From Candidatus Thioglobus autotrophicus (GTDB lineage: Bacteria > Pseudomonadota > Gammaproteobacteria > PS1 > Pseudothioglobaceae), in NCBI RefSeq assembly GCF_001293165.1, contig NZ_CP010552.1, positions 310,001 through 374,000 on the forward strand: DNA of 64,000 nucleotides, in the 5' to 3' direction. The position numbers were made by a program, and so were the translations under genes. The notes under the pieces are model-generated. The model worked only from the letters and a program-made list of their open reading frames with translations, did no database searches and was not told where the DNA came from. This document shows positions 1-64,000 of the stretch, in pieces. Numbering within the stretch: position 1 is the stretch's first letter; the number at the start of each line of letters is the position of its first letter.

Positions 1-159
1 GTGTTGATGAATTCAGCAATCGCTAATGCACAAGATCCAGTTTTAATGGCTAGTGCGATGAAACACGCTGTTATTGCAGGTCGTGAGTCTTTCTTAGCAG
101 GAAGAATGATGAAAAAGGCTTTTGCCTCAGCTTCATCACCAATGGAAAACTTAATCTAA
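1..159 (+). CDS. thiG: Thiazole synthase ThiG, C-terminal fragment (partial)
   Basis: The open frame runs in from the window edge and stops with TAA at 157-159, leaving about 52 residues. The visible part has the ThiG C-terminal pattern: [13 protein letters not shown] (the end of the (beta/alpha)8 barrel, equivalent to VLVNTAIA.A.DP), then [19 protein letters not shown] and a tail ending SSPMENLI. ThiG makes the thiazole phosphate of thiamine from 1-deoxyxylulose 5-phosphate, dehydroglycine and the thiocarboxylate of ThiS. The active-site lysine lies outside the window. The matching sulfur carrier gene thiS is not adjacent but about 50 kb away at 50054-50254. The stop overlaps the convergent DUF6172 gene by nine bases. 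Confidence 0.85.
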
Positions 160-489
160 AAAGTTTTCTTCTTGCTCTTCTGATTTTTCTAGTTTTTCTT
201 CTACCGGCTTTTTAGTTCTTTTAGCAGGTTTTGATAATACCTCTAGAAAAAATTCATCCAAGCCTTCAACGTCCGCTTCTGAAATAACCTTATTAATTTC
301 AGAGACGTGAATAACATCAGATGAAGCTTCAGTAGCGCCGAAACGACAATCAAAATCCCAAAAATCTACGTCTTCAGGGAGTTTTTTATTACGCTCACGC
401 TTAATGTATTTTTTAAGCTCATGCTTAATGGCATCAGCAACTCTTGCTCTTTTCTTTTTTGGATGTTCAAAACTAAATGTTTTTTTCAT
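151..489 (-). CDS. DUF6172 family protein, function unknown
   Basis: A 112-residue soluble, highly charged protein. The N-terminal 55 residues carry the recognisable family core: [34 protein letters not shown], then [15 protein letters not shown], as in small DUF6172 proteins of Proteobacteria. The C-terminal half is an acidic/lysine-rich tail that looks disordered. No catalytic motif is visible. It starts with ATG at 489 and ends convergently inside the last codons of thiG. The gene lies 65 bp downstream of trpB on the same strand and might be cotranscribed with it. Family assignment is from memory of the motif; function is not known. Confidence 0.7.
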
Positions 490-554
490 GGTAATTTTGG
501 ATTAATAATTAATGCGTCAAATTATACGCACTAATCATGAGCACTCGAAAAAAC

Positions 555-1772
555 CTAGAATTTAGCGTTAGGAATTGGGTGGTTATCCACCACAAAATCA
601 ATATCCTTATCGCCTCTACCACTTAAGTTCACCAAAATAGTTTGATCTTTATCCATGGTTTTAGCAATCTTCATGGCGTAAGCCACAGCGTGAGCAGACT
701 CCAAGGCTGGAATAATACCTTCAAGTTGAGATAGTGCGTAAAAAGCATTAACCGCTTCTTTATCATCACACAAACCAACTGTAGTTCTGCCTGTTTCGTT
801 CAAATAAGCCTGTTCTGGTCCTACTGATGGATAGTCAATCCCTGAGCCAATCGAATAAACAGGTGCTGGTTCACCGTCTTTGTCTTTTAGCATAATCGAA
901 TTAAACCCGTGCATAACTCCCTCTTCACCATAGGTTAAACTAGCAGCATGATCTCCCAGTTTGCTTCCTCGACCTAGTGGCTCAACACCGACCAAACCAA
1001 CTTCTTTGTCATCGATAAATCCGGCAAAAATACCCATGGCATTTGACCCGCCACCCACACAAGCTACCACACTATCTGGCAGTTTATTCTCATGCTCTTT
1101 AAATTGCTCTTTTGCCTCAAAGCCTACGACCGATTGAAAATCTCTCACCATCATCGGGAAAGGATGTGGGCCAACCACAGAGCCAATACAATAAATAGCC
1201 TCTTCGTATTCTTGTATGTATGCGCCAAATGCTGAATCTACTGCCTCTTTTAAGGTTTTTAATCCGTCTGTTACTGTTACCACTTTGGCGCCTAAAATTT
1301 TCATTCTAACAACATTAGGATGCTCTTTTTCAACATCAACTTCACCCATGTGTATTTCACACTCCAGCCCAAAATAAGCTGCTGCTGTCGCAAGTGCCAC
1401 GCCGTGCTGGCCTGCACCCGTTTCGGCAATCACTTTCTTTTTGCCTAAATGTTTTGCCAAGATAACTTCGGCCATGCAGTGATTAAGCTTATGTGCACCG
1501 GTATGGTTTAAATCTTCTCGCTTCAAATAAATCTTTGCACCACCACAATGCTCGGTTAAATTTTTTGCAAATGAAATGGGCGTTGGACGTCCTTGAAAAT
1601 GTTTGCGTACATATTTTAATTCTTCAATAAATTCAGGAGAATTCTTGATATCGTTATAAGCTTTAGTAATCTCTGCAAAGGGAACTTCCAGCATCGGTGG
1701 AATGAATGAGCCGCCAAATTTGCCAAAAAAACCGTTTTCATCTGGGTGTGCATCTAGGTAAGAATCAGACAT
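555..1772 (-). CDS. trpB: Tryptophan synthase beta chain
   Basis: The 405-residue protein matches the usual TrpB1 length. It condenses indole with L-serine to make tryptophan, using pyridoxal phosphate. The PLP lysine is in HTGAHKLNH (Lys95); the phosphate-binding GGGSNAMG loop is near residue 240 and the catalytic-loop ETGAGQHG is present. The N-terminal [12 protein letters not shown] is typical of TrpB. The partner gene trpA is not next to it on either side, unlike most trpBA operons. It is divergent from bioF with a 128-bp AT-rich gap (1773-1900), in which I could not fix a convincing promoter. Assignment is secure. Confidence 0.97.
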
Positions 1773-1900
1773 ATATCACTCTCTTAAATTAACCAATAAA
1801 GCCTAAATAATACCCATAATATATATACCCATAAAAGGAATTATTTTAATTCTTAATTTTTCTCAAAAAATCAACGTTTATTAGCATTAAAATAACGATC

Positions 1901-3010
1901 ATGGATTTTTCAAAAAAATTATCAGACTTAAAATCAAACCATCTGTATCGCACCAGAAAACTATCTACAACAGCACAAGGCGCGCAGATGGTTATCAATG
2001 GAAAATCACTGATTAATTTTTGCTCGAATGATTACTTATCTCTTGCCAATCACGCCCAAGTTAAAGAAGCCTTAAAAAAGGGGGTTGATCAATATGGCGT
2101 AGGCTCGGGATCGTCACACTTAGTTAGTGGCCATTCATCAGCTCATCATGATTTGGAAGAGGCTTTGGCTGAGTACACTGGGCAAGATCGCGGGCTATTA
2201 TTTTCAACGGGCTATAGCGCAAATATTGGTGTTTTCTCCGCACTCAAAGATGAGCTTGATTGGGTCTTGCAAGATAAGCTTAATCACGCTTCTCTAATTG
2301 ATGGTAATCAGCTAATTGGCTTGCCAATTCAGCGCTATTTGCATAATGATATAGCCTCTCTTGAAAAAAAATTAGAAAAACAAACGGGATCAGGCATGAT
2401 TGTGACTGACACTGTGTTTAGCATGGATGGTGATCAGGCTAATATCACTGATTTGCAAAAAATCGCAAATTTTTCTAATGCAATTTTGATGCAAGATGAT
2501 GCACACGGTTTTGGTATTTTTGAAGCCAATATTCCCAAAAATTCAATCTATATGGCCACTTTGGGCAAGGCAGCAGGCACAATGGGGGCTTTTGTGGCTG
2601 GAAATGATGATTTTATCGAGTTTTTGATCCAAAAATCCCGTCCTTATGTTTATACCACAGCGATGTCACCTGCAATTTGTGTCGCCACTCTAAAAAGCTT
2701 GGAACTCATTAAAAATGGCGAGCAAAAAGCTAAATTATTAGCTAATATTGATTTTTTCCGAAATTTTTCAAACGCACTTAGCTTGCCGATTGATCCTTCT
2801 AGCTCAGCCATCCAGCCACTGATCATTGGTGATAGTGAAAAAGCACTAAAGATTAGTCAAGCGCTGTTCGAAAAAGGCTTTTATGTAGGTGCCATTCGCC
2901 CACCTACTGTACCGAAAAACACCGCACGCTTAAGAATAACACTCAGCGCTGATCACACTCAAACGCAAATTGAACACCTGCTAACCCAGATTAAACATGC
3001 TTTACAGTAA
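1901..3010 (+). CDS. bioF: 8-amino-7-oxononanoate synthase
   Basis: A 369-residue PLP enzyme of the alpha-oxoamine synthase family that condenses pimeloyl-ACP with L-alanine in biotin synthesis. Visible motifs: FCSNDYLSLANH (residues 40-51), GVGSGSSHLVSGHSS (67-80), DDAHGFG (199-205, PLP ring aspartate and histidine) and the Schiff-base lysine in TLGKAAGTMG (Lys223). It is slightly shorter than E. coli BioF. The 3' end overlaps bioH by 14 bp, so the two are translationally coupled. Biotin made here would be needed by the oxaloacetate decarboxylase encoded at 14070-15902. Confidence 0.96.
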   Translation: MDFSKKLSDLKSNHLYRTRKLSTTAQGAQMVINGKSLINFCSNDYLSLANHAQVKEALKKGVDQYGVGSGSSHLVSGHSSAHHDLEEALAEYTGQDRGLLFSTGYSANIGVFSALKDELDWVLQDKLNHASLIDGNQLIGLPIQRYLHNDIASLEKKLEKQTGSGMIVTDTVFSMDGDQANITDLQKIANFSNAILMQDDAHGFGIFEANIPKNSIYMATLGKAAGTMGAFVAGNDDFIEFLIQKSRPYVYTTAMSPAICVATLKSLELIKNGEQKAKLLANIDFFRNFSNALSLPIDPSSSAIQPLIIGDSEKALKISQALFEKGFYVGAIRPPTVPKNTARLRITLSADHTQTQIEHLLTQIKHALQ

Positions 3011-3695
3011 TACAATAGGCACAGGGAAAGACTTAGTTTTACTGCACGGCTGGGGGTTTAATTCTGAGCTATTTAATGAGCTGGTTGCGCGTTATAAAAG
3101 CCAATATCGAATCACCGTGATTGATCTTCCTGGACACGGCAGAAGCTCAGAAGTTGTGGGCGGGCTAGACGAATGGTGTAATGAAATTATTAAAATACTG
3201 CCGAATAATCCTATTTTACTGGGCTGGTCATTGGGTGGCTTGTTAGCGATCAACATTGCCACAAAAATCAGAATATCGCAACTAATTTTGCTCGCTTCTA
3301 GTCCTAATTTTGTGCAGAATGAGCACTGGCAATTTGGCATCGACGCCGATAATTTTAGGCAATTTTCTGATACGCTACAGCTCAACCCATCTAAAGGCTT
3401 AAAGCGTTTTGTGAGCTTACAAACTCAAGACAAAACTCAAATAAAAAACCTTAGCCGATCGATTGACGCCTTGCCTGCCTCAACCACTGCACTCAACCAA
3501 GGTCTAGAGATATTACTCAATACCGACTTAACCCAGCAGTTTCTAGCTCTAAGCATTGATAAAAGCATTATTTTAGGTGAAAAAGATACTTTAGTGCCTA
3601 GTACAATCGCCCATTGGTATCAGCAACAAGGCGTTGATACAACGGTGTTGAACAGCGGACATATTCCATTTTTACACCAGAACTTTACACTATGA
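2997..3695 (+). CDS. bioH: Pimeloyl-ACP methyl ester carboxylesterase
   Basis: A 232-residue alpha/beta hydrolase that removes the methyl ester from pimeloyl-ACP methyl ester, ending the BioC-BioH pimeloyl route. The nucleophile elbow is LGWSLGG (Ser78), the oxyanion region VLLHGWGFNSE, the acid GEKDTLVP near residue 196 and the histidine in NSGHIPFLHQ near the C-terminus. BioF overlap and the HGWG motif favour BioH over other hydrolases. bioC and bioD, which often follow, are not here; a DUF2238 gene overlaps its stop by 4 bp instead. Confidence 0.92.
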   Translation: MLYSNTIGTGKDLVLLHGWGFNSELFNELVARYKSQYRITVIDLPGHGRSSEVVGGLDEWCNEIIKILPNNPILLGWSLGGLLAINIATKIRISQLILLASSPNFVQNEHWQFGIDADNFRQFSDTLQLNPSKGLKRFVSLQTQDKTQIKNLSRSIDALPASTTALNQGLEILLNTDLTQQFLALSIDKSIILGEKDTLVPSTIAHWYQQQGVDTTVLNSGHIPFLHQNFTL

Positions 3696-4288
3696 ATAAA
3701 ACCAAATCAGTCGCGCCAAAACTATTGATTATTTTTAGTCTATTTTGGGTTGTGCTAGCGGTTAATCCGATTTATAGAGATATTTGGATTGCAGAAAATC
3801 TAATCTTAGTGATTAGCTTATATTTTTTAATCACTGGCTACACTAGATTTCATTTTAGCAATACCGCGTATTATTTTATTTTTGCCTTTTGCATATTACA
3901 ATCAATTGGCGCCTATTATAGCTATGCAGAAGTTCCAATAGGCCATTGGGTCGCACAGACATGGGACTTAAGTCGCAACCATTTTGACCGCTTAGTACAC
4001 TTTGCTTTCGGCTTTTTAATCATTCTTCCATTTAAAGAAGCGCTCGCCAGATTTGTCACCTTTGCCAATAAAAAAACGCAGTATTTTGTGCTTATTATGC
4101 TCTTTATTGGCATTGGCGGATGCTATGAAATTATTGAGTGGTGGTACGCCACTTTGTTTGAACAAGCCACTCAAGATAGTGCTTTTCTAGGTTCTCAAGG
4201 TGATGTCTGGGATGCCGAGAAAGATGTTTTGCTGGCGGGTATTGGCGCGTGGCTCTATTTAGTCTTTTTTGATAAATCATCCTCTTGA
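3692..4288 (+). CDS. DUF2238 (YjdF-like) integral membrane protein
   Basis: A 198-residue membrane protein with about six hydrophobic segments (near residues 8-27, 31-48, 57-75, 100-118, 133-150 and 180-193). The pattern WDLSRNHFDRLVHFAFGFL followed by a membrane helix and GGCYEIIEWWYA, then GSQGDVWDAEKDVLLAGIGA, is characteristic of DUF2238/YjdF proteins, with conserved polar residues (Asn-His-Asp-Arg, Glu-Glu, Asp-Asp) that look catalytic or metal-binding. No function is established. It starts in an ATGA overlap with bioH, so it is cotranscribed with biotin genes, perhaps by chance. Its end overlaps the convergent gene at 4255-4863 by 34 bp. Confidence 0.8.
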   Translation: MNKTKSVAPKLLIIFSLFWVVLAVNPIYRDIWIAENLILVISLYFLITGYTRFHFSNTAYYFIFAFCILQSIGAYYSYAEVPIGHWVAQTWDLSRNHFDRLVHFAFGFLIILPFKEALARFVTFANKKTQYFVLIMLFIGIGGCYEIIEWWYATLFEQATQDSAFLGSQGDVWDAEKDVLLAGIGAWLYLVFFDKSSS

Positions 4289-4863
4289 TTGGTATTTTGC
4301 TTTGAATCAAGACGACATACATAGCCGTCAGCATCGCCATAATCAACAAAACTCCAATAGCGATCATGTGGGTTTTTCACCTTTCTTGCATGCTTTATAG
4401 GGCAAAAATACTGCTCTGTCATAGAGGCTATCTCACCCACATAACTCAACAAACCATTTGCATAACCACAATACATACAGCCGATTTTTTCAATAGTATT
4501 GAGATAGCCAAGCTTGTGTCGATCAATCGCAATATAGTCACGTCTTTTAATTTTTTGCACTTTGTAAACTGGAAAACAAATAGCTTGATATAAAGATACA
4601 AATAGATCCAATAAAAGCAATGGCACAATCAACACATAAATAAGAGGTGCGGTAATGATAACTAACGGATTAGCATTAAATAAATAGCGAAAACTACCTG
4701 TTTTTAGCTTCTTATGCGCTTTAAACAAAACCCTTTCAAAGATAATTCGTTTTTTATTAAATTGATAATTAAATTGTTTTCGCTTGGACTCGACATCTGT
4801 TTCTAAGTTTTTCTTAATTTGGTTAAATTGATCAATAAGATCTTGAATGGCTGAATTTGGCAT
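4255..4863 (-). CDS. Uncharacterised membrane protein with four-cysteine C-terminal domain
   Basis: A 202-residue protein I cannot name. Residues 1-60 are a charged, lysine-rich helical region, likely coiled coil; residues 63-97 are strongly hydrophobic and probably form one or two membrane helices; residues 100-185 form a soluble domain with CMYCGYANG (Cys129, Cys132), QYFCPIKHAR (Cys154, His158) and a late Cys183. The spacing suggests a metal or Fe-S site, but that is inference. Acidic tail after residue 185. Convergent and overlapping by 34 bp with the DUF2238 gene, divergent from purE. AT content is higher than its neighbours. Confidence 0.7.
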   Translation of the reverse strand: MPNSAIQDLIDQFNQIKKNLETDVESKRKQFNYQFNKKRIIFERVLFKAHKKLKTGSFRYLFNANPLVIITAPLIYVLIVPLLLLDLFVSLYQAICFPVYKVQKIKRRDYIAIDRHKLGYLNTIEKIGCMYCGYANGLLSYVGEIASMTEQYFCPIKHARKVKNPHDRYWSFVDYGDADGYVCRLDSKQNTNQEDDLSKKTK

Positions 4864-4987
4864 AATTAGTCAACAGTTAAAATAAATAATACTTTAATTT
4901 TAACTGACTATATCAGACCCATTACTATCTATATAACTGCTATTTGAGTATAATTTCTAAAAAAAATAACAAACATTGGAGAAAACT

Positions 4988-5476
4988 ATGGGTGCAGTTG
5001 TTGGTGTTATCATGGGTTCAAAATCAGATTGGCCAACCATGAAAAACGCAGTAGAAATGCTGGAAGCGTTTGGCGTGGCCCACGAAGTGCAGGTCGTCTC
5101 TGCACACCGCACACCTGACTTAATGTTTGAATACGCAGCCACTGCTAGTGATCGCGGCCTCAAAGTGATTATTGCTGGTGCAGGGGGCGCAGCGCACTTA
5201 CCTGGTATGGTTGCTGCCAAAACCATTGTGCCGGTACTCGGTGTACCAGTTCAGTCACGTGCGCTAAGCGGCCAAGACTCTTTGCTATCTATTGCTCAAA
5301 TGCCAGGCGGCATTCCAGTAGGCACGCTGGCTATTGGTGAGGCGGGTGCAAAAAATGCGGGTATTTTAGCCGCACAAATTATTGCCAATGAGGATGAGGC
5401 TGTTCGAGCCAAAGTGAGTGCATTCAGAGCGAAACAAACTCAAGATGTTTTAGACAATCCAAATCCGGCTGTATAA
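4988..5476 (+). CDS. purE: N5-carboxyaminoimidazole ribonucleotide mutase
   Basis: Class I PurE, 162 residues, interconverting N5-CAIR and CAIR in purine synthesis. The family signatures are [17 protein letters not shown] (phosphate-binding loop), [31 protein letters not shown] and the [20 protein letters not shown] region. I chose ATG 4988 because GGAG at 4978-4981 is correctly spaced before it; an upstream in-frame TTG at 4976 would place the start inside that ribosome-binding site. purK follows three bases after the stop, forming the classic purEK operon. Assignment is secure. Confidence 0.97.
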
Positions 5477-5479
5477 CAT

Positions 5480-6571
5480 ATGAAAATAGGGGTACTTGGC
5501 GCAGGCCAACTCGGCAGAATGATGGCTATTTCAGGCTATCCTCTGAATCATCAATTTGGCTTTTCTGGCTACTCTGCTAACGAACCTTCGGCTTTATTGG
5601 GGCATATGTTTGCACAAGAAGATAATGCTGATAACATCGAGTCTTTGGTAGCATTTGCCGATGTAATCACTTACGAAAGTGAAAATACTGATATTGAGAT
5701 GCTCAGGGAAATCAATAAAGATATTCCGGTATATCCTGGCGAAAAGTCTCTATTTACCACACAACATCGTGGCCGTGAAAAGGCTTTATTTGAACAGCTA
5801 GATATCCCTTGTGCGCCTTATAAAATGGTTAATTCATTAGCTGAGCTTGAAAAGGCAGGCACACATATTGGGCTGCCCGCCATCTTAAAAACAGCCACAG
5901 AAGGCTATGATGGCAAAGGCCAGTTTTTAATACGCCGTGAAGATCAAGTTAAAGAAGCTTTTGAGAGTATGAATGGTGTGGAATCAATTTTAGAGGGTTT
6001 TGTTAACTTTAAGCGTGAGCTGTCGTTAATTGCCGTTCGAGGCATTGATAATGATCACAAATATTATCCTTTGGTTGAAAATACACACCATGATGGTATT
6101 TTAAGATTGACCATTGCACCCGCTCAAAATATCGATCCAGAGGTTCAAAAAACGGCTGAACTTTACATGCAAACCTTACTCGATGAAATGGATCATGTAG
6201 GCGTGTTAACCATTGAACTATTTGAGACTGAAAATGGTCTTGTCGTTAATGAAATGGCGCCTCGTGTACATAATTCGGGACATTGGAGTATTGAAGGCGC
6301 CAACACTTCTCAATTTGAGAATCATATTCGCGCTATTAGCGGTATGCCTCTGGGGGATACAACGCCCACACACAACTTTAGTGCTATGGTAAATATCATT
6401 GGAAAAATAGGCCCTGTCAAAATTGCGCTTAATATGGCAAATGCACACTTACACTTGTACGATAAAACTGAGCGTGATAATCGTAAACTCGGTCATATTA
6501 ATATCACTGCCGACTCATTAGTAGCGCTTGAGAAAAGTATTGAACAACTTAAAGAATTTCTACCTAACTAA
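5480..6571 (+). CDS. purK: N5-carboxyaminoimidazole ribonucleotide synthase
   Basis: A 363-residue ATP-grasp enzyme that carboxylates AIR with bicarbonate and ATP to give N5-CAIR, the substrate of PurE encoded three bases upstream. N-terminal GVLGAGQLGRMMA is the preATP-grasp glycine loop; ATP-grasp elements include LPAILKTATEGYDGKGQ (residues about 130-150), EGFVNFKRELSLIAVRG and the metal-binding ELFETENGLVVNEMAPRVHNSGHWS. Length is normal. The following small gene at 6595 is only 23 bp downstream and probably in the same transcript. Confidence 0.97.
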   Translation: MKIGVLGAGQLGRMMAISGYPLNHQFGFSGYSANEPSALLGHMFAQEDNADNIESLVAFADVITYESENTDIEMLREINKDIPVYPGEKSLFTTQHRGREKALFEQLDIPCAPYKMVNSLAELEKAGTHIGLPAILKTATEGYDGKGQFLIRREDQVKEAFESMNGVESILEGFVNFKRELSLIAVRGIDNDHKYYPLVENTHHDGILRLTIAPAQNIDPEVQKTAELYMQTLLDEMDHVGVLTIELFETENGLVVNEMAPRVHNSGHWSIEGANTSQFENHIRAISGMPLGDTTPTHNFSAMVNIIGKIGPVKIALNMANAHLHLYDKTERDNRKLGHINITADSLVALEKSIEQLKEFLPN

Positions 6572-6594
6572 CTTATACAACTAGGATTTATCAC

Positions 6595-6900
6595 ATGTCA
6601 GAACAATATAATTGGCCCTCATCAATGCTCTACCACCCAACGGGCGACCCTATTAACATCAAGCCTATTGATAACAATGAATCCTTTGGTACGGATGAAC
6701 TAGAAACTTTTATTGGGGGCCCAATTGATCATATCAAACTGGATAATGGTATGCTGGTTATTAATGAGCAAGGTAAAGAAATGAACCTGCCTTTGAACGA
6801 TATGGCCAGTAAAAATGGTTATTCTTTATATGGAAATTTGATCTTTGTGCCAAAAATAATTCAGGCTGAGCCTGTTAAGTTTGACATTAAAAACCTTTAA
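6595..6900 (+). CDS. Small protein, weakly DUF3846-like, unknown function
   Basis: A 101-residue acidic soluble protein, 23 bp after purK. The central stretch TDELETFIGGPIDHIKLDNGMLVINEQGKEMNLPLNDMA resembles the DUF3846 pattern (an LE.FIGG.I turn, then a strand with NE.GK...LP.N..A), but the match is from memory and the rest is not distinctive. DUF3846 proteins are often phage- or plasmid-linked antirestriction-like proteins, though nothing mobile is near here. No signal peptide or membrane segment. Convergent with the glutaredoxin gene 10 bp away. Linkage to purine synthesis is positional only. Confidence 0.6.
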   Translation: MSEQYNWPSSMLYHPTGDPINIKPIDNNESFGTDELETFIGGPIDHIKLDNGMLVINEQGKEMNLPLNDMASKNGYSLYGNLIFVPKIIQAEPVKFDIKNL

Positions 6901-6910
6901 AGAATTCAAG

Positions 6911-7285
6911 TTAGCCAAATTCTTTTTCAAGATAAGCTTTAATATCGGCTGATTCGTACATCCAAGTAACACTGCCATTGTCTGTAATCTTTAAACAAGG
7001 CACTTGGACTTTACCCGCCTCCTTTAACAACTCTTCACGGTACTGGCCACCACGAGTCTGTGCGTCTCGAGTAACAATATTAATATTTAAGCCTCTAATT
7101 ACCCTTCTACTCATAATACAAAAAGGACAGGCAAAGAATTGATACAATTCGATTTTTGCCGCTTTTGCATCTGCTAGCGCTTGCGCTTGCGCATCTCTTT
7201 TAACCTTTTTAACAGGGATTAATCGACTAACCAGCGCAATCAAAGCGCCAAATCCATTTCTAAAAGCTTTTAATAATAATTTCAT
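6911..7285 (-). CDS. Glutaredoxin-like thioredoxin-fold protein
   Basis: A 124-residue protein. Residues 1-45 are a basic/hydrophobic leader (RNGFGALIALVSRLIPVKKVKR) that may anchor it to the membrane. Residues 46-124 form a glutaredoxin domain with active site CPFC (about residues 53-56), the cis-proline motif QVPCLKI and a C-terminal helix YESADIKAYLEKEFG. It would reduce disulfides or glutathione mixed disulfides at the membrane face; the exact substrate is unknown. It follows folD by four bases on the same strand and is probably the last gene of the lpxK-kdsB-folD transcript. Confidence 0.85.
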   Translation of the reverse strand: MKLLLKAFRNGFGALIALVSRLIPVKKVKRDAQAQALADAKAAKIELYQFFACPFCIMSRRVIRGLNINIVTRDAQTRGGQYREELLKEAGKVQVPCLKITDNGSVTWMYESADIKAYLEKEFG

Positions 7286-7289
7286 GGTT

Positions 7290-8123
7290 TTATGTCCTAT
7301 TTTGGTAAGCGGTGAGTGTGTTTTCTAGCAAAGTGGCAATGGTCATGGGGCCAACGCCACCGGGTACGGGCGTCATCCAACTGGCATTTTTAGTCGCTGA
7401 ATCAAAATCAACATCACCCACTAGTTTTCCACTTTCTAATCGGTTAATACCTACGTCAATCACCACAGCACCCGGCTTAATCCAATCACCTTGAATCATT
7501 TGTGGAATACCTACTGCAGCAACAACCACATCGGCACGGCGTAATTTTCCAGATAAATCTTGGGTTTTACTATTGCAAATAGTCACAGTGGCACGAGCGT
7601 TTAAAAGCTCCATCAGCATCGGCCTACCAACAATATTAGAGGCACCTACAACTACACAATCTTTGCCGACTAAGTCAATACCTATTGTTGCTAACATAGT
7701 CATCACACCTTTGGGTGTACATGGGCGCAAATAAGCCTTATTTTGCATGAGTTTGCCAATATTTTCACTATGGAAGCCATCCACATCCTTTTGTGGAGAA
7801 ATGGTCTCAATGACTAAATTTGCATCCAAATGCTTAGGCAATGGCAATTGCACCAAAATACCGTCAATTTTATCATTATTATTCAAACGCCTTATTTCAT
7901 CAAGAAGCTCCTGTTGGGTAATATTGGCGGATTTATTGATTTTTTCTGAATAAAAACCCACCTCTTTACAAGCGTTGTCTTTATTGCGCACGTAGACTTC
8001 TGACGCAGGATCATCGCCAACTAATATCACTGCCAAACCTGGAGCGTGGTCTAATTGTTTAACCTTTTTAGCAATATCGTTGCGTAAATTTTGGGCAATT
8101 TGCTTACCATCAATAATGTTCAT
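7290..8123 (-). CDS. folD: Methylenetetrahydrofolate dehydrogenase/cyclohydrolase
   Basis: The 277-residue bifunctional FolD oxidises 5,10-methylene-THF to methenyl-THF with NADP and hydrolyses it to 10-formyl-THF. Signatures: VILVGDDPASEVYVRNKDNACKE with the catalytic lysine in YVRNK, GILVQLPLPKHL, the Rossmann VVVGASNIVGRPM and the C-terminal TPVPGGVGPMTIATLL. Length is typical. The product supplies the formyl group for purine synthesis and for initiator tRNA. It sits 23 bp downstream of kdsB and 4 bp upstream of the glutaredoxin gene. Confidence 0.97.
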   Translation of the reverse strand: MNIIDGKQIAQNLRNDIAKKVKQLDHAPGLAVILVGDDPASEVYVRNKDNACKEVGFYSEKINKSANITQQELLDEIRRLNNNDKIDGILVQLPLPKHLDANLVIETISPQKDVDGFHSENIGKLMQNKAYLRPCTPKGVMTMLATIGIDLVGKDCVVVGASNIVGRPMLMELLNARATVTICNSKTQDLSGKLRRADVVVAAVGIPQMIQGDWIKPGAVVIDVGINRLESGKLVGDVDFDSATKNASWMTPVPGGVGPMTIATLLENTLTAYQNRT

Positions 8124-8146
8124 ACTTATTCTTTTTTTTAATGTTG

Positions 8147-8884
8147 TTATGTTGCTAAAGCGCTGCGAACCTGGTCTAAATCTGCTTGTGTATCAACTCC
8201 AAATCCCGTCTCAGCACATGCAATGGCTACGTGAATACCAAAACCTTCATTCAATACGGTGAGTTGCTCCAGTTTTTCAACTTGCTCAAATCGAGAGTTA
8301 TCCATCTCTAAATATTGTTTAATAAACGCCGCTCGGTAAGCATAAATGCCAATATGCTTATAGCAAAGTGATAAATCAAAATCTTGCTCATCTCTAAAAT
8401 AGGGAATCGGTGCGCGAGAAAAATACAGTGCCTTGCCAAACTTATCAAACACCACTTTAACGCAATTTGGATCTAGATATTGTGCCTTATCAATCACTTG
8501 CTCGCATAAAGTCGCCATTTGCATTTGGCAAGCGCTAAGGTTATTGGCAACCTGATCAATCACGCTTGGGCTTAACATCGGCTCATCACCCTGAACATTG
8601 ACCACAATCTCATCATCGGAAATATTAAGTTGCGCAATAACTTCAGCAATTCTTGCAGTGCCAGAGCTGTGATCTTTATCAGTCATGCAAACGCTTGCAC
8701 CAAAGTCTTCGGCCACTGTTTTAATGCGCTCGTCATCGGTTGCAATAATCACCGTTGAAGCGCTACTTTTTAGTGCATTTTCATAGGTGTGTTGAATTAG
8801 CGGCTTGCCGTGGATATCTTTGAGTAATTTGGCTGGCAGCCTACTAGATGTATAACGAGCTGGAATAATAACGCTAAAATTCAT
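8147..8884 (-). CDS. kdsB: 3-deoxy-manno-octulosonate cytidylyltransferase
   Basis: A 245-residue CMP-KDO synthetase that activates KDO with CTP for lipopolysaccharide inner core assembly. N-terminal FSVIIPARYTSSRLPAKLL is the CTP-binding signature; VVNVQGDEPML carries the magnesium aspartate; YFSRAPIPYFRD and HIGIYAYR are further family motifs. It is preceded by a Trm112-like gene with a 3-bp gap, as in many gammaproteobacteria where lpxK, the small gene and kdsB are contiguous. Its presence shows a KDO-containing outer membrane. Confidence 0.97.
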   Translation of the reverse strand: MNFSVIIPARYTSSRLPAKLLKDIHGKPLIQHTYENALKSSASTVIIATDDERIKTVAEDFGASVCMTDKDHSSGTARIAEVIAQLNISDDEIVVNVQGDEPMLSPSVIDQVANNLSACQMQMATLCEQVIDKAQYLDPNCVKVVFDKFGKALYFSRAPIPYFRDEQDFDLSLCYKHIGIYAYRAAFIKQYLEMDNSRFEQVEKLEQLTVLNEGFGIHVAIACAETGFGVDTQADLDQVRSALAT

Positions 8885-8887
8885 GGG

Positions 8888-9049
8888 TTAGTCTAGCTTT
8901 CTAGCCTCTTCTTCGAGTAACACCGGAATGCCGTCATCAATCGGATAAGCCAGGCCGCTTGCTTCACAGATTAGCTCATCACCCACCTGCTTTAAAGGTG
9001 CTTTAGATTTCGGACAAACTAAGAGTTTTAATAGAGCTTCATCAATCAT
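8888..9049 (-). CDS. Trm112/YcaR-like small zinc-ribbon-type protein
   Basis: A 53-residue protein too short for ordinary gene calling, read from ATG 9047-9049 to TAA 8888-8890. It begins [19 protein letters not shown] and continues with [20 protein letters not shown], the typical pattern of the Trm112p-like (UPF0434, E. coli YcaR) family: L..L.CP...., then LIC......YPI.DGIP.LL. Only two cysteines are present, so a full zinc ribbon is not formed. Its start overlaps the lpxK stop as ATGA and kdsB follows three bases on, the same order as lpxK-ycaR-kdsB in E. coli. Function in bacteria is unclear. Confidence 0.88.
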
Positions 9050-9993
9050 AATTTTTCAGCTAATTTATTTAAAAAGTCTTTGCCAATATCAAGGTCTACT
9101 TTTAAGTAATACATCTTATCATTGGCAAACTCTCTACATTTTACCCAATCTTTAGCAGTCATGATTATTGGATAATTATCTTCAAATGCTAGATCTTGCG
9201 CTTGATACGGATAATGATCCTCAAAAGCCTGTTTTTGTACGTCGATGTTGAGCTGCGCCAAGGTGTTAAAGAAACGCTCAGGATGGCCAATACCAGCCAT
9301 ACCATGACAAGTTTGATTCTTAAAAAAATCAAGCGGAAATTCTTCTTCACTGCGCATATGAACAAATTTTACGGGTTTCAATTGAACAGAAACCTCTCCA
9401 GGAAATACGCCGCCATTATTAATAATGAAATCAACCTGCTTAAGTCTATTTTGTGACTCTCTCAAAGGTCCAGCAGGTAGGAAAAACTGATTACCAAAAC
9501 GTCGATTACCATCAATCACTGCAATTTCTACCGTTCTGTCCATCGCGTAATGTTGCAAACCATCATCACTAATAACCAGATCAACTTGATGTTGATCAAT
9601 TAAATCTTTGACCGCCTGAGATCGATCTTTATTGACCATAACTGGCACCCCAGTTGATATGACAATGAGTAACGGCTCATCACCCGATAAAGCAACATTG
9701 GTATGTGCATTAACCAATAAACTGCCTTGCGTATGAGTGCCACCATAACCTCTAGATACTACCCCAACTCGCCTGCCTTGCTGTTTAAAATATTGCACAA
9801 GCTTAATAACAACAGGGGTTTTTCCACTGCCGCCAACAGTAATATTACCCACCACTATCACTGGAACTTGAAAATGATGCGTTTGCAAAATACCCCATCG
9901 ATACAAAGCTCGACGCAACTTACTTAGCGCATAAAAAACACCAGAGACTGGCCACAACAAGTAATTAACAACACCTCGAGTATTTAAATCCAT
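9046..9993 (-). CDS. lpxK: Tetraacyldisaccharide 4'-kinase
   Basis: A 315-residue membrane-associated kinase that phosphorylates the 4' position of the lipid A precursor. It has an N-terminal hydrophobic segment (residues 8-24), the Walker A loop [11 protein letters not shown] (Gly54-Thr59) and the conserved [23 protein letters not shown] and GIGHPERFF motifs. The stop overlaps the Trm112-like gene by four bases and kdsB follows, making a lipid A/core unit. msbA, often upstream, is absent; a PsiE-like gene lies 6 bp upstream instead. Confidence 0.96.
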
Positions 9994-9999
9994 TAGACT

Positions 10000-10431
10000 C
10001 TATTTAAAGCACTCGCCTTTATTGTCGTATTTTTTTTCGCTAAATCTAAGGACACCAGCAGAAATAGTTAGAATAAGAATAGAGACAACCATAATTAACA
10101 AATTAAATTTATCGGTTGACATTAATGCCTTCATGTCGATCACCATAAAACGAGTAATGGCAGTGATGGCGATAAAAATTAGAAAAATCACGGGCAGGCG
10201 GTGTGTTTTGAAATAAATACCCGTCATAGCGCCTAACTCTAAATAGATAAAGAGTAGCAAGATATCCTTCAAGGAAGCAAATCCAGATTCATGTTGCATG
10301 ATAATGATATATTCCCCAATAGCCGACCAAACAATTGTTGCACCAATAACAAACAAGCCAACAATATGAAACGTTTCAATTAAAAAATCTCCTAATTGAT
10401 CTATCCTATCTTTCAATGCAATCTTCTCCAT
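10000..10431 (-). CDS. PsiE-like (phosphate-starvation-inducible E) membrane protein
   Basis: A 143-residue protein with four hydrophobic helices (about residues 20-43, 54-74, 79-98 and 108-128). The sequence LKDILLLFIYLELGAMTGIYFKTHRLPVIFLIFIAITAITR matches the PsiE family core (..FIYLE...M...YF....LP....I.I..TAI.R). In E. coli psiE is under phosphate and cAMP control; no such box could be identified here. It precedes lpxK by six bases, so it may be in the lipid A transcript. Function is unknown. Confidence 0.8.
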   Translation of the reverse strand: MEKIALKDRIDQLGDFLIETFHIVGLFVIGATIVWSAIGEYIIIMQHESGFASLKDILLLFIYLELGAMTGIYFKTHRLPVIFLIFIAITAITRFMVIDMKALMSTDKFNLLIMVVSILILTISAGVLRFSEKKYDNKGECFK

Positions 10432-10491
10432 TTTTTCTCCTCAGATATTTAGTTATTAGTAAAGTGCTAATTATGACAAAATATCACCACC

Positions 10492-11727
10492 ATGAGTATT
10501 GAATTTGACATTTCCAACCAGTATTTACGTTCTAATCGTAAAAAAGGCTTCATTTCCTTTATTTCTGGCGTTTCTATGGTTGGCCTTATTTTAGGTGTAA
10601 TGACACTTGTCACGGTTTTATCGGTCATGAACGGCTTTCATAAGGAACTTCGAGAGCGTGTACTCAGTGCTATTTCTCATTCATATATTAGCGAACATGG
10701 TGGTGCACTCAGCCATTGGCAAGATCTACAAACAAGCATCAATCAACATCCAAAAGTACTCAGCACTTCGCCTTATATTGAACAGTACGCTCTATTAAGC
10801 ACTGCTAATGGCGCACAAGGTATTAGTGTCAGAGGTATTATTCCTAAATGGGAAAAGCAAACCTCTGCCCTACTGGACAAAATCAAAACTGGCTCTAGTG
10901 AATTATCAAAATCTGATATTTTGATTGGATCAGGACTTTCGGCCCAGCTAGGCGCCCAAGTAGGAGACAAAATTACCTTGTTGACTCCCAAACTATCATC
11001 CAATATCATGGGAATCCAGCCTCGATTTAAACGCTTTACTGTGACTGGAATCTTTGACGCCGGTATTAATGAATATGACAATAATTTAGCTTTTATTGCA
11101 CTCGGTCAAGCTCAAAAACTATATTCGATGAAAGGCCAAGTATCTGGTATTCGCCTTAAAGTAGACAACTTATTTCAAGCCAAAAAAATCACTCAAGAGG
11201 TGGTTTCCAGCTTAGGCGTTGATAAATATTACGGTATTGATTGGACACGCCAAAAAGCAAACTTTATGAAAGCGCTTGAACTTGAAAAACAAATGATTGG
11301 CGTGATTTTGTCGTTGATTGTGGCGGTCGCTGCTTTTAATATTGTCTCTATGATGGTTATGGTAGTCACTGATAAAACGGCTGACATCGCCATTTTACGC
11401 ACACTGGGCATGACCCCTAAACGCATTGTTAAAATATTTTTCTACCAAGGCTTGACCATTGGCATCATTGGCATTACCGTTGGCATCATACTGGGCGTGC
11501 TATTATCACTTAATATCGAAGTTATTATTAGTGGCATTGAAACCATACTAGGATTTGAATTCTTCCCAAAAGAGGTTTTTTATATTAATCGATTTCCTTC
11601 TGAAATTCATCTGAATGATATTGTTAAAGTGGCGCTTGGTGCTTTTATATTAGTCTTACTTGCATCGATTTACCCCGCCAAACGTGCAGGAAAAGTTACC
11701 ATTGCCAAGGTGTTGAATCATGAGTAA
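10492..11727 (+). CDS. lolC: Lipoprotein-releasing ABC transporter permease (LolC/LolE family)
   Basis: A 411-residue permease with the family layout: a first membrane helix near residues 22-50 (GFISFISGVSMVGLILGV), a large periplasmic MacB-like domain (about 50-260) and three further helices in the FtsX region (about 268-295, 318-345, 375-398). With LolD it extracts outer-membrane lipoproteins from the inner membrane and hands them to LolA. Only one permease gene is present, overlapping lolD by 8 bp; many gammaproteobacteria have lolC-lolD-lolE. The transporter may therefore use two copies of one permease (LolF-type), unless a second gene lies elsewhere. Confidence 0.93.
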   Translation: MSIEFDISNQYLRSNRKKGFISFISGVSMVGLILGVMTLVTVLSVMNGFHKELRERVLSAISHSYISEHGGALSHWQDLQTSINQHPKVLSTSPYIEQYALLSTANGAQGISVRGIIPKWEKQTSALLDKIKTGSSELSKSDILIGSGLSAQLGAQVGDKITLLTPKLSSNIMGIQPRFKRFTVTGIFDAGINEYDNNLAFIALGQAQKLYSMKGQVSGIRLKVDNLFQAKKITQEVVSSLGVDKYYGIDWTRQKANFMKALELEKQMIGVILSLIVAVAAFNIVSMMVMVVTDKTADIAILRTLGMTPKRIVKIFFYQGLTIGIIGITVGIILGVLLSLNIEVIISGIETILGFEFFPKEVFYINRFPSEIHLNDIVKVALGAFILVLLASIYPAKRAGKVTIAKVLNHE

Positions 11728-12388
11728 TCTAATTGAATGCCACGATATTAACTATCAGTATCGTGACGGTACTCAGAGTAACAAAATTATTCAACACCTA
11801 GATCTTGAGGTGGCAGCGGGTGAGTCTGTTGCCATTCTTGGGCAATCTGGCTGTGGAAAATCAACTCTACTTAATCTTTTGGGCGGCATTGACCAGCCTG
11901 ACAGCGGGCAAATTATCATTAACGATACTGATATTAACACCCTAAATGAAACTGAAATGACTAATTTTAGGGCTAAAAATCTAGGATTTGTATATCAATT
12001 TCATCATCTACTTAAAGATTTTAACGCCCTGAAAAATATCATGATGCCTCTGCTAATCCAAGCAGATGCTCAGGCTCAAAATAAGGCTATGCAAATGCTA
12101 AAAAAGGTCGGCCTTGAAGCTAGAGCAAGCCATCTTCCTAGTGAGCTATCAGGGGGAGAGCGCCAAAGAGTGGCGATCGCTCGAGCACTTATCACGCAGC
12201 CAAAATGCTTACTAGCAGACGAGCCTACGGGCAACTTAGATGGTAAAAATGCACATGAGATTCTTGATTTAATGATGGACCTAAATCAAACGCACAACAA
12301 TTCGTTAATTATTGTCACTCATGATGAAAATATTGCTGCCAGAATGCAGCGAGTTTTAGTGCTTGAAAATGGGCAATTTAGCGAATAG
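11720..12388 (+). CDS. lolD: Lipoprotein-releasing system ATPase
   Basis: A 222-residue ABC ATPase of the LolD/MacB type. Walker A is GQSGCGKST (residues 41-49), the Q-loop lies in FVYQFHHLL, the signature is [15 protein letters not shown], Walker B is [12 protein letters not shown] and the switch histidine is in [21 protein letters not shown] is a close match to the LolD motif (LGFIYQFHHLLPDFTALEN in the E. coli style). It powers lipoprotein release by the overlapping upstream permease. Its 3' end overlaps convergent panD by 11 bp. Confidence 0.96.
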
Positions 12389-12746
12389 CTGAACTCTGCC
12401 TAGTAAGTGTGTTGTTATCATCAACATAACACAAATTCGGTGCATAGTTTTTAAGCTCATGCTCATCATAGCTTGCATAGGCAGCAATAATAAGTAAATC
12501 GCCAACTGCCGCTTTATGGGCAGCAGCACCATTCACTGAAATCACACCACTATTCTCTTTGCCTCGTATGGCATAGGTTGTAAACCGATTACCATTAGCA
12601 ATATTATAAATCTGAATTTGCTCAAAAGCCTGAATGCCAGCAGCATCCAATAAAATCCCGTCAATCTCACAAGAGCCTTCATAATCAAGCTCTGAGGCCG
12701 TAGTGGTAACGCGATGTAGTTTTGCGTTTAAAAAGGTTCTTTGCAT
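12378..12746 (-). CDS. panD: Aspartate 1-decarboxylase proenzyme
   Basis: A 122-residue pyruvoyl enzyme that makes beta-alanine for pantothenate and coenzyme A. The self-cleavage site is YEGSCEID, between Gly24 and Ser25, giving the pyruvoyl group on the alpha chain. [11 protein letters not shown] and the [23 protein letters not shown] core are diagnostic. Its own panB/panC genes are not in the window. The gene is downstream of the oad operon on the same strand, separated by 176 bp that contain a repeat element (12780-12920). Confidence 0.97.
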
Positions 12747-12779
12747 AATATGTTTATTTTAAATTTAATACCTTGGGGT

Positions 12780-12920
12780 TTTGCAAGTATTTTTTATTTT
12801 CTACGAAGTAAATTAAGTAAAGTTTTTTAGAATTTTCAAGGCAAATTATTTTTATAACGTAGGCGCATACACAAAGTATGCAACAAGTGATAAAACTAAT
12901 TTAACACAGAAAAAATAAAA
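12780..12920. repeat. Candidate dispersed palindromic repeat, copy 1
   Basis: The oadB-panD gap is AT-rich and structured. It holds the 16-mer TTTGCAAGTATTTTTT (12780-12795), a CAAGGCAAA motif (12837-12845), a perfect small hairpin GCATAC-acaaa-GTATGC (12865-12881) and a closing AGAAAAAATAAAAAAC that roughly mirrors the start. The same 16-mer and CAAGGCAAA motif recur in the same order, on the other strand, at 53031-53059. It could be a MITE-like or REP-like element or a shared 3'-UTR structure. Only two copies are seen, so membership of a family is inferred. Confidence 0.45.
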
Positions 12921-12922
12921 AA

Positions 12923-14053
12923 CTAGCTTAGTAGCTGGATCATAATACCTGCGGCAATAGCAGAGCCAATCACACCTGCAACATTCGGCCCCATGGCGTG
13001 CATCAGTAAGAAGTTGTGTGGATTAGATTCCAGACCAACTTTGTTAGAAACACGTGCTGCCATTGGTACAGCAGAAACACCTGCTGATCCGATCAAAGGG
13101 TTAATTTTATTCTTACTAAATAGATTCATTGTCTTCGCCATTAATAAGCCACTTGCTGTACCGATTGCAAAGGCCACCATACCTAATAGCAAAATACCTA
13201 AAGTTTCTGGCTGTAAGAATTTGTCTGCCATTAGCTTCGAGCCAACCGCCAAGCCTAAAAAGATTGTCACAATGTTAATCAGAGCATTTTGTGTAGTATC
13301 GCTTAAACGATCTACAACACCTGATTCTTTCATCAAATTACCAAAAGCAAACATACCTAGTAATGGCGCTGCGTCAGGTAGCAGTAAAGCGACCAACATC
13401 AGTAGCATAATTGGAAAGATAATTTTTTCCGCAGTGGACACTTCTCTTAATTGCACCATTTCTATTTGACGTTCTTTTTCAGTGGTCAGTGCACGCATAA
13501 TTGGCGGCTGAATGAGTGGCACAAGCGCCATATATGAATAAGAAGCAACCGCAATAGCGCCTAATAATTCAGGTGCTAATTTACTCGCAACATAAATACT
13601 AGTTGGGCCATCTGCACCACCAATAATACCAATCGCTGCTGCGTCTGTCAGACTGAAATCAAACACCCCTATGGCGGTAAGAGCCATAGCGCCCAATAGC
13701 GTTGCAAAAATACCAAATTGCGCCGCAGCACCTAATAACAATGTTTTTGGATTAGCCAGTAGCGGACCAAAGTCGGTTAATGCGCCCACACCCATAAAAA
13801 TGATCAAAGGAAAAGCACCAGACTCAATACCCACCACATAAAACACGTGCAAAATACCACTGCCTTCTGCAATGCCTGCGCCAGGAATATTGGCCAAAAT
13901 CGCACCAAAGCCAATTGGCAACAACAATAATGGCTCAAATTTTTTAACAATAGCTAAATAAAGTAGCAGTATGCCAATTAATAGCATAAGGCCTTGGCCC
14001 CATACCATTTGATACAAGCCTGTGTTAAGCCATAATGAATTTAATTGTTCCAT
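12923..14053 (-). CDS. oadB: Oxaloacetate decarboxylase beta subunit, sodium-pumping
   Basis: A 376-residue integral membrane protein with roughly nine to eleven hydrophobic helices. It catalyses carboxybiotin decarboxylation coupled to Na+ export. [29 protein letters not shown] and [24 protein letters not shown] (the ion-site aspartate region) are diagnostic, as is [18 protein letters not shown] and [14 protein letters not shown] near the C-terminus. It follows oadA by 16 bp in the order gamma-alpha-beta. Methylmalonyl-CoA decarboxylase beta is very similar, but the alpha subunit here fixes the substrate as oxaloacetate or a related 2-oxoacid. Confidence 0.95.
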
Positions 14054-14069
14054 AATAAGCTCTGGTTGA

Positions 14070-15902
14070 TTAGGCTAAAGATAACAAGGCTTGACCAACA
14101 GTTACTGCGTCACCTTCTTTAATATTGATTTCTGTGACTACACCACTTCTAGCAGCTTTGATTTCTGTCTCCATTTTCATCGCTTCAAGAATCACCAGCA
14201 CATCACCTTCATTAATTTTTTGATTAAGCGAAACCATCACTTTCCAAATATTACCCGAAAGTGGTGCGCCAATTGCTTCTCCGCCTGTTGCTGGTACTTC
14301 ACTAACAATCTCTTTCTCAGCCGCTGGTGCAGCCGCTGTTGTTGCATCAGAAGATGCTTTCATTGAAGTAACGTCACCGCCTGCAGAGACATCAACTGTA
14401 TAAGAATTACCCTTAAAAGAAACCGTGTAAGTGCCCTCTTCACTATCAGGCGCAACACAATTATTAGTTTCTTGTGGTACCGGCTCAAAGAAATCAGGAT
14501 TGTTGCGATTCTCTAAAAAGGAAATACCCACTTGAGGAAATAAGGCATAGGTCATTAAATCGTCAATTTTGTTAGCAGCTAGCTGAATGCCTTTCTCAGC
14601 AACTACTTTATCAAACTCTTGCTCTAAAATATGCATCTCTGGTGCAATATTATCAGCAGGACGACATGTAATTGGCTCAGCTCCATCGAGTATTTTTACT
14701 TGCAATGCTTGGTCCACAGGTGCAGGTGTTGCACCATATTCACCTTTTAGCACACCAGCCGACTCTTTCGTAATAGTTTTGTAACGCTCACCCGTCAATA
14801 CGTTTAGTACAGACTGTGTGCCAACAATTTGAGAAGTTGGCGTTACTAAAGGAATATAGCCTAAATCTTTGCGTACGCGTGGGATTTCTGCCAACACTTC
14901 ATCCATCTTATCTGCTGCATTTTGCTCGCGCAGTTGGTTTTCCATGTTGGTTAGCATGCCACCAGGCACCTGAGATAGCAAGATACGCGAATCAACACCT
15001 CTTAAAGAGCCTTCAAATTGCGCGTATTTGCAGCGAATAGGTCTAAAGTAGGCATCAATCTCTTCTAGTTTTTCTAGGTCAAGTCCAGTTTTTCTAGGGC
15101 TATTTTCTAAAATAGAAACCACAGAGTTTGTTGCAGAGTGACCATAAGTCATACTCATTGAGCCAATAGCCGTATCAACACGGTCGATGCCCGCTTCAAC
15201 TGATTTAATAATGGTTGCTGTTGAAAGTCCTGTTGTCGCGTGTGCATGCAACTGAATTGGAATATCAATCTCTTCTTTGAGTTGTTTAACCAAATCATAG
15301 GCAACATAGGGCTGCAATAGTCCGGCCATATCTTTAATACATAAAGAATGTGCACCCATATCTTCAATTTGCTTGGCCATATCTAGCCAAGTTTGCGCAT
15401 TGTGCACAGGACTAACCGTATAAGAAATAGTTCCTTGAGCATGCTGGTCTAACTTAACTGCTTGATCAACGGCTGTTTTTAGATTTCTGACATCATTCAT
15501 CGCATCAAAAATTCTAAAGACACCGACGCCATTTTCTGCACAGCGATCAACAAATTTACGTACGACATCATCACTATAGTGGCGATAACCTAAAAGATTT
15601 TGACCACGTAACAACATCTGCTGTGGCGTATTTGGCATAACCGCTTTAATTTCACGAATACGATCCCAAGGATCTTCACCCAAATAACGAATACAAGAAT
15701 CAAATGTAGCACCGCCCCATGACTCGATTGACCAGTAGCCAATTTTGTCGAGCTTGTCGGCAATTGGCAACATGTCGTCAATGCGCATGCGTGTTGCAAA
15801 TAAAGACTGATGTGCATCTCTAAAGACTAATTCTGTAATCTCTACTTTCTTAGTCTCAGCTTTATTTGGTTTTTTGGTCATATTTTTTAGAAAATTTAGC
15901 AT
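14070..15902 (-). CDS. oadA: Oxaloacetate decarboxylase alpha subunit (biotin-dependent)
   Basis: A 610-residue soluble subunit. Residues about 20-290 form the HMGL-like carboxyltransferase barrel with [13 protein letters not shown] and metal-binding HAHATTGLS; about 300-500 form the PYC/OADA domain; an Ala/Pro/Thr-rich linker (about 510-540) leads to a biotinyl domain with the biotinylated lysine in EAMKMET near residue 575. It transfers CO2 from oxaloacetate to biotin, leaving pyruvate. ATG 15902 is preferred because AAGGAT lies just before it; the later ATG at codon 8 lacks such a site. Between oadG (5 bp) and oadB (16 bp). Confidence 0.96.
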
Positions 15903-15907
15903 AATCC

Positions 15908-16153
15908 TTATGCTCCCCTATGCATCTTGATTGCTTGTTCGATCACGAACTTTGTCTCTTCATCAATTTCTTGTTCAAGAGTTGTTGTATTGCTGCCATG
16001 CTCCGGCTCATCACTAATCCGAGCCTGAAGTTTTTGAATAATAACTGACATCAATTTGGTTACAAAGACTAGTAATGTCAAAAACAAGAAAACAAACCCC
16101 ATACCAAACATGGTTAGGTTTAACGCTTGCGTCAAAAGATCTGCTTGTTCCAT
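15908..16153 (-). CDS. oadG: Oxaloacetate decarboxylase gamma subunit
   Basis: An 81-residue protein with one N-terminal membrane helix (residues about 12-37: [23 protein letters not shown]) and an acidic cytoplasmic tail ending in [11 protein letters not shown]. This is the usual OadG form, which anchors the alpha subunit to the beta subunit and binds zinc through its tail. It is the first gene of oadGAB, starting 24 bp downstream of tRNA-Leu. Sequence identity in this family is low; the call rests on size, topology and position. Confidence 0.92.
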
Positions 16154-16176
16154 AATTACTACCCCCTATATTAATT

Positions 16177-16261
16177 TGGTACCGATGGACGGGGTCGAAC
16201 CGTCACTCCGTGAGGAACCGGATTTTGAATCCGGCGTGTCTACCAATTCCACCACATCGGC
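16177..16261 (-). tRNA. tRNA-Leu (anticodon CAA)
   Basis: Read on the minus strand this is an 85-nt class II tRNA including an encoded CCA end (16177-16179). The acceptor stem begins GCCGATG and pairs with CATCGGT before the A discriminator; the D arm contains TGGTAGAC; the anticodon stem CCGGA/TCCGG encloses TTCAAAA, giving CAA at the anticodon; a long variable arm and the GGTTCGACCC T-loop follow. CAA decodes UUG. The long variable arm and CAA fit leucine. It lies between infA and oadG, all on the minus strand. Confidence 0.95.
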
Positions 16262-16274
16262 AATAAACTGCTTT

Positions 16275-16493
16275 TTACTTATGTCTAAAAGTAATTCTAC
16301 CCTTGGTTAGATCATAAGGTGTCATTTCAACGGTTACCTTATCTCCTGGTAAAATACGAATGTAATGTTTACGAATTTTTCCAGAAATGTGCGCTAAAAC
16401 GCTGTGGCCATTTTCTAACTCAACCGTAAAAGTTGTATTAGGTAGCTTTTCTTTGACCACGCCTTCTAACTCAATGTAATCGCTTTTTGACAT
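16275..16493 (-). CDS. infA: Translation initiation factor IF-1
   Basis: A 72-residue single OB-fold protein that binds the ribosomal A site at initiation. It begins [20 protein letters not shown] and contains [46 protein letters not shown], nearly the whole IF-1 consensus. I chose ATG 16493 because IF-1 has no N-terminal extension; the frame stays open for 28 codons upstream, but that stretch is not IF-1-like. tRNA-Leu follows 13 bp downstream. Confidence 0.97.
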
Positions 16494-16627
16494 ATATAAT
16501 ATAAATTCAAACCAAGTAAATTGTGAAATTTTACCCGAATACCAGCCCGTGGACAGAAAAACCGAACCACTCTTCATGATTTGAAATAAGCTATAATTAG
16601 CCTACTTTTAACTAACGTTAACTACCA

Positions 16628-17449
16628 ATGCAATTAAGTTTTGAATTTTTCCCGCCTAGAACAGATCAAGGCAAACTAAATCTTAAACAAGTTCGTCAAG
16701 AGTTATCCGCTATTAAGCCGCATTATTTCTCAACCACGTTTGGCGCTGGCGGCACTACGCAAGAGGCAACGCTAGAAACGGTATTAGATATTCAAGCAAA
16801 TGATGGCGTCTCAGCAGCGCCACACCTTTCTTGTATTGATTCTGAAAAATCTAAAATTTTAGCCTTACTAAGCCAGTATAAAGCCGCTGGTATTAATCGC
16901 ATTGTTGCGCTACGTGGGGATATCCCCTCTGGTGTTCGTGATATTGGTGATTTTCATTATGCGAGCGAATTAGTAGCTTTTATTCGTCACGAATTTAATG
17001 ACCACTTTCACATTGAGGTAGCGGCCTATCCAGAAATGCATCCGCAAGCCAAAAATATGAATACTGATATTCAGCATTTTGCCAATAAAATGAAAGCAGG
17101 CGCTAATAGCGCTATTACACAGTATTTTTACAATGTAGATGCCTATCTTAGGTTTGTAGACGATGTACAAAAACTAGGTATCGATGCGCCCATAACGCCT
17201 GGCATTATGCCCATCACCAATCATGACCAATTACTCAGATTTTCCAATATGTGTGGTGCAGAAATTCCACGCTGGGTTGAAAAGCGTTTGGCGGTATTTG
17301 GTGATGACTTAGAGTCTTTATCTGCTTTTGGCTTAGAAGTGGTTGATAATCTTTGCGACCAGCTCAAATCTCAAGGGGTAGAAAATTTTCATTTCTACAC
17401 CATGAACAGGTCACAGCCTTCTTTAACGTTGGCTAAAAATCTACTATAA
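16628..17449 (+). CDS. metF: Methylenetetrahydrofolate reductase
   Basis: A 273-residue flavoprotein TIM barrel reducing 5,10-methylene-THF to 5-methyl-THF for methionine synthesis. Key features are the N-terminal SFEFFPPRTDQGK with the catalytic glutamate, TTFGAGGTTQEATLETV, HLSCID, IVALRGDIPSG, AAYPEMHPQ and ITQYFYNVDAYLRFVDD. Length is slightly short of E. coli MetF (296) but complete. A TATAAT lies at 16592-16597, 31 bp before the start, though no clear -35 is visible. Stands alone; convergent with the HTH gene three bases away. Confidence 0.96.
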   Translation: MQLSFEFFPPRTDQGKLNLKQVRQELSAIKPHYFSTTFGAGGTTQEATLETVLDIQANDGVSAAPHLSCIDSEKSKILALLSQYKAAGINRIVALRGDIPSGVRDIGDFHYASELVAFIRHEFNDHFHIEVAAYPEMHPQAKNMNTDIQHFANKMKAGANSAITQYFYNVDAYLRFVDDVQKLGIDAPITPGIMPITNHDQLLRFSNMCGAEIPRWVEKRLAVFGDDLESLSAFGLEVVDNLCDQLKSQGVENFHFYTMNRSQPSLTLAKNLL

Positions 17450-17452
17450 ATT

Positions 17453-17890
17453 TTAATGAGATTGCTGGCTAACCCAGTTTTGCAATTCATTTAACGGTCG
17501 TTTGTCTTGCTTATGACAACACTTTTCAAGCACCTCTAAGCGATCACCAAGCTGCGAAAAAACCAGCTGATAATGTTGATTTTTAACTTCTTCTTTATAA
17601 AGCTTAGACTTTAAGGCTGTAATAGTCGCTATTAGCGCCTGTTCGTTTTCTTGTTTAATCGCGTCTGCTGCACCCGCTTTATACATAGCATCGGCTTTAA
17701 TTTGTTGCATTTTCTGCAAATGCAGCTCTTGTTCTGAGTGCAAATTATAAGCTGGGTAAGCTAATCGAATACTATCGGTCGTGACATAACCTTCGTGCGT
17801 TTGCAATTTTCCCAAGTTGATTTGATCTTGAATATGAGCCCGACTAACACCTAATCGACGAGCAGCTTGAGAAACACTTAATTTAATCAT
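17453..17890 (-). CDS. Helix-turn-helix (excisionase/MerR-like) protein with coiled coil
   Basis: A 145-residue protein. Residues 1-45 form a winged HTH of the helix_turn_helix_17/excisionase type: LSVSQAARRLGVSRAHIQDQINLGKLQTHEGYVTTDSIRLAYP. Residues about 55-125 look like a long coiled coil with many Lys, Glu and Gln, and the C-terminus carries CC (KCCHKQ) and a Gln/Ser tail. It is probably a DNA-binding adaptor or regulator, but the target is unknown. It lies alone between metF (convergent, 3 bp) and hemD (82 bp upstream). No phage or integrative element is visible nearby, so a true excisionase role is unlikely. Confidence 0.7.
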   Translation of the reverse strand: MIKLSVSQAARRLGVSRAHIQDQINLGKLQTHEGYVTTDSIRLAYPAYNLHSEQELHLQKMQQIKADAMYKAGAADAIKQENEQALIATITALKSKLYKEEVKNQHYQLVFSQLGDRLEVLEKCCHKQDKRPLNELQNWVSQQSH

Positions 17891-17971
17891 ATAACTTTTC
17901 TCCCCAGAAAAAATATTACTTTATTACCTACTAAATTAATCAACTTTTATTTAATTGTCAAGTGTATCACT

Positions 17972-18685
17972 TTATGCTAATACTGACACAACAGCCTGAT
18001 CGCTAATATCTTGCGTGACGATTACTTGACTAAAGCCACAAGAATGTGCGTATTGTTTAATGCGCTCACTCAAAACGATTAGTGGATAATTTTTCAAATT
18101 ATCCAAATGGTTTAATTGCTTTGCCAATACCATTAATCCATCCAAGTTTTCATTACTGGTAATGCTAATAAATCCTTGTGAATCTGACAAAAAAACCTTT
18201 AAAGACTGTTTATGTAGCTCGCTTAGTGTGCAAATAACACGATCATAAACTTGCGCGTACGTTACCTGATTATGTGTTTTTTCTAAGCCTATTTTGAGCG
18301 TTTCACGCCCGCCCTTACCCCTAAAAATTAAGATTTTTTTATTCTGCAAACAAGACACAGACTCAAGACTGAGCAGCGCCTCGCTAGAGGCTTTTTCTTG
18401 AGGGAAGTCGTCAACAGAGATATTATAATCATTCAGTTTTTTAGCGGTTGCCGCGCCAACCGCGAACACCGATGAATAAGAAATTTGAGCTAAAATTTTC
18501 ATGCCGTGCACAACGGCATTAGCACTAATAAAAATCACCGCGTCATACTGCTTACGTTCAACCGATGCTTCAAGTGCCTTGATTTCTAGTGTGGGAAATA
18601 ATAACGGCTGATGTCCGCTATCAGCCACCAAGGCTTCAAGCGCAACAACTTGCGTCAGTGGACGAGTGAGTAAAACATTCACCAT
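17972..18685 (-). CDS. hemD: Uroporphyrinogen-III synthase
   Basis: A 237-residue two-domain enzyme that cyclises hydroxymethylbilane to uroporphyrinogen III, the branch point to heme, siroheme and cobalamin. The family is poorly conserved, but VLLTRPLTQVVALEALVADSG at the N-terminus, VIFISANAVVHGM, FAVGAATAKKL and FISITSNENLDGLM are the expected motifs. hemC is not adjacent. Siroheme and c-type heme made through this step are needed by DsrAB and DsrJ encoded from 22 kb on. It begins directly after the stop of the gene at 18686. Confidence 0.9.
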   Translation of the reverse strand: MVNVLLTRPLTQVVALEALVADSGHQPLLFPTLEIKALEASVERKQYDAVIFISANAVVHGMKILAQISYSSVFAVGAATAKKLNDYNISVDDFPQEKASSEALLSLESVSCLQNKKILIFRGKGGRETLKIGLEKTHNQVTYAQVYDRVICTLSELHKQSLKVFLSDSQGFISITSNENLDGLMVLAKQLNHLDNLKNYPLIVLSERIKQYAHSCGFSQVIVTQDISDQAVVSVLA

Positions 18686-19279
18686 TTAATGACCTAAAAT
18701 CTCTGAAATGGTTCGAAGTTTATGCAAGGTATCGCTTTCTGCCTGATTACAAATCAGCACGGTGCGCATATTTATTTTAGCAACCTTTTCAACATTGGCT
18801 CGCATTCGCTTGTCATCGCCATCCCCTTGCAAATGAAAAACGGGTAGATGCGTGTAATACAAATATTGACCCATAGCTTGCTTACTTTCTAGGTTTAACT
18901 CATATTCAGTGGTTGACTGAAATGACAATCGGTAACCCTCTAACAAGCTCATAACCTCAGCACTAGGTGCTTGATCTAGTTCTGCGGATAAAATAAACAA
19001 CGCTCGAGACGATTCAACTGGACTCAGTAACGCCTGTAGCGTCTTAATATCAAGCAGTTGTTGAGGTTTGATCGTTAGAACTAGCTCAAATTCCTCGTCA
19101 CTATCTGCTAGCTCTTCAAAAATTAGCTCCAAGTCTTCTGAAGTATCGATTGGCAATGATAAGGCTTTAAATAACGTTGAATAATAATCAAAACGCCATT
19201 CACTCGGTAGGTCATCTGGGTAAAAATCATCAACTAAATCTAAACCGTGACGGCCAATTAAAAACTCTGTTTCACTCAT
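18686..19279 (-). CDS. Uncharacterised protein, faintly DUF72-like N-terminus
   Basis: A 197-residue acidic protein if read from ATG 19279; an in-frame TTG at 19309 would add ten residues but overlaps a TATTATAA promoter-like stretch, so I prefer the ATG. Residues 2-40 (FLIGRHGLDLVDDFYPDDLPSEWRFDYYSTLF) resemble the DUF72/YecE opening (a G..G....FYP..LP...L.YY..), and later SSRALFIL and a glycine-rich HLQGDGDDKRM could be remnants of the barrel, but the whole is shorter than DUF72 proteins (about 240-300). No membrane segment. Abuts hemD with no gap, so cotranscription is likely. Function unknown. Confidence 0.65.
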   Translation of the reverse strand: MSETEFLIGRHGLDLVDDFYPDDLPSEWRFDYYSTLFKALSLPIDTSEDLELIFEELADSDEEFELVLTIKPQQLLDIKTLQALLSPVESSRALFILSAELDQAPSAEVMSLLEGYRLSFQSTTEYELNLESKQAMGQYLYYTHLPVFHLQGDGDDKRMRANVEKVAKINMRTVLICNQAESDTLHKLRTISEILGH

Positions 19280-19329
19280 CTTGTATGGCTCGGCCTTTAT
19301 AATAAACAAAAATTTAACAAAAAATCAAT

Positions 19330-20283
19330 ATGACCGACATTCTACTACCAATTATTGCCTTATTATCAGGTTTTGTACTTTTAATTTGGAGTGCGGACGA
19401 ATTCACAGAAAACGGCGCAAAGATTGCTAATATTTTCAAAGTTTCACCGTTGATTATTGGTCTATTGATTTTTGGCTTTGGCACCTCTGCACCAGAAATG
19501 CTGGTATCAGGCTTGGCTGCTATGGATGGCAATACCGGCTTAAGTATTGGTAACGCTGTGGGCTCTAATATTTTTAATATTGCTTTAGTACTAGGTATTA
19601 GCGCCATCATAGCACCGATTGAAGTACATGGTGATATTCTCAAAAAAGAGTGGGTCTTTTTAATGCTAGCCACCCTGGTTGCTGGCCTATTACTTTGGGA
19701 TCTGCGTCTAGACGCAATTGATGGATTTGTACTACTCACGCTACTCGTTCTATTTCTAGCCTATACTTTTAAAGCGGCAAAAAATACCCAAAATCACGAA
19801 TTTGACGAATTCAAACAAGCTGTTGATAAAAGCCAAACTACCAAGACTTGGATTATGCTTCTCATTGGGTTAATCGTTTTAATCTCGAGCGCTAAATTAG
19901 TGGTTTGGGGTGGTATCGAAGTGGCGCAAGCCTTTGGCGTATCTGATTTAATCATCGGACTCACTGTGGTTGCACTCGGCACCAGCTTGCCAGAATTAGC
20001 TGTTTCCGTGGCCAGTGTCTTGAAAAAACAATATGAAATGGTCGTGGGCAATGTCATTGGCTCAAACCTCTTTAACACCATTGCGGTGCTGGCTATTCCA
20101 GGTCTTATTCATCCTTCTAATATTGCCCCTGAAGTGATTGAGCGCGATTATCCCGTCATGCTACTATTAACGGTTTTACTCTTTGTTGTTTCCTACAAAT
20201 TTGGTAAAAAACACATTATTAATCGATTCGAAGGTGTGGTTTTAGTAAGTGTCTTTAGTCTTTATATGTGGCAGTTATTTTGA
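19330..20283 (+). CDS. Calcium/sodium antiporter (CaCA family, YrbG-like)
   Basis: A 317-residue membrane exchanger with about ten helices in two inverted halves. Each half carries the alpha repeat: FGFGTSAPEMLVSGLAA with GNAVGSNIFNIALVLG in the first (residues about 50-90) and VALGTSLPELAVSVAS with GNVIGSNLFNTIAVLA in the second (about 215-260). These glutamates and asparagines form the ion site. It resembles E. coli YrbG (325 residues), exporting Ca2+ against Na+ or H+. Its end overlaps tsaE by 16 bp if tsaE starts at the GTG. Confidence 0.93.
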   Translation: MTDILLPIIALLSGFVLLIWSADEFTENGAKIANIFKVSPLIIGLLIFGFGTSAPEMLVSGLAAMDGNTGLSIGNAVGSNIFNIALVLGISAIIAPIEVHGDILKKEWVFLMLATLVAGLLLWDLRLDAIDGFVLLTLLVLFLAYTFKAAKNTQNHEFDEFKQAVDKSQTTKTWIMLLIGLIVLISSAKLVVWGGIEVAQAFGVSDLIIGLTVVALGTSLPELAVSVASVLKKQYEMVVGNVIGSNLFNTIAVLAIPGLIHPSNIAPEVIERDYPVMLLLTVLLFVVSYKFGKKHIINRFEGVVLVSVFSLYMWQLF

Positions 20284-20735
20284 ATTTTGAATTTACACAT
20301 GAATCCCAAACCATTGCTTTTGCACGCAAACTTGCTGCTTGCGCACAAGCCAGCCCGCAAGCAATTGTTATCTATTTAGAAGGTGATCTAGGCGCAGGAA
20401 AAACCACGTTTGCACGAGGATTTATCCAATTCTTCGGCTTTGATCGCGTTAAAAGCCCAACTTATTCATTAGTGGAAAGCTATCTTAATAGCGCAATTAG
20501 TATTCATCATTTTGATTGCTATCGCCTCAGCGATCCAGAAGAACTAGAATATATTGGCATTCGCGAGTATGCGCAGCCTGGACACATCCAACTGATCGAA
20601 TGGGCTGAGCTTGGCAAGGGGATTATTGCACCTGCTGACTTAGTAATTAGCATCAGCGGTGAGGACAACACTCGAAAACTAACACTTAGCGCCAGTAACG
20701 ACACTGGCAAACAACTCTTGCAATGCATCGATTAA
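20268..20735 (+). CDS. tsaE: tRNA threonylcarbamoyladenosine biosynthesis ATPase TsaE
   Basis: A 155-residue P-loop protein with Walker A GDLGAGKTT (residues 39-47), the VKSPTYSLVESY switch and FDCYRLSDPEELEYIG. TsaE drives turnover of the TsaBDE complex making t6A37 on ANN-decoding tRNAs. No ATG is available at the expected place: GTG 20268 or TTG 20280 must serve, and either keeps all motifs. Upstream overlap with the antiporter and a 13-bp downstream overlap with the amidase gene mean tight coupling. tsaE next to an AmiB/AmiC-type amidase is also the E. coli order. Confidence 0.95.
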   Translation: MAVILNFEFTHESQTIAFARKLAACAQASPQAIVIYLEGDLGAGKTTFARGFIQFFGFDRVKSPTYSLVESYLNSAISIHHFDCYRLSDPEELEYIGIREYAQPGHIQLIEWAELGKGIIAPADLVISISGEDNTRKLTLSASNDTGKQLLQCID

Positions 20736-21859
20736 TTAGCCTGCTAATCGGCTTATTTTTTCTCAGTAGTGCCTTTGCTGACAATCGAACCACACTGCAT
20801 GATTTTCGTTTTTGGAGCTCCCCTGAGCGTACTAGAATCGTAATTGATGTTGATCAAGGCGTTAGATTTTCAATCAATCAACAACAAAATCAATTCACCC
20901 TTGGTATTCGCAACGCCAAGCTACTAAAAGACACTTACAAAAAATTATTCTTCACCGATCAACGCATTAAAAAAACACGTGTCAAGCGCGACGACACCAC
21001 CTACCAATTCAAATTTAAATTGCACGGCCAATATCAAATCAAAAGCTATACGCTTAAACCAAATGATAAATATCGCCACCACCGCTTAGTTGTAGACCTC
21101 TATGATCAAAAAAATCAAACTACTAAAGCTGTCAAAAAATCTAAAAAATCCCTTAGCAAAGCCTTAGTCAGTAAGCAGCATGGCACCAGAATTATATTAA
21201 TTGACGCCGGACATGGCGGCGAAGATCCGGGTGCAATCGGCTATAAACGCTCAAAAGAAAAACGCATCACCCTCAGTATAGCCAAAAAATTAGCCAACAA
21301 GATTAATGCCACTCGCGGCATGAAAGCTGTTTTGACGCGCCGAGGCGATTATTACGTGGGTCTTACTCAGCGTATTCGCATCGCCCAAGCCAACCAAGCC
21401 TCTTTGTTTGTCTCCATTCATGCTGACGCCGTTAAAAGCAGACGCGCTAAAGGCGCTTCGGTTTATATTTTGTCAGAGCGTGGCGGGTCGACCAACTTTG
21501 CACGACGTTTAGAAAAATCTCAAAATACGGCTGATCAATTTGGCGTCAAGCAAAAGCTTAATAGCAAAGATCAATATTTAAACAAAATCCTTTGGGATTT
21601 ATCCAGAAAAGACCGAGATACTCAGAGTCAAAAATTGGGCACTAAAATCTTACAACAGATGCAGAAAATTGGCCATCTGCACAAGAAAAAACCACAAAAA
21701 GCCGACTTTGTTGTCTTAAAGACACCGGCCATTCCCTCAGTATTAGTGGAAACTGCCTTTATCTCCAACCCTGAGGAAGAGAGGCGACTTAACAGCAACA
21801 AAGAACAAGATAAAATTGCCAATGCTATCTATCAAGGCATTCTGAACTACTACAAATAG
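20723..21859 (+). CDS. N-acetylmuramoyl-L-alanine amidase (AmiB/AmiC type)
   Basis: A 378-residue exported amidase that cuts the peptide from N-acetylmuramic acid during septum splitting. Signal peptide residues 1-19 (LISLLIGLFFLSSAFA), then an AMIN domain (about 22-130), a lysine-rich linker and an Amidase_3 domain (about 155-375). Zinc ligands and catalytic Glu are in LIDAGHGGEDPGA, SIHADAV and VLVETAFISNPEEE. Following tsaE as in many gammaproteobacteria; mutL, the next gene in E. coli, is missing here. Whether it equals AmiB or AmiC cannot be decided. A possible hairpin lies 36 bp beyond its stop. Confidence 0.93.
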   Translation: MHRLISLLIGLFFLSSAFADNRTTLHDFRFWSSPERTRIVIDVDQGVRFSINQQQNQFTLGIRNAKLLKDTYKKLFFTDQRIKKTRVKRDDTTYQFKFKLHGQYQIKSYTLKPNDKYRHHRLVVDLYDQKNQTTKAVKKSKKSLSKALVSKQHGTRIILIDAGHGGEDPGAIGYKRSKEKRITLSIAKKLANKINATRGMKAVLTRRGDYYVGLTQRIRIAQANQASLFVSIHADAVKSRRAKGASVYILSERGGSTNFARRLEKSQNTADQFGVKQKLNSKDQYLNKILWDLSRKDRDTQSQKLGTKILQQMQKIGHLHKKKPQKADFVVLKTPAIPSVLVETAFISNPEEERRLNSNKEQDKIANAIYQGILNYYK

Positions 21860-21894
21860 TCCATTTGTGAAATTTGTGAAATTTTTAAAATCTG

Positions 21895-21917
21895 GGTGTT
21901 TGCAATCAACAAACACC
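21895..21917. other. Perfect 8-bp stem-loop in amidase-dsrR gap
   Basis: GGTGTTTG (21895-21902) and CAAACACC (21910-21917) pair around a seven-base loop. It stands between the convergent amidase gene and the end of the dsr cluster. There is no T-run immediately after it on either strand, so it is at best a weak terminator or an mRNA 3' stabiliser. The rest of the 182-bp gap (21860-22041) shows nothing recognisable. Confidence 0.4.
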
Positions 21918-22041
21918 TTGAAAACCACTCGTTTCCAAGCTTAAAATGCTATTTTTAACCCAATAAAATGAAAATTATCGATCTTTTAACAGTCGTTTTG
22001 ATTATTTCCTAAATTTTTTAGCAGCTAGAATGACTAAATAA

Positions 22042-22374
22042 TTAAGACTTCTCAGGTGCGTGATTTTCTTCTGGTGCAGTATAGTCTGGATCGTTTGGAT
22101 TCATAAATACAAAGCTATAATCCTGGTCAGCTTCGATTTGATCAAAGTCAACCACCATCCCTTCTAGTAGTTCTTTTTGCTCGTAAGCCAAAATATACTC
22201 AACACCATTTGATTCTAGGTGAATATCACTATCATGGCGATCATCAAAACCCATTAAATACTGAAACCCTTCTTCGGTTTGATCTACGGCAAAGCGAATC
22301 ACCATGCCTTGAGTTTCTGGATTGTGAGTTGAAAGAGATATTTCTTCTGCTGCTTTTTTGGTAATGGTAATCAT
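22042..22374 (-). CDS. dsrR: DsrR, IscA-like (A-type) scaffold-fold protein
   Basis: A 110-residue protein of the HesB/IscA fold: ITKKAAEEISLS at the start, FAVDQTEEGFQYLMGFDD, then a C-terminal strand region YSFVFMNPNDPDYTAP. The three cysteines of true A-type Fe-S carriers are absent; there is no cysteine at all. That is the known state of DsrR, which in Allochromatium vinosum is reported to affect dsr expression after transcription and not to carry clusters. It overlaps dsrN by four bases and ends the cluster. Confidence 0.88.
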   Translation of the reverse strand: MITITKKAAEEISLSTHNPETQGMVIRFAVDQTEEGFQYLMGFDDRHDSDIHLESNGVEYILAYEQKELLEGMVVDFDQIEADQDYSFVFMNPNDPDYTAPEENHAPEKS

Positions 22375-23729
22375 AGTGATGGGTTTTTAATGGTTCGAAT
22401 AAAATCGACAAATTGCTCAACCCACTGATTACCTGCCACATTACGCAGATGCGTATAACAAGCAAGTAGGTTGTATTTAAGAATGCCGTCGCGCTTATTA
22501 TCCACACCCACACCACGCAAAACCTTAAAAGCGTAATGGGTTTTTGGATCAATATTATCTAGTTTGGAATAATGAAACTCATGAGCAAAAATAGTGCTCG
22601 CCACATTTTTCCAAGGATGCTCTTTAGTGGGCTCAAGTTGTACATAGCCTCGTCCAATAGGCTTAGGTGTCATGCTTGTATCTGCGTCAATTACCCCAAC
22701 CATCGGATAAGAGTCCGCCTGATTGGTAATTTGTTGAGTGAGATACATTAAGCCACCACATTCGGCGTAAGTTGGCAGACCTTGCTCAATCTTGAGTTTA
22801 ATATCTTTTAGTAAGGATTGATTCGCACTAAGCGCTTCTAGTTGCATTTCTGGAAAGCCGCCACCGATAAATAGGCCGTCGCACTCGGGCAATGAAGAAT
22901 CTTCCAAGGTATTAAAATAAATCAGCTCAACATCTAACTCACTAAACTTATCCAAATCATCTTGATAATAAAAACCAAAACTACTATCTTTTGCGATAGC
23001 GACACGCAATTGAGGTGTACTAAGTTTTATACTTTCAGTCTGCGCTGTTTGAGTACTTTTCTCTAAGCTGATTAATTTATTTAAATCTACCTGATCTGCA
23101 ATTAGCTGAGAGGCACTATTAATAAACTGCTGAGATTGAGGGGTTTCGTTAGCGGGCATTAACCCTAAATGACGCTCATCAATGATAAGCGCCTTTGAAC
23201 GTCTGACTGAGCCAATAATAGGGATATCTGTATAGTATTCAATAGCTTGAACCAGCTTGGACTGATGACGCTCACCAGCGACTTTATTTAAAATAACGCC
23301 GGCAATATTAACCTCTTGATCAAAATCTTGATAACCCTTAACCAAAGCAGCAACACCTCGAGTAATACCAGTCGTATCGACCACTAAAATTACCGGAATA
23401 TCTAATAACTTAGCCAGATCAGCATTTGCATCGCCACCAGTAACGCTCATGCCGTCATATAGGCCTTTATTGCCTTCAATAATGGAAATATCAGCTGTTG
23501 AGTTTTTATCGCCATATAGCTGAAGAATCTCGGCTTCAGTCATATTGTAAAAGTCAAGATTGTAACACGGCTTGCCACTGGCCTGAGTCAGCCAAATAGG
23601 ATCGATATAGTCTGGGCCTTTTTTAAAAGGTTGGACGGCTAATTTTTGCGCTTTCAGAGCGCCACAAATCCCCAGACTAACGACGGTTTTGCCTGAGGAT
23701 TTGTGTGCTGCGGAAAGATAAAGGGACAT
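22371..23729 (-). CDS. dsrN: DsrN, siroheme amidase (cobyrinate a,c-diamide synthase family)
   Basis: A 452-residue CobB/CbiA-type glutamine amidotransferase. Residues 1-190 hold the ATP-binding dethiobiotin-synthetase-like domain (SAAHKSSGKTVVSLGI; KKGPDYIDPIWL); residues 240-450 hold the class I glutaminase domain with the nucleophile in TYAECGGLMYLT and a histidine in IFAHEFHYS. In dsr clusters this protein is understood to amidate siroheme for DsrAB. No cobalamin genes are near, which supports that role over corrin synthesis. 24 bp downstream of dsrP. Confidence 0.92.
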   Translation of the reverse strand: MSLYLSAAHKSSGKTVVSLGICGALKAQKLAVQPFKKGPDYIDPIWLTQASGKPCYNLDFYNMTEAEILQLYGDKNSTADISIIEGNKGLYDGMSVTGGDANADLAKLLDIPVILVVDTTGITRGVAALVKGYQDFDQEVNIAGVILNKVAGERHQSKLVQAIEYYTDIPIIGSVRRSKALIIDERHLGLMPANETPQSQQFINSASQLIADQVDLNKLISLEKSTQTAQTESIKLSTPQLRVAIAKDSSFGFYYQDDLDKFSELDVELIYFNTLEDSSLPECDGLFIGGGFPEMQLEALSANQSLLKDIKLKIEQGLPTYAECGGLMYLTQQITNQADSYPMVGVIDADTSMTPKPIGRGYVQLEPTKEHPWKNVASTIFAHEFHYSKLDNIDPKTHYAFKVLRGVGVDNKRDGILKYNLLACYTHLRNVAGNQWVEQFVDFIRTIKNPSL

Positions 23730-23753
23730 AGTCTGCCCTATTGTAGGCGCTTT

Positions 23754-24956
23754 TTAGCTTTTATGGTGCGGATCAGCAACATTGTCAGCCAAGCTTTCTG
23801 GCAAGAAAGGTAAAAACTTAACCAGATAAGTAATTGCGATTAAAGCAACTGCCATACCACCTAAGCCTAACATTAACTCCGGCAAGGTTGGTGTGTAAGC
23901 TGCAATTGTACCGTAGCCTTCCAAAATCTCTTTGCCCGGGAACAGCTCCATTGGATAAGCTTGACCGCCAATAATAATCACGTAAAGTTGAGCGATGCCA
24001 CCTAAGATAATTAACACTGAAGCCAAACCCAGCATAGAGCGATTACCCTTAGTTGCTGGAGAATAAAGTAGTGCTAACGGCAGTAAACTGCCCATGATAA
24101 TTTGACCATACCAGAACAACTGGGTGTAGATACCACCATCCATTAGAATGAAATTCTCAACACCAGAATTCTCAGCCAAATATAAATTACCCAAATGATA
24201 AACCGCAACAAAATACATGACAGCGGCAACAAACACACCTAATAAATTACTGAGGCGATTAACAATCGCATCACCCAATGGACGCGCCGTCCATTTGTAG
24301 CTTGCCATTAATACCAATACAAAAAACGCTAAGCCAAAAGCAAATGACATTACTACAAACATAGGCGCCATAATAACTGCATCGTAAGCTTGCCTAGCCA
24401 CTAGAAATCCAAAGATTGAGCCGGTACCCGTTGTTAGAATTAGTCGCCATGTGAAAGCTGCAATACCGACTTTTCGGCTATATTTATTCATACGACGCTC
24501 GAACATCATCCACAAATAAACACCAACAATCAGGAAAAAACCGTTATATAAAATAATGTTCCAGGCAAAAATAGACTCGAAATTGTATTCAGTCATGGCA
24601 ACAATTAAACGATCAGGTCGGCCTAAGTCAAGCACCAACACCATTAATCCACCAGCTAACAATGCCAAAGCCACAAGACCTGATAGGCGCGACAAAGGTT
24701 TGTATATCTTTTTATTAAAGACAGAAGCGATAGAGGCGATATTAAGCGCACCAGAAGCAGCGACAATTAAGAATAAAGCAAACACGTGTGGCAAGCCCCA
24801 AACGATATGGTTACTCATGCCAGTAACGTGATGGCCATTGTGCTCCATAAAGTAAACACTTGCTAGTGCTGCCAAAACAAAAGCGCCCAGACCTGCAATC
24901 AGTGCATAAAAACCTAAACTCTTACCTTGTGTTTGCTCGTAACGAATAATGCTCAT
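23754..24956 (-). CDS. dsrP: DsrP, NrfD-like membrane subunit of DsrMKJOP
   Basis: A 400-residue polytopic protein with about ten membrane helices, of the NrfD/PsrC family. Motifs include GAFVLAALASVYFMEH and LVLDLGRPDRLIVAMTEYNFESIFAWNIILYNGFF, where the charged pair in an otherwise hydrophobic stretch is typical of quinone-site NrfD proteins. It should exchange electrons between the quinone pool and the DsrO ferredoxin subunit. It starts 9 bp after dsrO. It carries no heme or cluster motif of its own. Confidence 0.95.
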   Translation of the reverse strand: MSIIRYEQTQGKSLGFYALIAGLGAFVLAALASVYFMEHNGHHVTGMSNHIVWGLPHVFALFLIVAASGALNIASIASVFNKKIYKPLSRLSGLVALALLAGGLMVLVLDLGRPDRLIVAMTEYNFESIFAWNIILYNGFFLIVGVYLWMMFERRMNKYSRKVGIAAFTWRLILTTGTGSIFGFLVARQAYDAVIMAPMFVVMSFAFGLAFFVLVLMASYKWTARPLGDAIVNRLSNLLGVFVAAVMYFVAVYHLGNLYLAENSGVENFILMDGGIYTQLFWYGQIIMGSLLPLALLYSPATKGNRSMLGLASVLIILGGIAQLYVIIIGGQAYPMELFPGKEILEGYGTIAAYTPTLPELMLGLGGMAVALIAITYLVKFLPFLPESLADNVADPHHKS

Positions 24957-24965
24957 AAACTTCTC

Positions 24966-25700
24966 TTAAATTCCACTGTAACGTACGCCCGTATTCAGAT
25001 TTAAATCTGCACGGATTTGTGTACTTTGAACTCTCTTTAATGTCTGATGGATGTTGCTAGTTGGATCTAGTAAGTCGCCAAATATAACAGCGTCGCCATT
25101 CAGTGCTTCCACACAAGCTGGCTGCTCGCCTTTGTCAACTTTGTGAACACACATCGTGCAAGATTCAACCGTTCCTTTGCCACGAGGCATATGCTCTTTT
25201 TGGTTTGTTAGCTCTTCATGAACAAATGAACGCGCATCGTATGGACAAGCCATCATGCAGTAGCGACAACCAATACACAAGTGTCTATCTACTAAAACAA
25301 TACCGTCTTCACGCTTCATTGAGGCGTTAGTTGGGCAGACATCGACACAAGGCGGTTCTTCACAATGCTGACACATAAGGGCTAAATTGCTAATTCTTTG
25401 AGTGGCTGTATCTTTCACCTTGACTTTCTTAATCCAGCTTGGCTTTTGATCGGCATTTGAATGCGTCTCTTCACCCCAACCCTGCTCTTCTTGACAGGCA
25501 TTTACCATGTCATCAATATCAGTTTCAGTTAGCTTATTAGTGTCAATCAACATACCCCAGCGTTTTTCATTTGTAACTGGATTTGTTTCTTTAGGCTCAG
25601 CGGCAAAAGTTGTTAGCGAAATACCACTGGCAATCGTAGCAACACCTGCTGTGGCAACGGTTGTACTTTTAATAAATTCGCGACGATTTAATTCTTTCAT
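24966..25700 (-). CDS. dsrO: DsrO, periplasmic 4Fe-4S ferredoxin subunit
   Basis: A 244-residue protein with a Tat signal (NRREFIK, then a hydrophobic stretch to TTFAAEP), so it is exported folded. Four cysteine groups for 4Fe-4S clusters follow: CQHCEEPPCVDVCP, CIGCRYCMMACP, CTMCVHK and PACVEAL. ATG 25700 is chosen because the twin-arginine motif then lies six residues in; the frame extends 14 codons further upstream into dsrJ without signal-like sequence. The ATG shares one base with the dsrJ stop (TAATG), so translation is coupled. It would link DsrJ/DsrP in electron transfer. Confidence 0.95.
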   Translation of the reverse strand: MKELNRREFIKSTTVATAGVATIASGISLTTFAAEPKETNPVTNEKRWGMLIDTNKLTETDIDDMVNACQEEQGWGEETHSNADQKPSWIKKVKVKDTATQRISNLALMCQHCEEPPCVDVCPTNASMKREDGIVLVDRHLCIGCRYCMMACPYDARSFVHEELTNQKEHMPRGKGTVESCTMCVHKVDKGEQPACVEALNGDAVIFGDLLDPTSNIHQTLKRVQSTQIRADLNLNTGVRYSGI

Positions 25701-26104
25701 TACATTTCCTCCGCTGGCGTGGTACGGTGACAAGAAAAACAATCTAGGCTTGTGCCCACTTTTTGATGACAGGTTGAGCAGAATTGATCGGGTGCATTGA
25801 CCGGAATAAATTCACCACTTTCATCGACAGATGTGTGACACTCAACACATTTTTTTAATTGGACATAACCGCCACGTACGCCTTGGCGTAATGTTTTGTC
25901 ACGCTTATGTAGTAAAAGCTCAGGATGCATTTTACGTTGCAGAATTAGACTCGCTGCATGGCTCATGCCTTCACGCTTATGCGCCTCTTCGCCATCATCC
26001 TTAAACTCAGTTGCTTTTTCGCCAAGATTAGGAATGTGGTGATCAGCCTGTACAACAACACTACTTAACAGCACACTTAAAAAAACAATCAATAAACGAC
26101 TCAT
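25700..26104 (-). CDS. dsrJ: DsrJ, periplasmic triheme cytochrome c
   Basis: A 134-residue protein with an N-terminal signal or anchor (residues 3-20) and three c-type heme sites: CVECH (86-90), CSTCH (109-113) and CFSCH (122-126). This is the DsrJ pattern; one heme in characterised DsrJ has unusual His/Cys ligation. ATG 26104 is chosen since it gives a normal export signal; the longer frame to 26173 lies within dsrL and adds a charged stretch. It joins DsrMKOP in the transmembrane complex that oxidises DsrC. Confidence 0.94.
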   Translation of the reverse strand: MSRLLIVFLSVLLSSVVVQADHHIPNLGEKATEFKDDGEEAHKREGMSHAASLILQRKMHPELLLHKRDKTLRQGVRGGYVQLKKCVECHTSVDESGEFIPVNAPDQFCSTCHQKVGTSLDCFSCHRTTPAEEM

Positions 26105-26133
26105 ATTCACTCTCTTCAAAAAATTAAATCGTA

Positions 26134-28092
26134 TTACTCGCCAAGACCCATCTGAATGTAGCCTGTAGGACATACGTCAGCACAAATATGACAACCAACA
26201 CACTTGTTGTAATCGGTATCGACATAACGACCTAGCGTCGCCTTGTCAGCCTTAACTTTAAATACTGCATCTTGTGGACAATACATAACACAGTTGTCAC
26301 ACTCGAAACATAGGCCACACGACATACAGCGTGCCGCTTCTTTCTGAACTTCTTCCTCAGAATAACCAATTAATCGCTCTTCAAAGTTACCCAGAACGTT
26401 ATCAACGTCAACCAGCTTATGGTTACGCGCATTACGATCTTCGTAGTCAAAGTGACCTAAGAATAATTCTGTATGAGAAATGATCGATGCATAGGCACGA
26501 TCTTCATAGTTATGAATAGCGTAATCTGCTGTATCTGTCGCTTCACCAGCGGCACCACCTTTTTTATACTCTTCTGGAGATAAATCCCACTCATCAAGCT
26601 TCTTAGCAAGATCAAAGTAATGTACGTCAACTTTATTACGTGCCTTTTGGTCATGGCCAGAAAGGTAGTCATCAATACTTTCAGCAACAATACCAGCTTG
26701 GCCAATAGCCGTTGTCAATAAGTGTGGACGAACAACGTCACCACAAACAAAGAAACCTGGCTTGTTTGGCACTTGGTAGTTTTTATCAGCGTCAATAAAA
26801 CCGTACTCGTTAAAGAATGAATCATCCATGCCTTCAGAATCAACTGTTTGACCAATTGCAGAAACAATCAACTCACATTCAATATCAAATTCAGAACCTT
26901 CAATTGGCGTTGAACCATCCTCTTCTAAACGCACAAAACGAAGTGCTGTAGCACGGCCTTCGCCATTAGTAATAACTTCTACCGGGCTTAGTTGGCCTTG
27001 GATTTCAACACCCTCACGGTTTGCATCATCAATTTCTTCTTGAGCTGCAGGCATATCTTCAATAGTAGAACGTGTTGTTAATAGAACATCTGCACCTAAA
27101 CGATTAGAAGTATCTACAACATCGTGCGCTGTATCATTAAAAATAATATGCTCTGGACGATCCTTCTCAGCAATATTAGTAATATTACCCAAACGACGGG
27201 CAACTGATACAACGTCAATCGACGTATCACCACCACCAATACAAATCACTTTACCTGTAATATGCTGTAAGCGACCTTGGTTGTACGCTTCAAGGAATGC
27301 AACACCCGAGACACAATTTCCAGCATCGCCACCCGGAATAGGTAGTGTGCGACCGCTCATTGCGCCAATGGCAAATAAAACTGCATCAAATTCTTTTTCT
27401 AATTCTTCAACCGTTACATCAACACCTACTTTGGTATTCATTTTAGTTTCAACACCAGTTGCAAGAATACGGTCAATTTCATAACTTAGGACATCACGTG
27501 GTACACGGTAATCAGGAATACCGTACATCATCATGCCGCCTAATTGCTCATATTTTTCAAATACGGTTACGCTGTGACCTTGACGACGAAGTTGCAATGC
27601 TGCTGCTAGACCACCACAACCACCACCAATAATAGCGACTTTTTTGCCTGTATCTGCTGCTTCAATTTCAAACGTATAGCCTTCTTTTTTCGCATTATCA
27701 CCAATAAATTGCTCAACTGCGTTAATACCTACCGTATCTTCAACTTCATTACGGTTACAACCATCTTCACAAGGTGCAGGACAAACACGGCCCATAACTG
27801 ATGGAAATGGATTTGCAGCTGTTGAACGACGGAACGCATACTCTTGCCATGTCATGTCGCCAGTAGGCTTTTCCATGCCACGTACAATATCTAACCAACC
27901 ACGAATATTGTGACCAGAAGGACAAGAGCCTTGACAAGGAGGCGTTTGAGTTACGTAAGTAGGACACTTATGAGAAGTATCTTCCTTGAAAATCATTTGA
28001 TTCCATGGAACCTGACTTTCATCCTCATCTTTATATAATCTAAACGTATGGTTTTCACCTTTAGTAGATTGTCCGTAAGCATTCTTTTGCAT
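26134..28092 (-). CDS. dsrL: DsrL, NAD(P)H-dependent iron-sulfur flavoprotein oxidoreductase
   Basis: A 652-residue protein related to the glutamate synthase small subunit. Residues about 40-130 hold the N-terminal Fe-S domain (CPTYVTQTPPCQGSCPSG; GRVCPAPCEDGCNRNEV), about 150-490 the FAD and NAD(P) Rossmann folds (VAIIGGGCGGLAAALQLRRQGH; VICIGGGDTSIDVVSVARRLG), and the C-terminus carries a 2x4Fe-4S ferredoxin (CMSCGLCFECDNCVMYCP; CVGCHICADVCP). DsrL is essential for sulfur globule oxidation in Allochromatium and is thought to accept electrons from DsrAB and reduce NAD(P). The related gltD lies at 34624-36057. Confidence 0.96.
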   Translation of the reverse strand: MQKNAYGQSTKGENHTFRLYKDEDESQVPWNQMIFKEDTSHKCPTYVTQTPPCQGSCPSGHNIRGWLDIVRGMEKPTGDMTWQEYAFRRSTAANPFPSVMGRVCPAPCEDGCNRNEVEDTVGINAVEQFIGDNAKKEGYTFEIEAADTGKKVAIIGGGCGGLAAALQLRRQGHSVTVFEKYEQLGGMMMYGIPDYRVPRDVLSYEIDRILATGVETKMNTKVGVDVTVEELEKEFDAVLFAIGAMSGRTLPIPGGDAGNCVSGVAFLEAYNQGRLQHITGKVICIGGGDTSIDVVSVARRLGNITNIAEKDRPEHIIFNDTAHDVVDTSNRLGADVLLTTRSTIEDMPAAQEEIDDANREGVEIQGQLSPVEVITNGEGRATALRFVRLEEDGSTPIEGSEFDIECELIVSAIGQTVDSEGMDDSFFNEYGFIDADKNYQVPNKPGFFVCGDVVRPHLLTTAIGQAGIVAESIDDYLSGHDQKARNKVDVHYFDLAKKLDEWDLSPEEYKKGGAAGEATDTADYAIHNYEDRAYASIISHTELFLGHFDYEDRNARNHKLVDVDNVLGNFEERLIGYSEEEVQKEAARCMSCGLCFECDNCVMYCPQDAVFKVKADKATLGRYVDTDYNKCVGCHICADVCPTGYIQMGLGE

Positions 28093-28109
28093 AATAATTC
28101 TCCTTGTTT

Positions 28110-29693
28110 TTATTCAGTTTCTGCTTCTTCTGCTATCTCAGCATCGTCGGCTTCAGTTTGTGGCTTATCCAAAATAATTGCCGCACTCACCAATTGGTGA
28201 ACACTCACAATCATGTATGGATCAAAATCAAATTTAGGTAATACTTTACTAAATTGCGACTTACAAATAGCACAGATAGCGGCCAAAGTATTAACCCCCT
28301 CATTCTTTTCTACTTGTTTAAGTGCCTGCATTCTCGGCATAGCACCTTTAACACGAATCTCCATTAGGTCATCGGTTAGCAGGCCACCGCCACCGCCACA
28401 ACAGAATGTAGATTCTTTGATAGTAGATCTTTCCATGTCAACGTAATTATTACAAACCGCTTTAATTACATCACGTGGAAGAATAAATTGACCGCCCTGG
28501 ATTCCGCCCATGTTTGTTGCACGTGCAACGTTACAAGAGTCATGGAAAGTAACCGTACGATCGTCATTTTCTGACTTATCAAAGTTTAGCTTTCCTCTTT
28601 GAATTAAGTCATGTGTATATTCAATAATATGTTGTGGTTGAGGGTATCTATGGTCAAGTTGATTTTGCAACTTTGATGCGTACTCATCGCTTGATTGTGC
28701 ACCAGCACCAACACCACTTAAAGTGTTCCAGAAGCTATATGCTACACGCCAAGCATGTCCACACTCACCAACCATTACTCGAGAAACCTCAAGATCTAGT
28801 GCTGCCTTACGAATTCTTAAAGCAGCTTTACGCATAATATCGTAAGAACCAATAAACATACCGAAGTTAGCACCTTCAGAGGCGTAAGAACTCATTGTCC
28901 AAGAAACGCCGTCTTGATAAAAAACCTTGCCATAGCCGATAAGACCATCAATATGAGGCTCTGCAAAGAAATCAGCTGATGGTGTAATCAATAGAATTTC
29001 AGCGCCTTTTTGATCTAATGGATACTTAACTGGCGCACCAAAATCTTCTTCAACTTCTTCTTCAAGATCTAATAATGTATCCCTTAAAGCAGGCTCAGGT
29101 AGACCAAGGTTATTACCAACCGTAAGCGCCTTACCTAAAATCTGGTTACAATATTTTTGACCAACACCTACAGCATCAAGAACCTCTCTTGCCGCCATAG
29201 AAATTTCAGCAGTATCAATACCGTACGGACAGAATACTGAACAACGACGACACTGTGAACACTGGTGGAAATAGTTATACCAGTCATCAAGCATATCATC
29301 ATCAAGCTCTTTAGCGCCAACCAATTTAGGAAAGTACTTACCTGCAAAAGTAAAATGACGACGGTAAACGCTACGGAATAAATCCTGACGCGCAACCGGC
29401 ATATTTTTAGGATCTGAAGAGCCTAGGAAATAATGACACTTATCAGTACAAGCGCCACACTTTACACATGAATCTAGAAATACTTGAACAGAGCGATATT
29501 TAGACTTAAGCTCGCCCATTTTTTCAATGGCAACCTCTTTCCAGTTTTCAATTTTTTCACCAGGAAAGCCTAGCGGGTTTTGAAACTCTGCAACAGATTT
29601 AAATGGGCCCTCACCCTCCATCACACCAGGATTTAACTCTGGAATTTCGATGTATGTTGGTAACTCAGGGATATCAAATTCTTTAGCAGCCAT
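28110..29693 (-). CDS. dsrK: DsrK, HdrD-like catalytic iron-sulfur subunit
   Basis: A 527-residue cytoplasmic protein. Two ferredoxin-type motifs (CVKCGACTDKCHYF near residue 75; CSQCRRCSVFCPYG near 148) precede two CCG domains; CCGGGGGLLTDDLMEIRVKG near residue 430 binds the special [4Fe-4S] site of heterodisulfide-reductase-like enzymes. The predicted job is oxidation of DsrC trisulfide or the DsrC disulfide cycle, with electrons passed to DsrM. One base separates it from dsrM. Acidic tail at the C-terminus. Confidence 0.96.
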   Translation of the reverse strand: MAAKEFDIPELPTYIEIPELNPGVMEGEGPFKSVAEFQNPLGFPGEKIENWKEVAIEKMGELKSKYRSVQVFLDSCVKCGACTDKCHYFLGSSDPKNMPVARQDLFRSVYRRHFTFAGKYFPKLVGAKELDDDMLDDWYNYFHQCSQCRRCSVFCPYGIDTAEISMAAREVLDAVGVGQKYCNQILGKALTVGNNLGLPEPALRDTLLDLEEEVEEDFGAPVKYPLDQKGAEILLITPSADFFAEPHIDGLIGYGKVFYQDGVSWTMSSYASEGANFGMFIGSYDIMRKAALRIRKAALDLEVSRVMVGECGHAWRVAYSFWNTLSGVGAGAQSSDEYASKLQNQLDHRYPQPQHIIEYTHDLIQRGKLNFDKSENDDRTVTFHDSCNVARATNMGGIQGGQFILPRDVIKAVCNNYVDMERSTIKESTFCCGGGGGLLTDDLMEIRVKGAMPRMQALKQVEKNEGVNTLAAICAICKSQFSKVLPKFDFDPYMIVSVHQLVSAAIILDKPQTEADDAEIAEEAETE

Positions 29694-29694
29694 A

Positions 29695-30468
29695 TTAGTC
29701 GTCCTTACCTATAGTTTGTTCAAGTTTTACAGCGTGATCTTGTTCTTGTTTAAGCGCCCAAGGAGAAATGTGGCGCTTTTTACGTGCATCATCAACTTGA
29801 TTACGTGTTGGGCTAAAGAAAACACCCGGAACATGCAGTAGCTTGGAAATTGGGAAAATTGCTAATAAAACAAATACCAAGAATAAATGCACTAAGAAAT
29901 GTATCTCAGTCGGTAAATTAGCCCAGTCAAAAATTACCAGGCCACTTGCAAATGCTTTAACGGCCATCACATCTGTATGATTATCAGTAAACGTCATAAT
30001 AGCACCACTAACACCAATAACAATTAGCATAAGCAGCATCAAGTAATCACTTGGTGCAGAAATATAACGAATACGCTCAACAAAAATACGGCGAACTAAT
30101 AAGCCGACAAGACCAATAACCATTGCAAATGCGGCGTATTTAAATGGCTGAATTAACAAGAAAATCTCAGGTAAGTCACCTGGGATAAAATAACGCAAAT
30201 GGCGAACTAAAACGAGTAGTAAGCCAAAATGAAATAAGAATCCGAATAACCAGATCCATTTGTTCGATTTAAAAAGACTTTCAAATAAAGTCACTTCACG
30301 AATCATTCTAAAAACCACACCTGTTTGTGTTAATTGGGTTGGTGCAGTTGGAATTTTTAACGGTGCCGGGGTGATCCAAAATTGATAGATCTTCTTACCC
30401 ATGCCCACGATAAAAATAAATAGGGAAATGTAAAATAAAGCGGTAAATATAATGCTTATAGTTGACAT
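29695..30468 (-). CDS. dsrM: DsrM, NarI-like cytochrome b membrane subunit
   Basis: A 257-residue membrane protein with about six hydrophobic helices (residues about 5-24, 72-92, 105-125, 140-165, 170-190 and 200-222). Histidines in FHFGLLLVLVRHLRYF and EIHFLVHLFLVF are positioned as heme b ligands as in NarI. It anchors DsrK on the cytoplasmic face and connects to the quinone pool. It begins after a 76-bp gap from dsrC that contains a terminator-like hairpin, and is followed one base later by dsrK. Confidence 0.95.
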   Translation of the reverse strand: MSTISIIFTALFYISLFIFIVGMGKKIYQFWITPAPLKIPTAPTQLTQTGVVFRMIREVTLFESLFKSNKWIWLFGFLFHFGLLLVLVRHLRYFIPGDLPEIFLLIQPFKYAAFAMVIGLVGLLVRRIFVERIRYISAPSDYLMLLMLIVIGVSGAIMTFTDNHTDVMAVKAFASGLVIFDWANLPTEIHFLVHLFLVFVLLAIFPISKLLHVPGVFFSPTRNQVDDARKKRHISPWALKQEQDHAVKLEQTIGKDD

Positions 30469-30498
30469 ATTGCTCTCAAACTTAATGTTTAAAAAATA

Positions 30499-30528
30499 AA
30501 AAACACCTGCAAAAATGCAGATGTTTTT
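30499..30528 (-). terminator. Terminator-like hairpin between dsrC and dsrM
   Basis: On the minus strand the dsrC-dsrM gap reads AAAACATCTGCA, a TTT loop, TGCAGGTGTTTTTT, then more T-rich sequence down to 30491. The stem is about ten to twelve pairs with one G-U position and is followed by a T-run, the form of an intrinsic terminator. It sits 17-46 bp after the dsrC stop. Since the downstream genes must be expressed, it is likely a partial terminator that leaves dsrC transcript in excess. Confidence 0.75.
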
Positions 30529-30544
30529 AATTAGAAGTATCTAA

Positions 30545-30868
30545 CTAGATACAACCAGTTGGCTTTGGAAGACCAGCGAAACGACAACCTTGCTTACCAG
30601 GACCGTAAGGGAACAAAGAGTAAAGGTACTTAGAGTTACCTTTGTCTTTACCCATTCTCTTAGCGATAGCCTTTGTAAGTACACGAACTGCAGGTGCAAT
30701 TTGGTACTCTTCAAAATACTCACGTAAGAAATTAATAACATCCCAATGTTCGTCAGTTAATTCAACTCCGTCATCAGCAGCCATTTGCTTACAAATGTCT
30801 TCATTCCAATCTTTAAGATCTACTAAGAAACCTTCTTCATCTACTTCAGCGCCACAAATCTGTGCCAT
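30545..30868 (-). CDS. dsrC: DsrC, sulfur carrier with two C-terminal cysteines
   Basis: A 107-residue small helical protein. The flexible C-terminal arm has both conserved cysteines: Cys95 in KQGCRFAG and the penultimate Cys106 in GLPKPTGCI, eleven residues apart as in canonical DsrC. DsrC receives sulfur from DsrEFH, presents it to DsrAB, and is oxidised by DsrMKJOP. The presence of both cysteines separates it from TusE and from the single-cysteine paralogue at 52647-52937. It lies 27 bp after dsrH and before the hairpin at 30499-30528. Confidence 0.97.
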   Translation of the reverse strand: MAQICGAEVDEEGFLVDLKDWNEDICKQMAADDGVELTDEHWDVINFLREYFEEYQIAPAVRVLTKAIAKRMGKDKGNSKYLYSLFPYGPGKQGCRFAGLPKPTGCI

Positions 30869-30895
30869 AATCGTACTCCTATATATAAATTATAG

Positions 30896-31192
30896 TTAAA
30901 CCCAAGAAACCGCAGTTCCATGTTCAACAACTAGATCTACAAAACCTGCATAATCAACTAATTTGATATTATCTGCAAGTTTTGAAGAAATTCCTCTCGC
31001 TTCAACATCACCTTGAAGTGCAAATACTCTGCCATTAGCGGCAAGATCAGCAATCATTGATGAATTAGCGTTATTCGCTGCGTTAATTACACCATCTTCA
31101 ATAAACAAAATAACACTTGTATCGTCAATTGTATTTAAGCAAGATTGTAGTGAATTACGCTCGAAAGATGATTTATTTACTGTATGTAACAT
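30896..31192 (-). CDS. dsrH: DsrH, sulfurtransferase subunit (TusB-like)
   Basis: A 98-residue subunit of the DsrE2F2H2 hexamer that relays persulfide sulfur to DsrC. It begins MLHTVNKSSFERNSLQSCL; Cys18 matches the conserved DsrH/TusB cysteine. The remainder (SVILFIEDGVINAANNA; VFALQGDVEARGI; ending TAVSWV) fits the DsrH fold. Located 12 bp after dsrF. TusB is the homologous E. coli protein, but the neighbourhood fixes it as DsrH. Confidence 0.95.
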   Translation of the reverse strand: MLHTVNKSSFERNSLQSCLNTIDDTSVILFIEDGVINAANNANSSMIADLAANGRVFALQGDVEARGISSKLADNIKLVDYAGFVDLVVEHGTAVSWV

Positions 31193-31204
31193 ATTAAACC
31201 TCTC

Positions 31205-31609
31205 TTAGAAACTTAAGCAAACGTCTTGTTCAGACATAATTGCTTTAAGTTCATCATTAGTAACAACTTTAATAGAAGGCTTTTCTTCCCAGTCGTCATC
31301 TTCATCTTCATACACTAAAGGCATCAAATCAGACTCAGACAAACCTCTTTCCTCTAAAGACTCTTTAGAGACATAAAGCTTGTTAATGTCATAATCACCT
31401 AGTGCGTGAAACGTTTTAGAAAAGTTTTTCATGCCAATACCATCAGTATTTTGACCTTCAACGATTTGGTATACACCATCATCCATGAAAGCTAAAGATA
31501 CATCTTGCTCAAAAGCAGCAGCAATTAATACTACTTCTAATGACTCGATTGCATAAACGGTGCCAAATGAAGATCGGCGATTTAAATACATAAATTTCTT
31601 TGTAGCCAT
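31205..31609 (-). CDS. dsrF: DsrF, sulfurtransferase subunit (TusC-like)
   Basis: A 134-residue member of the DsrE/F family and middle subunit of DsrEFH. It starts MATKKFMYLNRRSSFGTVYAIESLEVVLIAA, matching the TusC/DsrF opening. I place the start at ATG 31609 because GGAG precedes it at good spacing; the ATG four codons earlier would lie inside the dsrE end. Structural rather than catalytic role is known for DsrF homologues. One base separates it from dsrE. Confidence 0.95.
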   Translation of the reverse strand: MATKKFMYLNRRSSFGTVYAIESLEVVLIAAAFEQDVSLAFMDDGVYQIVEGQNTDGIGMKNFSKTFHALGDYDINKLYVSKESLEERGLSESDLMPLVYEDEDDDWEEKPSIKVVTNDELKAIMSEQDVCLSF

Positions 31610-31610
31610 C

Positions 31611-32012
31611 TTAATCTCCAAATACCACTAAACGATCACTTTGAATGCCTGCTTCGATTAACTGGCCTAAACCAGAAATACGGAATGCAGGATGCAGGTT
31701 ATTACCCTCAATAGAGTTTTTGCTAGCTTCTGACTCGTCAAGCATACCTCGACGAAGTGCAGCGGCAACACAAACTACTAGTTCAGGCTCACCCTCAGCA
31801 TTTTTAATATCCAAAGATGCCCAGTTGTTAACAACATGGCGATCATCTTGTGGTGGCAAAGTGAAACTAGACGCATTATTCACACCATCATGGTAGAAAA
31901 ATACGCGCATAATTTCATGTCCGTTTTCAATCGCTGCTTTAGCGAATTGGAAAGCCGTATCAGACGCTTGATGCTGGTACGGACCCTCGTTAACTTGAAT
32001 TGCAAACTTCAT
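31611..32012 (-). CDS. dsrE: DsrE, catalytic sulfurtransferase subunit (TusD-like)
   Basis: A 133-residue subunit with the DsrE fold: MKFAIQVNEGPYQHQASDTAFQFAKAAIENGHEI, then FYHDGVNNAS, and the conserved cysteine in PELVVCVAAALRRGM near residue 80, which carries the persulfide in DsrE/TusD. It is 12 bp after dsrB. Presence of the full dsrEFH set is typical of organisms running Dsr in the oxidative direction and absent from sulfate reducers. Confidence 0.96.
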   Translation of the reverse strand: MKFAIQVNEGPYQHQASDTAFQFAKAAIENGHEIMRVFFYHDGVNNASSFTLPPQDDRHVVNNWASLDIKNAEGEPELVVCVAAALRRGMLDESEASKNSIEGNNLHPAFRISGLGQLIEAGIQSDRLVVFGD

Positions 32013-32024
32013 ATCTAATAAACC

Positions 32025-33098
32025 TTAGAAACGGATGTGTGCAGAAGAGTTCAGCTCATGACGTGCACCTTTCCAATCATTGATGTGGAATTTAGTGAAC
32101 GGTAGGCCAGTCTTCTCAAAGAATGCAGGCCAGCCGATACGGTCAACCCATTCGCCAACTCTTTCCCAGTCGCGTGCATCTTCTTTATAAACACTCAAGA
32201 TATTCTTAACAACTGCACCAACTTCCGGCCATCTTGGCGGGTTGTTAGGTAAGTTAGAAGCAACTAGCTTATGGAATGAAGGCTTAGATCTCGCATTAGA
32301 GTTCTTACCACCGATCCATAAAGCAATCTTGGAGTTTTCAGGATCATTGATCTGCATTGGAGGACATGGTGGGAAACATGCACCACAACAGATACATTTC
32401 TTCTCATCAACTTCCAATGTAGGCTTGCCGTTAACCATTGCTGGACGAATCGCAGCAACTGGACAACGAGCAACAACCGTAGGACGCTCACAAACCATTG
32501 ATACTAGATCATGGTTAATCTTAGGCGGCTTAGTGTGCTGAATGTTAAGTGCGATATCGCCTTGACCACCACAGTTAATCTGACAACATGATGTTGTCAT
32601 GTGTACACGATTTGGCATCTCTTCACGCGTAAACTCTTCGTGCATTTCATCCATCAGTGATTTAACAACACCTGATGCGTCAGTACCTGGAATATCACAG
32701 TGTAACCAACCTTGAGTATGAGAAATCATCGTAACTGATGGACCTGTACCACCCACAGGGAATCCTGCTTCAGTTAGTGCTGATACTAACGCATCAACTT
32801 TAGAACCGTCTGCAACCATGAATTCAACGTTCGAACGCATAGTGAAACGAACATAGCCGTCTGCATATTCATCAGCAATATCTGCTAATTTTTTAATTGT
32901 GTAAACATCCATTTGACGTGCTGTACCACAACGAACTGTGAAAATTTCTTCATTGTTCTTTGAAGTGTGGTGCAATACACCGGCGCGAGGACGGTCATGG
33001 TATGCCCATTGGCCGTAGTTACGACGCATAGTTGGGTGCATGTATTGAATAGGATCTGGAACTCCAGATTCGATTGGCATTCTTGGTGCTTCAGCCAT
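32025..33098 (-). CDS. dsrB: Reverse-type dissimilatory sulfite reductase beta subunit
   Basis: A 357-residue siroheme-Fe-S subunit. The siroheme/4Fe-4S cysteines lie in TTSCCQINCGGQGD (Cys171, 172, 176) and in the following Cys203/Cys212 region; a ferredoxin domain follows with CICCGACFPPCPP (residues 235-245). With DsrA it forms the alpha2beta2 enzyme in the cytoplasm. Oxidative direction is inferred from dsrEFH, dsrL and the absence of dsrD in the cluster. It follows dsrA by 37 bp. Confidence 0.97.
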   Translation of the reverse strand: MAEAPRMPIESGVPDPIQYMHPTMRRNYGQWAYHDRPRAGVLHHTSKNNEEIFTVRCGTARQMDVYTIKKLADIADEYADGYVRFTMRSNVEFMVADGSKVDALVSALTEAGFPVGGTGPSVTMISHTQGWLHCDIPGTDASGVVKSLMDEMHEEFTREEMPNRVHMTTSCCQINCGGQGDIALNIQHTKPPKINHDLVSMVCERPTVVARCPVAAIRPAMVNGKPTLEVDEKKCICCGACFPPCPPMQINDPENSKIALWIGGKNSNARSKPSFHKLVASNLPNNPPRWPEVGAVVKNILSVYKEDARDWERVGEWVDRIGWPAFFEKTGLPFTKFHINDWKGARHELNSSAHIRF

Positions 33099-33135
33099 AA
33101 TAATTCTCCTAATTTATAATATATTTAATGAATAC

Positions 33136-34440
33136 TTAAGCGTTAGCTTCAGCTTTATTCTCAAACCACTTAACTGCTTCTTCATCCCAATCGTCCATAC
33201 GAACGTATGAAGATGTACGAGTAGAGTTAATCATGTTTGGATCTACATTGATACCGATACCTTCAAGGAAGTTTACAACACCAATCCGCTCAATCATTTC
33301 ACCTGTGCGTTCGTGCTCTAATGCATTCTCAGCGAAAAAGTCAATGACTTCACCTGCTAGATCTTCGATTGCTTCTAAATCGTCAGCCGTATCCATCTTC
33401 ATGAATGGAACAACTACCGAACCGAATAAATCACCAATCTTCAAAGTACGCTTACCACCCATAATAATCATCACACCTTTATCATCGCCAGTAGCAAGAA
33501 TAGGCTCTACGTCGCCTTTAGCGATGTAGTTGTGAGTTAATGGAGAAGTAACATTTAAACAATGCATACACTTAACACAGTTTTTGTTATCAATTGTCAA
33601 CGAGTTGTCGCTATTTAGCTTCATTGCTGAAGTAGGACAACGAGAAGTAATGTTGTCAACAACGTAATCAGTACCTTTGTCAGCAACCATTGCTTTCCAT
33701 AAGTCTTGGTTGATTTTAATATCATCTCTCCAAGTACCAATCGTTGCAAAGTCAGCACGTTGTACTGAGTTCATACAATCGTTCGCACAACCTGAAACCT
33801 TAAATTTCATTTTGTATGGTAATGCTGGACGGTGCATGTCATCTAAGAATGCATTTACAAGAGTTCTAAGAACTGCTTGCTCATTAACGTTTGACATTTC
33901 ACAACGTGAAGCACCAACACAAGACATACCTGTACGTACTGCAGGACCTGCACCACCTAAGTCAAAACCGTAGTCATTGAATGTGTTAAAAATTGTTTGA
34001 GTTGTCTCTTCCGTAGCACCTTGCAACATAATGTCACCAGATTGACCGTGGAATGCGATTAAACCAGAACCACCGTTGTCAGTAAACATATCACACATAT
34101 CGCGTAATAAGTTTGACGTATAGTGCATACCTGCTGGCGGCTGAATTCTTAATGTATGAAATTCGCCAGCTGCAGGGAAAGCGTAGTCGCCATTTTCGTC
34201 TTTTAATTCGTTAAAGCGTGGAATAATACCGCCACCGTAACCAATAACACCAACTGTGCCACCTTTCCAGTAACCTTTTTTAGTTACGTAAGATGTTTCA
34301 AGTGTGCCTAGTACGTCGCGTGCCATGTCAGCACCTTTATGGGTATCATTTGCTAATCTCTTAAGACCTGTTACAAACGAAGGCCATGGACCATTTTCCA
34401 ACTCATCAAGGTTGGGCGTGTTATATAGCTCTCTTGCCAT
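33136..34440 (-). CDS. dsrA: Reverse-type dissimilatory sulfite reductase alpha subunit
   Basis: A 434-residue subunit of the six-electron sulfite reductase, acting here to oxidise DsrC-bound sulfur to sulfite. Siroheme/4Fe-4S ligands are CVGASRC (Cys174, Cys180) and SGCANDC (Cys218, Cys222); an inserted ferredoxin domain has Cys268 and CVKCMHC (Cys288, 291, 294). First gene of the cluster. Its promoter probably lies in the 183-bp gap 34441-34623, separate from gltD. The sequence is a good phylogenetic marker for placing the organism. Confidence 0.97.
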   Translation of the reverse strand: MARELYNTPNLDELENGPWPSFVTGLKRLANDTHKGADMARDVLGTLETSYVTKKGYWKGGTVGVIGYGGGIIPRFNELKDENGDYAFPAAGEFHTLRIQPPAGMHYTSNLLRDMCDMFTDNGGSGLIAFHGQSGDIMLQGATEETTQTIFNTFNDYGFDLGGAGPAVRTGMSCVGASRCEMSNVNEQAVLRTLVNAFLDDMHRPALPYKMKFKVSGCANDCMNSVQRADFATIGTWRDDIKINQDLWKAMVADKGTDYVVDNITSRCPTSAMKLNSDNSLTIDNKNCVKCMHCLNVTSPLTHNYIAKGDVEPILATGDDKGVMIIMGGKRTLKIGDLFGSVVVPFMKMDTADDLEAIEDLAGEVIDFFAENALEHERTGEMIERIGVVNFLEGIGINVDPNMINSTRTSSYVRMDDWDEEAVKWFENKAEANA

Positions 34441-34506
34441 TTTCTCTCTCCGATATATTTAATAAATCCCTAAAATCACAATGCTTTAGAGATGTGAACG
34501 AAACAA

Positions 34507-34551
34507 ATTATACGTAATTGCAAGCTAATATCACTGTTTTATAGTGATATT
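34507..34551 (-). promoter_or_regulatory. Candidate dsr promoter with palindromic operator
   Basis: A consensus -10 TATAAT reads on the minus strand at 34507-34512, about 67 bp before the dsrA start. At a 17-bp spacing the -35 would be a weak AGTGAT that lies within a perfect inverted repeat, AATATCACT/AGTGATATT (34527-34535 and 34543-34551, 7-bp spacer). Weak -35 plus overlapping palindrome is the usual design of a regulated promoter. The regulator is unknown. The gap otherwise has only an imperfect hairpin near 34589-34612 beyond gltD. Confidence 0.45.
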
Positions 34552-34623
34552 GCTACCTATCCCTTAGGGGGTATAAATGGATTTTTTTGATAAAAAACTA
34601 AGGTTTTTATCGGGAGATTGGTC

Positions 34624-36057
34624 TTAAGCTAAATACTCGTTAACACGCTTGGCAACACCACGACCTTCATCAATTGCCCAAACAACTAAAGATTGACCAC
34701 GACGACAATCACCTGCGGTAAATATGCCGGCTTGTGATGTTTGATATTGGTCGTAATCAGCCTTGTAATTACCACGATCATCCAACTTAATGTTTGCATC
34801 ATCACTCACATAATGCTCTGGAGAAACAAAACCCATTGATAGTAATACCAACTGCGTATCCCAAGTTTTTTCACTGCCAGTTATTTCAACTAACTGGCCA
34901 TTATTAAACTCCACATTAATAGTCGTTAGTCCGGTTAGCTCACCATTCGAACCTTTGATAAATGACTTAGTCATTAATTGATATTCTCTCGGATCTTTGC
35001 CAAAGGTAGATTGTGCCTCCGCATGGCCATAATCAACACGGTAGATCAGTGGCCAAAGTGGCCACGGATTATCATCTGCACGCTCCGCTGGTGGTTGAGA
35101 CATTAGCTCAAAATTCACCACCGATTTAGCACCTTGACGAATAGCTGTACCAATGCAATCAGTGCCAGTATCACCACCACCAATAACAATCACATCTTTA
35201 CCTTTAGCTGATAAATCCGACTCATCTGCACGCCCAGTATCTAGCAAGCTTTTAGTATTGATCGTTAAATATTCCATGGCCATGTGCACACCTTTGGCAT
35301 CACGATTATCTACGGGTAAATCTCTAGCTTCACTTGCACCAGTAGTCAATATAACCGCATCAAAATCTTGCTGCAACGCCTGTATAGTAATATCTTTACC
35401 TACATTGACGTTGGTAATAAATTCTACACCACAATCTTTCATAAAATTAATACGACGATCAACTATATCCTTGCCAAGCTTCATATTCGGAATGCCGTAC
35501 ATTAATAAGCCACCAATACGGTCATCACGCTCAAAAACACTGACGCCATACCCCAACTTATTAAGCTCATCAGCGGCAGCCAAACCTGCGGGGCCAGAGC
35601 CTACAATTGCTATTTTTTTGCCTGTTTTGCACTCTACATCATATGGCTTGATCCAGCCTTGTTCAAAGCCTTTGTCAATAATCGCTTGTTCAATATTTTT
35701 AATGGTGACCGCTGGATTATTCATGCCAAGAACGCAAGAACCTTCGCAAGGCGCCGGACAAACACGACCGGTGAATTCTGGAAAATTATTGGTTTTTAAA
35801 AGTCTCGATAAAGCTTCTTCCCATTTGTCGTTATAGACCAAGTCATTCCACTCAGGAATTAAATTATTAATTGGACAGCCATCATCTGATTGACAAAAAG
35901 GTACGCCACAATCCATACACCTGGCACCTTGGTTTTGTAAATGTGACTCATTATGAGTACCAGTAAAAATTTCACCATAATCTTTAAGACGTAATTCAAC
36001 AGGGCGATATTCCTCTGTTTTTCGATCAAATTCTTTAAAGCCAGTTACTTTTCCCAT
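34624..36057 (-). CDS. gltD: Glutamate synthase (NADPH) small subunit
   Basis: A 477-residue FAD/NADPH and Fe-S subunit supplying electrons to GltB for glutamine-dependent glutamate synthesis. Motifs: CMDCGVPFCQSDDGCPI, GRVCPAPCEGSCVLG, the FAD loop VAIVGSGPAGLAAADELNKLG, the NADP loop VIVIGGGDTGTDCIGTA and C-terminal GIFTAGDCRRGQSLVVWAI. Length equals that of E. coli GltD. gltB does not lie next to it within the window, and rplS is divergent upstream. It is a homologue of DsrL and sits directly upstream of dsrA on the same strand, so readthrough into dsr is possible. Confidence 0.95.
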   Translation of the reverse strand: MGKVTGFKEFDRKTEEYRPVELRLKDYGEIFTGTHNESHLQNQGARCMDCGVPFCQSDDGCPINNLIPEWNDLVYNDKWEEALSRLLKTNNFPEFTGRVCPAPCEGSCVLGMNNPAVTIKNIEQAIIDKGFEQGWIKPYDVECKTGKKIAIVGSGPAGLAAADELNKLGYGVSVFERDDRIGGLLMYGIPNMKLGKDIVDRRINFMKDCGVEFITNVNVGKDITIQALQQDFDAVILTTGASEARDLPVDNRDAKGVHMAMEYLTINTKSLLDTGRADESDLSAKGKDVIVIGGGDTGTDCIGTAIRQGAKSVVNFELMSQPPAERADDNPWPLWPLIYRVDYGHAEAQSTFGKDPREYQLMTKSFIKGSNGELTGLTTINVEFNNGQLVEITGSEKTWDTQLVLLSMGFVSPEHYVSDDANIKLDDRGNYKADYDQYQTSQAGIFTAGDCRRGQSLVVWAIDEGRGVAKRVNEYLA

Positions 36058-36141
36058 TTCTCAAAACGTATAAATCTAAAGCGCCTAATTATGCCATATT
36101 TGCCATATATATGCATCTATAAAAAAGATGGAATAGTTTAT

Positions 36142-36170
36142 TTGCCTGACGCTATGTTTAACTGTATAAT
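36142..36170 (+). promoter_or_regulatory. Sigma-70-type promoter of rplS
   Basis: TTGCCT (36142-36147) and a perfect TATAAT (36165-36170) are spaced by 17 bp, 41 bp before the rplS ATG. This suggests rplS has its own promoter rather than sharing the usual rpsP-rimM-trmD-rplS transcript, and none of those genes is upstream here. Confidence 0.65.
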
Positions 36171-36210
36171 TGCCCTTTTTTAAGAATCAAATATTTAAGG
36201 ATAAGTTCAA

Positions 36211-36561
36211 ATGAATTTAATTGATCAAATTGAAAGCGAACAGCTAAGAAGCGACATCCCTGAGTTTTCAGCAGGTGACACAATTATCGTACAAGTTAAA
36301 GTACGTGAAGGTGATCGTGAAAGATTACAAGCATTCGAAGGCGTGGTAATTGCTAAGAAAAATCGTGGTATCGGTTCAGCATTTACTGTGAGAAAGACGT
36401 CTCATGGAGAAGGTGTAGAAAGAGTTTTTCAAACACATTCTAAAATGATTGATTCTGTTGAAGTTAAGCGTCGTGGTAAAGTTCGCCAAGCGAAGCTTTA
36501 CTACCTTCGTGAGCTTACTGGTAGAAAAGCAAGAATTAAAGAAAAATTGGCCACTAAATAA
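36211..36561 (+). CDS. rplS: 50S ribosomal protein L19
   Basis: A 116-residue ribosomal protein at the 30S-50S interface. Its sequence is almost pure family consensus: [55 protein letters not shown] and [32 protein letters not shown] precedes the start at good spacing. It is monocistronic by the evidence here: own promoter at 36142-36170 and a strong terminator at 36582-36609. The separation from rpsP, rimM and trmD is unusual for gammaproteobacteria. Confidence 0.98.
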
Positions 36562-36581
36562 GTTTCTCAATTTTTCTTACA

Positions 36582-36609
36582 AATACCGGCAATCAGCCGG
36601 TATTTTTTT
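36582..36609 (+). terminator. Intrinsic terminator of rplS
   Basis: AATACCGGC and GCCGGTATT form a perfect nine-pair stem with a five-base loop (AATCA), followed by TTTTT, 20 bp after the rplS stop and 15 bp before xerD. Confidence 0.93.
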
Positions 36610-36624
36610 GTCTAAAATTCAGAC

Positions 36625-37503
36625 ATGGAACATAACAGACAACTTATTGAACAATTTCTTGATTATTATTGGCTGTCATCGGGCGCTAGTCAGAACACCT
36701 TGTCTGCTTATCGATCTGATCTAACACTGTATTCAAAATGGCTAAATAAATCATCTTTAGAAAAATCTAGTGATGTTGATATTCTCAACTATTTTCAACA
36801 CCGACAAATCAGCCCTTCTACGCAAGCACGTATATTAACCTGCCTGAGAGTTTTTTATCAGCACCTATTGTCACAAAAACGGATAAAAACCAATCCAACT
36901 GCCAAACTTAGTCACCCAAAACAAGTGCAAAAGCTACCTATTTTTTTAAGTATTAATGAAGTTGAAAACCTACTTGACGCACCAGATCGGAAAACTATTT
37001 TCGGATTGCGAGATCGAGCCATGCTAGAGCTTTTATACTCTTGTGGATTGCGTGTTTCTGAGCTCATTAATTTAGAATTTCAACAGATTAATATCAACGA
37101 CGAATATATTCGAATTCTAGGCAAAGGCAATAAAGAGCGACTTTTGCCTATGGGCGAACTGGCCATGGAGTATCTTTCTCAATATGAAAAAGATGCTAGG
37201 CCTTTTTTAGCTAAAAAAGGACAAACTGACGGCTATTTTTTGTCTAATCGTGGCAGCAATATGAGTCGGCAAAACTTCTTTTATATTATTAAAGCTTATG
37301 CTCAAAGAGCAGGCATTGACAAACCATTATCGCCACACAGTCTACGTCATGCATTTGCAACGCATTTAGTACAACAAGGCGCAGATTTGCGTAGCGTACA
37401 ACTGATGCTTGGCCACAGTGATATTTCTACCACGCAAATATACACTCACATTCAAAATGTTCAACTAAAACTACAGCATAGCAAGCATCACCCCAGGGGT
37501 TAA
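36625..37503 (+). CDS. xerD: Tyrosine recombinase XerD
   Basis: A 292-residue housekeeping recombinase resolving chromosome dimers at dif with XerC. N-terminal SAM-like domain (residues 5-90: SSGASQNTLSAYRSDL), catalytic domain from about 105. Catalytic residues: Arg in SCGLRVSEL, Lys in GKGNKER, His-x-x-Arg in PHSLRHAFATHL, His in LGHSDISTTQIYTHI and the final Tyr. Length and lack of flanking attachment sites or cargo argue against an integrase of a mobile element. Begins just after the rplS terminator. Confidence 0.93.
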   Translation: MEHNRQLIEQFLDYYWLSSGASQNTLSAYRSDLTLYSKWLNKSSLEKSSDVDILNYFQHRQISPSTQARILTCLRVFYQHLLSQKRIKTNPTAKLSHPKQVQKLPIFLSINEVENLLDAPDRKTIFGLRDRAMLELLYSCGLRVSELINLEFQQININDEYIRILGKGNKERLLPMGELAMEYLSQYEKDARPFLAKKGQTDGYFLSNRGSNMSRQNFFYIIKAYAQRAGIDKPLSPHSLRHAFATHLVQQGADLRSVQLMLGHSDISTTQIYTHIQNVQLKLQHSKHHPRG

Positions 37504-37521
37504 CCGTCTACTAATCAAACC

Positions 37522-39642
37522 TTATTGTGATAATTCGGCCAATCTTTTTTGTCGATATTCTTTCAAAATAGCTTCAGTATAGCCATTTGGCTCACTCACC
37601 CCTCTATAAACCAAAGACAAGGCTGCTTTAAATGCGGTGCCATTGTAACTTGGCGCCATATTTTGATACAAAGGATCGTGTTGGTTTTGCTCATCTACAA
37701 CGAGTGCCATCTCTTTAAAAACTCGCTCTATTTGCTCTTTGCTACAAATCTCATGATGCAGCCAATTAGCCATATGTTGGCTAGAAATTCTCAGAGTTGC
37801 TCTATCCTCCATTAACCCCACTTGGTCAATATCCATCACTTTCGAGCAGCCCACACCTTGATCAATCCAGCGCACCACATAACCCAAAATACTTTGAGCA
37901 TTATTATTAAGCTCTGTTTGAATATCAGCCATACTTAACGTGGTGCTTGAATCCAATACTGGTGCCAATAGTAAATCTTGTTCATTAACTTCAAGCGGTG
38001 TTTGCATTAATTGTTGTTGTCTGGAAAAAACATCGAATCGGTGATAATGTGTTGCATGTAAAGTAGCAGCAGTTGGTGACGGCACCCAAGCACAATTAGC
38101 GCCCGCCTGTAAATGACCAAGCTTACTCTCAAGCATTTCACGCATTTGATCAGGCTGTGCCCACATACCTTTACCAATTTGCGCCTGTTTATACATACCA
38201 CAATTTAAACCCACTTGAACATTTAACACTTCATAGGCCTTAATCCAAGGTTGACTCTTAATTTTAGACTTGGGCAACATAACGCCAGCCTGCATACTGG
38301 TGTGTATTTCGTCTCCTGTTCGATCCAAGAACCCTGTGTTGATGAAAATGACACGCTTAGCAGCCACTTTAATACACGCTGCCAGATTAGTACTGGTACG
38401 GCGCTCTTCATCCATAATGCCAATTTTAAGCGTATTAGCGTTAAGCCCTAACGCCTGTTCAACTTTCTCAAATAACTTAATACTAAACGCCACTTCATCA
38501 GGGCCATGCATTTTAGGTTTGACAATGTACACGTTGCCTTTTTTGGAATTAGCGCCTAAATTCTTAATATCATGCAAAGCAATTAGTGTTGTCACCATAG
38601 CATCTAAAATACCTTCTGGCACTTCTTGATTATCTGGCGTTTTAATTAAATCAGTGAGCATGTGATGCCCAACATTGCGCACCAACATCAAGCTGCTGCC
38701 TGACAAGGTATTGGAGTCTCCATTGGCATCGGTGTAAGTTTTGTCTGTGTTAATTTTTCTAACAACCGTTTGCTCGCCTTTACAGAACTTAATTTCTAAA
38801 TCTCGCTTCATCAACCCTAAAAAATTACGATAAGCGCTAATCTTTTCCTCACTACCGACTGTCGCAACTGAATCCTCAAAGTCAATAATAGTTGTCAATG
38901 CCGATTCTAAGATAACATCTTGAACAGCCTGGGTAGCTGGATCAAGTACCAACTCAATATGAAGATTATGATGCTTAATTAAAATACTATTCTCAGTATT
39001 ACCCACAAAACTCTCTAAATTTTCCAGCTGCGTGGCACTCTTATCTGCCAATATAAAGACTGGCGTCTTTGAATGCATATCAATGGCAACAACCTGAGCG
39101 TAAGATCCTGTTTTCAACGGTATCGACTCATCTAAAAATGTATTAGTCCAGTTAATAACTTGAGCGGCTCGCTCCTCACCTTTAATCTTTTTATCGATTA
39201 CATCGCTACCGTACAAAGTGTCATACAAACTACCCCAACGTGCATTCAGCGCATTCAGAGCAAAACGCGCACTTGAAATAGGCACCACTAATTGAGGCCC
39301 AGCAATATGAGCAATTTCATCATCCACTGGCCCCAGATCCAACTCAAATGGTGCTGGCTTGGGCAGTAAATAACCAATATCTTGCAAAAACTGTTGATAG
39401 GCATCCAAATCAAACGCCCCTGCATTGTCTTGATGCCATTGATCAATTTTAGATTGCAGCTGATCACGCTGTAACAATAGCGCTTGATTTTGCTGTGTTA
39501 GTTCAGAAAAGATCGATAACAATTTAGGGAAAAAATCATCCACCTCAATATTCAAACCCGGCAAAACTTCTTGCCCTATAAATTGATACAAACTACGATT
39601 AACCTGAAAACCCGCTACACTCTGATACTCATTAACTAACAT
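37522..39642 (-). CDS. glcB: Malate synthase G
   Basis: A 706-residue monomeric malate synthase, near the 723 of E. coli GlcB. It condenses glyoxylate and acetyl-CoA to malate. Recognised blocks are NALNARWGSLYDTLYG, DFEDSVATVGSEEK, the metal-binding and catalytic GIMDEERRTSTNL, FINTGFLDRTGDEIHTSM and AGANCAWVPSPTAATLHA. It is the last gene of the aceA-aceK-rraA-glcB run, where E. coli would have aceB (isoform A). It overlaps the RraA-family gene by 7 bp. Confidence 0.96.
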   Translation of the reverse strand: MLVNEYQSVAGFQVNRSLYQFIGQEVLPGLNIEVDDFFPKLLSIFSELTQQNQALLLQRDQLQSKIDQWHQDNAGAFDLDAYQQFLQDIGYLLPKPAPFELDLGPVDDEIAHIAGPQLVVPISSARFALNALNARWGSLYDTLYGSDVIDKKIKGEERAAQVINWTNTFLDESIPLKTGSYAQVVAIDMHSKTPVFILADKSATQLENLESFVGNTENSILIKHHNLHIELVLDPATQAVQDVILESALTTIIDFEDSVATVGSEEKISAYRNFLGLMKRDLEIKFCKGEQTVVRKINTDKTYTDANGDSNTLSGSSLMLVRNVGHHMLTDLIKTPDNQEVPEGILDAMVTTLIALHDIKNLGANSKKGNVYIVKPKMHGPDEVAFSIKLFEKVEQALGLNANTLKIGIMDEERRTSTNLAACIKVAAKRVIFINTGFLDRTGDEIHTSMQAGVMLPKSKIKSQPWIKAYEVLNVQVGLNCGMYKQAQIGKGMWAQPDQMREMLESKLGHLQAGANCAWVPSPTAATLHATHYHRFDVFSRQQQLMQTPLEVNEQDLLLAPVLDSSTTLSMADIQTELNNNAQSILGYVVRWIDQGVGCSKVMDIDQVGLMEDRATLRISSQHMANWLHHEICSKEQIERVFKEMALVVDEQNQHDPLYQNMAPSYNGTAFKAALSLVYRGVSEPNGYTEAILKEYRQKRLAELSQ

Positions 39643-40115
39643 AATACTAACTCCTTAACAACAATAACACCGTCTTGATCGGCATATAAATAATCTCCAG
39701 GGATAAAATCTACGCCTGAAAAACTCACAGAAATGCCAGCCTCGCCTACACCTTTTTTAATGCTTTTTAACGGATGTGTACCCAATGCACGCACCCCAAT
39801 TGGCATCTTATTGATCATCTCAGAATCTCGAATAAGGCCATAAACAACCACACCAGACCAATTATTCTTAACCGCTTTTTCAGCCAGTTGATCGCCCAAC
39901 ATTGCGCAACGTTTTGAGCCGCCGCCGTCCACCACCAAAACTCGCCCTTGTCCGTCTGTATCTAGCATTTCTCTCACTAAAGAATTATCTTCAAAACATT
40001 TAATGGTGTGGATCATGCCGTAAAAATCTATCTTGGCACCATAGCCACAATAGACTGGATCCAAGTACTGAACATTGGGGTGTAGCTGGTCTGAAATGTC
40101 GCTGGTTTTCTGCAT
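39636..40115 (-). CDS. RraA-family protein
   Basis: A 159-residue protein of the RraA/MenG-like fold. Motifs: PVYCGYGAKIDFYGMIHTIKCFEDN, VLVVDGGGSKRCAMLGDQLAEKAVKNNWSGVVVYGLIRDSEMI and GVDFIPGDYLYADQDGVIVV. Family members include RraA, which inhibits RNase E, and 4-hydroxy-4-methyl-2-oxoglutarate/oxaloacetate aldolases using the same pocket. The gene is placed between aceK and glcB with close spacing, so a C4-acid role is possible, but sequence length and motif fit classical RraA. Function undecided. Confidence 0.85.
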   Translation of the reverse strand: MQKTSDISDQLHPNVQYLDPVYCGYGAKIDFYGMIHTIKCFEDNSLVREMLDTDGQGRVLVVDGGGSKRCAMLGDQLAEKAVKNNWSGVVVYGLIRDSEMINKMPIGVRALGTHPLKSIKKGVGEAGISVSFSGVDFIPGDYLYADQDGVIVVKELVLC

Positions 40116-40120
40116 AAGCG

Positions 40121-41875
40121 TTAGAGAGGTTGTGAATAAATTTGTGACATTCTGTAGCGTTGTCGATAAGGGTAATAGTCAATAATCTTGCCATTTTTAA
40201 TATTATCTTGTACAGATTTCCAATAATCAGCACTCAATAATTTTTCATAGGATTTGGCGAAAATTTGCTTGCTGTCATTTTGACTAAACATAAACAATTT
40301 GAATTCTTCTGGAAAAACGTCTTCAGGGCCTACGTAATACCAAGGCTCAGCAGCCATTTCATCCTCCTCATGTCTAGCAGCTGGAATCTTTCTAAAAACA
40401 GGTTGATCCATTGTAGTAATTTCATCATAATCATAAAAAACAACCCGATTTTGACGGGTAACACCAAAATTCTTAGTGAGCATATCACCTGGGAAAATAT
40501 CCGCATTAATCAGCTCGTCAATCGCTCGCCCGTAGTCATTAACAATATGCTTTAAATCTGCGTCATTGGCATTTTTCATATACAAATTAAGCGGAATCAT
40601 TTTGTTTTCCATATACAAATGCTTAATAATTAACAAATCACCTTCAATCGTAACATTTGAACCCACTTTGGTTTTTAGCTCGTTAAGCAGATCTTGATTC
40701 AGATCTCGAATGGGAAAAGCAACATTGGAAAACTCCCAGGTATCCGCTAGACGACCTACCTTACAGTGGTTTTTCACAAAGAAATATTTATCTTTAACCT
40801 GTTGCTTGGTAGCCGTCTTAGGTGGTGCAAAATTGTCATTAATAACTTTGAACACATAAGGAAACATAGGAAAGGTAAAAACTGTCATCACCATGCCTTT
40901 AATACCTGGGGCAAGAATCAGCTTTTCGCCGGTACTACGGGAATATTTCAAAAACCTTCGGTATAGCAAAGTTTTTCCGTGCTTATGCAGGCCAATAGAG
41001 CTGTAAAGCTCAGCTTTAGTTTTACCCGGAAGAAGTGTTTTTAAAAAATCAACAACAGCTGCAGGATAGTCTGTATCAATGAAAAAATACGACCTAGAAA
41101 AGCTAAAGACAATCGAGATATTGTCAACATCGGTCAATAATGCATCAATATATATTCCTGTTTTTTCATCATTTAATAAAACAATTAAAACAGGGCGAAC
41201 CTGATTATTCTTTAAAACAACTTCCCCTACAATATAAGCTGCCTTGCGCCTAAAGAAAGTACTTTTAACCAGTTGCAACTCAAACTCTTCATCTTCTGAT
41301 AAATTTAACTGCTTAACAAATTGTTCTTTTAAACGTAAGACATCACGTGTTAAATCTTGATAGGGCGTGACAAAGTTTAGCTCGGTAAAAACAGATTGCA
41401 GTGTTTGTTCTAACTGATGGGTTTTAATATAATGACTATTAATAATTGGGTCATCCATATCAATAAAAGTCGTTGATATGGATGGCTTAACAAAAATAAA
41501 GTTATTATTATAAAAACGCTTATCAAACAATAAGCAAAAGACTGAATTGTAAAAGGTTTCAGCTAGTTCTGGCTGCTTATAATTTGACGTTAGATTGATG
41601 TAAGCAAGCTTGGTGTTAATCCAAACCTGTTCATCAAACATATCTGTATTAATCTCCTTTTTAAGCTCAAGGCAAAACTGCTTGACCTGCTTATCATAAA
41701 AATAAAGGCGCGCTCTATAATCGTCCAATAATTGTCGCCATTCACAGCGATCAAATCGAGATTTAGCTTGCACAGAGGCTTGCTGAAAAACACAATAATG
41801 CCTTTCAAAGCCCACCAATATTTTTTTGGAAGTAGACTCAGGCAGATTGCTTGATTGCGTGCTCATTTCCATCAT
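40121..41875 (-). CDS. aceK: Isocitrate dehydrogenase kinase/phosphatase
   Basis: A 584-residue bifunctional enzyme that phosphorylates isocitrate dehydrogenase to divert isocitrate into the glyoxylate bypass, and reverses it. Visible features include the AceK domain with APGIKGMVMTVFTFPMFPYVFKVI (ATP-binding loop), DYGRAIDELINADIFPGDMLTKNFGVTRQNRVVFYDYDEI (catalytic loop and DFG-like aspartate) and FMFSQNDSKQIFAKSYEKLLSADYW. First ATG of MMEM is used; an ATG three codons on is equally possible. Follows aceA by 69 bp. Its presence implies a full TCA step at Icd to be controlled. Confidence 0.96.
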   Translation of the reverse strand: MMEMSTQSSNLPESTSKKILVGFERHYCVFQQASVQAKSRFDRCEWRQLLDDYRARLYFYDKQVKQFCLELKKEINTDMFDEQVWINTKLAYINLTSNYKQPELAETFYNSVFCLLFDKRFYNNNFIFVKPSISTTFIDMDDPIINSHYIKTHQLEQTLQSVFTELNFVTPYQDLTRDVLRLKEQFVKQLNLSEDEEFELQLVKSTFFRRKAAYIVGEVVLKNNQVRPVLIVLLNDEKTGIYIDALLTDVDNISIVFSFSRSYFFIDTDYPAAVVDFLKTLLPGKTKAELYSSIGLHKHGKTLLYRRFLKYSRSTGEKLILAPGIKGMVMTVFTFPMFPYVFKVINDNFAPPKTATKQQVKDKYFFVKNHCKVGRLADTWEFSNVAFPIRDLNQDLLNELKTKVGSNVTIEGDLLIIKHLYMENKMIPLNLYMKNANDADLKHIVNDYGRAIDELINADIFPGDMLTKNFGVTRQNRVVFYDYDEITTMDQPVFRKIPAARHEEDEMAAEPWYYVGPEDVFPEEFKLFMFSQNDSKQIFAKSYEKLLSADYWKSVQDNIKNGKIIDYYPYRQRYRMSQIYSQPL

Positions 41876-41944
41876 ATCACTTCATAAAGTAGTTAGCTTA
41901 TATCATAGTATAAACCAACTAACTTTATCAAAAAATATCAAGTT

Positions 41945-43249
41945 TTAGAACTGCTCTTCTTCAGTCGAACCTGTTAATGCTGTCACTGAAGATTTACCGC
42001 CTTGAATAACTGTTGTTACGTCATCAAAGTAACCTGCGCCCACTTCTTGTTGATGTGATGCAAAAGTATAGCCCTTCTCTGCTGCTGCAAATTCTGGCTC
42101 TTGTACCTTCTCTACGTAATGCTTCATACCTTCACCTTGAGCATATTCGTGCGCCAAATCAAACATGTTGTACCACATGTTATGAATACCTGCTAGCGTG
42201 ATAAACTGATACTTGTAACCCATTGCTGAAATATCTTCTTGGAAAGAAGCAATTTGAGAATCGGTTAAGTTTTTCTTCCAATTGAACGATGGTGAACAGT
42301 TGTAAGACAATATTTGGTTTGGATTTTCAGCTAAAACTGCTTCTGCAAACTCTCTCGCAAAACCTAAATCTGGTTTGCCTGTTTCACACCATACTAAATC
42401 AGCATATGGCGCATAAGAAACACCACGAGAAATTGCTTGATCAAGACCATTTTTAACCACGTAAAATCCTTCTGGAGTACGCTCACCGGTAACAAATGGC
42501 TCATCAATTGGATCTACATCTGAAGTGATTAATGTTGCCGCTTCTGCATCCGTACGTGCTAGTAGCACTGTTGGTACACCCATCACATCAGAGGCTAATC
42601 TCGCAGCATTTAATTTTTGAATTGCATCTTGAGTTGGTACCAATACCTTACCACCCATATGGCCACATTTTTTAACAGAAGCCAATTGGTCTTCAAAATG
42701 CACGCCTGATGCACCCGCAGCAATCATATTCTTCATTAATTCATAAGCGTTCAATACACCACCAAAACCTGCTTCAGCATCTGCCACAATTGGTAAGAAA
42801 TAATCAACGTAGCCCTTATCGCCAGGGTTAATGCCTTTAGCATGTTGAATTTCATCGGCACGTTTAAATGTGTTGTTGATACGACGTACCATTGTTGGCA
42901 CTGAATCATAAGCGTATAAAGATTGGTCCGGATACATAGTTTCCGATGTATTGCCGTCAGCAGCCACTTGCCAACCTGATAAATAAATAGCTTCAATACC
43001 TGCTTTAGCTTGTTGCATAGCTTGGCCCGCTGTAATAGCACCCATACAGTTAACATAACCTTTCTTAGAGCTGCCGTTAATTAGGTTCCATAATTGATCA
43101 GCACCATCCTTAGCATGTGTATGTTCAATTTGCTTAGATCCACGTAGTCGTACAACATCTTCAGCGCTATAGTCACGCTTAACATCTTTCCAGCGTGAAT
43201 TCTCAGCCCAGTCTTTTTCTAATGCTTGAATTTGTTCTTCTCTAGTCAT
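41945..43249 (-). CDS. aceA: Isocitrate lyase
   Basis: A 434-residue enzyme splitting isocitrate to glyoxylate and succinate. The catalytic signature KKCGH is at residues 193-197; other motifs are [28 protein letters not shown] and [18 protein letters not shown] 43249 is chosen because GGAGAAA precedes it and the five codons beyond are not conserved. It is the first gene of the bypass operon and divergent from iclR, with putative operator repeats between them. Confidence 0.97.
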
Positions 43250-43344
43250 TGTATTTCTCCTCATTATGGATTTTATTAATTAGTTACTTTATGTGTGAGA
43301 GTCATGATACTGATTTTTTTAACTTCTTTTCATTATATAATATA

Positions 43345-43430
43345 GTATTTCACAATATGAATAAATAATGAGTTTTTGATGAATATTTCACTATACAAAA
43401 AATAATTCCTTAATATAATGTGAAGTTTTA
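43345..43430. promoter_or_regulatory. Candidate IclR operator repeats in aceA-iclR gap
   Basis: The 193-bp divergent gap holds three copies of a TTTCAC-type motif: GTATTTCACAATAT (43345-43358), ATATTTCACTATAC (43383-43396) and, on the other strand, AAACTTCACATTAT (43416-43429). Two are direct and one inverted, between both start codons. Their position fits binding by the divergently encoded IclR protein. The sequence differs from the E. coli IclR site as I recall it, so the link is inferred from position and repetition. Confidence 0.5.
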
Positions 43431-43442
43431 TAATACGAAAAA

Positions 43443-44141
43443 ATGATCATGACAGCAATCAACCCGATAGAAAAAAAAGTTACCGCCATTGAAAAGAGTC
43501 TCATTATTTTGTCTATCTTTTCAATGGAAAAACCCTCTCTAAGCCTGAAAGAGATTTGTGATCAGGTTGGGTTTAATGCGTCAACGACCTATCGGATTTT
43601 GCATACACTATCGGAATACGGCTATATTATTAGAACAGCAGACAAAAATTACTGCATTGGCACCACACCCCTATCTTTAAGTGCCATTTATCAAAAAACT
43701 AATCAGTTAACTCAAATTAGTCCAGTGGTTGACCACATTCGAGACATGAGTAATGAAACTTCTTCATTCTTTATTCAGCAAGACAACGACAGAATTTGCC
43801 TATATCGCGCGCATTCGCGAGACATGATCAGACATAATATTGATGTTGGCACGCAACTAGAACTTAATCGTGGCGCCTCTGGCAGGGTGATCTTGGCTTA
43901 TGGTCGACGCTTACAAGACAAGGCTGGTTTTTTTAAAAATATTCGCGACAAGGGTTATTATTTGTCAGTTAATGAACATAACGCCGCTTTGTTCGCTGTC
44001 TCGAAACCCATCTTATCGGAAAGTGGACAACTGATTGGTGCGCTAACTATTTCAGGGCCTATTAGCCGCTTTAACGAAGAAAGGAAGCAATTCTTTTTAG
44101 ACTTGTTAACCGAGCAGATTGGACAAGTTAAAATTCTTTAG
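43443..44141 (+). CDS. IclR-family transcriptional regulator
   Basis: A 232-residue regulator. Residues about 10-70 form the winged HTH (IEKSLIILSIFSMEKPSLSLKEICDQVGFNASTTYRILHTL), residues about 80-230 the IclR effector domain (ISPVVDHIRDMSNETSSFFIQQDND; LNRGASGRVILAYG; ISGPISRFNEE). Divergent from aceA, which is the E. coli logic of iclR and aceBAK, so control of the bypass by a small acid is likely. Two ATGs (43443 and 43449) compete as start; neither has a strong ribosome-binding site. Convergent with greA, 6 bp apart. Confidence 0.9.
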   Translation: MIMTAINPIEKKVTAIEKSLIILSIFSMEKPSLSLKEICDQVGFNASTTYRILHTLSEYGYIIRTADKNYCIGTTPLSLSAIYQKTNQLTQISPVVDHIRDMSNETSSFFIQQDNDRICLYRAHSRDMIRHNIDVGTQLELNRGASGRVILAYGRRLQDKAGFFKNIRDKGYYLSVNEHNAALFAVSKPILSESGQLIGALTISGPISRFNEERKQFFLDLLTEQIGQVKIL

Positions 44142-44147
44142 ACAATT

Positions 44148-44624
44148 TTACAAATATTCTACGCTTAAAATTTCGTAAACAATGTCGCCTCTGGGGGCTT
44201 TTACAGTAACTTCATCACCCTCTTCATTACCCATAAGGGCGCTGGCAATAGGTGAATGGCAAGAAATTTTATGTTGGTTAATATCCGCCTCATCTTCACC
44301 GACAATCTGATAAGTAATTTCACTATCATCTTCCAAATTCATTAGACTAATCGTTGTTCCAAATACACAGCGACCATTTTGAATAAGCTTGGCCACATCA
44401 ATGATTTGCATGCGTGAAAGTTTTGATTCAATTTCTTTAATTCGGCCTTCACAAAAACTCTGCTCTTCTTTGGCCGCATGATATTCTGCATTCTCTTTTA
44501 GATCGCCATGAGCACGCGCCGTAGCAATATCTTGTACAATACGAGGACGTTCAACATCTTTCAGTTTTAAAAGTTCAGCTTCTAATGCTTTTGCACCAGC
44601 AACTGTCATTGGAATATTTTCCAT
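44148..44624 (-). CDS. greA: Transcription elongation factor GreA
   Basis: A 158-residue factor that rescues backtracked RNA polymerase. N-terminal coiled coil (residues about 8-75) has the conserved acidic tip in [19 protein letters not shown]; the C-terminal FKBP-like domain shows [33 protein letters not shown]. Length matches E. coli. It follows carB by 11 bp, the common carA-carB-greA arrangement. Confidence 0.97.
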
Positions 44625-44635
44625 ACTGCCCTTTC

Positions 44636-47600
44636 TTAGTTATTAAGAGATTGTACCGTTCTTACTGTAATCTCTTCATGCGTTTTTAAACCATCAAGCA
44701 TTGCAAACGCCGCCGCTACAGTTGTCGTAAATGGCACCTTGTGCACCAATGCTTGGCAGCGAATTGCTGCAGCATCTTCAACACCTTGGGTATCTTCGGT
44801 AGAATTAATAATTAAATCAATGACATCATTTTTAATCATATCGACAATATGCGGTGAACCTTCTGATACTTTATTAACCATTTCACATTCAAGACCTGCT
44901 TCAATCAAGGTATCTCTATTACTACGAGTGGCCACCAAGCTAAACCCTTGTTGCGATAATTTTTCACCCAAACCTACTAAATCATCACGATCTAGGCGTC
45001 GCAGACTAACAAAAACAGTACCTTTTTCAGGGGCACGAGATCCTGCTGCTAATTGCGCTTTATCAAAAGCAGAAGCAAAGTCATCACCAATGCCCATCAC
45101 TTCGCCCGTAGAACGCATTTCTGGGCCTAAAATTGGATCAACACCTAAGAATTTATTAAATGGAAATACCGCCTCTTTAACACTGTAATGTTTTGGAATA
45201 ATTTCCTTGGTAAAGCCTAACTCTTTCAAAGATTTTCCAGACATAACGCGTGCGGCAATATTAGCCAATGGCGCACTAATGGCTTTGGAAACAAAAGGCA
45301 CAGTACGTGAAGCGCGGGGATTAACCTCAATAACGAAAATTTCTCCATCTTGGTAGGCCAGCTGAGTATTCATCAAACCAACAACCTTTAACGCTTTCGC
45401 CATCGCAACGACTTGAGCGCGCATTTCATCTAAAACATCACTCTCTAATGAGTAAGGTGGCAGAGAGCAAGCAGAGTCTCCTGAGTGGATGCCTGCTTGC
45501 TCAATATGCTGCATAATGCCGCCAATGACCACATCCTCGCCATCACAAATAACATCAATATCTACTTCAATAGCATGGTCTAAAAACGAATCTAGCAACA
45601 CTGGTGAATCATTGGATACTTGTACAGCTGTGTGCATATAGTGGTCTAATGAATCTTTATCATAAACAATTTCCATAGCGCGACCGCCCAATACATAAGA
45701 TGGGCGTACTACCAGTGGAAAACCAATGGCATCAGCAATAGCTTGCGCTTGTTCTAATGAACGTGCTGTACCATTTAAAGGTTGCTTCAAATTAAGCTCT
45801 TGCAATAAGGCAGAAAAACGTTCACGATCTTCTGCTAGATCAATTGCATCTGGACTAGTACCGATAATCTTTGCACCGCTTTTTTCTAAAGCTTCTGCCA
45901 ATTTAAGCGGCGTTTGCCCACCATAATGCACAATAATGCCATCTGGATTTTCAATATCTACCACTGCGAGCACATCTTCCAGCGTTAATGGCTCAAAATA
46001 CAGGCGATCCGAAATATCGTAATCGGTTGAAACTGTCTCAGGATTACAGTTGACCATAATGGTTTCAAAACCATCTTCTCGCAATGCGAGAGAAGCATGT
46101 ACACAACAATAATCAAACTCAATGCCTTGACCAATTCGATTTGGGCCACCGCCTAAAATCATGATCTTTTTCTTGTCTGTTGGATTTGCCTCACACACTT
46201 GCTGATAAGTTGAATATAAATAGGCCGTTTGTGTGTCGAACTCAGCGGCACAACTATCAACACGCTTAAAAACTGGCTTAATATTGAGCGCTTTACGGCG
46301 CTCACGCACAGAAGACTCGTTACAATTTAGTAGTTGACCAAGTCGCGCATCTGAGAAACCTTTACGCTTTAAAGCAAACATATCGTCTGCTGAAATATCC
46401 GTAAGACTAACACCGTTAATTTGCATTTCACTTGATACAATATCTTCAATTTGCGCCAAGAACCAGGGATCTACTTTAGATAAGTCAAACACTTCTTCTA
46501 AGCTCATGCCGAGTCTAAAGGCATCAGCCAAATAAAAAATACGCTCACCGCGCGCAGTAATACATTCTGAACGAATTTTATTACGTGCATCATCTGCATT
46601 TAAATCAACAATCGGATCTAATCCAACCTTGTCTGTTTCCAGGCCTCTTAAGGCTTTTTGTAATGACTCTTGGAAGGTTGAGCCCATGGCCATGACTTCA
46701 CCCACTGACTTCATCTGCGTGGTTAGGCGATCATCTGCTTTGGGAAATTTTTCAAAAGCAAAGCGTGGGATTTTAGTCACAACATAATCAATACTCGGCT
46801 CAAATGAGGCTGGGGTTTTGCCGCCAGTAATATCATTATCAAGCTCGTCCAATGTATAGCCCACAGCCAGCTTAGCTGCAACCTTAGCAATCGGAAATCC
46901 TGTTGCTTTCGAAGCTAGCGCTGATGAGCGTGATACGCGCGGATTCATTTCAATAATAGTTAAACGGCCATTCTCAGGATTAAGGGCAAATTGTACATTT
47001 GAGCCACCTGTATCGACGCCGATCTCACGTAATACTGCCAAAGAAGCGTTACGCATCACTTGGTACTCTTTGTCCGTTAAGGTTTGCGCTGGGGCAACGG
47101 TAATAGAATCACCTGTATGTACGCCCATCGGATCAAAGTTTTCAATAGAGCAAATAATAATACAATTGTCTTTGGTGTCACGCACCACTTCCATCTCAAA
47201 CTCTTTCCAACCTAGAATAGATTCCTCAACCAGAAGTTCATTGGTTGGAGACAGATCTAGTCCGCGCTCACAAATTTCAACGAATTCTTCTTTGTTAAAA
47301 GCAATACCACCACCTGATCCACCCATAGTAAATGACGGACGAATAACGGTTGGATAGCCAACAGTTGCCTGAACTTCAAACGCCTCTTCCAATGTATGTG
47401 CAACAGCTGCTTTTGGCATATCTAGACCAATTTTTAACATAGCTTCGCGGAATAAATCACGGTCTTCTGCTTTGTCAATTGCTTCTTTTCTAGCGCCAAT
47501 CATCTCAACGCCATGCTTTTCTAAGACGCCGTGACGCTCTAAATCAAGCGCACAATTAAGTGCTGTTTGTCCACCCATAGTTGGCAAAAGCGCATCTGGC

Positions 47601-47845
47601 TTTTCAATCTCAATAATCTTTTCAACTGTGCGCCATTCAATCGGCTCAATGTAAGTCGCATCCGCCATTTGCGGATCAGTCATAATAGTGGCGGGATTGG
47701 AATTAACCAAAATAACGCGATACCCTTCTTCTCTTAGCGCTTTACAGGCTTGTGCGCCAGAATAATCAAACTCACAAGCTTGGCCAATCACAATAGGGCC
47801 AGCGCCGATAATTAAAATACTTTTTAGGTCGTGTCTTTTTGGCAT
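44636..47845 (-). CDS. carB: Carbamoyl-phosphate synthase large chain
   Basis: A 1069-residue two-halved ATP-grasp enzyme, close to 1073 in E. coli. It makes carbamoyl phosphate from bicarbonate, ammonia (from CarA) and two ATP for pyrimidines and arginine. Opening [28 protein letters not shown] and its echo [22 protein letters not shown] mark the two halves; [16 protein letters not shown] and [14 protein letters not shown] are the matching ATP sites; the C-terminal allosteric domain starts around residue 935. The mlaA gene separates it from carA by one gene. Confidence 0.98.
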
Positions 47846-47867
47846 ATTTTTCTAAAGGTTAATGCTG

Positions 47868-48554
47868 TTAAAATTCGTCTTCTTCGATGGGTAAATTACC
47901 ATCAAAAATATCAAATTTACGCTTTTGTAAGTAAGAAGATCTTATGGTGATATAAGGGTCATCTGACTGATCTAACAAGTCAGTTATCGGCAGCAGTTCA
48001 ACCCTTTTATCAATAATATTCATTGCACTCGCACTGATAGCGCCCACATCTTCCATTTCGTTCACCAAATTTGCATCCGAGGTAAGATCAACATACAAGC
48101 CTGCACTATCCCTAAGTGTTGATGGGCCCATTAAAGGCAGCATAATATAAGGACCACTATCAACACCCCAGACAGCCAACGTTTGTCCAAAATCTTCATT
48201 TTCAGTGGTGAGGTTAATATCGGTTGCAATATCAAATAATCCGTATAAACCAACAGTGGAGTTAACCACAACACGGCCTAATGTGACGGCACTTTGCTCT
48301 ATTTTAAATTGTAAGATTTGATTCGCTAATGTCGAGACGTCACGTAAATTACCAAAAAAGTGGCTGACTCGATTTTGTACGAAATCGGGCATGTGGTCTT
48401 GATAGGCTCGAGAAACCGGTTCAAGTAAATTGTCATCAATGGTTTCATTAAACTCGTAAATCACTCGATTGGTTTCTTCAAATGGATCCACATCTTCTGC
48501 GGGCGAAGCCATACTCAAGGTCAATAACAATAAACTTGCTAGTAGATGCTTCAT
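47868..48554 (-). CDS. mlaA: MlaA/VacJ-like outer-membrane lipid asymmetry protein (no lipobox)
   Basis: A 228-residue MlaA-family protein. Family core: [93 protein letters not shown] and LLPITDLL. MlaA removes misplaced phospholipids from the outer leaflet. The signal peptide (residues 1-19, ending SMASPAED) has no cysteine, so it cannot be lipidated as E. coli MlaA is. It overlaps carA by 4 bp and sits 22 bp from carB, splitting the carAB pair. Confidence 0.93.
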
Positions 48555-49672
48555 GAACTCATCTCCTGAATAAAGGTATCAAATAATCCGCTAACATCAT
48601 GAGGGCCAGGAGACGCTTCTGGATGACCCTGGAAACTAAACGCCTTCTTACCCGATACTCTAACGCCTTGAATAGTATTATCAAATAATGAGCGATGAGT
48701 AACTTCTAAATTATTAGGCATATTTTCTTCTGCTACTGCAAAACCATGATTTTGCGAAGTAATCATAACTTGCTTAGATTCTAGATCTTGTACAGGATGA
48801 TTAGCACCATGATGACCAAATTTCATCTTCTGAGTTTTAGCGCCACTGGCTAATGCCAATAGCTGATGACCTAGACAAATACCAAACATTGGTATATTTT
48901 TTTCTAGCAGAATTTCAATATTAGCAATCGCATAATCACATGGTTCAGGATCGCCCGGACCATTTGATAAAAATACACCATCAGGATTCATAGCCAAAAC
49001 ATCTGCAACTGGCATTTTTGCGTTAACCACGGTTAAATCGCAGCCTCGATCAACCAGCATTCTTAAGATGTTTGTCTTGACACCATAGTCATAGACCACG
49101 ACATTAAATTTAGCGTCTAAATTAGCAAACTCACCCGTTTCTAAAAAATAAGAACCTTGATTGAATTTATAAGTTTGGGTTGTGGAAACCACTTTGGCTA
49201 AATCGGTATTTTTGAGTCCTGAAAAAGCTTGTGCTTTAGCAATAGCCTCTGCCTCATCAATATTATCACCAGCAACAATACAGCCTTTAAGAGAACCCAT
49301 TGAGCGCAGATGACGTGTTAAAGCACGTGTGTCGATATCACTAATGGCAACAATATTATTGACTTGTAAGTACTCATCTAATGGCTGAGTATTACGCCAA
49401 TTACTGTGCAGTAGTGGCAAATCACGAATGATTAATCCAGCTGCATAGACTCTAGAAGATTCCTTATCAACTTCATTCGTACCGGTGTTACCAATATGAG
49501 GATAAGTAAGCGCTACAATCTGTTGAGTATAAGAAGGGTCGGTCAAAATTTCTTGATAACCCGTCATTGAAGTATTGAAGACAACTTCGCCCAGTGTTTC
49601 ACCTGTACTGCCGATAGATTTTCCGTAAAAAATCTGACCATCTTCTAATGCTAATAAGGCAACTTGTGACAC
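48551..49672 (-). CDS. carA: Carbamoyl-phosphate synthase small chain
   Basis: A 373-residue glutaminase subunit that feeds ammonia to CarB. N-terminal [45 protein letters not shown]; class I glutaminase with [16 protein letters not shown] (nucleophile Cys), [12 protein letters not shown] and [11 protein letters not shown]. The start is GTG 49672: GGAG lies six bases before it and the protein then begins at SQVALLAL like its homologues. A longer frame to 49744 reads through that ribosome-binding site. Its stop and the mlaA ATG overlap as ATGA. Confidence 0.96.
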
Positions 49673-49787
49673 AGGATACTCCTGAATGAAAAACTTCGGG
49701 AATTTTACCATATTGTCTTGGCACCCTGAAGGGCAAATATGCAAATCTAAGGGTATAATTAATCACAAATAATGATGGAGGAATATC

Positions 49788-50057
49788 ATGGAAATTACAG
49801 TAGATAATATCAAATGTGGCGGTTGCGCTGGCTCAATCACAAAAAAACTAACTGCAGCCTTTGATACAAATAAAATTAATATAGATATCGAACAAGGTAT
49901 TGTTACTATCGACCTTGATGCTTCCAAAAAAGAGCAGCTAGTCAAAGTATTACTAGATTTAGGCTATCCAGAAACAGACTCAATACACGGATTTGATTCG
50001 GCTAAAGCAAAAGCCAAATCATTTGTTTCTTGCGCTATTGGTAAGATGGACAAATGA
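49788..50057 (+). CDS. Heavy-metal-associated (HMA) domain protein
   Basis: An 89-residue protein with a ferredoxin-like HMA fold: MEITVDNIKCGGCAGSITKKL (metal motif CGGC at residues 10-13), VTIDLDASKKEQLVKVLLDLGYP, then a C-terminal extension of about 25 residues with a further Cys in FVSCAIGKMDK. HMA domains carry Cu(I) or similar soft metals. GGAGG stands just before the start, and a TATAAT at 49754-49759 may be its -10. Its stop overlaps thiS as ATGA, so the two are cotranslated, an unusual pairing. No copper ATPase is nearby. Confidence 0.88.
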   Translation: MEITVDNIKCGGCAGSITKKLTAAFDTNKINIDIEQGIVTIDLDASKKEQLVKVLLDLGYPETDSIHGFDSAKAKAKSFVSCAIGKMDK

Positions 50058-50254
50058 TTATCATTGTTAATGGCCAGCAACTAGAAATCGAAAAATCAGC
50101 CACAGCTGATAATTTAATTAACCAATTAAATTATCAAGATCAGCGCATTGCTTTGGAAATTAATGAAGCTATTATTCCAAAGTCTAAGCACGATAAGTTC
50201 GAGCTAAATGAAGGTGATCAAATTGAGATTATTAAAGCCGTTGGTGGCGGCTAG
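50054..50254 (+). CDS. thiS: Sulfur carrier protein ThiS
   Basis: A 66-residue beta-grasp ubiquitin-like protein: MIIIVNGQQLEIEKSATADNL at the start, RIALEINEAIIPKSKH in the middle and the C-terminal KAVGGG tail that is adenylated and thiocarboxylated. It gives sulfur to ThiG for the thiazole of thiamine. ThiG lies about 50 kb away at the left window edge. It overlaps the upstream HMA gene by four bases and the convergent PP-loop gene by four. Confidence 0.94.
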   Translation: MIIIVNGQQLEIEKSATADNLINQLNYQDQRIALEINEAIIPKSKHDKFELNEGDQIEIIKAVGGG

Positions 50255-51300
50255 ACAAACCACGCTTTAGGAATTTCGTCCACACCTAAAGGTTTAACGC
50301 TAAATTGTTGAGTGACACCTACATTTAGCTTAACCTCAACTTCAACATTTGGCTGCTCTCGACCTTGCGAATAACGCGCTAGAATTTGCGCGGCAATTTT
50401 AAGATCTTCTTGATTTGGCTCGCCATCAATTAGCGCAATTGGACCATTGCAACTAGTGGGATAAAGATTGGCATATTGATTTCTATAACCTTCTAAAAAC
50501 TTCACTTCCCCTTCTTCTCTAGCGACAATCATCTTAAAGCGTTGGTTAGGACGAATATGACGACCCACTTTAAGCATCATTAAATCATCAAGCTGATAAT
50601 CGCGATTGCCGCGAGATTGCCACATATCAACCAATTTATCAGAATATTGCTTATCGGTTAAAAAACAACAGCCTCCTGCAGGAGTTGCATAATCATCAAA
50701 TCCATAAGCCTTTGCCAAAGCCATTTGCGGCTTACGCGTGCGCCCAGAAAAATCAAGTAACTGCTCTCGATCCACCCAACCCTCTTTTTCTGCTTTAGTT
50801 TCAGGCAAGTGTTTAGCGCACAATGGGCGCAATAATAGATCATCTGCGCCTGATTCTGCTTGCACCACTGGCATAGTATCTTTACGCTGAGACATAGGGC
50901 GCTGACCCATCACCTCACCCGTAATAATAAAATCAAACTCATTTTCTTCCATCCACTCTTTGGCTTTTTTCACCATAAAGCCTTTGCAATCCAAGCAAGG
51001 ATTCATATTTTTGCCATAGCCGTGCTTTGGATTTAACAAAACATCGCGATATTCTTCAATAACATCAATAATATGCAATTTAATGCCGAGTTGTTCAGCC
51101 ACCCAAAGTGCATTGTTGCGCTTTTGTTTATCACTCTTTTGCTTGCGAATAGCGTGCGTATGCCCTTCTACACAAAATCCAGTAAAAAAGTTAATACCTT
51201 CAACATGAACACCTTGATCTAATAATAACTTAGTGCTCAATAGGGAATCCAATCCACCTGAAATTAGGGATACTGCTTTAATTTGTTTTTTATCTGTCAT
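50251..51300 (-). CDS. PP-loop ATPase, ThiI/MnmA-like tRNA thiolation-type protein
   Basis: A 349-residue protein. PP-loop SLISGGLDSLLSTKLLLDQG near residues 11-30 activates an RNA or carrier substrate by adenylation. Cysteines of note are CLDCKGF near 103-106, a CC pair near 215 (GGCCFLTDK) and TSCNGP near 285. The C-terminal third (MIVAREEGEVKFLEGYRNQYANLYPTSCNGP) resembles an NFACT-R-like appended domain. Related proteins are annotated as 2-thiouridylase-like, but it is shorter and different from true MnmA. Substrate unknown; the position opposite thiS suggests sulfur transfer. Confidence 0.78.
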   Translation of the reverse strand: MTDKKQIKAVSLISGGLDSLLSTKLLLDQGVHVEGINFFTGFCVEGHTHAIRKQKSDKQKRNNALWVAEQLGIKLHIIDVIEEYRDVLLNPKHGYGKNMNPCLDCKGFMVKKAKEWMEENEFDFIITGEVMGQRPMSQRKDTMPVVQAESGADDLLLRPLCAKHLPETKAEKEGWVDREQLLDFSGRTRKPQMALAKAYGFDDYATPAGGCCFLTDKQYSDKLVDMWQSRGNRDYQLDDLMMLKVGRHIRPNQRFKMIVAREEGEVKFLEGYRNQYANLYPTSCNGPIALIDGEPNQEDLKIAAQILARYSQGREQPNVEVEVKLNVGVTQQFSVKPLGVDEIPKAWFV

Positions 51301-51308
51301 AATTTTTT

Positions 51309-52187
51309 CTATTTACGCTGGCCGCTAACGCAACACCATTCGTCTTTTTGCGCGACCTCTAACGCTTCAAAATACACACCATAGGCCTCAATTATCATTG
51401 GCAATTGATCTTGCATAATGCCTGATAAAGCGATATTCCCACCCGGTTTTACCAGCTGAGAAAAATGCTCACATAAGCCCACTAAAGGGTTGGCCAAAAT
51501 ATTTGCAATCAGTAAATCTACTGGATCCAATCTGCCTTCATCTTCTGTATGTAGCACGCAAATTTGATCTTGCGCCTGATTAACCTCAACATTACTCATG
51601 GTAGCAATAATGGCTTGCGGATCATTATCCACAGCAACTGCTGCTTTAGCCCCCAATTTCACCGCGGCAATCGCCAAAATTCCCGTACCTGAACCATAAT
51701 CAATCACCGAACAATTAATAGGTGCATTGGCCTCTAAATATTGCAAGCACAGATCAGTGGTTTGATGAGTGCCCGTGCCAAATGCCAAGCCTGGATCCAT
51801 ATCAATAATAACAGCGTCATCTGGTAAATTTCCACTATCCTCCCACGAGGGACAAATCCATAGCCTCTTACCAAATTGCATTGCATGAAAATCTTGCTTA
51901 CACTCATCTTCCCAAACACGATCTTTGAGTAATTCAAAATTGACTGTTTTAATATGACAAATTTGATCAAGCATCTGCTTTACATGCGCCTGATCAACAT
52001 CTAAGGCAAATAAGGCAGTGATAGTGACATATTGCCACAAAGGGGTTTCGCCCACAGGTGGCTCAAAAATAGCGTCATTATTGGTATCGCAAAAAGTGAC
52101 AGAAACACTTTCCAGGCCAGTCAGTATTTCACTGACAAAATCTGCCTGATCTTTATTTGTTTGTAAGGTGAGTTGCATCCAGTCCAT
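51309..52187 (-). CDS. prmA: Ribosomal protein L11 methyltransferase
   Basis: A 292-residue SAM-dependent methylase that trimethylates L11. N-terminal substrate domain MDWMQLTLQTNK...SVTFCDTNNDAIFEPPVGETPLW; methyltransferase motifs DMDPGLAFGTGTHQTTDLCL, VIDYGSGTGILAIAAVKLGA, VDNDPQAI and LIANILANPLVGL. Start ATG 52187 matches the E. coli opening (MPWIQLKL); the frame extends 14 codons further without homology. Eight bp upstream of the PP-loop gene. Confidence 0.95.
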   Translation of the reverse strand: MDWMQLTLQTNKDQADFVSEILTGLESVSVTFCDTNNDAIFEPPVGETPLWQYVTITALFALDVDQAHVKQMLDQICHIKTVNFELLKDRVWEDECKQDFHAMQFGKRLWICPSWEDSGNLPDDAVIIDMDPGLAFGTGTHQTTDLCLQYLEANAPINCSVIDYGSGTGILAIAAVKLGAKAAVAVDNDPQAIIATMSNVEVNQAQDQICVLHTEDEGRLDPVDLLIANILANPLVGLCEHFSQLVKPGGNIALSGIMQDQLPMIIEAYGVYFEALEVAQKDEWCCVSGQRK

Positions 52188-52319
52188 AGCGCTTAAATTA
52201 TACCTATGAGTAGCAAACTTCATTCCCATATAAAAAATAGCTAATACAATTAACCTTAGTTGATATAATACTCATTGTTAACAAAAAACAGAATTTACAT
52301 TAACTTACTAGGAGATACC

Positions 52320-52487
52320 ATGGCTAACGGCATTACAAAAGGCAACAGACCAGCATTAGGAAGCAGCTTAGAGGCATTAAATGCATCTAACCCTTTAAAT
52401 TCAAGAGCAGGTAACGAAACTGTTACAGCAACTCAAGATTATAAAAAAGGCATGAAGTCTGCAGAAGAATTAGATGATATGAGATAA
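52320..52487 (+). CDS. Small orphan protein, 55 residues
   Basis: Read from ATG 52320, with AGGAG about six bases before it; the open frame extends 15 codons upstream but has no other good start. The protein is polar and glycine/asparagine/alanine-rich, begins MANGITKGNRPALGSSLEAL and ends DYKKGMKSAEELDDMR. No signal, membrane helix or cysteine. A clean intrinsic terminator follows at 52517-52536, and a TATAAT lies at 52264-52269, so it is a complete monocistronic unit and probably real. I do not recognise the family. Confidence 0.65.
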   Translation: MANGITKGNRPALGSSLEALNASNPLNSRAGNETVTATQDYKKGMKSAEELDDMR

Positions 52488-52516
52488 GCCCATTTATGGC
52501 TACTTAAATCATAAAG

Positions 52517-52536
52517 CCCTCGAAAGAGGGTTTTTT
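52517..52536 (+). terminator. Intrinsic terminator after the 55-residue gene
   Basis: CCCTC-GAAA-GAGGG with a GNRA-type tetraloop followed by TTTTTT, 29 bp after the stop codon at 52485-52487. Confidence 0.92.
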
Positions 52537-52589
52537 ATGGCCTAAAATTCGCCCTATATCCATACAAATAAAATGTGTATTTATAAAAT

Positions 52590-52603
52590 TTGACTTAAAT
52601 CAA
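52590..52603 (+). promoter_or_regulatory. FNR/Anr-like box upstream of DsrC-like gene
   Basis: TTGAC-TTAA-ATCAA differs from the FNR consensus TTGAT-N4-ATCAA at one of ten defined positions. It ends 43 bp before the DsrC-like start. TATAAT-like sequence follows at 52609-52614, which would put the box unusually close to the start site for an activator (repression or a second -10 near 52628 are alternatives). The match is by eye. Confidence 0.4.
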
Positions 52604-52646
52604 TCTTATATAATATACCCAATTAAATTACTATGGTATTAGAAAA

Positions 52647-52937
52647 ATGGCATTAGATAGAACAGGAAATGGCTACTTAGTAGACCCATCAATTTGGACC
52701 GAAGACATCATGCATGAAATGGCAACAGAAGATGAGATTACATTAACAGATTCTCAAGTCACTCAAATTCTTGCTGCCAGAGAGTATTTCTCTGAAAATT
52801 CTTCAGTACCTCCTATCAGAACTTTCTCAAAAGTAGTCGGTATTGACAAAAAAATTCTTTTTAAAGAGTGGCTAACAGGCCCAATGAAACCAATCACGAA
52901 ATATGGAGGGATGCCACAACCAACTGGTTGCGTCTAA
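52647..52937 (+). CDS. DsrC/TusE-family paralogue with a single C-terminal cysteine
   Basis: A 96-residue protein collinear with DsrC: MALDRTGNGYLVDPSIWTED, LTDSQVTQILAAREYFSENSSVPPIRTF and the C-terminal GGMPQPTGCV. The penultimate Cys95 (CysA) is kept, but the position eleven residues before it, Cys in DsrC, is Thr84. That is the TusE-like state, able to accept sulfur as a persulfide but not to form the intramolecular disulfide. No tusBCD genes are beside it; the only DsrEFH set is in the dsr cluster. Monocistronic: own upstream box and terminator structures downstream. Either TusE for tRNA thiolation or a regulatory DsrC paralogue. Confidence 0.93.
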   Translation: MALDRTGNGYLVDPSIWTEDIMHEMATEDEITLTDSQVTQILAAREYFSENSSVPPIRTFSKVVGIDKKILFKEWLTGPMKPITKYGGMPQPTGCV

Positions 52938-52973
52938 CTCTTTGCTTTGTCTTTTTCCTTTTTACGGCGTTAG

Positions 52974-53059
52974 AAAATTAAAATACTCAATCATATAGAT
53001 TAACTATATTCAATCGCATTTTAATTTTTTGCCTTGTAAATAGAAAAAATACTTGCAAA
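52974..53059. repeat. Candidate dispersed palindromic repeat, copy 2
   Basis: On the minus strand this begins TTTGCAAGTATTTTTT (53044-53059), identical to 12780-12795, followed by ACAAGGCAAA as in copy 1. It then contains an imperfect palindrome centred at 53001: AAAATTAAAAT (52974-52984) with ATTTTAATTTT (53018-53028) and inner ATATAG/CTATAT. It starts 36 bp after the DsrC-like stop, so it may double as 3'-UTR structure. Confidence 0.45.
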
Positions 53060-53070
53060 TAGATCTGAAT

Positions 53071-53096
53071 AAAAAACCCTCTTTTGAGGGTTTTTT
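53071..53096. terminator. Bidirectional intrinsic terminator
   Basis: AAAAAACCCTC-TTTT-GAGGGTTTTTT is a symmetric stem-loop with A-run and T-run on either side, so it can end transcription from the DsrC-like gene (+) and from alaS (-). Confidence 0.88.
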
Positions 53097-53193
53097 ATTG
53101 CCTGACCTTTATAGAAATATTTCTAAAACCACTCATTGAGATATTTTTTTAAGTCTAAAGCAGATGCTACTTACACCTCCAATTGTGATGCAA

Positions 53194-53292
53194 TTATTAA
53201 CTACACCGAGGCGTAAGAAGTGTGAAAAATAGGAGTTTATATTTAATAAATGACTATCTTGAACACTTCGACAACAAAGGTGTAGTTAATAA
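53194..53292. repeat. 99-bp imperfect inverted repeat downstream of alaS
   Basis: TTATTAACTACACC (53194-53207) pairs perfectly with GGTGTAGTTAATAA (53279-53292), and further inside GAAGTGT (53217-53223) pairs with ACACTTC (53263-53269) in the same register. The element starts about 100 bp beyond the terminator and ends 12 bp before the alaS stop. It could be a small MITE remnant or a long RNA hairpin in the alaS 3' UTR. With the repeat at 52974-53059 and the terminator at 53071-53096 it accounts for most of the 366-bp gap 52938-53303. Confidence 0.55.
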
Positions 53293-53303
53293 GTGCGCAC
53301 AAC

Positions 53304-55901
53304 TCACAATAGATCTTCAACTGAAGCAAGCGCTTCAGTTAACTTGGACGGGTCTGTGCCGCCACCTTGTGCCATATCTGGTCTGCCACCACCTTTTCCA
53401 CCAACCTGTTGAGCAACGTGATTAAGAATCTTGCCTGCTTGATATTTATCTGTCAGATCTTTAGTGACGCCTGCAACCAGGGAAATCTTGTCACCACTTA
53501 CTACAGCCAATACCACAACCGCTGAGCCCAGCTTGTCTTTTAACTTGTCTGCAATATCACGTAAATCTTTACCGCTCACGCCTTCTACAATAGTTGAAAG
53601 TAATTTGACACCATTTACATCAATGGCTTGTCCGGCAATATCGTCACCCTGATTACTGGCTAATTGTTTTTGGAAAGTGGCAATTTGCTTTTCTAATTCT
53701 TTTTGTTGTTTGATCAGTTGCGCCACTTTTTCAACAGCTTGTGCATTATTTGACTTAGTCATCTGTGCAATAGCACTCAAATTATTTTCGATTTGCTTGT
53801 CAAATTGATAAGCGTCATAGCCGGTCATTGCCTCAATTCGGCGCACACCTGCAGCAATACCACCTTCTGAAGTGATTCTAAATAAACCAATATCGCCCAG
53901 TTGATTGACGTGTGTGCCACCACAAAGCTCCACAGAAAAATCGTTTTTACCCATACTTAAGACACGTACAGTATCACCATATTTTTCGCCAAAAAGCGCC
54001 ATGGCGCCTTTTTTCTTGGCAGTTTCAATATCGGTTACATCAGTATGGACAACTGAGTTGCCTAAAATTCGACGATTAACCATCGCCTCAATTTTATCTA
54101 AATCAGCCTTGGCAATAATTTCATCATGAGAAAAGTCAAAGCGCAATTTGTCGCTATCAACCAGCGAGCCTTTTTGAGTAACTGTTTCACCCAAAACACT
54201 ACGCAATGCAGCATGCAGCAAGTGTGTTGCTGAGTGATTGCGAGCAATGCGTTTGCGTTTGCGTGCATCGACTTTAGCCTCAAGCACATCACCGACTTTA
54301 ATCGTACCACTTGAAACCATGCCGTGATGTTCAAAAGCACCTGTTTTTTGCTTTTGAGTATTGCTCACATCAAATTGTACATTGTTTTGGCTAAGCACAC
54401 CGCTATCACCTACTTGACCACCAGATTCACCATAAAAACTAGATTCTGACAAGATGATAATAGCGTGATCCCCAGCTTCAACTGCTTCAACCAACTCACC
54501 CTCTTTAATGAGTGCTTGTACAGTGGAAGTATTGTCTAATTGCTCGTAGCCCAAAAACTCCGTTGCAGTCGTAATATCTACGCCTTTTTGTGTGGTTTTA
54601 AAATCACCTGCTTGACGCGCACGATCGCGTTGCTTTGTCATTTCCACTTCAAAGCCATTCATGTCAATACTAAGGTTGCGTTCTCGAGCCACATCAGCGG
54701 TTAAATCGGCCGGAAAACCATAGGTATCATAAAGTTTAAACACGGTCTCGCCGTCAATTTCACTATTTGTTAAACTGGCAATCGCCTCTTCCAAGATACC
54801 CATACCTTGATCTAGTGTTTGCGCAAAACGCTGCTCTTCTCGCTTGAGTACTTTCTCAACATTTGCCAAAGATTTTTTAAGTTCTGGATAAGCCTCTTTA
54901 AATTCTAACGCCAATACAGGCGCCAAACGATAAAAGAAAACTTTAGTCATGCCGATTTTATGGCCGTGGCGAATCGCTCGGCGAATAATGCGACGTAGTA
55001 CATATCCACGCCCTTCATTAGAAGGGATAACACCATCAACAATCATAAACGCGGTAGAGCGGATATGGTCTGCAATCACTCGCACCGAGGCATTATCGGG
55101 TTTGATACCGCTGCTTGCAGGTGTTAGGTCAACAATAGACTTAACTAAACTTTGAAAACAATCTATATCATAGTTGTTATTTTTATGTTGTAACACCGCA
55201 GCTAAACGCTCAAGACCCATACCCGTATCCACACAAGGAGCATCGAGTGGTTTCAAATAGCCATCTTCTTGTTTATCGTATTGGGTAAAGACCAGATTCC
55301 AAATTTCAATATAACGATCACCATCTTCATCCGCATGACCCGGAGGACCGCCAGCGATGTCTTCACCATGATCATAAAAAATCTCACTCGACGGGCCACA
55401 CGGACCTGTGTCACCCATTTGCCAAAAATTATCTTTAGCGCCACAACGAGAAATGCGGTTTTTAGGAAAGCCAATTTCATTCACCCAAATAGCTTCAGCT
55501 TCATCATCCTCCTCGAAAACACTGACCCAAAGCTTCTCCTTAGGCAGACCAAGCTCTACCGTTAAAAACTCCCAGGCATATTGAATGGCTTCACGTTTGA
55601 AATAGTCACCAAATGAGAAATTTCCCAACATTTCAAAAAAGGTGTGGTGGCGTGCAGTATAGCCTACATTCTCTAAATCATTATGCTTACCACCAGCGCG
55701 TACACAACGCTGACAACTTACAGCACGCTTATAAGGACGCTTTTCCAAGCCACTAAATACATCCTTAAATGGCACCATGCCAGCATTCACAAACAATAAG
55801 GTTTTGTCATTATGCGGCACTAGAGATGAGCTCGGCTCAATAGTATGCTCTCTAGAGGCGTAAAAATCTAAGAATTTTTGTCTAATTTGTGCCGTTTTCA
55901 T
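53304..55901 (-). CDS. alaS: Alanyl-tRNA synthetase
   Basis: An 865-residue class II synthetase with editing domain. Catalytic core motifs LLFVNAGMVPFKDVFSG, TARHHTFFEMLGNFSFGDYF and RGYVLRRIIRRAIRHG; editing site NHSATHLLHAAL with SVELCGGTHV; C-terminal oligomerisation domain with GKGGGRPDMAQGGG. Length agrees with E. coli (876). No recA/recX neighbour is visible; yciO and rnm lie upstream on the same strand with a 40-bp gap. Confidence 0.98.
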   Translation of the reverse strand: MKTAQIRQKFLDFYASREHTIEPSSSLVPHNDKTLLFVNAGMVPFKDVFSGLEKRPYKRAVSCQRCVRAGGKHNDLENVGYTARHHTFFEMLGNFSFGDYFKREAIQYAWEFLTVELGLPKEKLWVSVFEEDDEAEAIWVNEIGFPKNRISRCGAKDNFWQMGDTGPCGPSSEIFYDHGEDIAGGPPGHADEDGDRYIEIWNLVFTQYDKQEDGYLKPLDAPCVDTGMGLERLAAVLQHKNNNYDIDCFQSLVKSIVDLTPASSGIKPDNASVRVIADHIRSTAFMIVDGVIPSNEGRGYVLRRIIRRAIRHGHKIGMTKVFFYRLAPVLALEFKEAYPELKKSLANVEKVLKREEQRFAQTLDQGMGILEEAIASLTNSEIDGETVFKLYDTYGFPADLTADVARERNLSIDMNGFEVEMTKQRDRARQAGDFKTTQKGVDITTATEFLGYEQLDNTSTVQALIKEGELVEAVEAGDHAIIILSESSFYGESGGQVGDSGVLSQNNVQFDVSNTQKQKTGAFEHHGMVSSGTIKVGDVLEAKVDARKRKRIARNHSATHLLHAALRSVLGETVTQKGSLVDSDKLRFDFSHDEIIAKADLDKIEAMVNRRILGNSVVHTDVTDIETAKKKGAMALFGEKYGDTVRVLSMGKNDFSVELCGGTHVNQLGDIGLFRITSEGGIAAGVRRIEAMTGYDAYQFDKQIENNLSAIAQMTKSNNAQAVEKVAQLIKQQKELEKQIATFQKQLASNQGDDIAGQAIDVNGVKLLSTIVEGVSGKDLRDIADKLKDKLGSAVVVLAVVSGDKISLVAGVTKDLTDKYQAGKILNHVAQQVGGKGGGRPDMAQGGGTDPSKLTEALASVEDLL

Positions 55902-55941
55902 GCGATCAAAGCGTTATATAAAAACGTCTAATTATACTTAT

Positions 55942-56556
55942 CTAAACGATAAGTGAAGTGTCGCCTGCGCCGTGACGGATAATTTCTAGCGTATCGCCAG
56001 ATAAATCGATCACCGTGGTTGGCTCTGGCGGGCAGTAACCATCATCAATAATTAAATCCACTTGATTGTCAATGGCGTCGCGTACATCATCCACATCATA
56101 AAACTCACAACCAGGCAAAATTAACGAGACACTCATTAACGGCTCATCTAGCTGCTCAAGTAAAGCTTGCACAACACCGTGAGCAGAAATACGCAGTCCT
56201 ATCGTTTTTTTCTTATCATGCAACAAGCGCTTTGGCACATCGCGCGATCCTTCCAAGATAAATGTATAAGCCCCAGGCAAAATTTTCTTAAGCAGTCTAA
56301 ATGCATTATTATCCAACTTGGCGTACTCACCAATATGGGCTAAATCACGCATCATCAGGGTAAAGTCATGGCGCTTTGATAGTTGTCTAATTTGACGAAT
56401 CTTTTCCAACCCTGACTTATTACCCAAAGCAGTGCCGAGCGCATACCCGGAATCCGTTGGATAGGCGATTACTCCACCCGACTTGAGCACCTCAACAACT
56501 TGAGAAACCAAACGTTGTTGAGGGTTTTGCGGATGAATAGCGATTAATTTAGCCAT
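55942..56556 (-). CDS. yciO: YciO/TsaC/Sua5 family protein (YciO type)
   Basis: A 204-residue YrdC-fold protein: VVEVLKSGGVIAYPTDSGYALG, KRHDFTLMMRDLAHIGEYAKLD, GAYTFILEGSRDVPKRLL and KTIGLRISAHGVVQALLEQL, the YciO version of the nucleotide and threonine pocket. TsaC proper makes threonylcarbamoyl-AMP for t6A; the YciO branch is related with an uncertain main role. ATG 56556 shares a base with the upstream stop (TAATG), chosen over a frame extension of five codons. rnm-yciO adjacency is as in E. coli (yciV-yciO). Confidence 0.92.
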   Translation of the reverse strand: MAKLIAIHPQNPQQRLVSQVVEVLKSGGVIAYPTDSGYALGTALGNKSGLEKIRQIRQLSKRHDFTLMMRDLAHIGEYAKLDNNAFRLLKKILPGAYTFILEGSRDVPKRLLHDKKKTIGLRISAHGVVQALLEQLDEPLMSVSLILPGCEFYDVDDVRDAIDNQVDLIIDDGYCPPEPTTVIDLSGDTLEIIRHGAGDTSLIV

Positions 56557-57380
56557 TACCAATCCTGCCATACGGTTTTATTCACTTTTGGCATATCTTG
56601 TAAATGGCCGATACGTACTCTTTGACTGGGCCAGCCATGATAGTCAGAACCAATAGACGATAACAACTCAAACTCTTTCGCCCACTGGCTTACCAAAGTA
56701 ATTTCATCACCACTACTTGAGCCCGTGACTACTTCCACGCCATCTAACCCCGCAGCTGACAAATGACTTAATAAACGCTTCACTTTAGTATTAGTCATTC
56801 GATAGCGCAGTGGGTGAGCCAAAACTGCCTGCCCACCTGCTGCATGAATCCAGCTAATTACTTCATCAAATTCAGCCCACTTGCCGCCCACACCACCTGG
56901 TTTTTTGCCGGTTAAAAAACGCTTAAATACGCTTTTCATATCCTTACACACACCCTCTTTAACCAACATTTGAGCAAAATGCGTGCGCGTAATCATGCCT
57001 TTTTTAGCGATGGCCTGAGTTTTTTCCATTGCGCCAAATACCCCTGCACCGCCCAAGCCTCGTGCCATTTTTTCAGCGCGAGCCTGTCGAAAATCTTGAT
57101 GTTGTTTAAGTCCCATTTGAAGAGTCTCGTTATTAATATCCACCCCTAGGCCTACAATATGCACAGTCATGTTGCTCCACATGGCAGATATTTCTACACC
57201 ATGAATCAATTTTAAGTCACTTTCATCTGCTTGCTGTTGCGCCTCCATGAGTCCATCTGTTGTATCATGATCTGTCAGTGCAAATACGTCACAACCCTCT
57301 TTTTTGGCAAGACACACCACCTCACTGGGGGATAACACCCCGTCAGAATAATACGAGTGGTTGTGTAAATCAATAATCAT
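56556..57380 (-). CDS. rnm: PHP-domain phosphoesterase, RNase AM/YciV-like
   Basis: A 274-residue PHP-fold metalloenzyme. Metal ligands: DLHNHSYYSDG (residues 3-13), LTDHDTTDG (about 35-43), HGVEISAMW, TRTHFAQ, LAHPLRYR and GSDYHGWPSQ. E. coli homologue RNase AM (formerly TrpH/YciV) trims 5' ends of small RNAs and rRNA and degrades pAp-like substrates. It is the first gene of rnm-yciO; divergent from rfaH. Confidence 0.92.
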   Translation of the reverse strand: MIIDLHNHSYYSDGVLSPSEVVCLAKKEGCDVFALTDHDTTDGLMEAQQQADESDLKLIHGVEISAMWSNMTVHIVGLGVDINNETLQMGLKQHQDFRQARAEKMARGLGGAGVFGAMEKTQAIAKKGMITRTHFAQMLVKEGVCKDMKSVFKRFLTGKKPGGVGGKWAEFDEVISWIHAAGGQAVLAHPLRYRMTNTKVKRLLSHLSAAGLDGVEVVTGSSSGDEITLVSQWAKEFELLSSIGSDYHGWPSQRVRIGHLQDMPKVNKTVWQDW

Positions 57381-57430
57381 AGCGACTATTATCCATTATT
57401 AATACCACTGACTGAAATTCTTTAAAAAGC

Positions 57431-57443
57431 AAAAAAAAAAAAA
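57431..57443. repeat. Homopolymeric A13 tract upstream of rfaH
   Basis: Thirteen consecutive A residues 26 bp upstream of the rfaH ATG. If TAAAAT at 57456-57461 is the -10, a 17-bp spacing puts the -35 inside the tract. Homopolymers of this length can slip during replication; see findings. Confidence 0.9.
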
Positions 57444-57469
57444 CGATTTATGGTTTAAAATAACTCATT

Positions 57470-57943
57470 ATGAAAAACTGGTATCTCATTCAAACCAAAC
57501 CCCAGCAAGAGCAAATTTCCGCTCAAAATTTATCTAACCAAAACTACACAATATTTTATCCAAAAGCCATTATTAAGGGAAAAACTGTGCCGCTTTTTCC
57601 ACGTTATTTATTTATTGAGCTGGATGACAAATTTCAAAACTGGACACCCATTCGCTCAACCAAAGGTGTTGCAAACTTTGTAAGATTTGGCCTAACATTC
57701 GCCAAAGTTCCAAATAAAATCATTAATATGATTAGAATTCAACAGCAGCAAACCATCGAAAAAATGATTAACATTTGCTCACATCAAAAAGGGGATGTGG
57801 TTGAGATCCAGACAGGTGCTTTCAAAGGTCAGCAAGCTATTTTTCAGAATTATAATAGTAATGACCGGATTGCAATCTTGTTAAAAATCATTGGCCAGCA
57901 TCAAGAAATCGTACTTAATGAAAATGAAGTGCTCGCAATATAA
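57470..57943 (+). CDS. rfaH: Transcription antitermination protein RfaH
   Basis: A 157-residue NusG paralogue. NGN domain (residues 1-95): NWYLIQTKPQQEQISAQNL, FYPKAIIKGKTVPLFPRYLFIELDD, STKGVANFVRFG; C-terminal KOW domain (about 105-157) with QKGDVVEIQTGAFKGQQAIFQ. The ..VPLFPRYLF pattern and length are RfaH-like rather than NusG, which is about 180 residues and next to secE. RfaH suppresses termination in long surface-polysaccharide operons after recruitment at ops sites. It precedes such a locus here; no clear ops element was seen. Confidence 0.88.
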   Translation: MKNWYLIQTKPQQEQISAQNLSNQNYTIFYPKAIIKGKTVPLFPRYLFIELDDKFQNWTPIRSTKGVANFVRFGLTFAKVPNKIINMIRIQQQQTIEKMINICSHQKGDVVEIQTGAFKGQQAIFQNYNSNDRIAILLKIIGQHQEIVLNENEVLAI

Positions 57944-58013
57944 GTCATCACAATACCAATCCCTTGCTTTAAAATTAAGGCATTCAACTTTAATTATTCA
58001 ACCTTAAACAGTT

Positions 58014-59867
58014 ATGTGCGGAATTGTCGGCGGTATTTGTAACAACAATATTACATCTGTATTAGTAGATGGACTAAAACGCTTAGAATATCGTGGCTAC
58101 GATTCTGCTGGCGTGGTGATTTTAGATAAAAACAACAAGCTTAATCGCGCTCGATCGGTTGGTAAAGTTGTCAATTTAGAAAACAGCATTAAAGAAAAAC
58201 AAGTGCCACTTAATGGCACTATTGGTATTGCCCATACACGCTGGGCTACACACGGAGAGCCTTCAAGTCGCAACGCCCATCCACACATTTGTAATCATAG
58301 TGTTAGTGTCGTTCATAACGGTATTATTGAAAATTTCCTTGAGCTTAAAACTCAGCAACTTACGCAAGGCTATAACTTTACTTCAGATACCGATACAGAG
58401 GTCATTGCGCATGCCATCCATAAGGCACTAGAAACTAGTAACACTTTACTGGGAGCGACACAAAAAGCAATCACTACTTTTGAAGGGGCTTATGGTGTTG
58501 GTGTCATCTCCCCTAAAGATCCAGGGCGTATTATTGCAGCTCGTAGTGGCTCACCCCTAGTCATTGGGCTAAGCGATAAAGGCAACTTTATTGCCTCTGA
58601 TCAAATGGCCCTGTTAGACATTACCAAAAACTTTATTTTTTTAGAAGAGGGTGATATCGCTGACATTACCTTGAGTTCAGTGGCTATTTATAACAAAGAT
58701 GGCAAGCAAGTAGAGCGAGCAGTCAAAACCTCAAAACTTAAAAGTGGCCAAACATCTAAAGGTGAATATGACCACTATATGCTTAAAGAGATTTTTGAGC
58801 AACCACAAGCCATTCGTGACACCTTAGAGTCGCGTATCACTAAAGACTCTGTACTCTCATCTGCTTTTGGTCATCAAGCCAAAGACATTTTCAAAAATAC
58901 TAAGCATATTCAAATTATTGCCTGTGGCACTAGTTATAACGCCGGTCTAGTGGCTAAATATTGGCTAGAAGATATTGCTAAAATTCCTACCCATATTGAA
59001 GTGGCAAGTGAATATCGCTATCGTGATCCAATTATTCTAGATAACACATTGTTTGTGACCATCTCTCAAAGTGGCGAAACAGCGGACACACTAGAAGCGC
59101 TAAAAGCGGTCAAAAAACGTAGCAAGGGTAAGTGTATCCATACACTCACGATTTGTAATTCAGCAGAATCTAGCCTAACTCGTGAATCAGAGCTTACTTT
59201 CTTAACCCACGCTGGCCCTGAGATCGGTGTCGCTAGCACTAAAGCCTTTACCACGCAATTAGTATCACTTGCTCTACTTTCAGTCGCAGTTGGCAGATGT
59301 CACAAACAAGTGTCCAAGCAACAGGAAGCTAAGATTGTAGAGGGGCTTAATCGCCTACCTGGACTAATTACAAAAACACTCGAGCAAGAAGGTCCAATCA
59401 AAGAACTGGCCAAAACCTTTAAAGATAAATTTAATGCTATATTTTTAGGCAGGGGAACCATGCATGCTATCGCTATGGAAGGTGCATTAAAGCTTAAAGA
59501 AATTAGCTATATCCATTCTGAAGCCTTCCCGGCAGGTGAACTCAAGCATGGGCCAATTGCTCTGATTGATAAAGATACGCCAGTGATTGCCATTGCGCCA
59601 AATGATCAATTGCTTGATAAGCTTAAGTCTAACTTGCAAGAAGTTAAATCACGAGGGTCTGAGATGATTGTGTTTGAAGATGAGGCCGCAAAAGTAGCTC
59701 CCATGCAAGGTATGACTATTATTCCTACCACAACTGACTTAGGGCGAATAACTGCACCAATCATCTTCACTATTCCTTTGCAATTACTTAGTTATCATGT
59801 GGCGCTTATTAAAGGTACCGATGTAGACCAACCTAGAAATTTAGCAAAATCGGTTACTGTGGAATAG
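58014..59867 (+). CDS. glmS: Glutamine-fructose-6-phosphate aminotransferase
   Basis: A 617-residue enzyme making glucosamine-6-phosphate for peptidoglycan, lipid A and surface sugars. N-terminal glutaminase with nucleophile Cys2 (MCGIVGG), HTRWATHGEPSSRNAHPH and DTEVIAHAI; two SIS domains (about 290-430 and 465-600) with ACGTSYNAGLVAKYW, TISQSGETADTLEALK, GPEIGVASTKAFTTQL and C-terminal QPRNLAKSVTVE. The glmU partner is not in the window. A 70-bp gap separates it from rfaH; no glmS riboswitch is visible. Stop abuts convergent galU. Confidence 0.98.
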   Translation: MCGIVGGICNNNITSVLVDGLKRLEYRGYDSAGVVILDKNNKLNRARSVGKVVNLENSIKEKQVPLNGTIGIAHTRWATHGEPSSRNAHPHICNHSVSVVHNGIIENFLELKTQQLTQGYNFTSDTDTEVIAHAIHKALETSNTLLGATQKAITTFEGAYGVGVISPKDPGRIIAARSGSPLVIGLSDKGNFIASDQMALLDITKNFIFLEEGDIADITLSSVAIYNKDGKQVERAVKTSKLKSGQTSKGEYDHYMLKEIFEQPQAIRDTLESRITKDSVLSSAFGHQAKDIFKNTKHIQIIACGTSYNAGLVAKYWLEDIAKIPTHIEVASEYRYRDPIILDNTLFVTISQSGETADTLEALKAVKKRSKGKCIHTLTICNSAESSLTRESELTFLTHAGPEIGVASTKAFTTQLVSLALLSVAVGRCHKQVSKQQEAKIVEGLNRLPGLITKTLEQEGPIKELAKTFKDKFNAIFLGRGTMHAIAMEGALKLKEISYIHSEAFPAGELKHGPIALIDKDTPVIAIAPNDQLLDKLKSNLQEVKSRGSEMIVFEDEAAKVAPMQGMTIIPTTTDLGRITAPIIFTIPLQLLSYHVALIKGTDVDQPRNLAKSVTVE

Positions 59868-60707
59868 TTAGATAATCCCCTCTGATTTAGCAAAAGCATT
59901 AGTTGCCATAACAAAGCCCTTAACGCTACCACAATCAAATCTTTCACCTTGAAACTTATAAGCGATGACTTTGCCTTTTTTAGAAAGTGTCATTAACGCG
60001 TCGGTAATTTGAATCTCGCCATTTTTATCAGGACTGGTGTTTTCAAGTACGTCGAAGATTTCAGGGGTGAGGATATAACGGCCAATAATAGCCAGATTGG
60101 TTGGCGCATCTTCTGGGCTTGGCTTCTCCACCATAGAATTCACTCGATAAGCATTATTTAAGCCTTCTAATAACTCACCGTCAATCACCCCGTACTTATC
60201 CACCTGCGTCATTGGCACTTCTTCAATGGCAACAATACAGCAATCAGGGTGCTGTTCATAAAGTTTAGTCATTTGCAAAAGTACTGAATCACCATCACTC
60301 GTACATAAATCATCCGGCAAAATAACGGCAAATGGATCGTTGCCAATTAGCGGTTTGCCGGTATAAATAGCATGTCCAAGACCCAACATCTGCTGTTGCT
60401 CAATATAAGTAAAGTCACACTGCTCAGAGGCATGGTTAACTTCATCAAGTAATGAGGCTTTAGCTGTGCCTTTTATGCTGGCTTCTATATCTGCATGCGG
60501 CTTAAAATGATTTTCAATCGCTTGTTTGTACTTACTAGTAACCATAGCCATTGTTCTCATACCAGCACTCATAGCCTCTTCCACACCGTACTGAATCAAT
60601 GGCTTAGTAAGAATTGGCAGCATTTCTTTAGGAATAGCCTTGGTGGCTGGCAAAAAGCGCGTACCATAACCAGCTACTGGAAATAAGCATTTGGTAATTT
60701 TAGTCAT
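59868..60707 (-). CDS. galU: UTP-glucose-1-phosphate uridylyltransferase
   Basis: A 279-residue nucleotidyltransferase making UDP-glucose. N-terminal KCLFPVAGYGTRFLPATKAIPKEMLPI, FTYIEQQQMLGLGHAI, FAVILPDDL, NSMVEKPSPEDAPTNLAIIGRYIL and GERFDCGSVKGFVMA are GalU signatures. UDP-glucose serves polysaccharide and lipid glycosylation. It overlaps pgi by 4 bp. In same-strand order pgi-galU follows the two polysaccharide genes. Confidence 0.96.
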   Translation of the reverse strand: MTKITKCLFPVAGYGTRFLPATKAIPKEMLPILTKPLIQYGVEEAMSAGMRTMAMVTSKYKQAIENHFKPHADIEASIKGTAKASLLDEVNHASEQCDFTYIEQQQMLGLGHAIYTGKPLIGNDPFAVILPDDLCTSDGDSVLLQMTKLYEQHPDCCIVAIEEVPMTQVDKYGVIDGELLEGLNNAYRVNSMVEKPSPEDAPTNLAIIGRYILTPEIFDVLENTSPDKNGEIQITDALMTLSKKGKVIAYKFQGERFDCGSVKGFVMATNAFAKSEGII

Positions 60708-61918
60708 GATGTTTGTGTGAATTTTTCAGCTAGATTAATTTTGCCATATTCAACTCCTGGCTGATCATAAGTGTTGATTTGTAAAAAAGCACCAATACAA
60801 GAAACCAACAATTGATAACTAAACATAATTTTAGCAATATTGTATTCATCAACCGTACGAATAGAAATCACATCACAAGGAATGTCGTCTTGCTCTTGAA
60901 TAGATTGAATCGTAGCATCAGCCTGCATATTTAATAACTCATTAAAAGTAAAATCTTCTGCACAACCCCATGACAAATTATCAAACTTTTTAGATGAATC
61001 TTTCGGAATGATTGTGCCATCTTTTAAATCATCAATCTTAATAAAAGTCACAGTTTTATCACGCACACCATCCATAATCATTTGCAAAAAACTATGTTGA
61101 TCAACCGGCCCAACAAGGCCAATAGGTGTGAGCGCTTGTCGCGTACCATTAACATTAACCTTGCCAAGGCTTTCTGCCCAAAGTTGCACGTACCACTTGT
61201 TAAAACTTTCTAATAATGATGAATAGGAAAAAAGTACATTAATATTAAATCGACTCTTATTTTCAACCAAAAACCTGGCTTTTCTAATAATAGGCTTATA
61301 GTACTCCTCTTGCTTAAAAAAGCTATCTACCACACGCTTGCAGCCGTTAAGCAAGTTGTCAATATCCACACCAACCATCGCCAGCGGCACCAAGCCAACC
61401 ACGCTAAACACTGAAAAACGCCCGCCCACATTTTTAGCCAAGTCAAAGACCTTGATATTATTATCATTGGCAAATTGAGTCAGTGAACTTTGAGCCTCTG
61501 AAATAATGGTGCAATTGGATTTGTCAATCTCCACCAAAGAGTTTAAATATTTAAACAAGCTAATAGTTTCAATAGTATTGCCAGACTTTGAAATAACTAC
61601 AAACTGAGCATCTTTTAAATCAACCTTTTTTAAGCAATGATTAATTTTAAGCGGGTCAACCGTTTCTAAAAAAAGTAAGTCTTTACTGTAATTATTAGAG
61701 GGCAATAAAAATTCATAAATCGCCCTAGCACCTAAGCTAGAGCCACCAATGCCCAAAACAACAACATACTTTTTAGTAATGCTCTGCGCATACTTTTTAA
61801 TCTCAGTTGTATCCTGATACGGCAAATTGTAATAGCCAATAGTTTCACGCTCAGCCTTAAGCCGCTCAAAGATCTCAAGGTTTGATTTGATTTGATAGAA
61901 ATTTTTAGTGTACTTCAT
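60704..61918 (-). CDS. pgi: Glucose-6-phosphate isomerase, short form
   Basis: A 404-residue isomerase, far shorter than E. coli Pgi (549) and like the short forms of epsilonproteobacteria. SIS-fold motifs: LGIGGSSLGARAIYEFL, FVVISKSGNTIETI, GGRFSVFSVVGLVPLAM, WAESLGK and the diagnostic VDQHSFLQMIMDGVRDKTVTF. It interconverts glucose-6-P and fructose-6-P, linking central carbon to GalU and GlmS precursors. Codon use is noticeably more A/T-rich than in galU. Overlaps galU by 4 bp; an AT-rich 50-bp gap separates it from the gene upstream. Confidence 0.93.
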   Translation of the reverse strand: MKYTKNFYQIKSNLEIFERLKAERETIGYYNLPYQDTTEIKKYAQSITKKYVVVLGIGGSSLGARAIYEFLLPSNNYSKDLLFLETVDPLKINHCLKKVDLKDAQFVVISKSGNTIETISLFKYLNSLVEIDKSNCTIISEAQSSLTQFANDNNIKVFDLAKNVGGRFSVFSVVGLVPLAMVGVDIDNLLNGCKRVVDSFFKQEEYYKPIIRKARFLVENKSRFNINVLFSYSSLLESFNKWYVQLWAESLGKVNVNGTRQALTPIGLVGPVDQHSFLQMIMDGVRDKTVTFIKIDDLKDGTIIPKDSSKKFDNLSWGCAEDFTFNELLNMQADATIQSIQEQDDIPCDVISIRTVDEYNIAKIMFSYQLLVSCIGAFLQINTYDQPGVEYGKINLAEKFTQTS

Positions 61919-61968
61919 ATATATAATAATCGATAAGAGTTATAAGTAGGATTAATTTGTTGGGGGTG

Positions 61969-63828
61969 TTATATTTTGTACAATAAATCACTTATTTCAC
62001 ACTGAGGATTAAACTCTGGAACAATTTGAATCAAAAGAGATCGTAATACTTTTTGATCGGAATTCATTGCAGCCTTTTCTAAAGAATTTAAGATTATATT
62101 TAAGTCATTCCAAGGTAGCATATCTTCTTCGGCTTTCATAATCATAGGATGTTTAGTCTTACTCACATTATTACCAATCAATAGCTCTTCAAATAACTTT
62201 TCACCAGGCCTGAGTCCGGCAATCTTAATCTCAATTTCACCACCAGGGTTTAATTCATTTTTAACCTCTAATCCACTTAAATGAATCATTTTGGTTGCCA
62301 AATCGAAAATTTTAACTGGCTGACCCATATCCAACACAAACACTTCTCCACCTTTACCCATAGCGCCAGCTTGTATCACCAACTCAACTGCTTCAGGTAT
62401 TGTCATAAAGTATCTAATGATTTCTCTATTGGTAACAGTGACAGGGCCACCAGCCTTAATTTGATCTTTAAACAAAGGTATTACTGAACCACTTGAATTA
62501 AGTACATTGCCAAAACGCACCATAATAAATTTAGTGACACTCTGATTATCCGACAATGCTTGTAAAATCATTTCAGCACTTCGCTTCGTGGCACCCATTG
62601 TATTTGTCGGACGTACAGCTTTATCAGTTGATATCAATACGAACGCTTCAACATTGGAATTAATAGCAGCCTGAGCGCACTTTAATGTACCGAAGGTATT
62701 ATTAACAACACCCTCAGTATTATTGTACTCTACCATTGGTACATGCTTATATGCAGCTGCATGATAGATGGTTTTTACACCAAATTTCTTACACACTCTT
62801 TCTACCCTATCTTGATTAACCACAGACCCCAATATTGGAAACACATGATCCCTAGACAACTCTTGATCGATTGCATACAAAGCTAATTCACTTTGTTCAA
62901 ATAGTATGAGCTTACTAGCACCAAGTTTTATTATCTGTCTACACAATTCTGAGCCAATTGAGCCGCCTGCACCCGTAACCATTACCACTTTATCTTTGAT
63001 ATTTTCCTGTAGTAAAGATTGCTCTGGTTTTACTGATTCCCTGCCTAATAAATCATCAATGCTTACTTCACGCAAATCTTCAACTTTGATTTTTCCTTGC
63101 GCTAATTCAGAAACACCTGGGAGGGTTCGAACAAGTAGTGGATAAGGCTCTAAAAAATTAATAATTTCATTGAGCCTTTGATGTGATACTGAAGGCAATG
63201 CCAACAGAATCTCATCTACATTATATTTTTGCATTAATAACTCAACACGATCAATACTGTAAACTTTAATGCCGTTAACATGTTGACTAATTAAGTCTTT
63301 AGCATCATCTATAAAGGCAACAGGCTTGTACTCAGTAGAATGCATCAATGCATTGGATAATTGCCTACCTGCAGATCCAGCGCCATAAATAATTACATTT
63401 TTTTGCTTAGACAGATCGTCTACACTTGTCAATATCCATCTCGCCAGCATTCTCAACCCGCCAATTGATAATATTGCTAGTAACCAATTGATTAATATAA
63501 CTGATCTTGGAATGCCTTCTATTGCAGACATAAAACCAATAATACCCCATAGAAGTGCATATAACGATACAGCCTTAATAACCGCCCACAGTGCATGCAT
63601 ACCTAAGAAGCGAACAATAACATGATAAAGACCAAATTGCGCAAATACTGGAATAGCAAGAATTGGGGCACCAATTATCACCCAAAATAAATCCTCTCCT
63701 GGCCAAAACCAATACCCCAGCCTTACTGAAAATGAGAAAAGAAGTATAGCTTGAATAACAATAGAGTCAGTTATCATCATAATCAACTTCTTGTTAATTC
63801 TAGAAATTTCTTTAATTTTATTAATCAA
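61969..63828 (-). CDS. Membrane nucleotide-sugar 4,6-dehydratase (CapD/WbpM/PglF family)
   Basis: A 619-residue protein. Four N-terminal membrane helices (about residues 15-130), a cytoplasmic CoA-binding-like Rossmann domain (IYGAGSAGRQLSNALMHS, about 145-260) and a C-terminal SDR domain (about 280-600) with VMVTGAGGSIGSELCRQI, YHAAAYKHVPMVE, STDKAVRPTNTMGATKR and ETFxxLRPGEKLFEELL-like AGLRPGEKLFEEL. It likely converts UDP-GlcNAc to a 4-keto-6-deoxy sugar for QuiNAc- or bacillosamine-type residues. The first codon is TTG 63828, overlapping the upstream stop; an ATG at codon 17 is an alternative. Confidence 0.93.
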   Translation of the reverse strand: MINKIKEISRINKKLIMMITDSIVIQAILLFSFSVRLGYWFWPGEDLFWVIIGAPILAIPVFAQFGLYHVIVRFLGMHALWAVIKAVSLYALLWGIIGFMSAIEGIPRSVILINWLLAILSIGGLRMLARWILTSVDDLSKQKNVIIYGAGSAGRQLSNALMHSTEYKPVAFIDDAKDLISQHVNGIKVYSIDRVELLMQKYNVDEILLALPSVSHQRLNEIINFLEPYPLLVRTLPGVSELAQGKIKVEDLREVSIDDLLGRESVKPEQSLLQENIKDKVVMVTGAGGSIGSELCRQIIKLGASKLILFEQSELALYAIDQELSRDHVFPILGSVVNQDRVERVCKKFGVKTIYHAAAYKHVPMVEYNNTEGVVNNTFGTLKCAQAAINSNVEAFVLISTDKAVRPTNTMGATKRSAEMILQALSDNQSVTKFIMVRFGNVLNSSGSVIPLFKDQIKAGGPVTVTNREIIRYFMTIPEAVELVIQAGAMGKGGEVFVLDMGQPVKIFDLATKMIHLSGLEVKNELNPGGEIEIKIAGLRPGEKLFEELLIGNNVSKTKHPMIMKAEEDMLPWNDLNIILNSLEKAAMNSDQKVLRSLLIQIVPEFNPQCEISDLLYKI

Positions 63829-64000
63829 TGGGACACTCCATCACGTTTTACAATTTTAGAGAAGGTCATCCAAAGTATTTTCATATCCACCCAAAAATAT
63901 TGTTGGTTTAGATACTCCACATCTAACGCCACTTTATCAGGAATTGACAACTCATCTCTACCATTAACTTGCGCCCATCCTGTAATTCCCGGCAACAACT
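63825..64000 (-). CDS. Bacterial sugar transferase, C-terminal end (partial)
   Basis: The frame enters from the right edge and stops at TGA 63825-63827. The visible 57 residues include LLPGITGWAQVNGRDELS, DVEYLNQQYFWVDMKILWMTF and a basic end KIVKRDGVSH. PGITGWAQV.GR....... followed by DV.Y......DMKIL..T is the C-terminal signature of undecaprenyl-phosphate sugar phosphotransferases (WcaJ/PglC-type), which start assembly of a lipid-linked glycan. It overlaps the dehydratase start, so the two form one operon. Confidence 0.9.
   Translation of the reverse strand, partial: LLPGITGWAQVNGRDELSIPDKVALDVEYLNQQYFWVDMKILWMTFSKIVKRDGVSH

Follow-up and report, generated by a model that had tools for sequence, protein, structure and literature searches.

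A short single-cysteine DsrC-family protein of Candidatus Thioglobus autotrophicus as host counterpart of phage dsrC-like genes

The inner of the two C-terminal cysteines of DsrC serves a disulfide/trisulfide cycle. The penultimate cysteine is the one that binds sulfur: in the part of Stockdreher et al. 2012 (PMC3397948) on which we draw, DsrC of A. vinosum was persulfurated only at this residue, Cys111, with sulfur received from DsrE, and the inner cysteine is stated to go with DsrAB, with named exceptions. The same organism has four other paralogs, Alvin_0028, Alvin_0345, Alvin_0732 and Alvin_1508, which, like the protein described here, are additional copies that have no assigned role although their host has dsr (PMC3368242, in the section concerned). 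In A. vinosum on pyrite, Alvin_1508 was down about 7-fold along with the dsr genes and the three other paralogs were up, according to the relevant excerpt of PMC11267869. A further group of relatives comes from viruses. Roux et al. 2014 (PMC4164917, as excerpted) described dsrC_1, an auxiliary gene of SUP05 phages, and left its role open; in the portions of the literature used here it has been read as a modified DsrC or as TusE (PMC4164917, PMC8190135). In the excerpts of Kieft et al. 2021 (PMC8190135), 112 of 141 phage DsrC sequences have only the second cysteine motif, and most of the sequences that lack a cysteine are thought likely to serve as TusE. A paper on SUP05 expression mentions dsrC once in the part covered (PMC6509183), and the parts covered of PMC6359870 and PMC8359478 add nothing further on the family described below. 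Within these portions of the literature we found no treatment of the host family as something distinct from DsrC and TusE, and an earlier notice of it is possible.

The window considered in this work is the whole stretch of 64,000 nucleotides that was analysed, positions 310,001 to 374,000 of contig NZ_CP010552.1 of Candidatus Thioglobus autotrophicus, and coordinates are those of the window unless stated otherwise. The dsr cluster in the window contains a bona fide DsrC with both cysteines (30545..30868, minus strand), which was identified by profile search and used as the paralog for comparison. The gene under study, at 52647..52937 on the plus strand, encodes a short, single-cysteine DsrC-family protein of 96 residues, referred to here as short DsrC; the assignment comes from profiles, orthologs, clade and the AlphaFold2 fold. 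It scores 67.6 bits against the Pfam DsrC family (PF04358; cut-off 24.9) and 56.4 bits against TIGR03342 (cut-off 53.5), which places it in the TusE/DsrC/DsvC superfamily. In an alignment with the window DsrC, the column of the inner cysteine (CysB) holds Thr84 (codon 52896..52898, plus strand) and the penultimate residue is Cys95 (CysA; codon 52929..52931, plus strand), the expected sulfur-binding residue by its conservation and its equivalence to the persulfurated Cys111 of A. vinosum (PMC3397948, in the part cited above). The first-pass annotation of this DNA had proposed a second DsrC-family protein with Thr in place of the second redox cysteine, and this is borne out. It had also put the missing loop residues at about ten; the loop is indeed shorter, but by seven residues, absent between D67 and K68 (at 52848, plus strand) by alignment with the window DsrC and other DsrC chains, with four further residues absent at the N-terminus relative to the window DsrC. 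The C-terminal arm, GPMKPITKYGGMPQPTGCV (52878..52934, plus strand), is strongly conserved in the alignments of both host and phage copies.

The ORF at 52647-52937 is a real gene of the DsrC superfamily. The median dN/dS is about 0.05 in hosts (8 copies, with 16 of 28 pairs usable and 12 dropped because dS was too high) and 0.09 among phage copies (73 pairs), so that host and phage copies are both under strong constraint; a chance ORF or a decaying gene was rejected on the conservation of the orthologs and the low dN/dS. The AlphaFold2 model (pLDDT 90.8) has the DsrC fold, and all 8 Foldseek matches in the PDB with E <= 0.001 are DsrC/TusE structures (E 2.7e-06 to 2.9e-04). The same search gave weak partial matches, about 45-60 columns long at E 0.3 or worse, to segments of LexA and of TetR-family regulators, which is what could be said for short DsrC being a DNA-binding or signalling protein, a regulator like RspA. 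The DsrC/TusE structures match far better, however, and the conserved part of the protein is the cysteine-bearing arm, with the penultimate cysteine in every member that was read, which makes such a regulator very improbable; the regulatory role suggested at first found nothing beyond these partial fold matches. RspA is described as lacking both cysteines; short DsrC has C95, and the cysteine-free member of the genome is another paralog (L002, described below). The PADLOC library gave no match.

It is firmly established that the family of short DsrC is neither DsrC nor TusE. In a tree of 129 proteins and 104 columns, made by a quick search so that its fine forks are weak, the host members (groups I to III) and 37 viral representatives form one clade with an SH-aLRT support of 100 and a stem of 1.22. 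E. coli TusE groups separately with ten other proteins (88), adjacent to the DsrC proteins of sulfur oxidisers, and four two-cysteine proteins from single-copy genomes fall inside DsrC; short DsrC lies in its own clade, outside both the TusE group and DsrC, as a tree suggested at the outset was meant to settle. The 11 DsrC rows of the tree are a choice of ours, and two of the 16 single-copy loci, L324 and L329, were left out, having no ORF by the pattern used. The tails agree with this division. The end PTGCV, and with it the penultimate cysteine, is found in 52 of the 52 sampled host members, and PTGC[VI] in 15/15 sampled DsrC proteins and in 0/11 proteins of the TusE clade. Short DsrC therefore has the PTGC[VI] terminus of DsrC, and T84 and C95 where DsrC has two C-terminal cysteines 11 residues apart. 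Against the TusE equivalog model it scores 31.6 bits, far under the cut-off of 191; the window DsrC also falls short, at 118.8.

Compared with DsrC (A. vinosum 1YX3 and D. vulgaris 2V4J), short DsrC shares the fold, with a query-normalised TM-score of 0.83-0.84, as well as the penultimate cysteine, the PTGC tail and the occurrence with dsr. It differs in lacking the inner cysteine, in lying outside the dsr operon, in being only 38% identical to the window DsrC, and in its separate, long-stemmed clade. With TusE of E. coli K-12 (NP_415489.4) it has in common the superfamily, a single penultimate cysteine and Thr at the inner position, whereas the loop that TusE keeps is absent, the tail is PTGCV instead of PVKCI, and the clade is another. 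It is worth pointing out that the loop is also absent in DsrC of sulfate reducers (2V4J, 2XSJ) and of P. aerophilum (1JI8), a likeness to those proteins; the loop alone thus says little on function, and its absence was rejected as proof of a lost DsrC function. Plain TusE was rejected as the family assignment by tree, tail, loop and co-occurrence, while TusE as a function stays among the rival readings taken up below.

The family is well represented among relatives of the organism. In its own taxonomic family, short DsrC was found in 24 of 36 genomes, its own included, and no copy was found in the other 12; the 23 other orthologs comprise 22 at 82-94% identity and one (G017) at 62%. Among the best 80 of 463 relatives, close ones in named genomes come from Candidatus Thioglobus, Ruthia, Vesicomyosocius and Bathymodiolus symbionts, which places the host in the SUP05 group. 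On 369 genomes of the class, a profile built from 10 members was then used, and among the matches listed its scores fall into separate bands. The upper band, at 149 bits or more, has 43 matches in 42 genomes and corresponds to group I, to which short DsrC itself belongs, with T or S at the inner position in those read; the lower, at 98.9-121 bits, covers 18 genomes, 15 of which were fetched and gave seven members of group II (inner Ala) and eight of group III (inner Cys). The DsrC proteins that were looked up score 88 bits or less. In group III (L311, L312, L314, L316, L317, L319, L320 and L322) the inner cysteine is present in 8/8, in an ICKW motif, so the loss of the inner cysteine is not family-wide. 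Sequences were taken for 40 of the 61 family matches and for those in G000, G012, G014, G022, G044 and G049.

This distribution follows the dsr genes closely. The family is present in 59 of the 369 genomes (G356 appears in both bands), and dsrA in 55 of these 59, compared with 67 of the 310 without the family; the 122 dsrA-positive genomes are 116 over the cut-off and 6 with strong fragments. For one of the four exceptions, G102, a fragment of dsrB was found where a contig ends. In the other three, G216, G322 and G308, which are 81-91% complete and in 200-430 contigs, neither dsrA nor dsrB was found, and each has a dsrA-positive congener in the same listing. Fisher tests against dsrA alone, which ignore shared ancestry, gave 2e-16 for group I (38/42) and 9e-10 for groups II and III together (18/18). 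On the other hand, 67 of the 122 dsrA-positive genomes have no member of the family, which, together with the 12 genomes of its own taxonomic family that have no copy, means that short DsrC is not essential for Dsr oxidation. Sixteen genomes in which dsrA did not exceed the cut-off were sampled; each carries one other DsrC-family gene, and the 14 of these genes that are in the tree all lie outside the short DsrC clade.

The idea raised at the outset, that the second carrier is not a plain TusE and is tied to the Dsr pathway, is thus supported by tree, tail and dsr co-occurrence. It had been put as two DsrC-type carriers, one inside and one outside the dsr cluster, and this holds for the window, but the genome as a whole (1.51 Mb, one contig) has four DsrC-family paralogs, short DsrC among them. 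One of the other two, L003:1489-1833 (near 1,260,991 of genome contig C1), directly follows a narI-like gene and is the mirror image of short DsrC, having kept the inner cysteine and lost the penultimate one; further copies of it occur in L073, L076 and L077. The other, L002:1477-1803 (C1 near 1,347,735), lies between aroA-like and lepB-like genes and has no cysteine at all; it has counterparts with 83% (L075) and 92% (L074) identity in two other genomes that were read.

A functional kinship to TusE is the rival that deserves the most space. According to it, short DsrC would be the working TusE of dsr organisms, loaded by TusA and by DsrEFH in place of TusBCD, and would feed MnmA for the 2-thiouridine of tRNA. 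The genome fits this in several respects: it encodes a full MnmA (455.6 bits), three of its genes have a TusA domain, TusBCD was not found apart from DsrEFH, and its four DsrC-family paralogs all lie outside the TusE clade. The search behind the missing TusBCD was a genome-wide one for PF02635 (DsrE), which has the TusB/DsrH family outside its scope and matched only dsrE, dsrF and a third gene, next to soxYZ-like genes. This third gene (L043:1495-1977, C1 near 896,812) encodes a DsrE-domain protein with a signal-peptide-like start, adjoins SoxY-like and SoxZ-like genes, and is apparently periplasmic. The single cysteine with inner Thr is the arrangement of E. coli TusE, and a TusE function is what Kieft et al. 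2021 (PMC8190135, in the excerpts used) propose for most phage copies lacking a cysteine. The position of short DsrC outside the TusE clade, its score and its missing TusE loop and tail speak against this rival, as does the tie of the family to dsr genomes, those sampled without dsrA having their one DsrC-family gene of another kind. Moreover, relatives such as G021, whose genome is 100% complete, have just two DsrC-family matches, neither of the short DsrC type by score. The tRNA-thiolation reading is weakened by these points, and we consider it unlikely. The combination that would have made the gene one of ordinary tRNA thiolation, a tusBCD operon elsewhere together with a clean place in the TusE clade, was looked for with the PF02635 search and the tree and was not found.

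The surroundings of the gene bear on the same question. No tusBCD adjoins it, as had been stated from the window. Of the 24 loci known from the taxonomic family, 22 have it near a gene for a ThiI/MnmA-like protein with an NFACT-R domain, usually with prmA between them and often with alaS on the other side; the exceptions are L047, which ends at the contig end, and L056. This neighbour could be counted in favour of tRNA thiolation, but it is not beside short DsrC in L056, L067 and L068, and for that reason it was dropped as a partner. In the window it is encoded at 50251-51300 on the minus strand, with an NFACT-R_2 domain; wherever a family locus has it, its identity is 85-95%, and it stays close to the short DsrC gene even in L058, L060 and L063, in which no prmA was found. 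A former prophage at this site is not favoured, given that the prmA/alaS synteny holds in most loci of the taxonomic family. Across families, no neighbour cluster spans more than 4 of the 43 host loci, counted on mechanical ORFs of which some are spurious, so an operon-based function was rejected and no partner is named by context. A gene for an FMN-binding protein (HugZ-like by eye) stands upstream on the same strand, at a median of 116 bp above short DsrC, in 15 of 51 more distant loci (L121-L171); the count comes from 80 named loci, and many of those 51 are closely related to each other. In the wider sample of 43 loci it was recognised in one, L296, and we take it to be lineage-limited. In single genomes, sulfur genes are found close to it, which fits a carrier of the Dsr pathway: soxXA and soxB in L068; aprBA in L294, divergent and about 1.1 kb away; cysG on one flank in L302, with dsrAB at about 3 kb on the opposite flank; and, in L305, a molybdoenzyme operon to which the profiles gave no name.

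That short DsrC is the host counterpart of the phage dsrC-like genes is firm, and the phage link of the host protein is what is new here. It scores 137.5 bits (3.3e-40) against phrog_17249, a phage family of unannotated function to which it thus belongs and which scores it twice as high as Pfam DsrC does. In IMG/VR, relatives of it are encoded at 201 places, the best of them 90% identical, and scans with the DsrC and TusE profiles found 25 and 2 places, a rough ratio since the sensitivities of the patterns differ. The best 80 of the 201 viral copies are 51-90% identical to the window protein, lack the same cysteine and the same loop, and are mixed with hosts in the tree; the penultimate cysteine is present in 80/80, and the inner position is T in 60 of them, S in 16 and A in 4. 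By comparison, 24 viral DsrC-type copies have both cysteines (L385 gave no tail), and the 2 TusE-type copies have inner Thr. The 80 viral loci dereplicate to 37. Profiles identified a major head protein (L249), a head-tail adaptor (L178), ribonucleotide reductase (L178, L189), an exonuclease (L235) and PhoH (L189) next to viral copies, and by these neighbouring genes the four contigs are phage; five more loci, the closest (L172) included, were checked by eye. Constraining the viral copies to one clade was rejected (p-AU 5e-6) and constraining the SUP05 host copies together was not (p-AU 0.09), from which it seems that the gene was exchanged between host and phage more than once. One phage contig, IMGVR_UViG_3300022200_006040, encodes a DsrC with two cysteines (L368) as well as a short copy with one (L223), which argues for different jobs of the two carriers. 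We place phrog_17249, and probably the dsrC_1 gene that Roux et al. 2014 and Kieft et al. 2021 describe from SUP05 phages, in the same protein family as short DsrC, dsrC_1 being equated with the viral copies by its published description, in the portions cited, and not by its sequences. The difference is that short DsrC is a resident, syntenic host gene whose own promoter region is conserved in the genus.

The phage neighbourhoods bring up another rival, in which short DsrC would be a thiol or redox helper of ribonucleotide reductase or some other enzyme and for that reason kept beside nrdAB in phages. A nrdB gene lies within about 4 kb in 14 of the 37 dereplicated viral loci (L189, L207 and L247 among them) and within 600 bp in 7, and an nrdA-like gene is near in 13; profiles confirmed nrdB in L178 and L189. 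This adjacency was counted without a baseline for other phage cargo genes, no ribonucleotide reductase gene was noticed by eye beside the host copies, and a helper of this kind leaves the co-occurrence with dsr unexplained. We rate it the most improbable of the readings discussed here.

The region in front of the host gene offers a hint at its control. The sequence TTGACTTAAATCAA at 52590..52603 (plus strand), a predicted element found by pattern match, fits the consensus of an FNR-type box. Genome-wide, TTGAYNNNNRTCAA has 51 occurrences, compared with 8 for a reversed control, and this pattern also precedes narK-like and narG-like genes (named by eye); among the proteins of the genome is a CRP/FNR protein whose N-terminal part has a cysteine cluster (L339). 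Of 24 ortholog loci, 7 have the exact box upstream and 2 others have it with a single mismatch, and these loci all belong to the genus or to G020; it is absent in three genus loci and in 12 others, 11 of which share a different conserved upstream stretch. The window holds three further boxes of this type, at 9586-9599, 20844-20857 and 22138-22151, or four in all where 0.7 are expected in shuffles. A probable -10 element, TATAAT, at 52609..52614 (plus strand) was seen by eye and is conserved in the genus; the promoter scan did not report it, as there is no -35 element at 16-18 bp. Two terminator-like hairpins, both recognised by eye, flank the gene: one with a T run at 52513..52540 (plus strand), a stem that the terminator scan reports on the minus strand (1 found, with a mean of 0.5 in shuffles), and a two-way one at 53071..53098, between short DsrC and alaS, that is absent from the scan output. 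The first of them separates the gene from a small upstream ORF at 52275-52487 (plus strand; probable start ATG at 52320, about 55 residues), which has no Pfam match and a 79% identical copy in L066.

The centre of the box lies 12.5 bp above the conserved TATAAT, a placement that would suit repression, although the sign of regulation is a guess from position. If it were repression, it would suit a further rival, that of a competitor or brake, in which the PTGCV arm docks on DsrEFH or DsrAB, holds sulfur unproductively and slows the turnover of DsrAB under some redox conditions. The tail, identical to that of DsrC and unlike that of TusE, and the IMG/VR matches of the short type, which outnumber true DsrC, could be taken in the same sense. 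A pure inhibitor would nevertheless be an odd thing for hosts to keep under so low a dN/dS and outside any operon, and we think a brake quite unlikely, more so than a TusE function.

The reading towards which we lean, from what the sequence and its relatives tell, is that short DsrC serves the Dsr pathway as a sulfur carrier with one cysteine, which probably receives its sulfur from DsrEFH and acts outside the DsrC cycle. We infer a one-thiol carrier from the combination of a kept penultimate cysteine and DsrC-type tail with a missing inner cysteine. C95, on its flexible arm, would take sulfane sulfur as a persulfide from the Dsr sulfurtransferase DsrEFH, in a transfer whose partner and direction are put forward on these same grounds. 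DsrC cycles with DsrAB and with DsrMKJOP or DsrL through an intramolecular disulfide or trisulfide; with Thr at the inner position, short DsrC cannot close such a bond, and it could instead carry, hold or hand on the persulfide outside that cycle. It may also compete with DsrC for DsrEFH. The first-pass annotation is, as a whole, partly supported: its second carrier that is no plain TusE is borne out, and short DsrC may, as it proposed, take sulfur from DsrEFH and divert it. The search that it suggested found mnmA and three TusA-domain genes.

Short DsrC suggests that organisms with dsr have a second class of carrier, of whose use we found no measurement in the portions of the literature consulted. 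In a tentative extension, for which we would claim somewhat less than for the carrier itself, the reverse Dsr pathway may have a second, non-redundant carrier node, with the one-thiol protein outside the DsrAB cycle as its commonest form; phages of sulfur oxidisers would have acquired this node on repeated occasions, and DsrC less often, and a viral 'dsrC' would then steer sulfane sulfur through the node without boosting DsrAB. The host gene provides a non-viral protein that can be purified, deleted and compared, which makes the question left open by Roux et al. 2014 directly testable. Viral 'dsrC' is, in the works cited above as far as they are excerpted here, a standard example of phages altering ocean sulfur chemistry, and models treat it as additional DsrC or as TusE; they would need redoing if the phage gene is part of a separate host family distinct from both.
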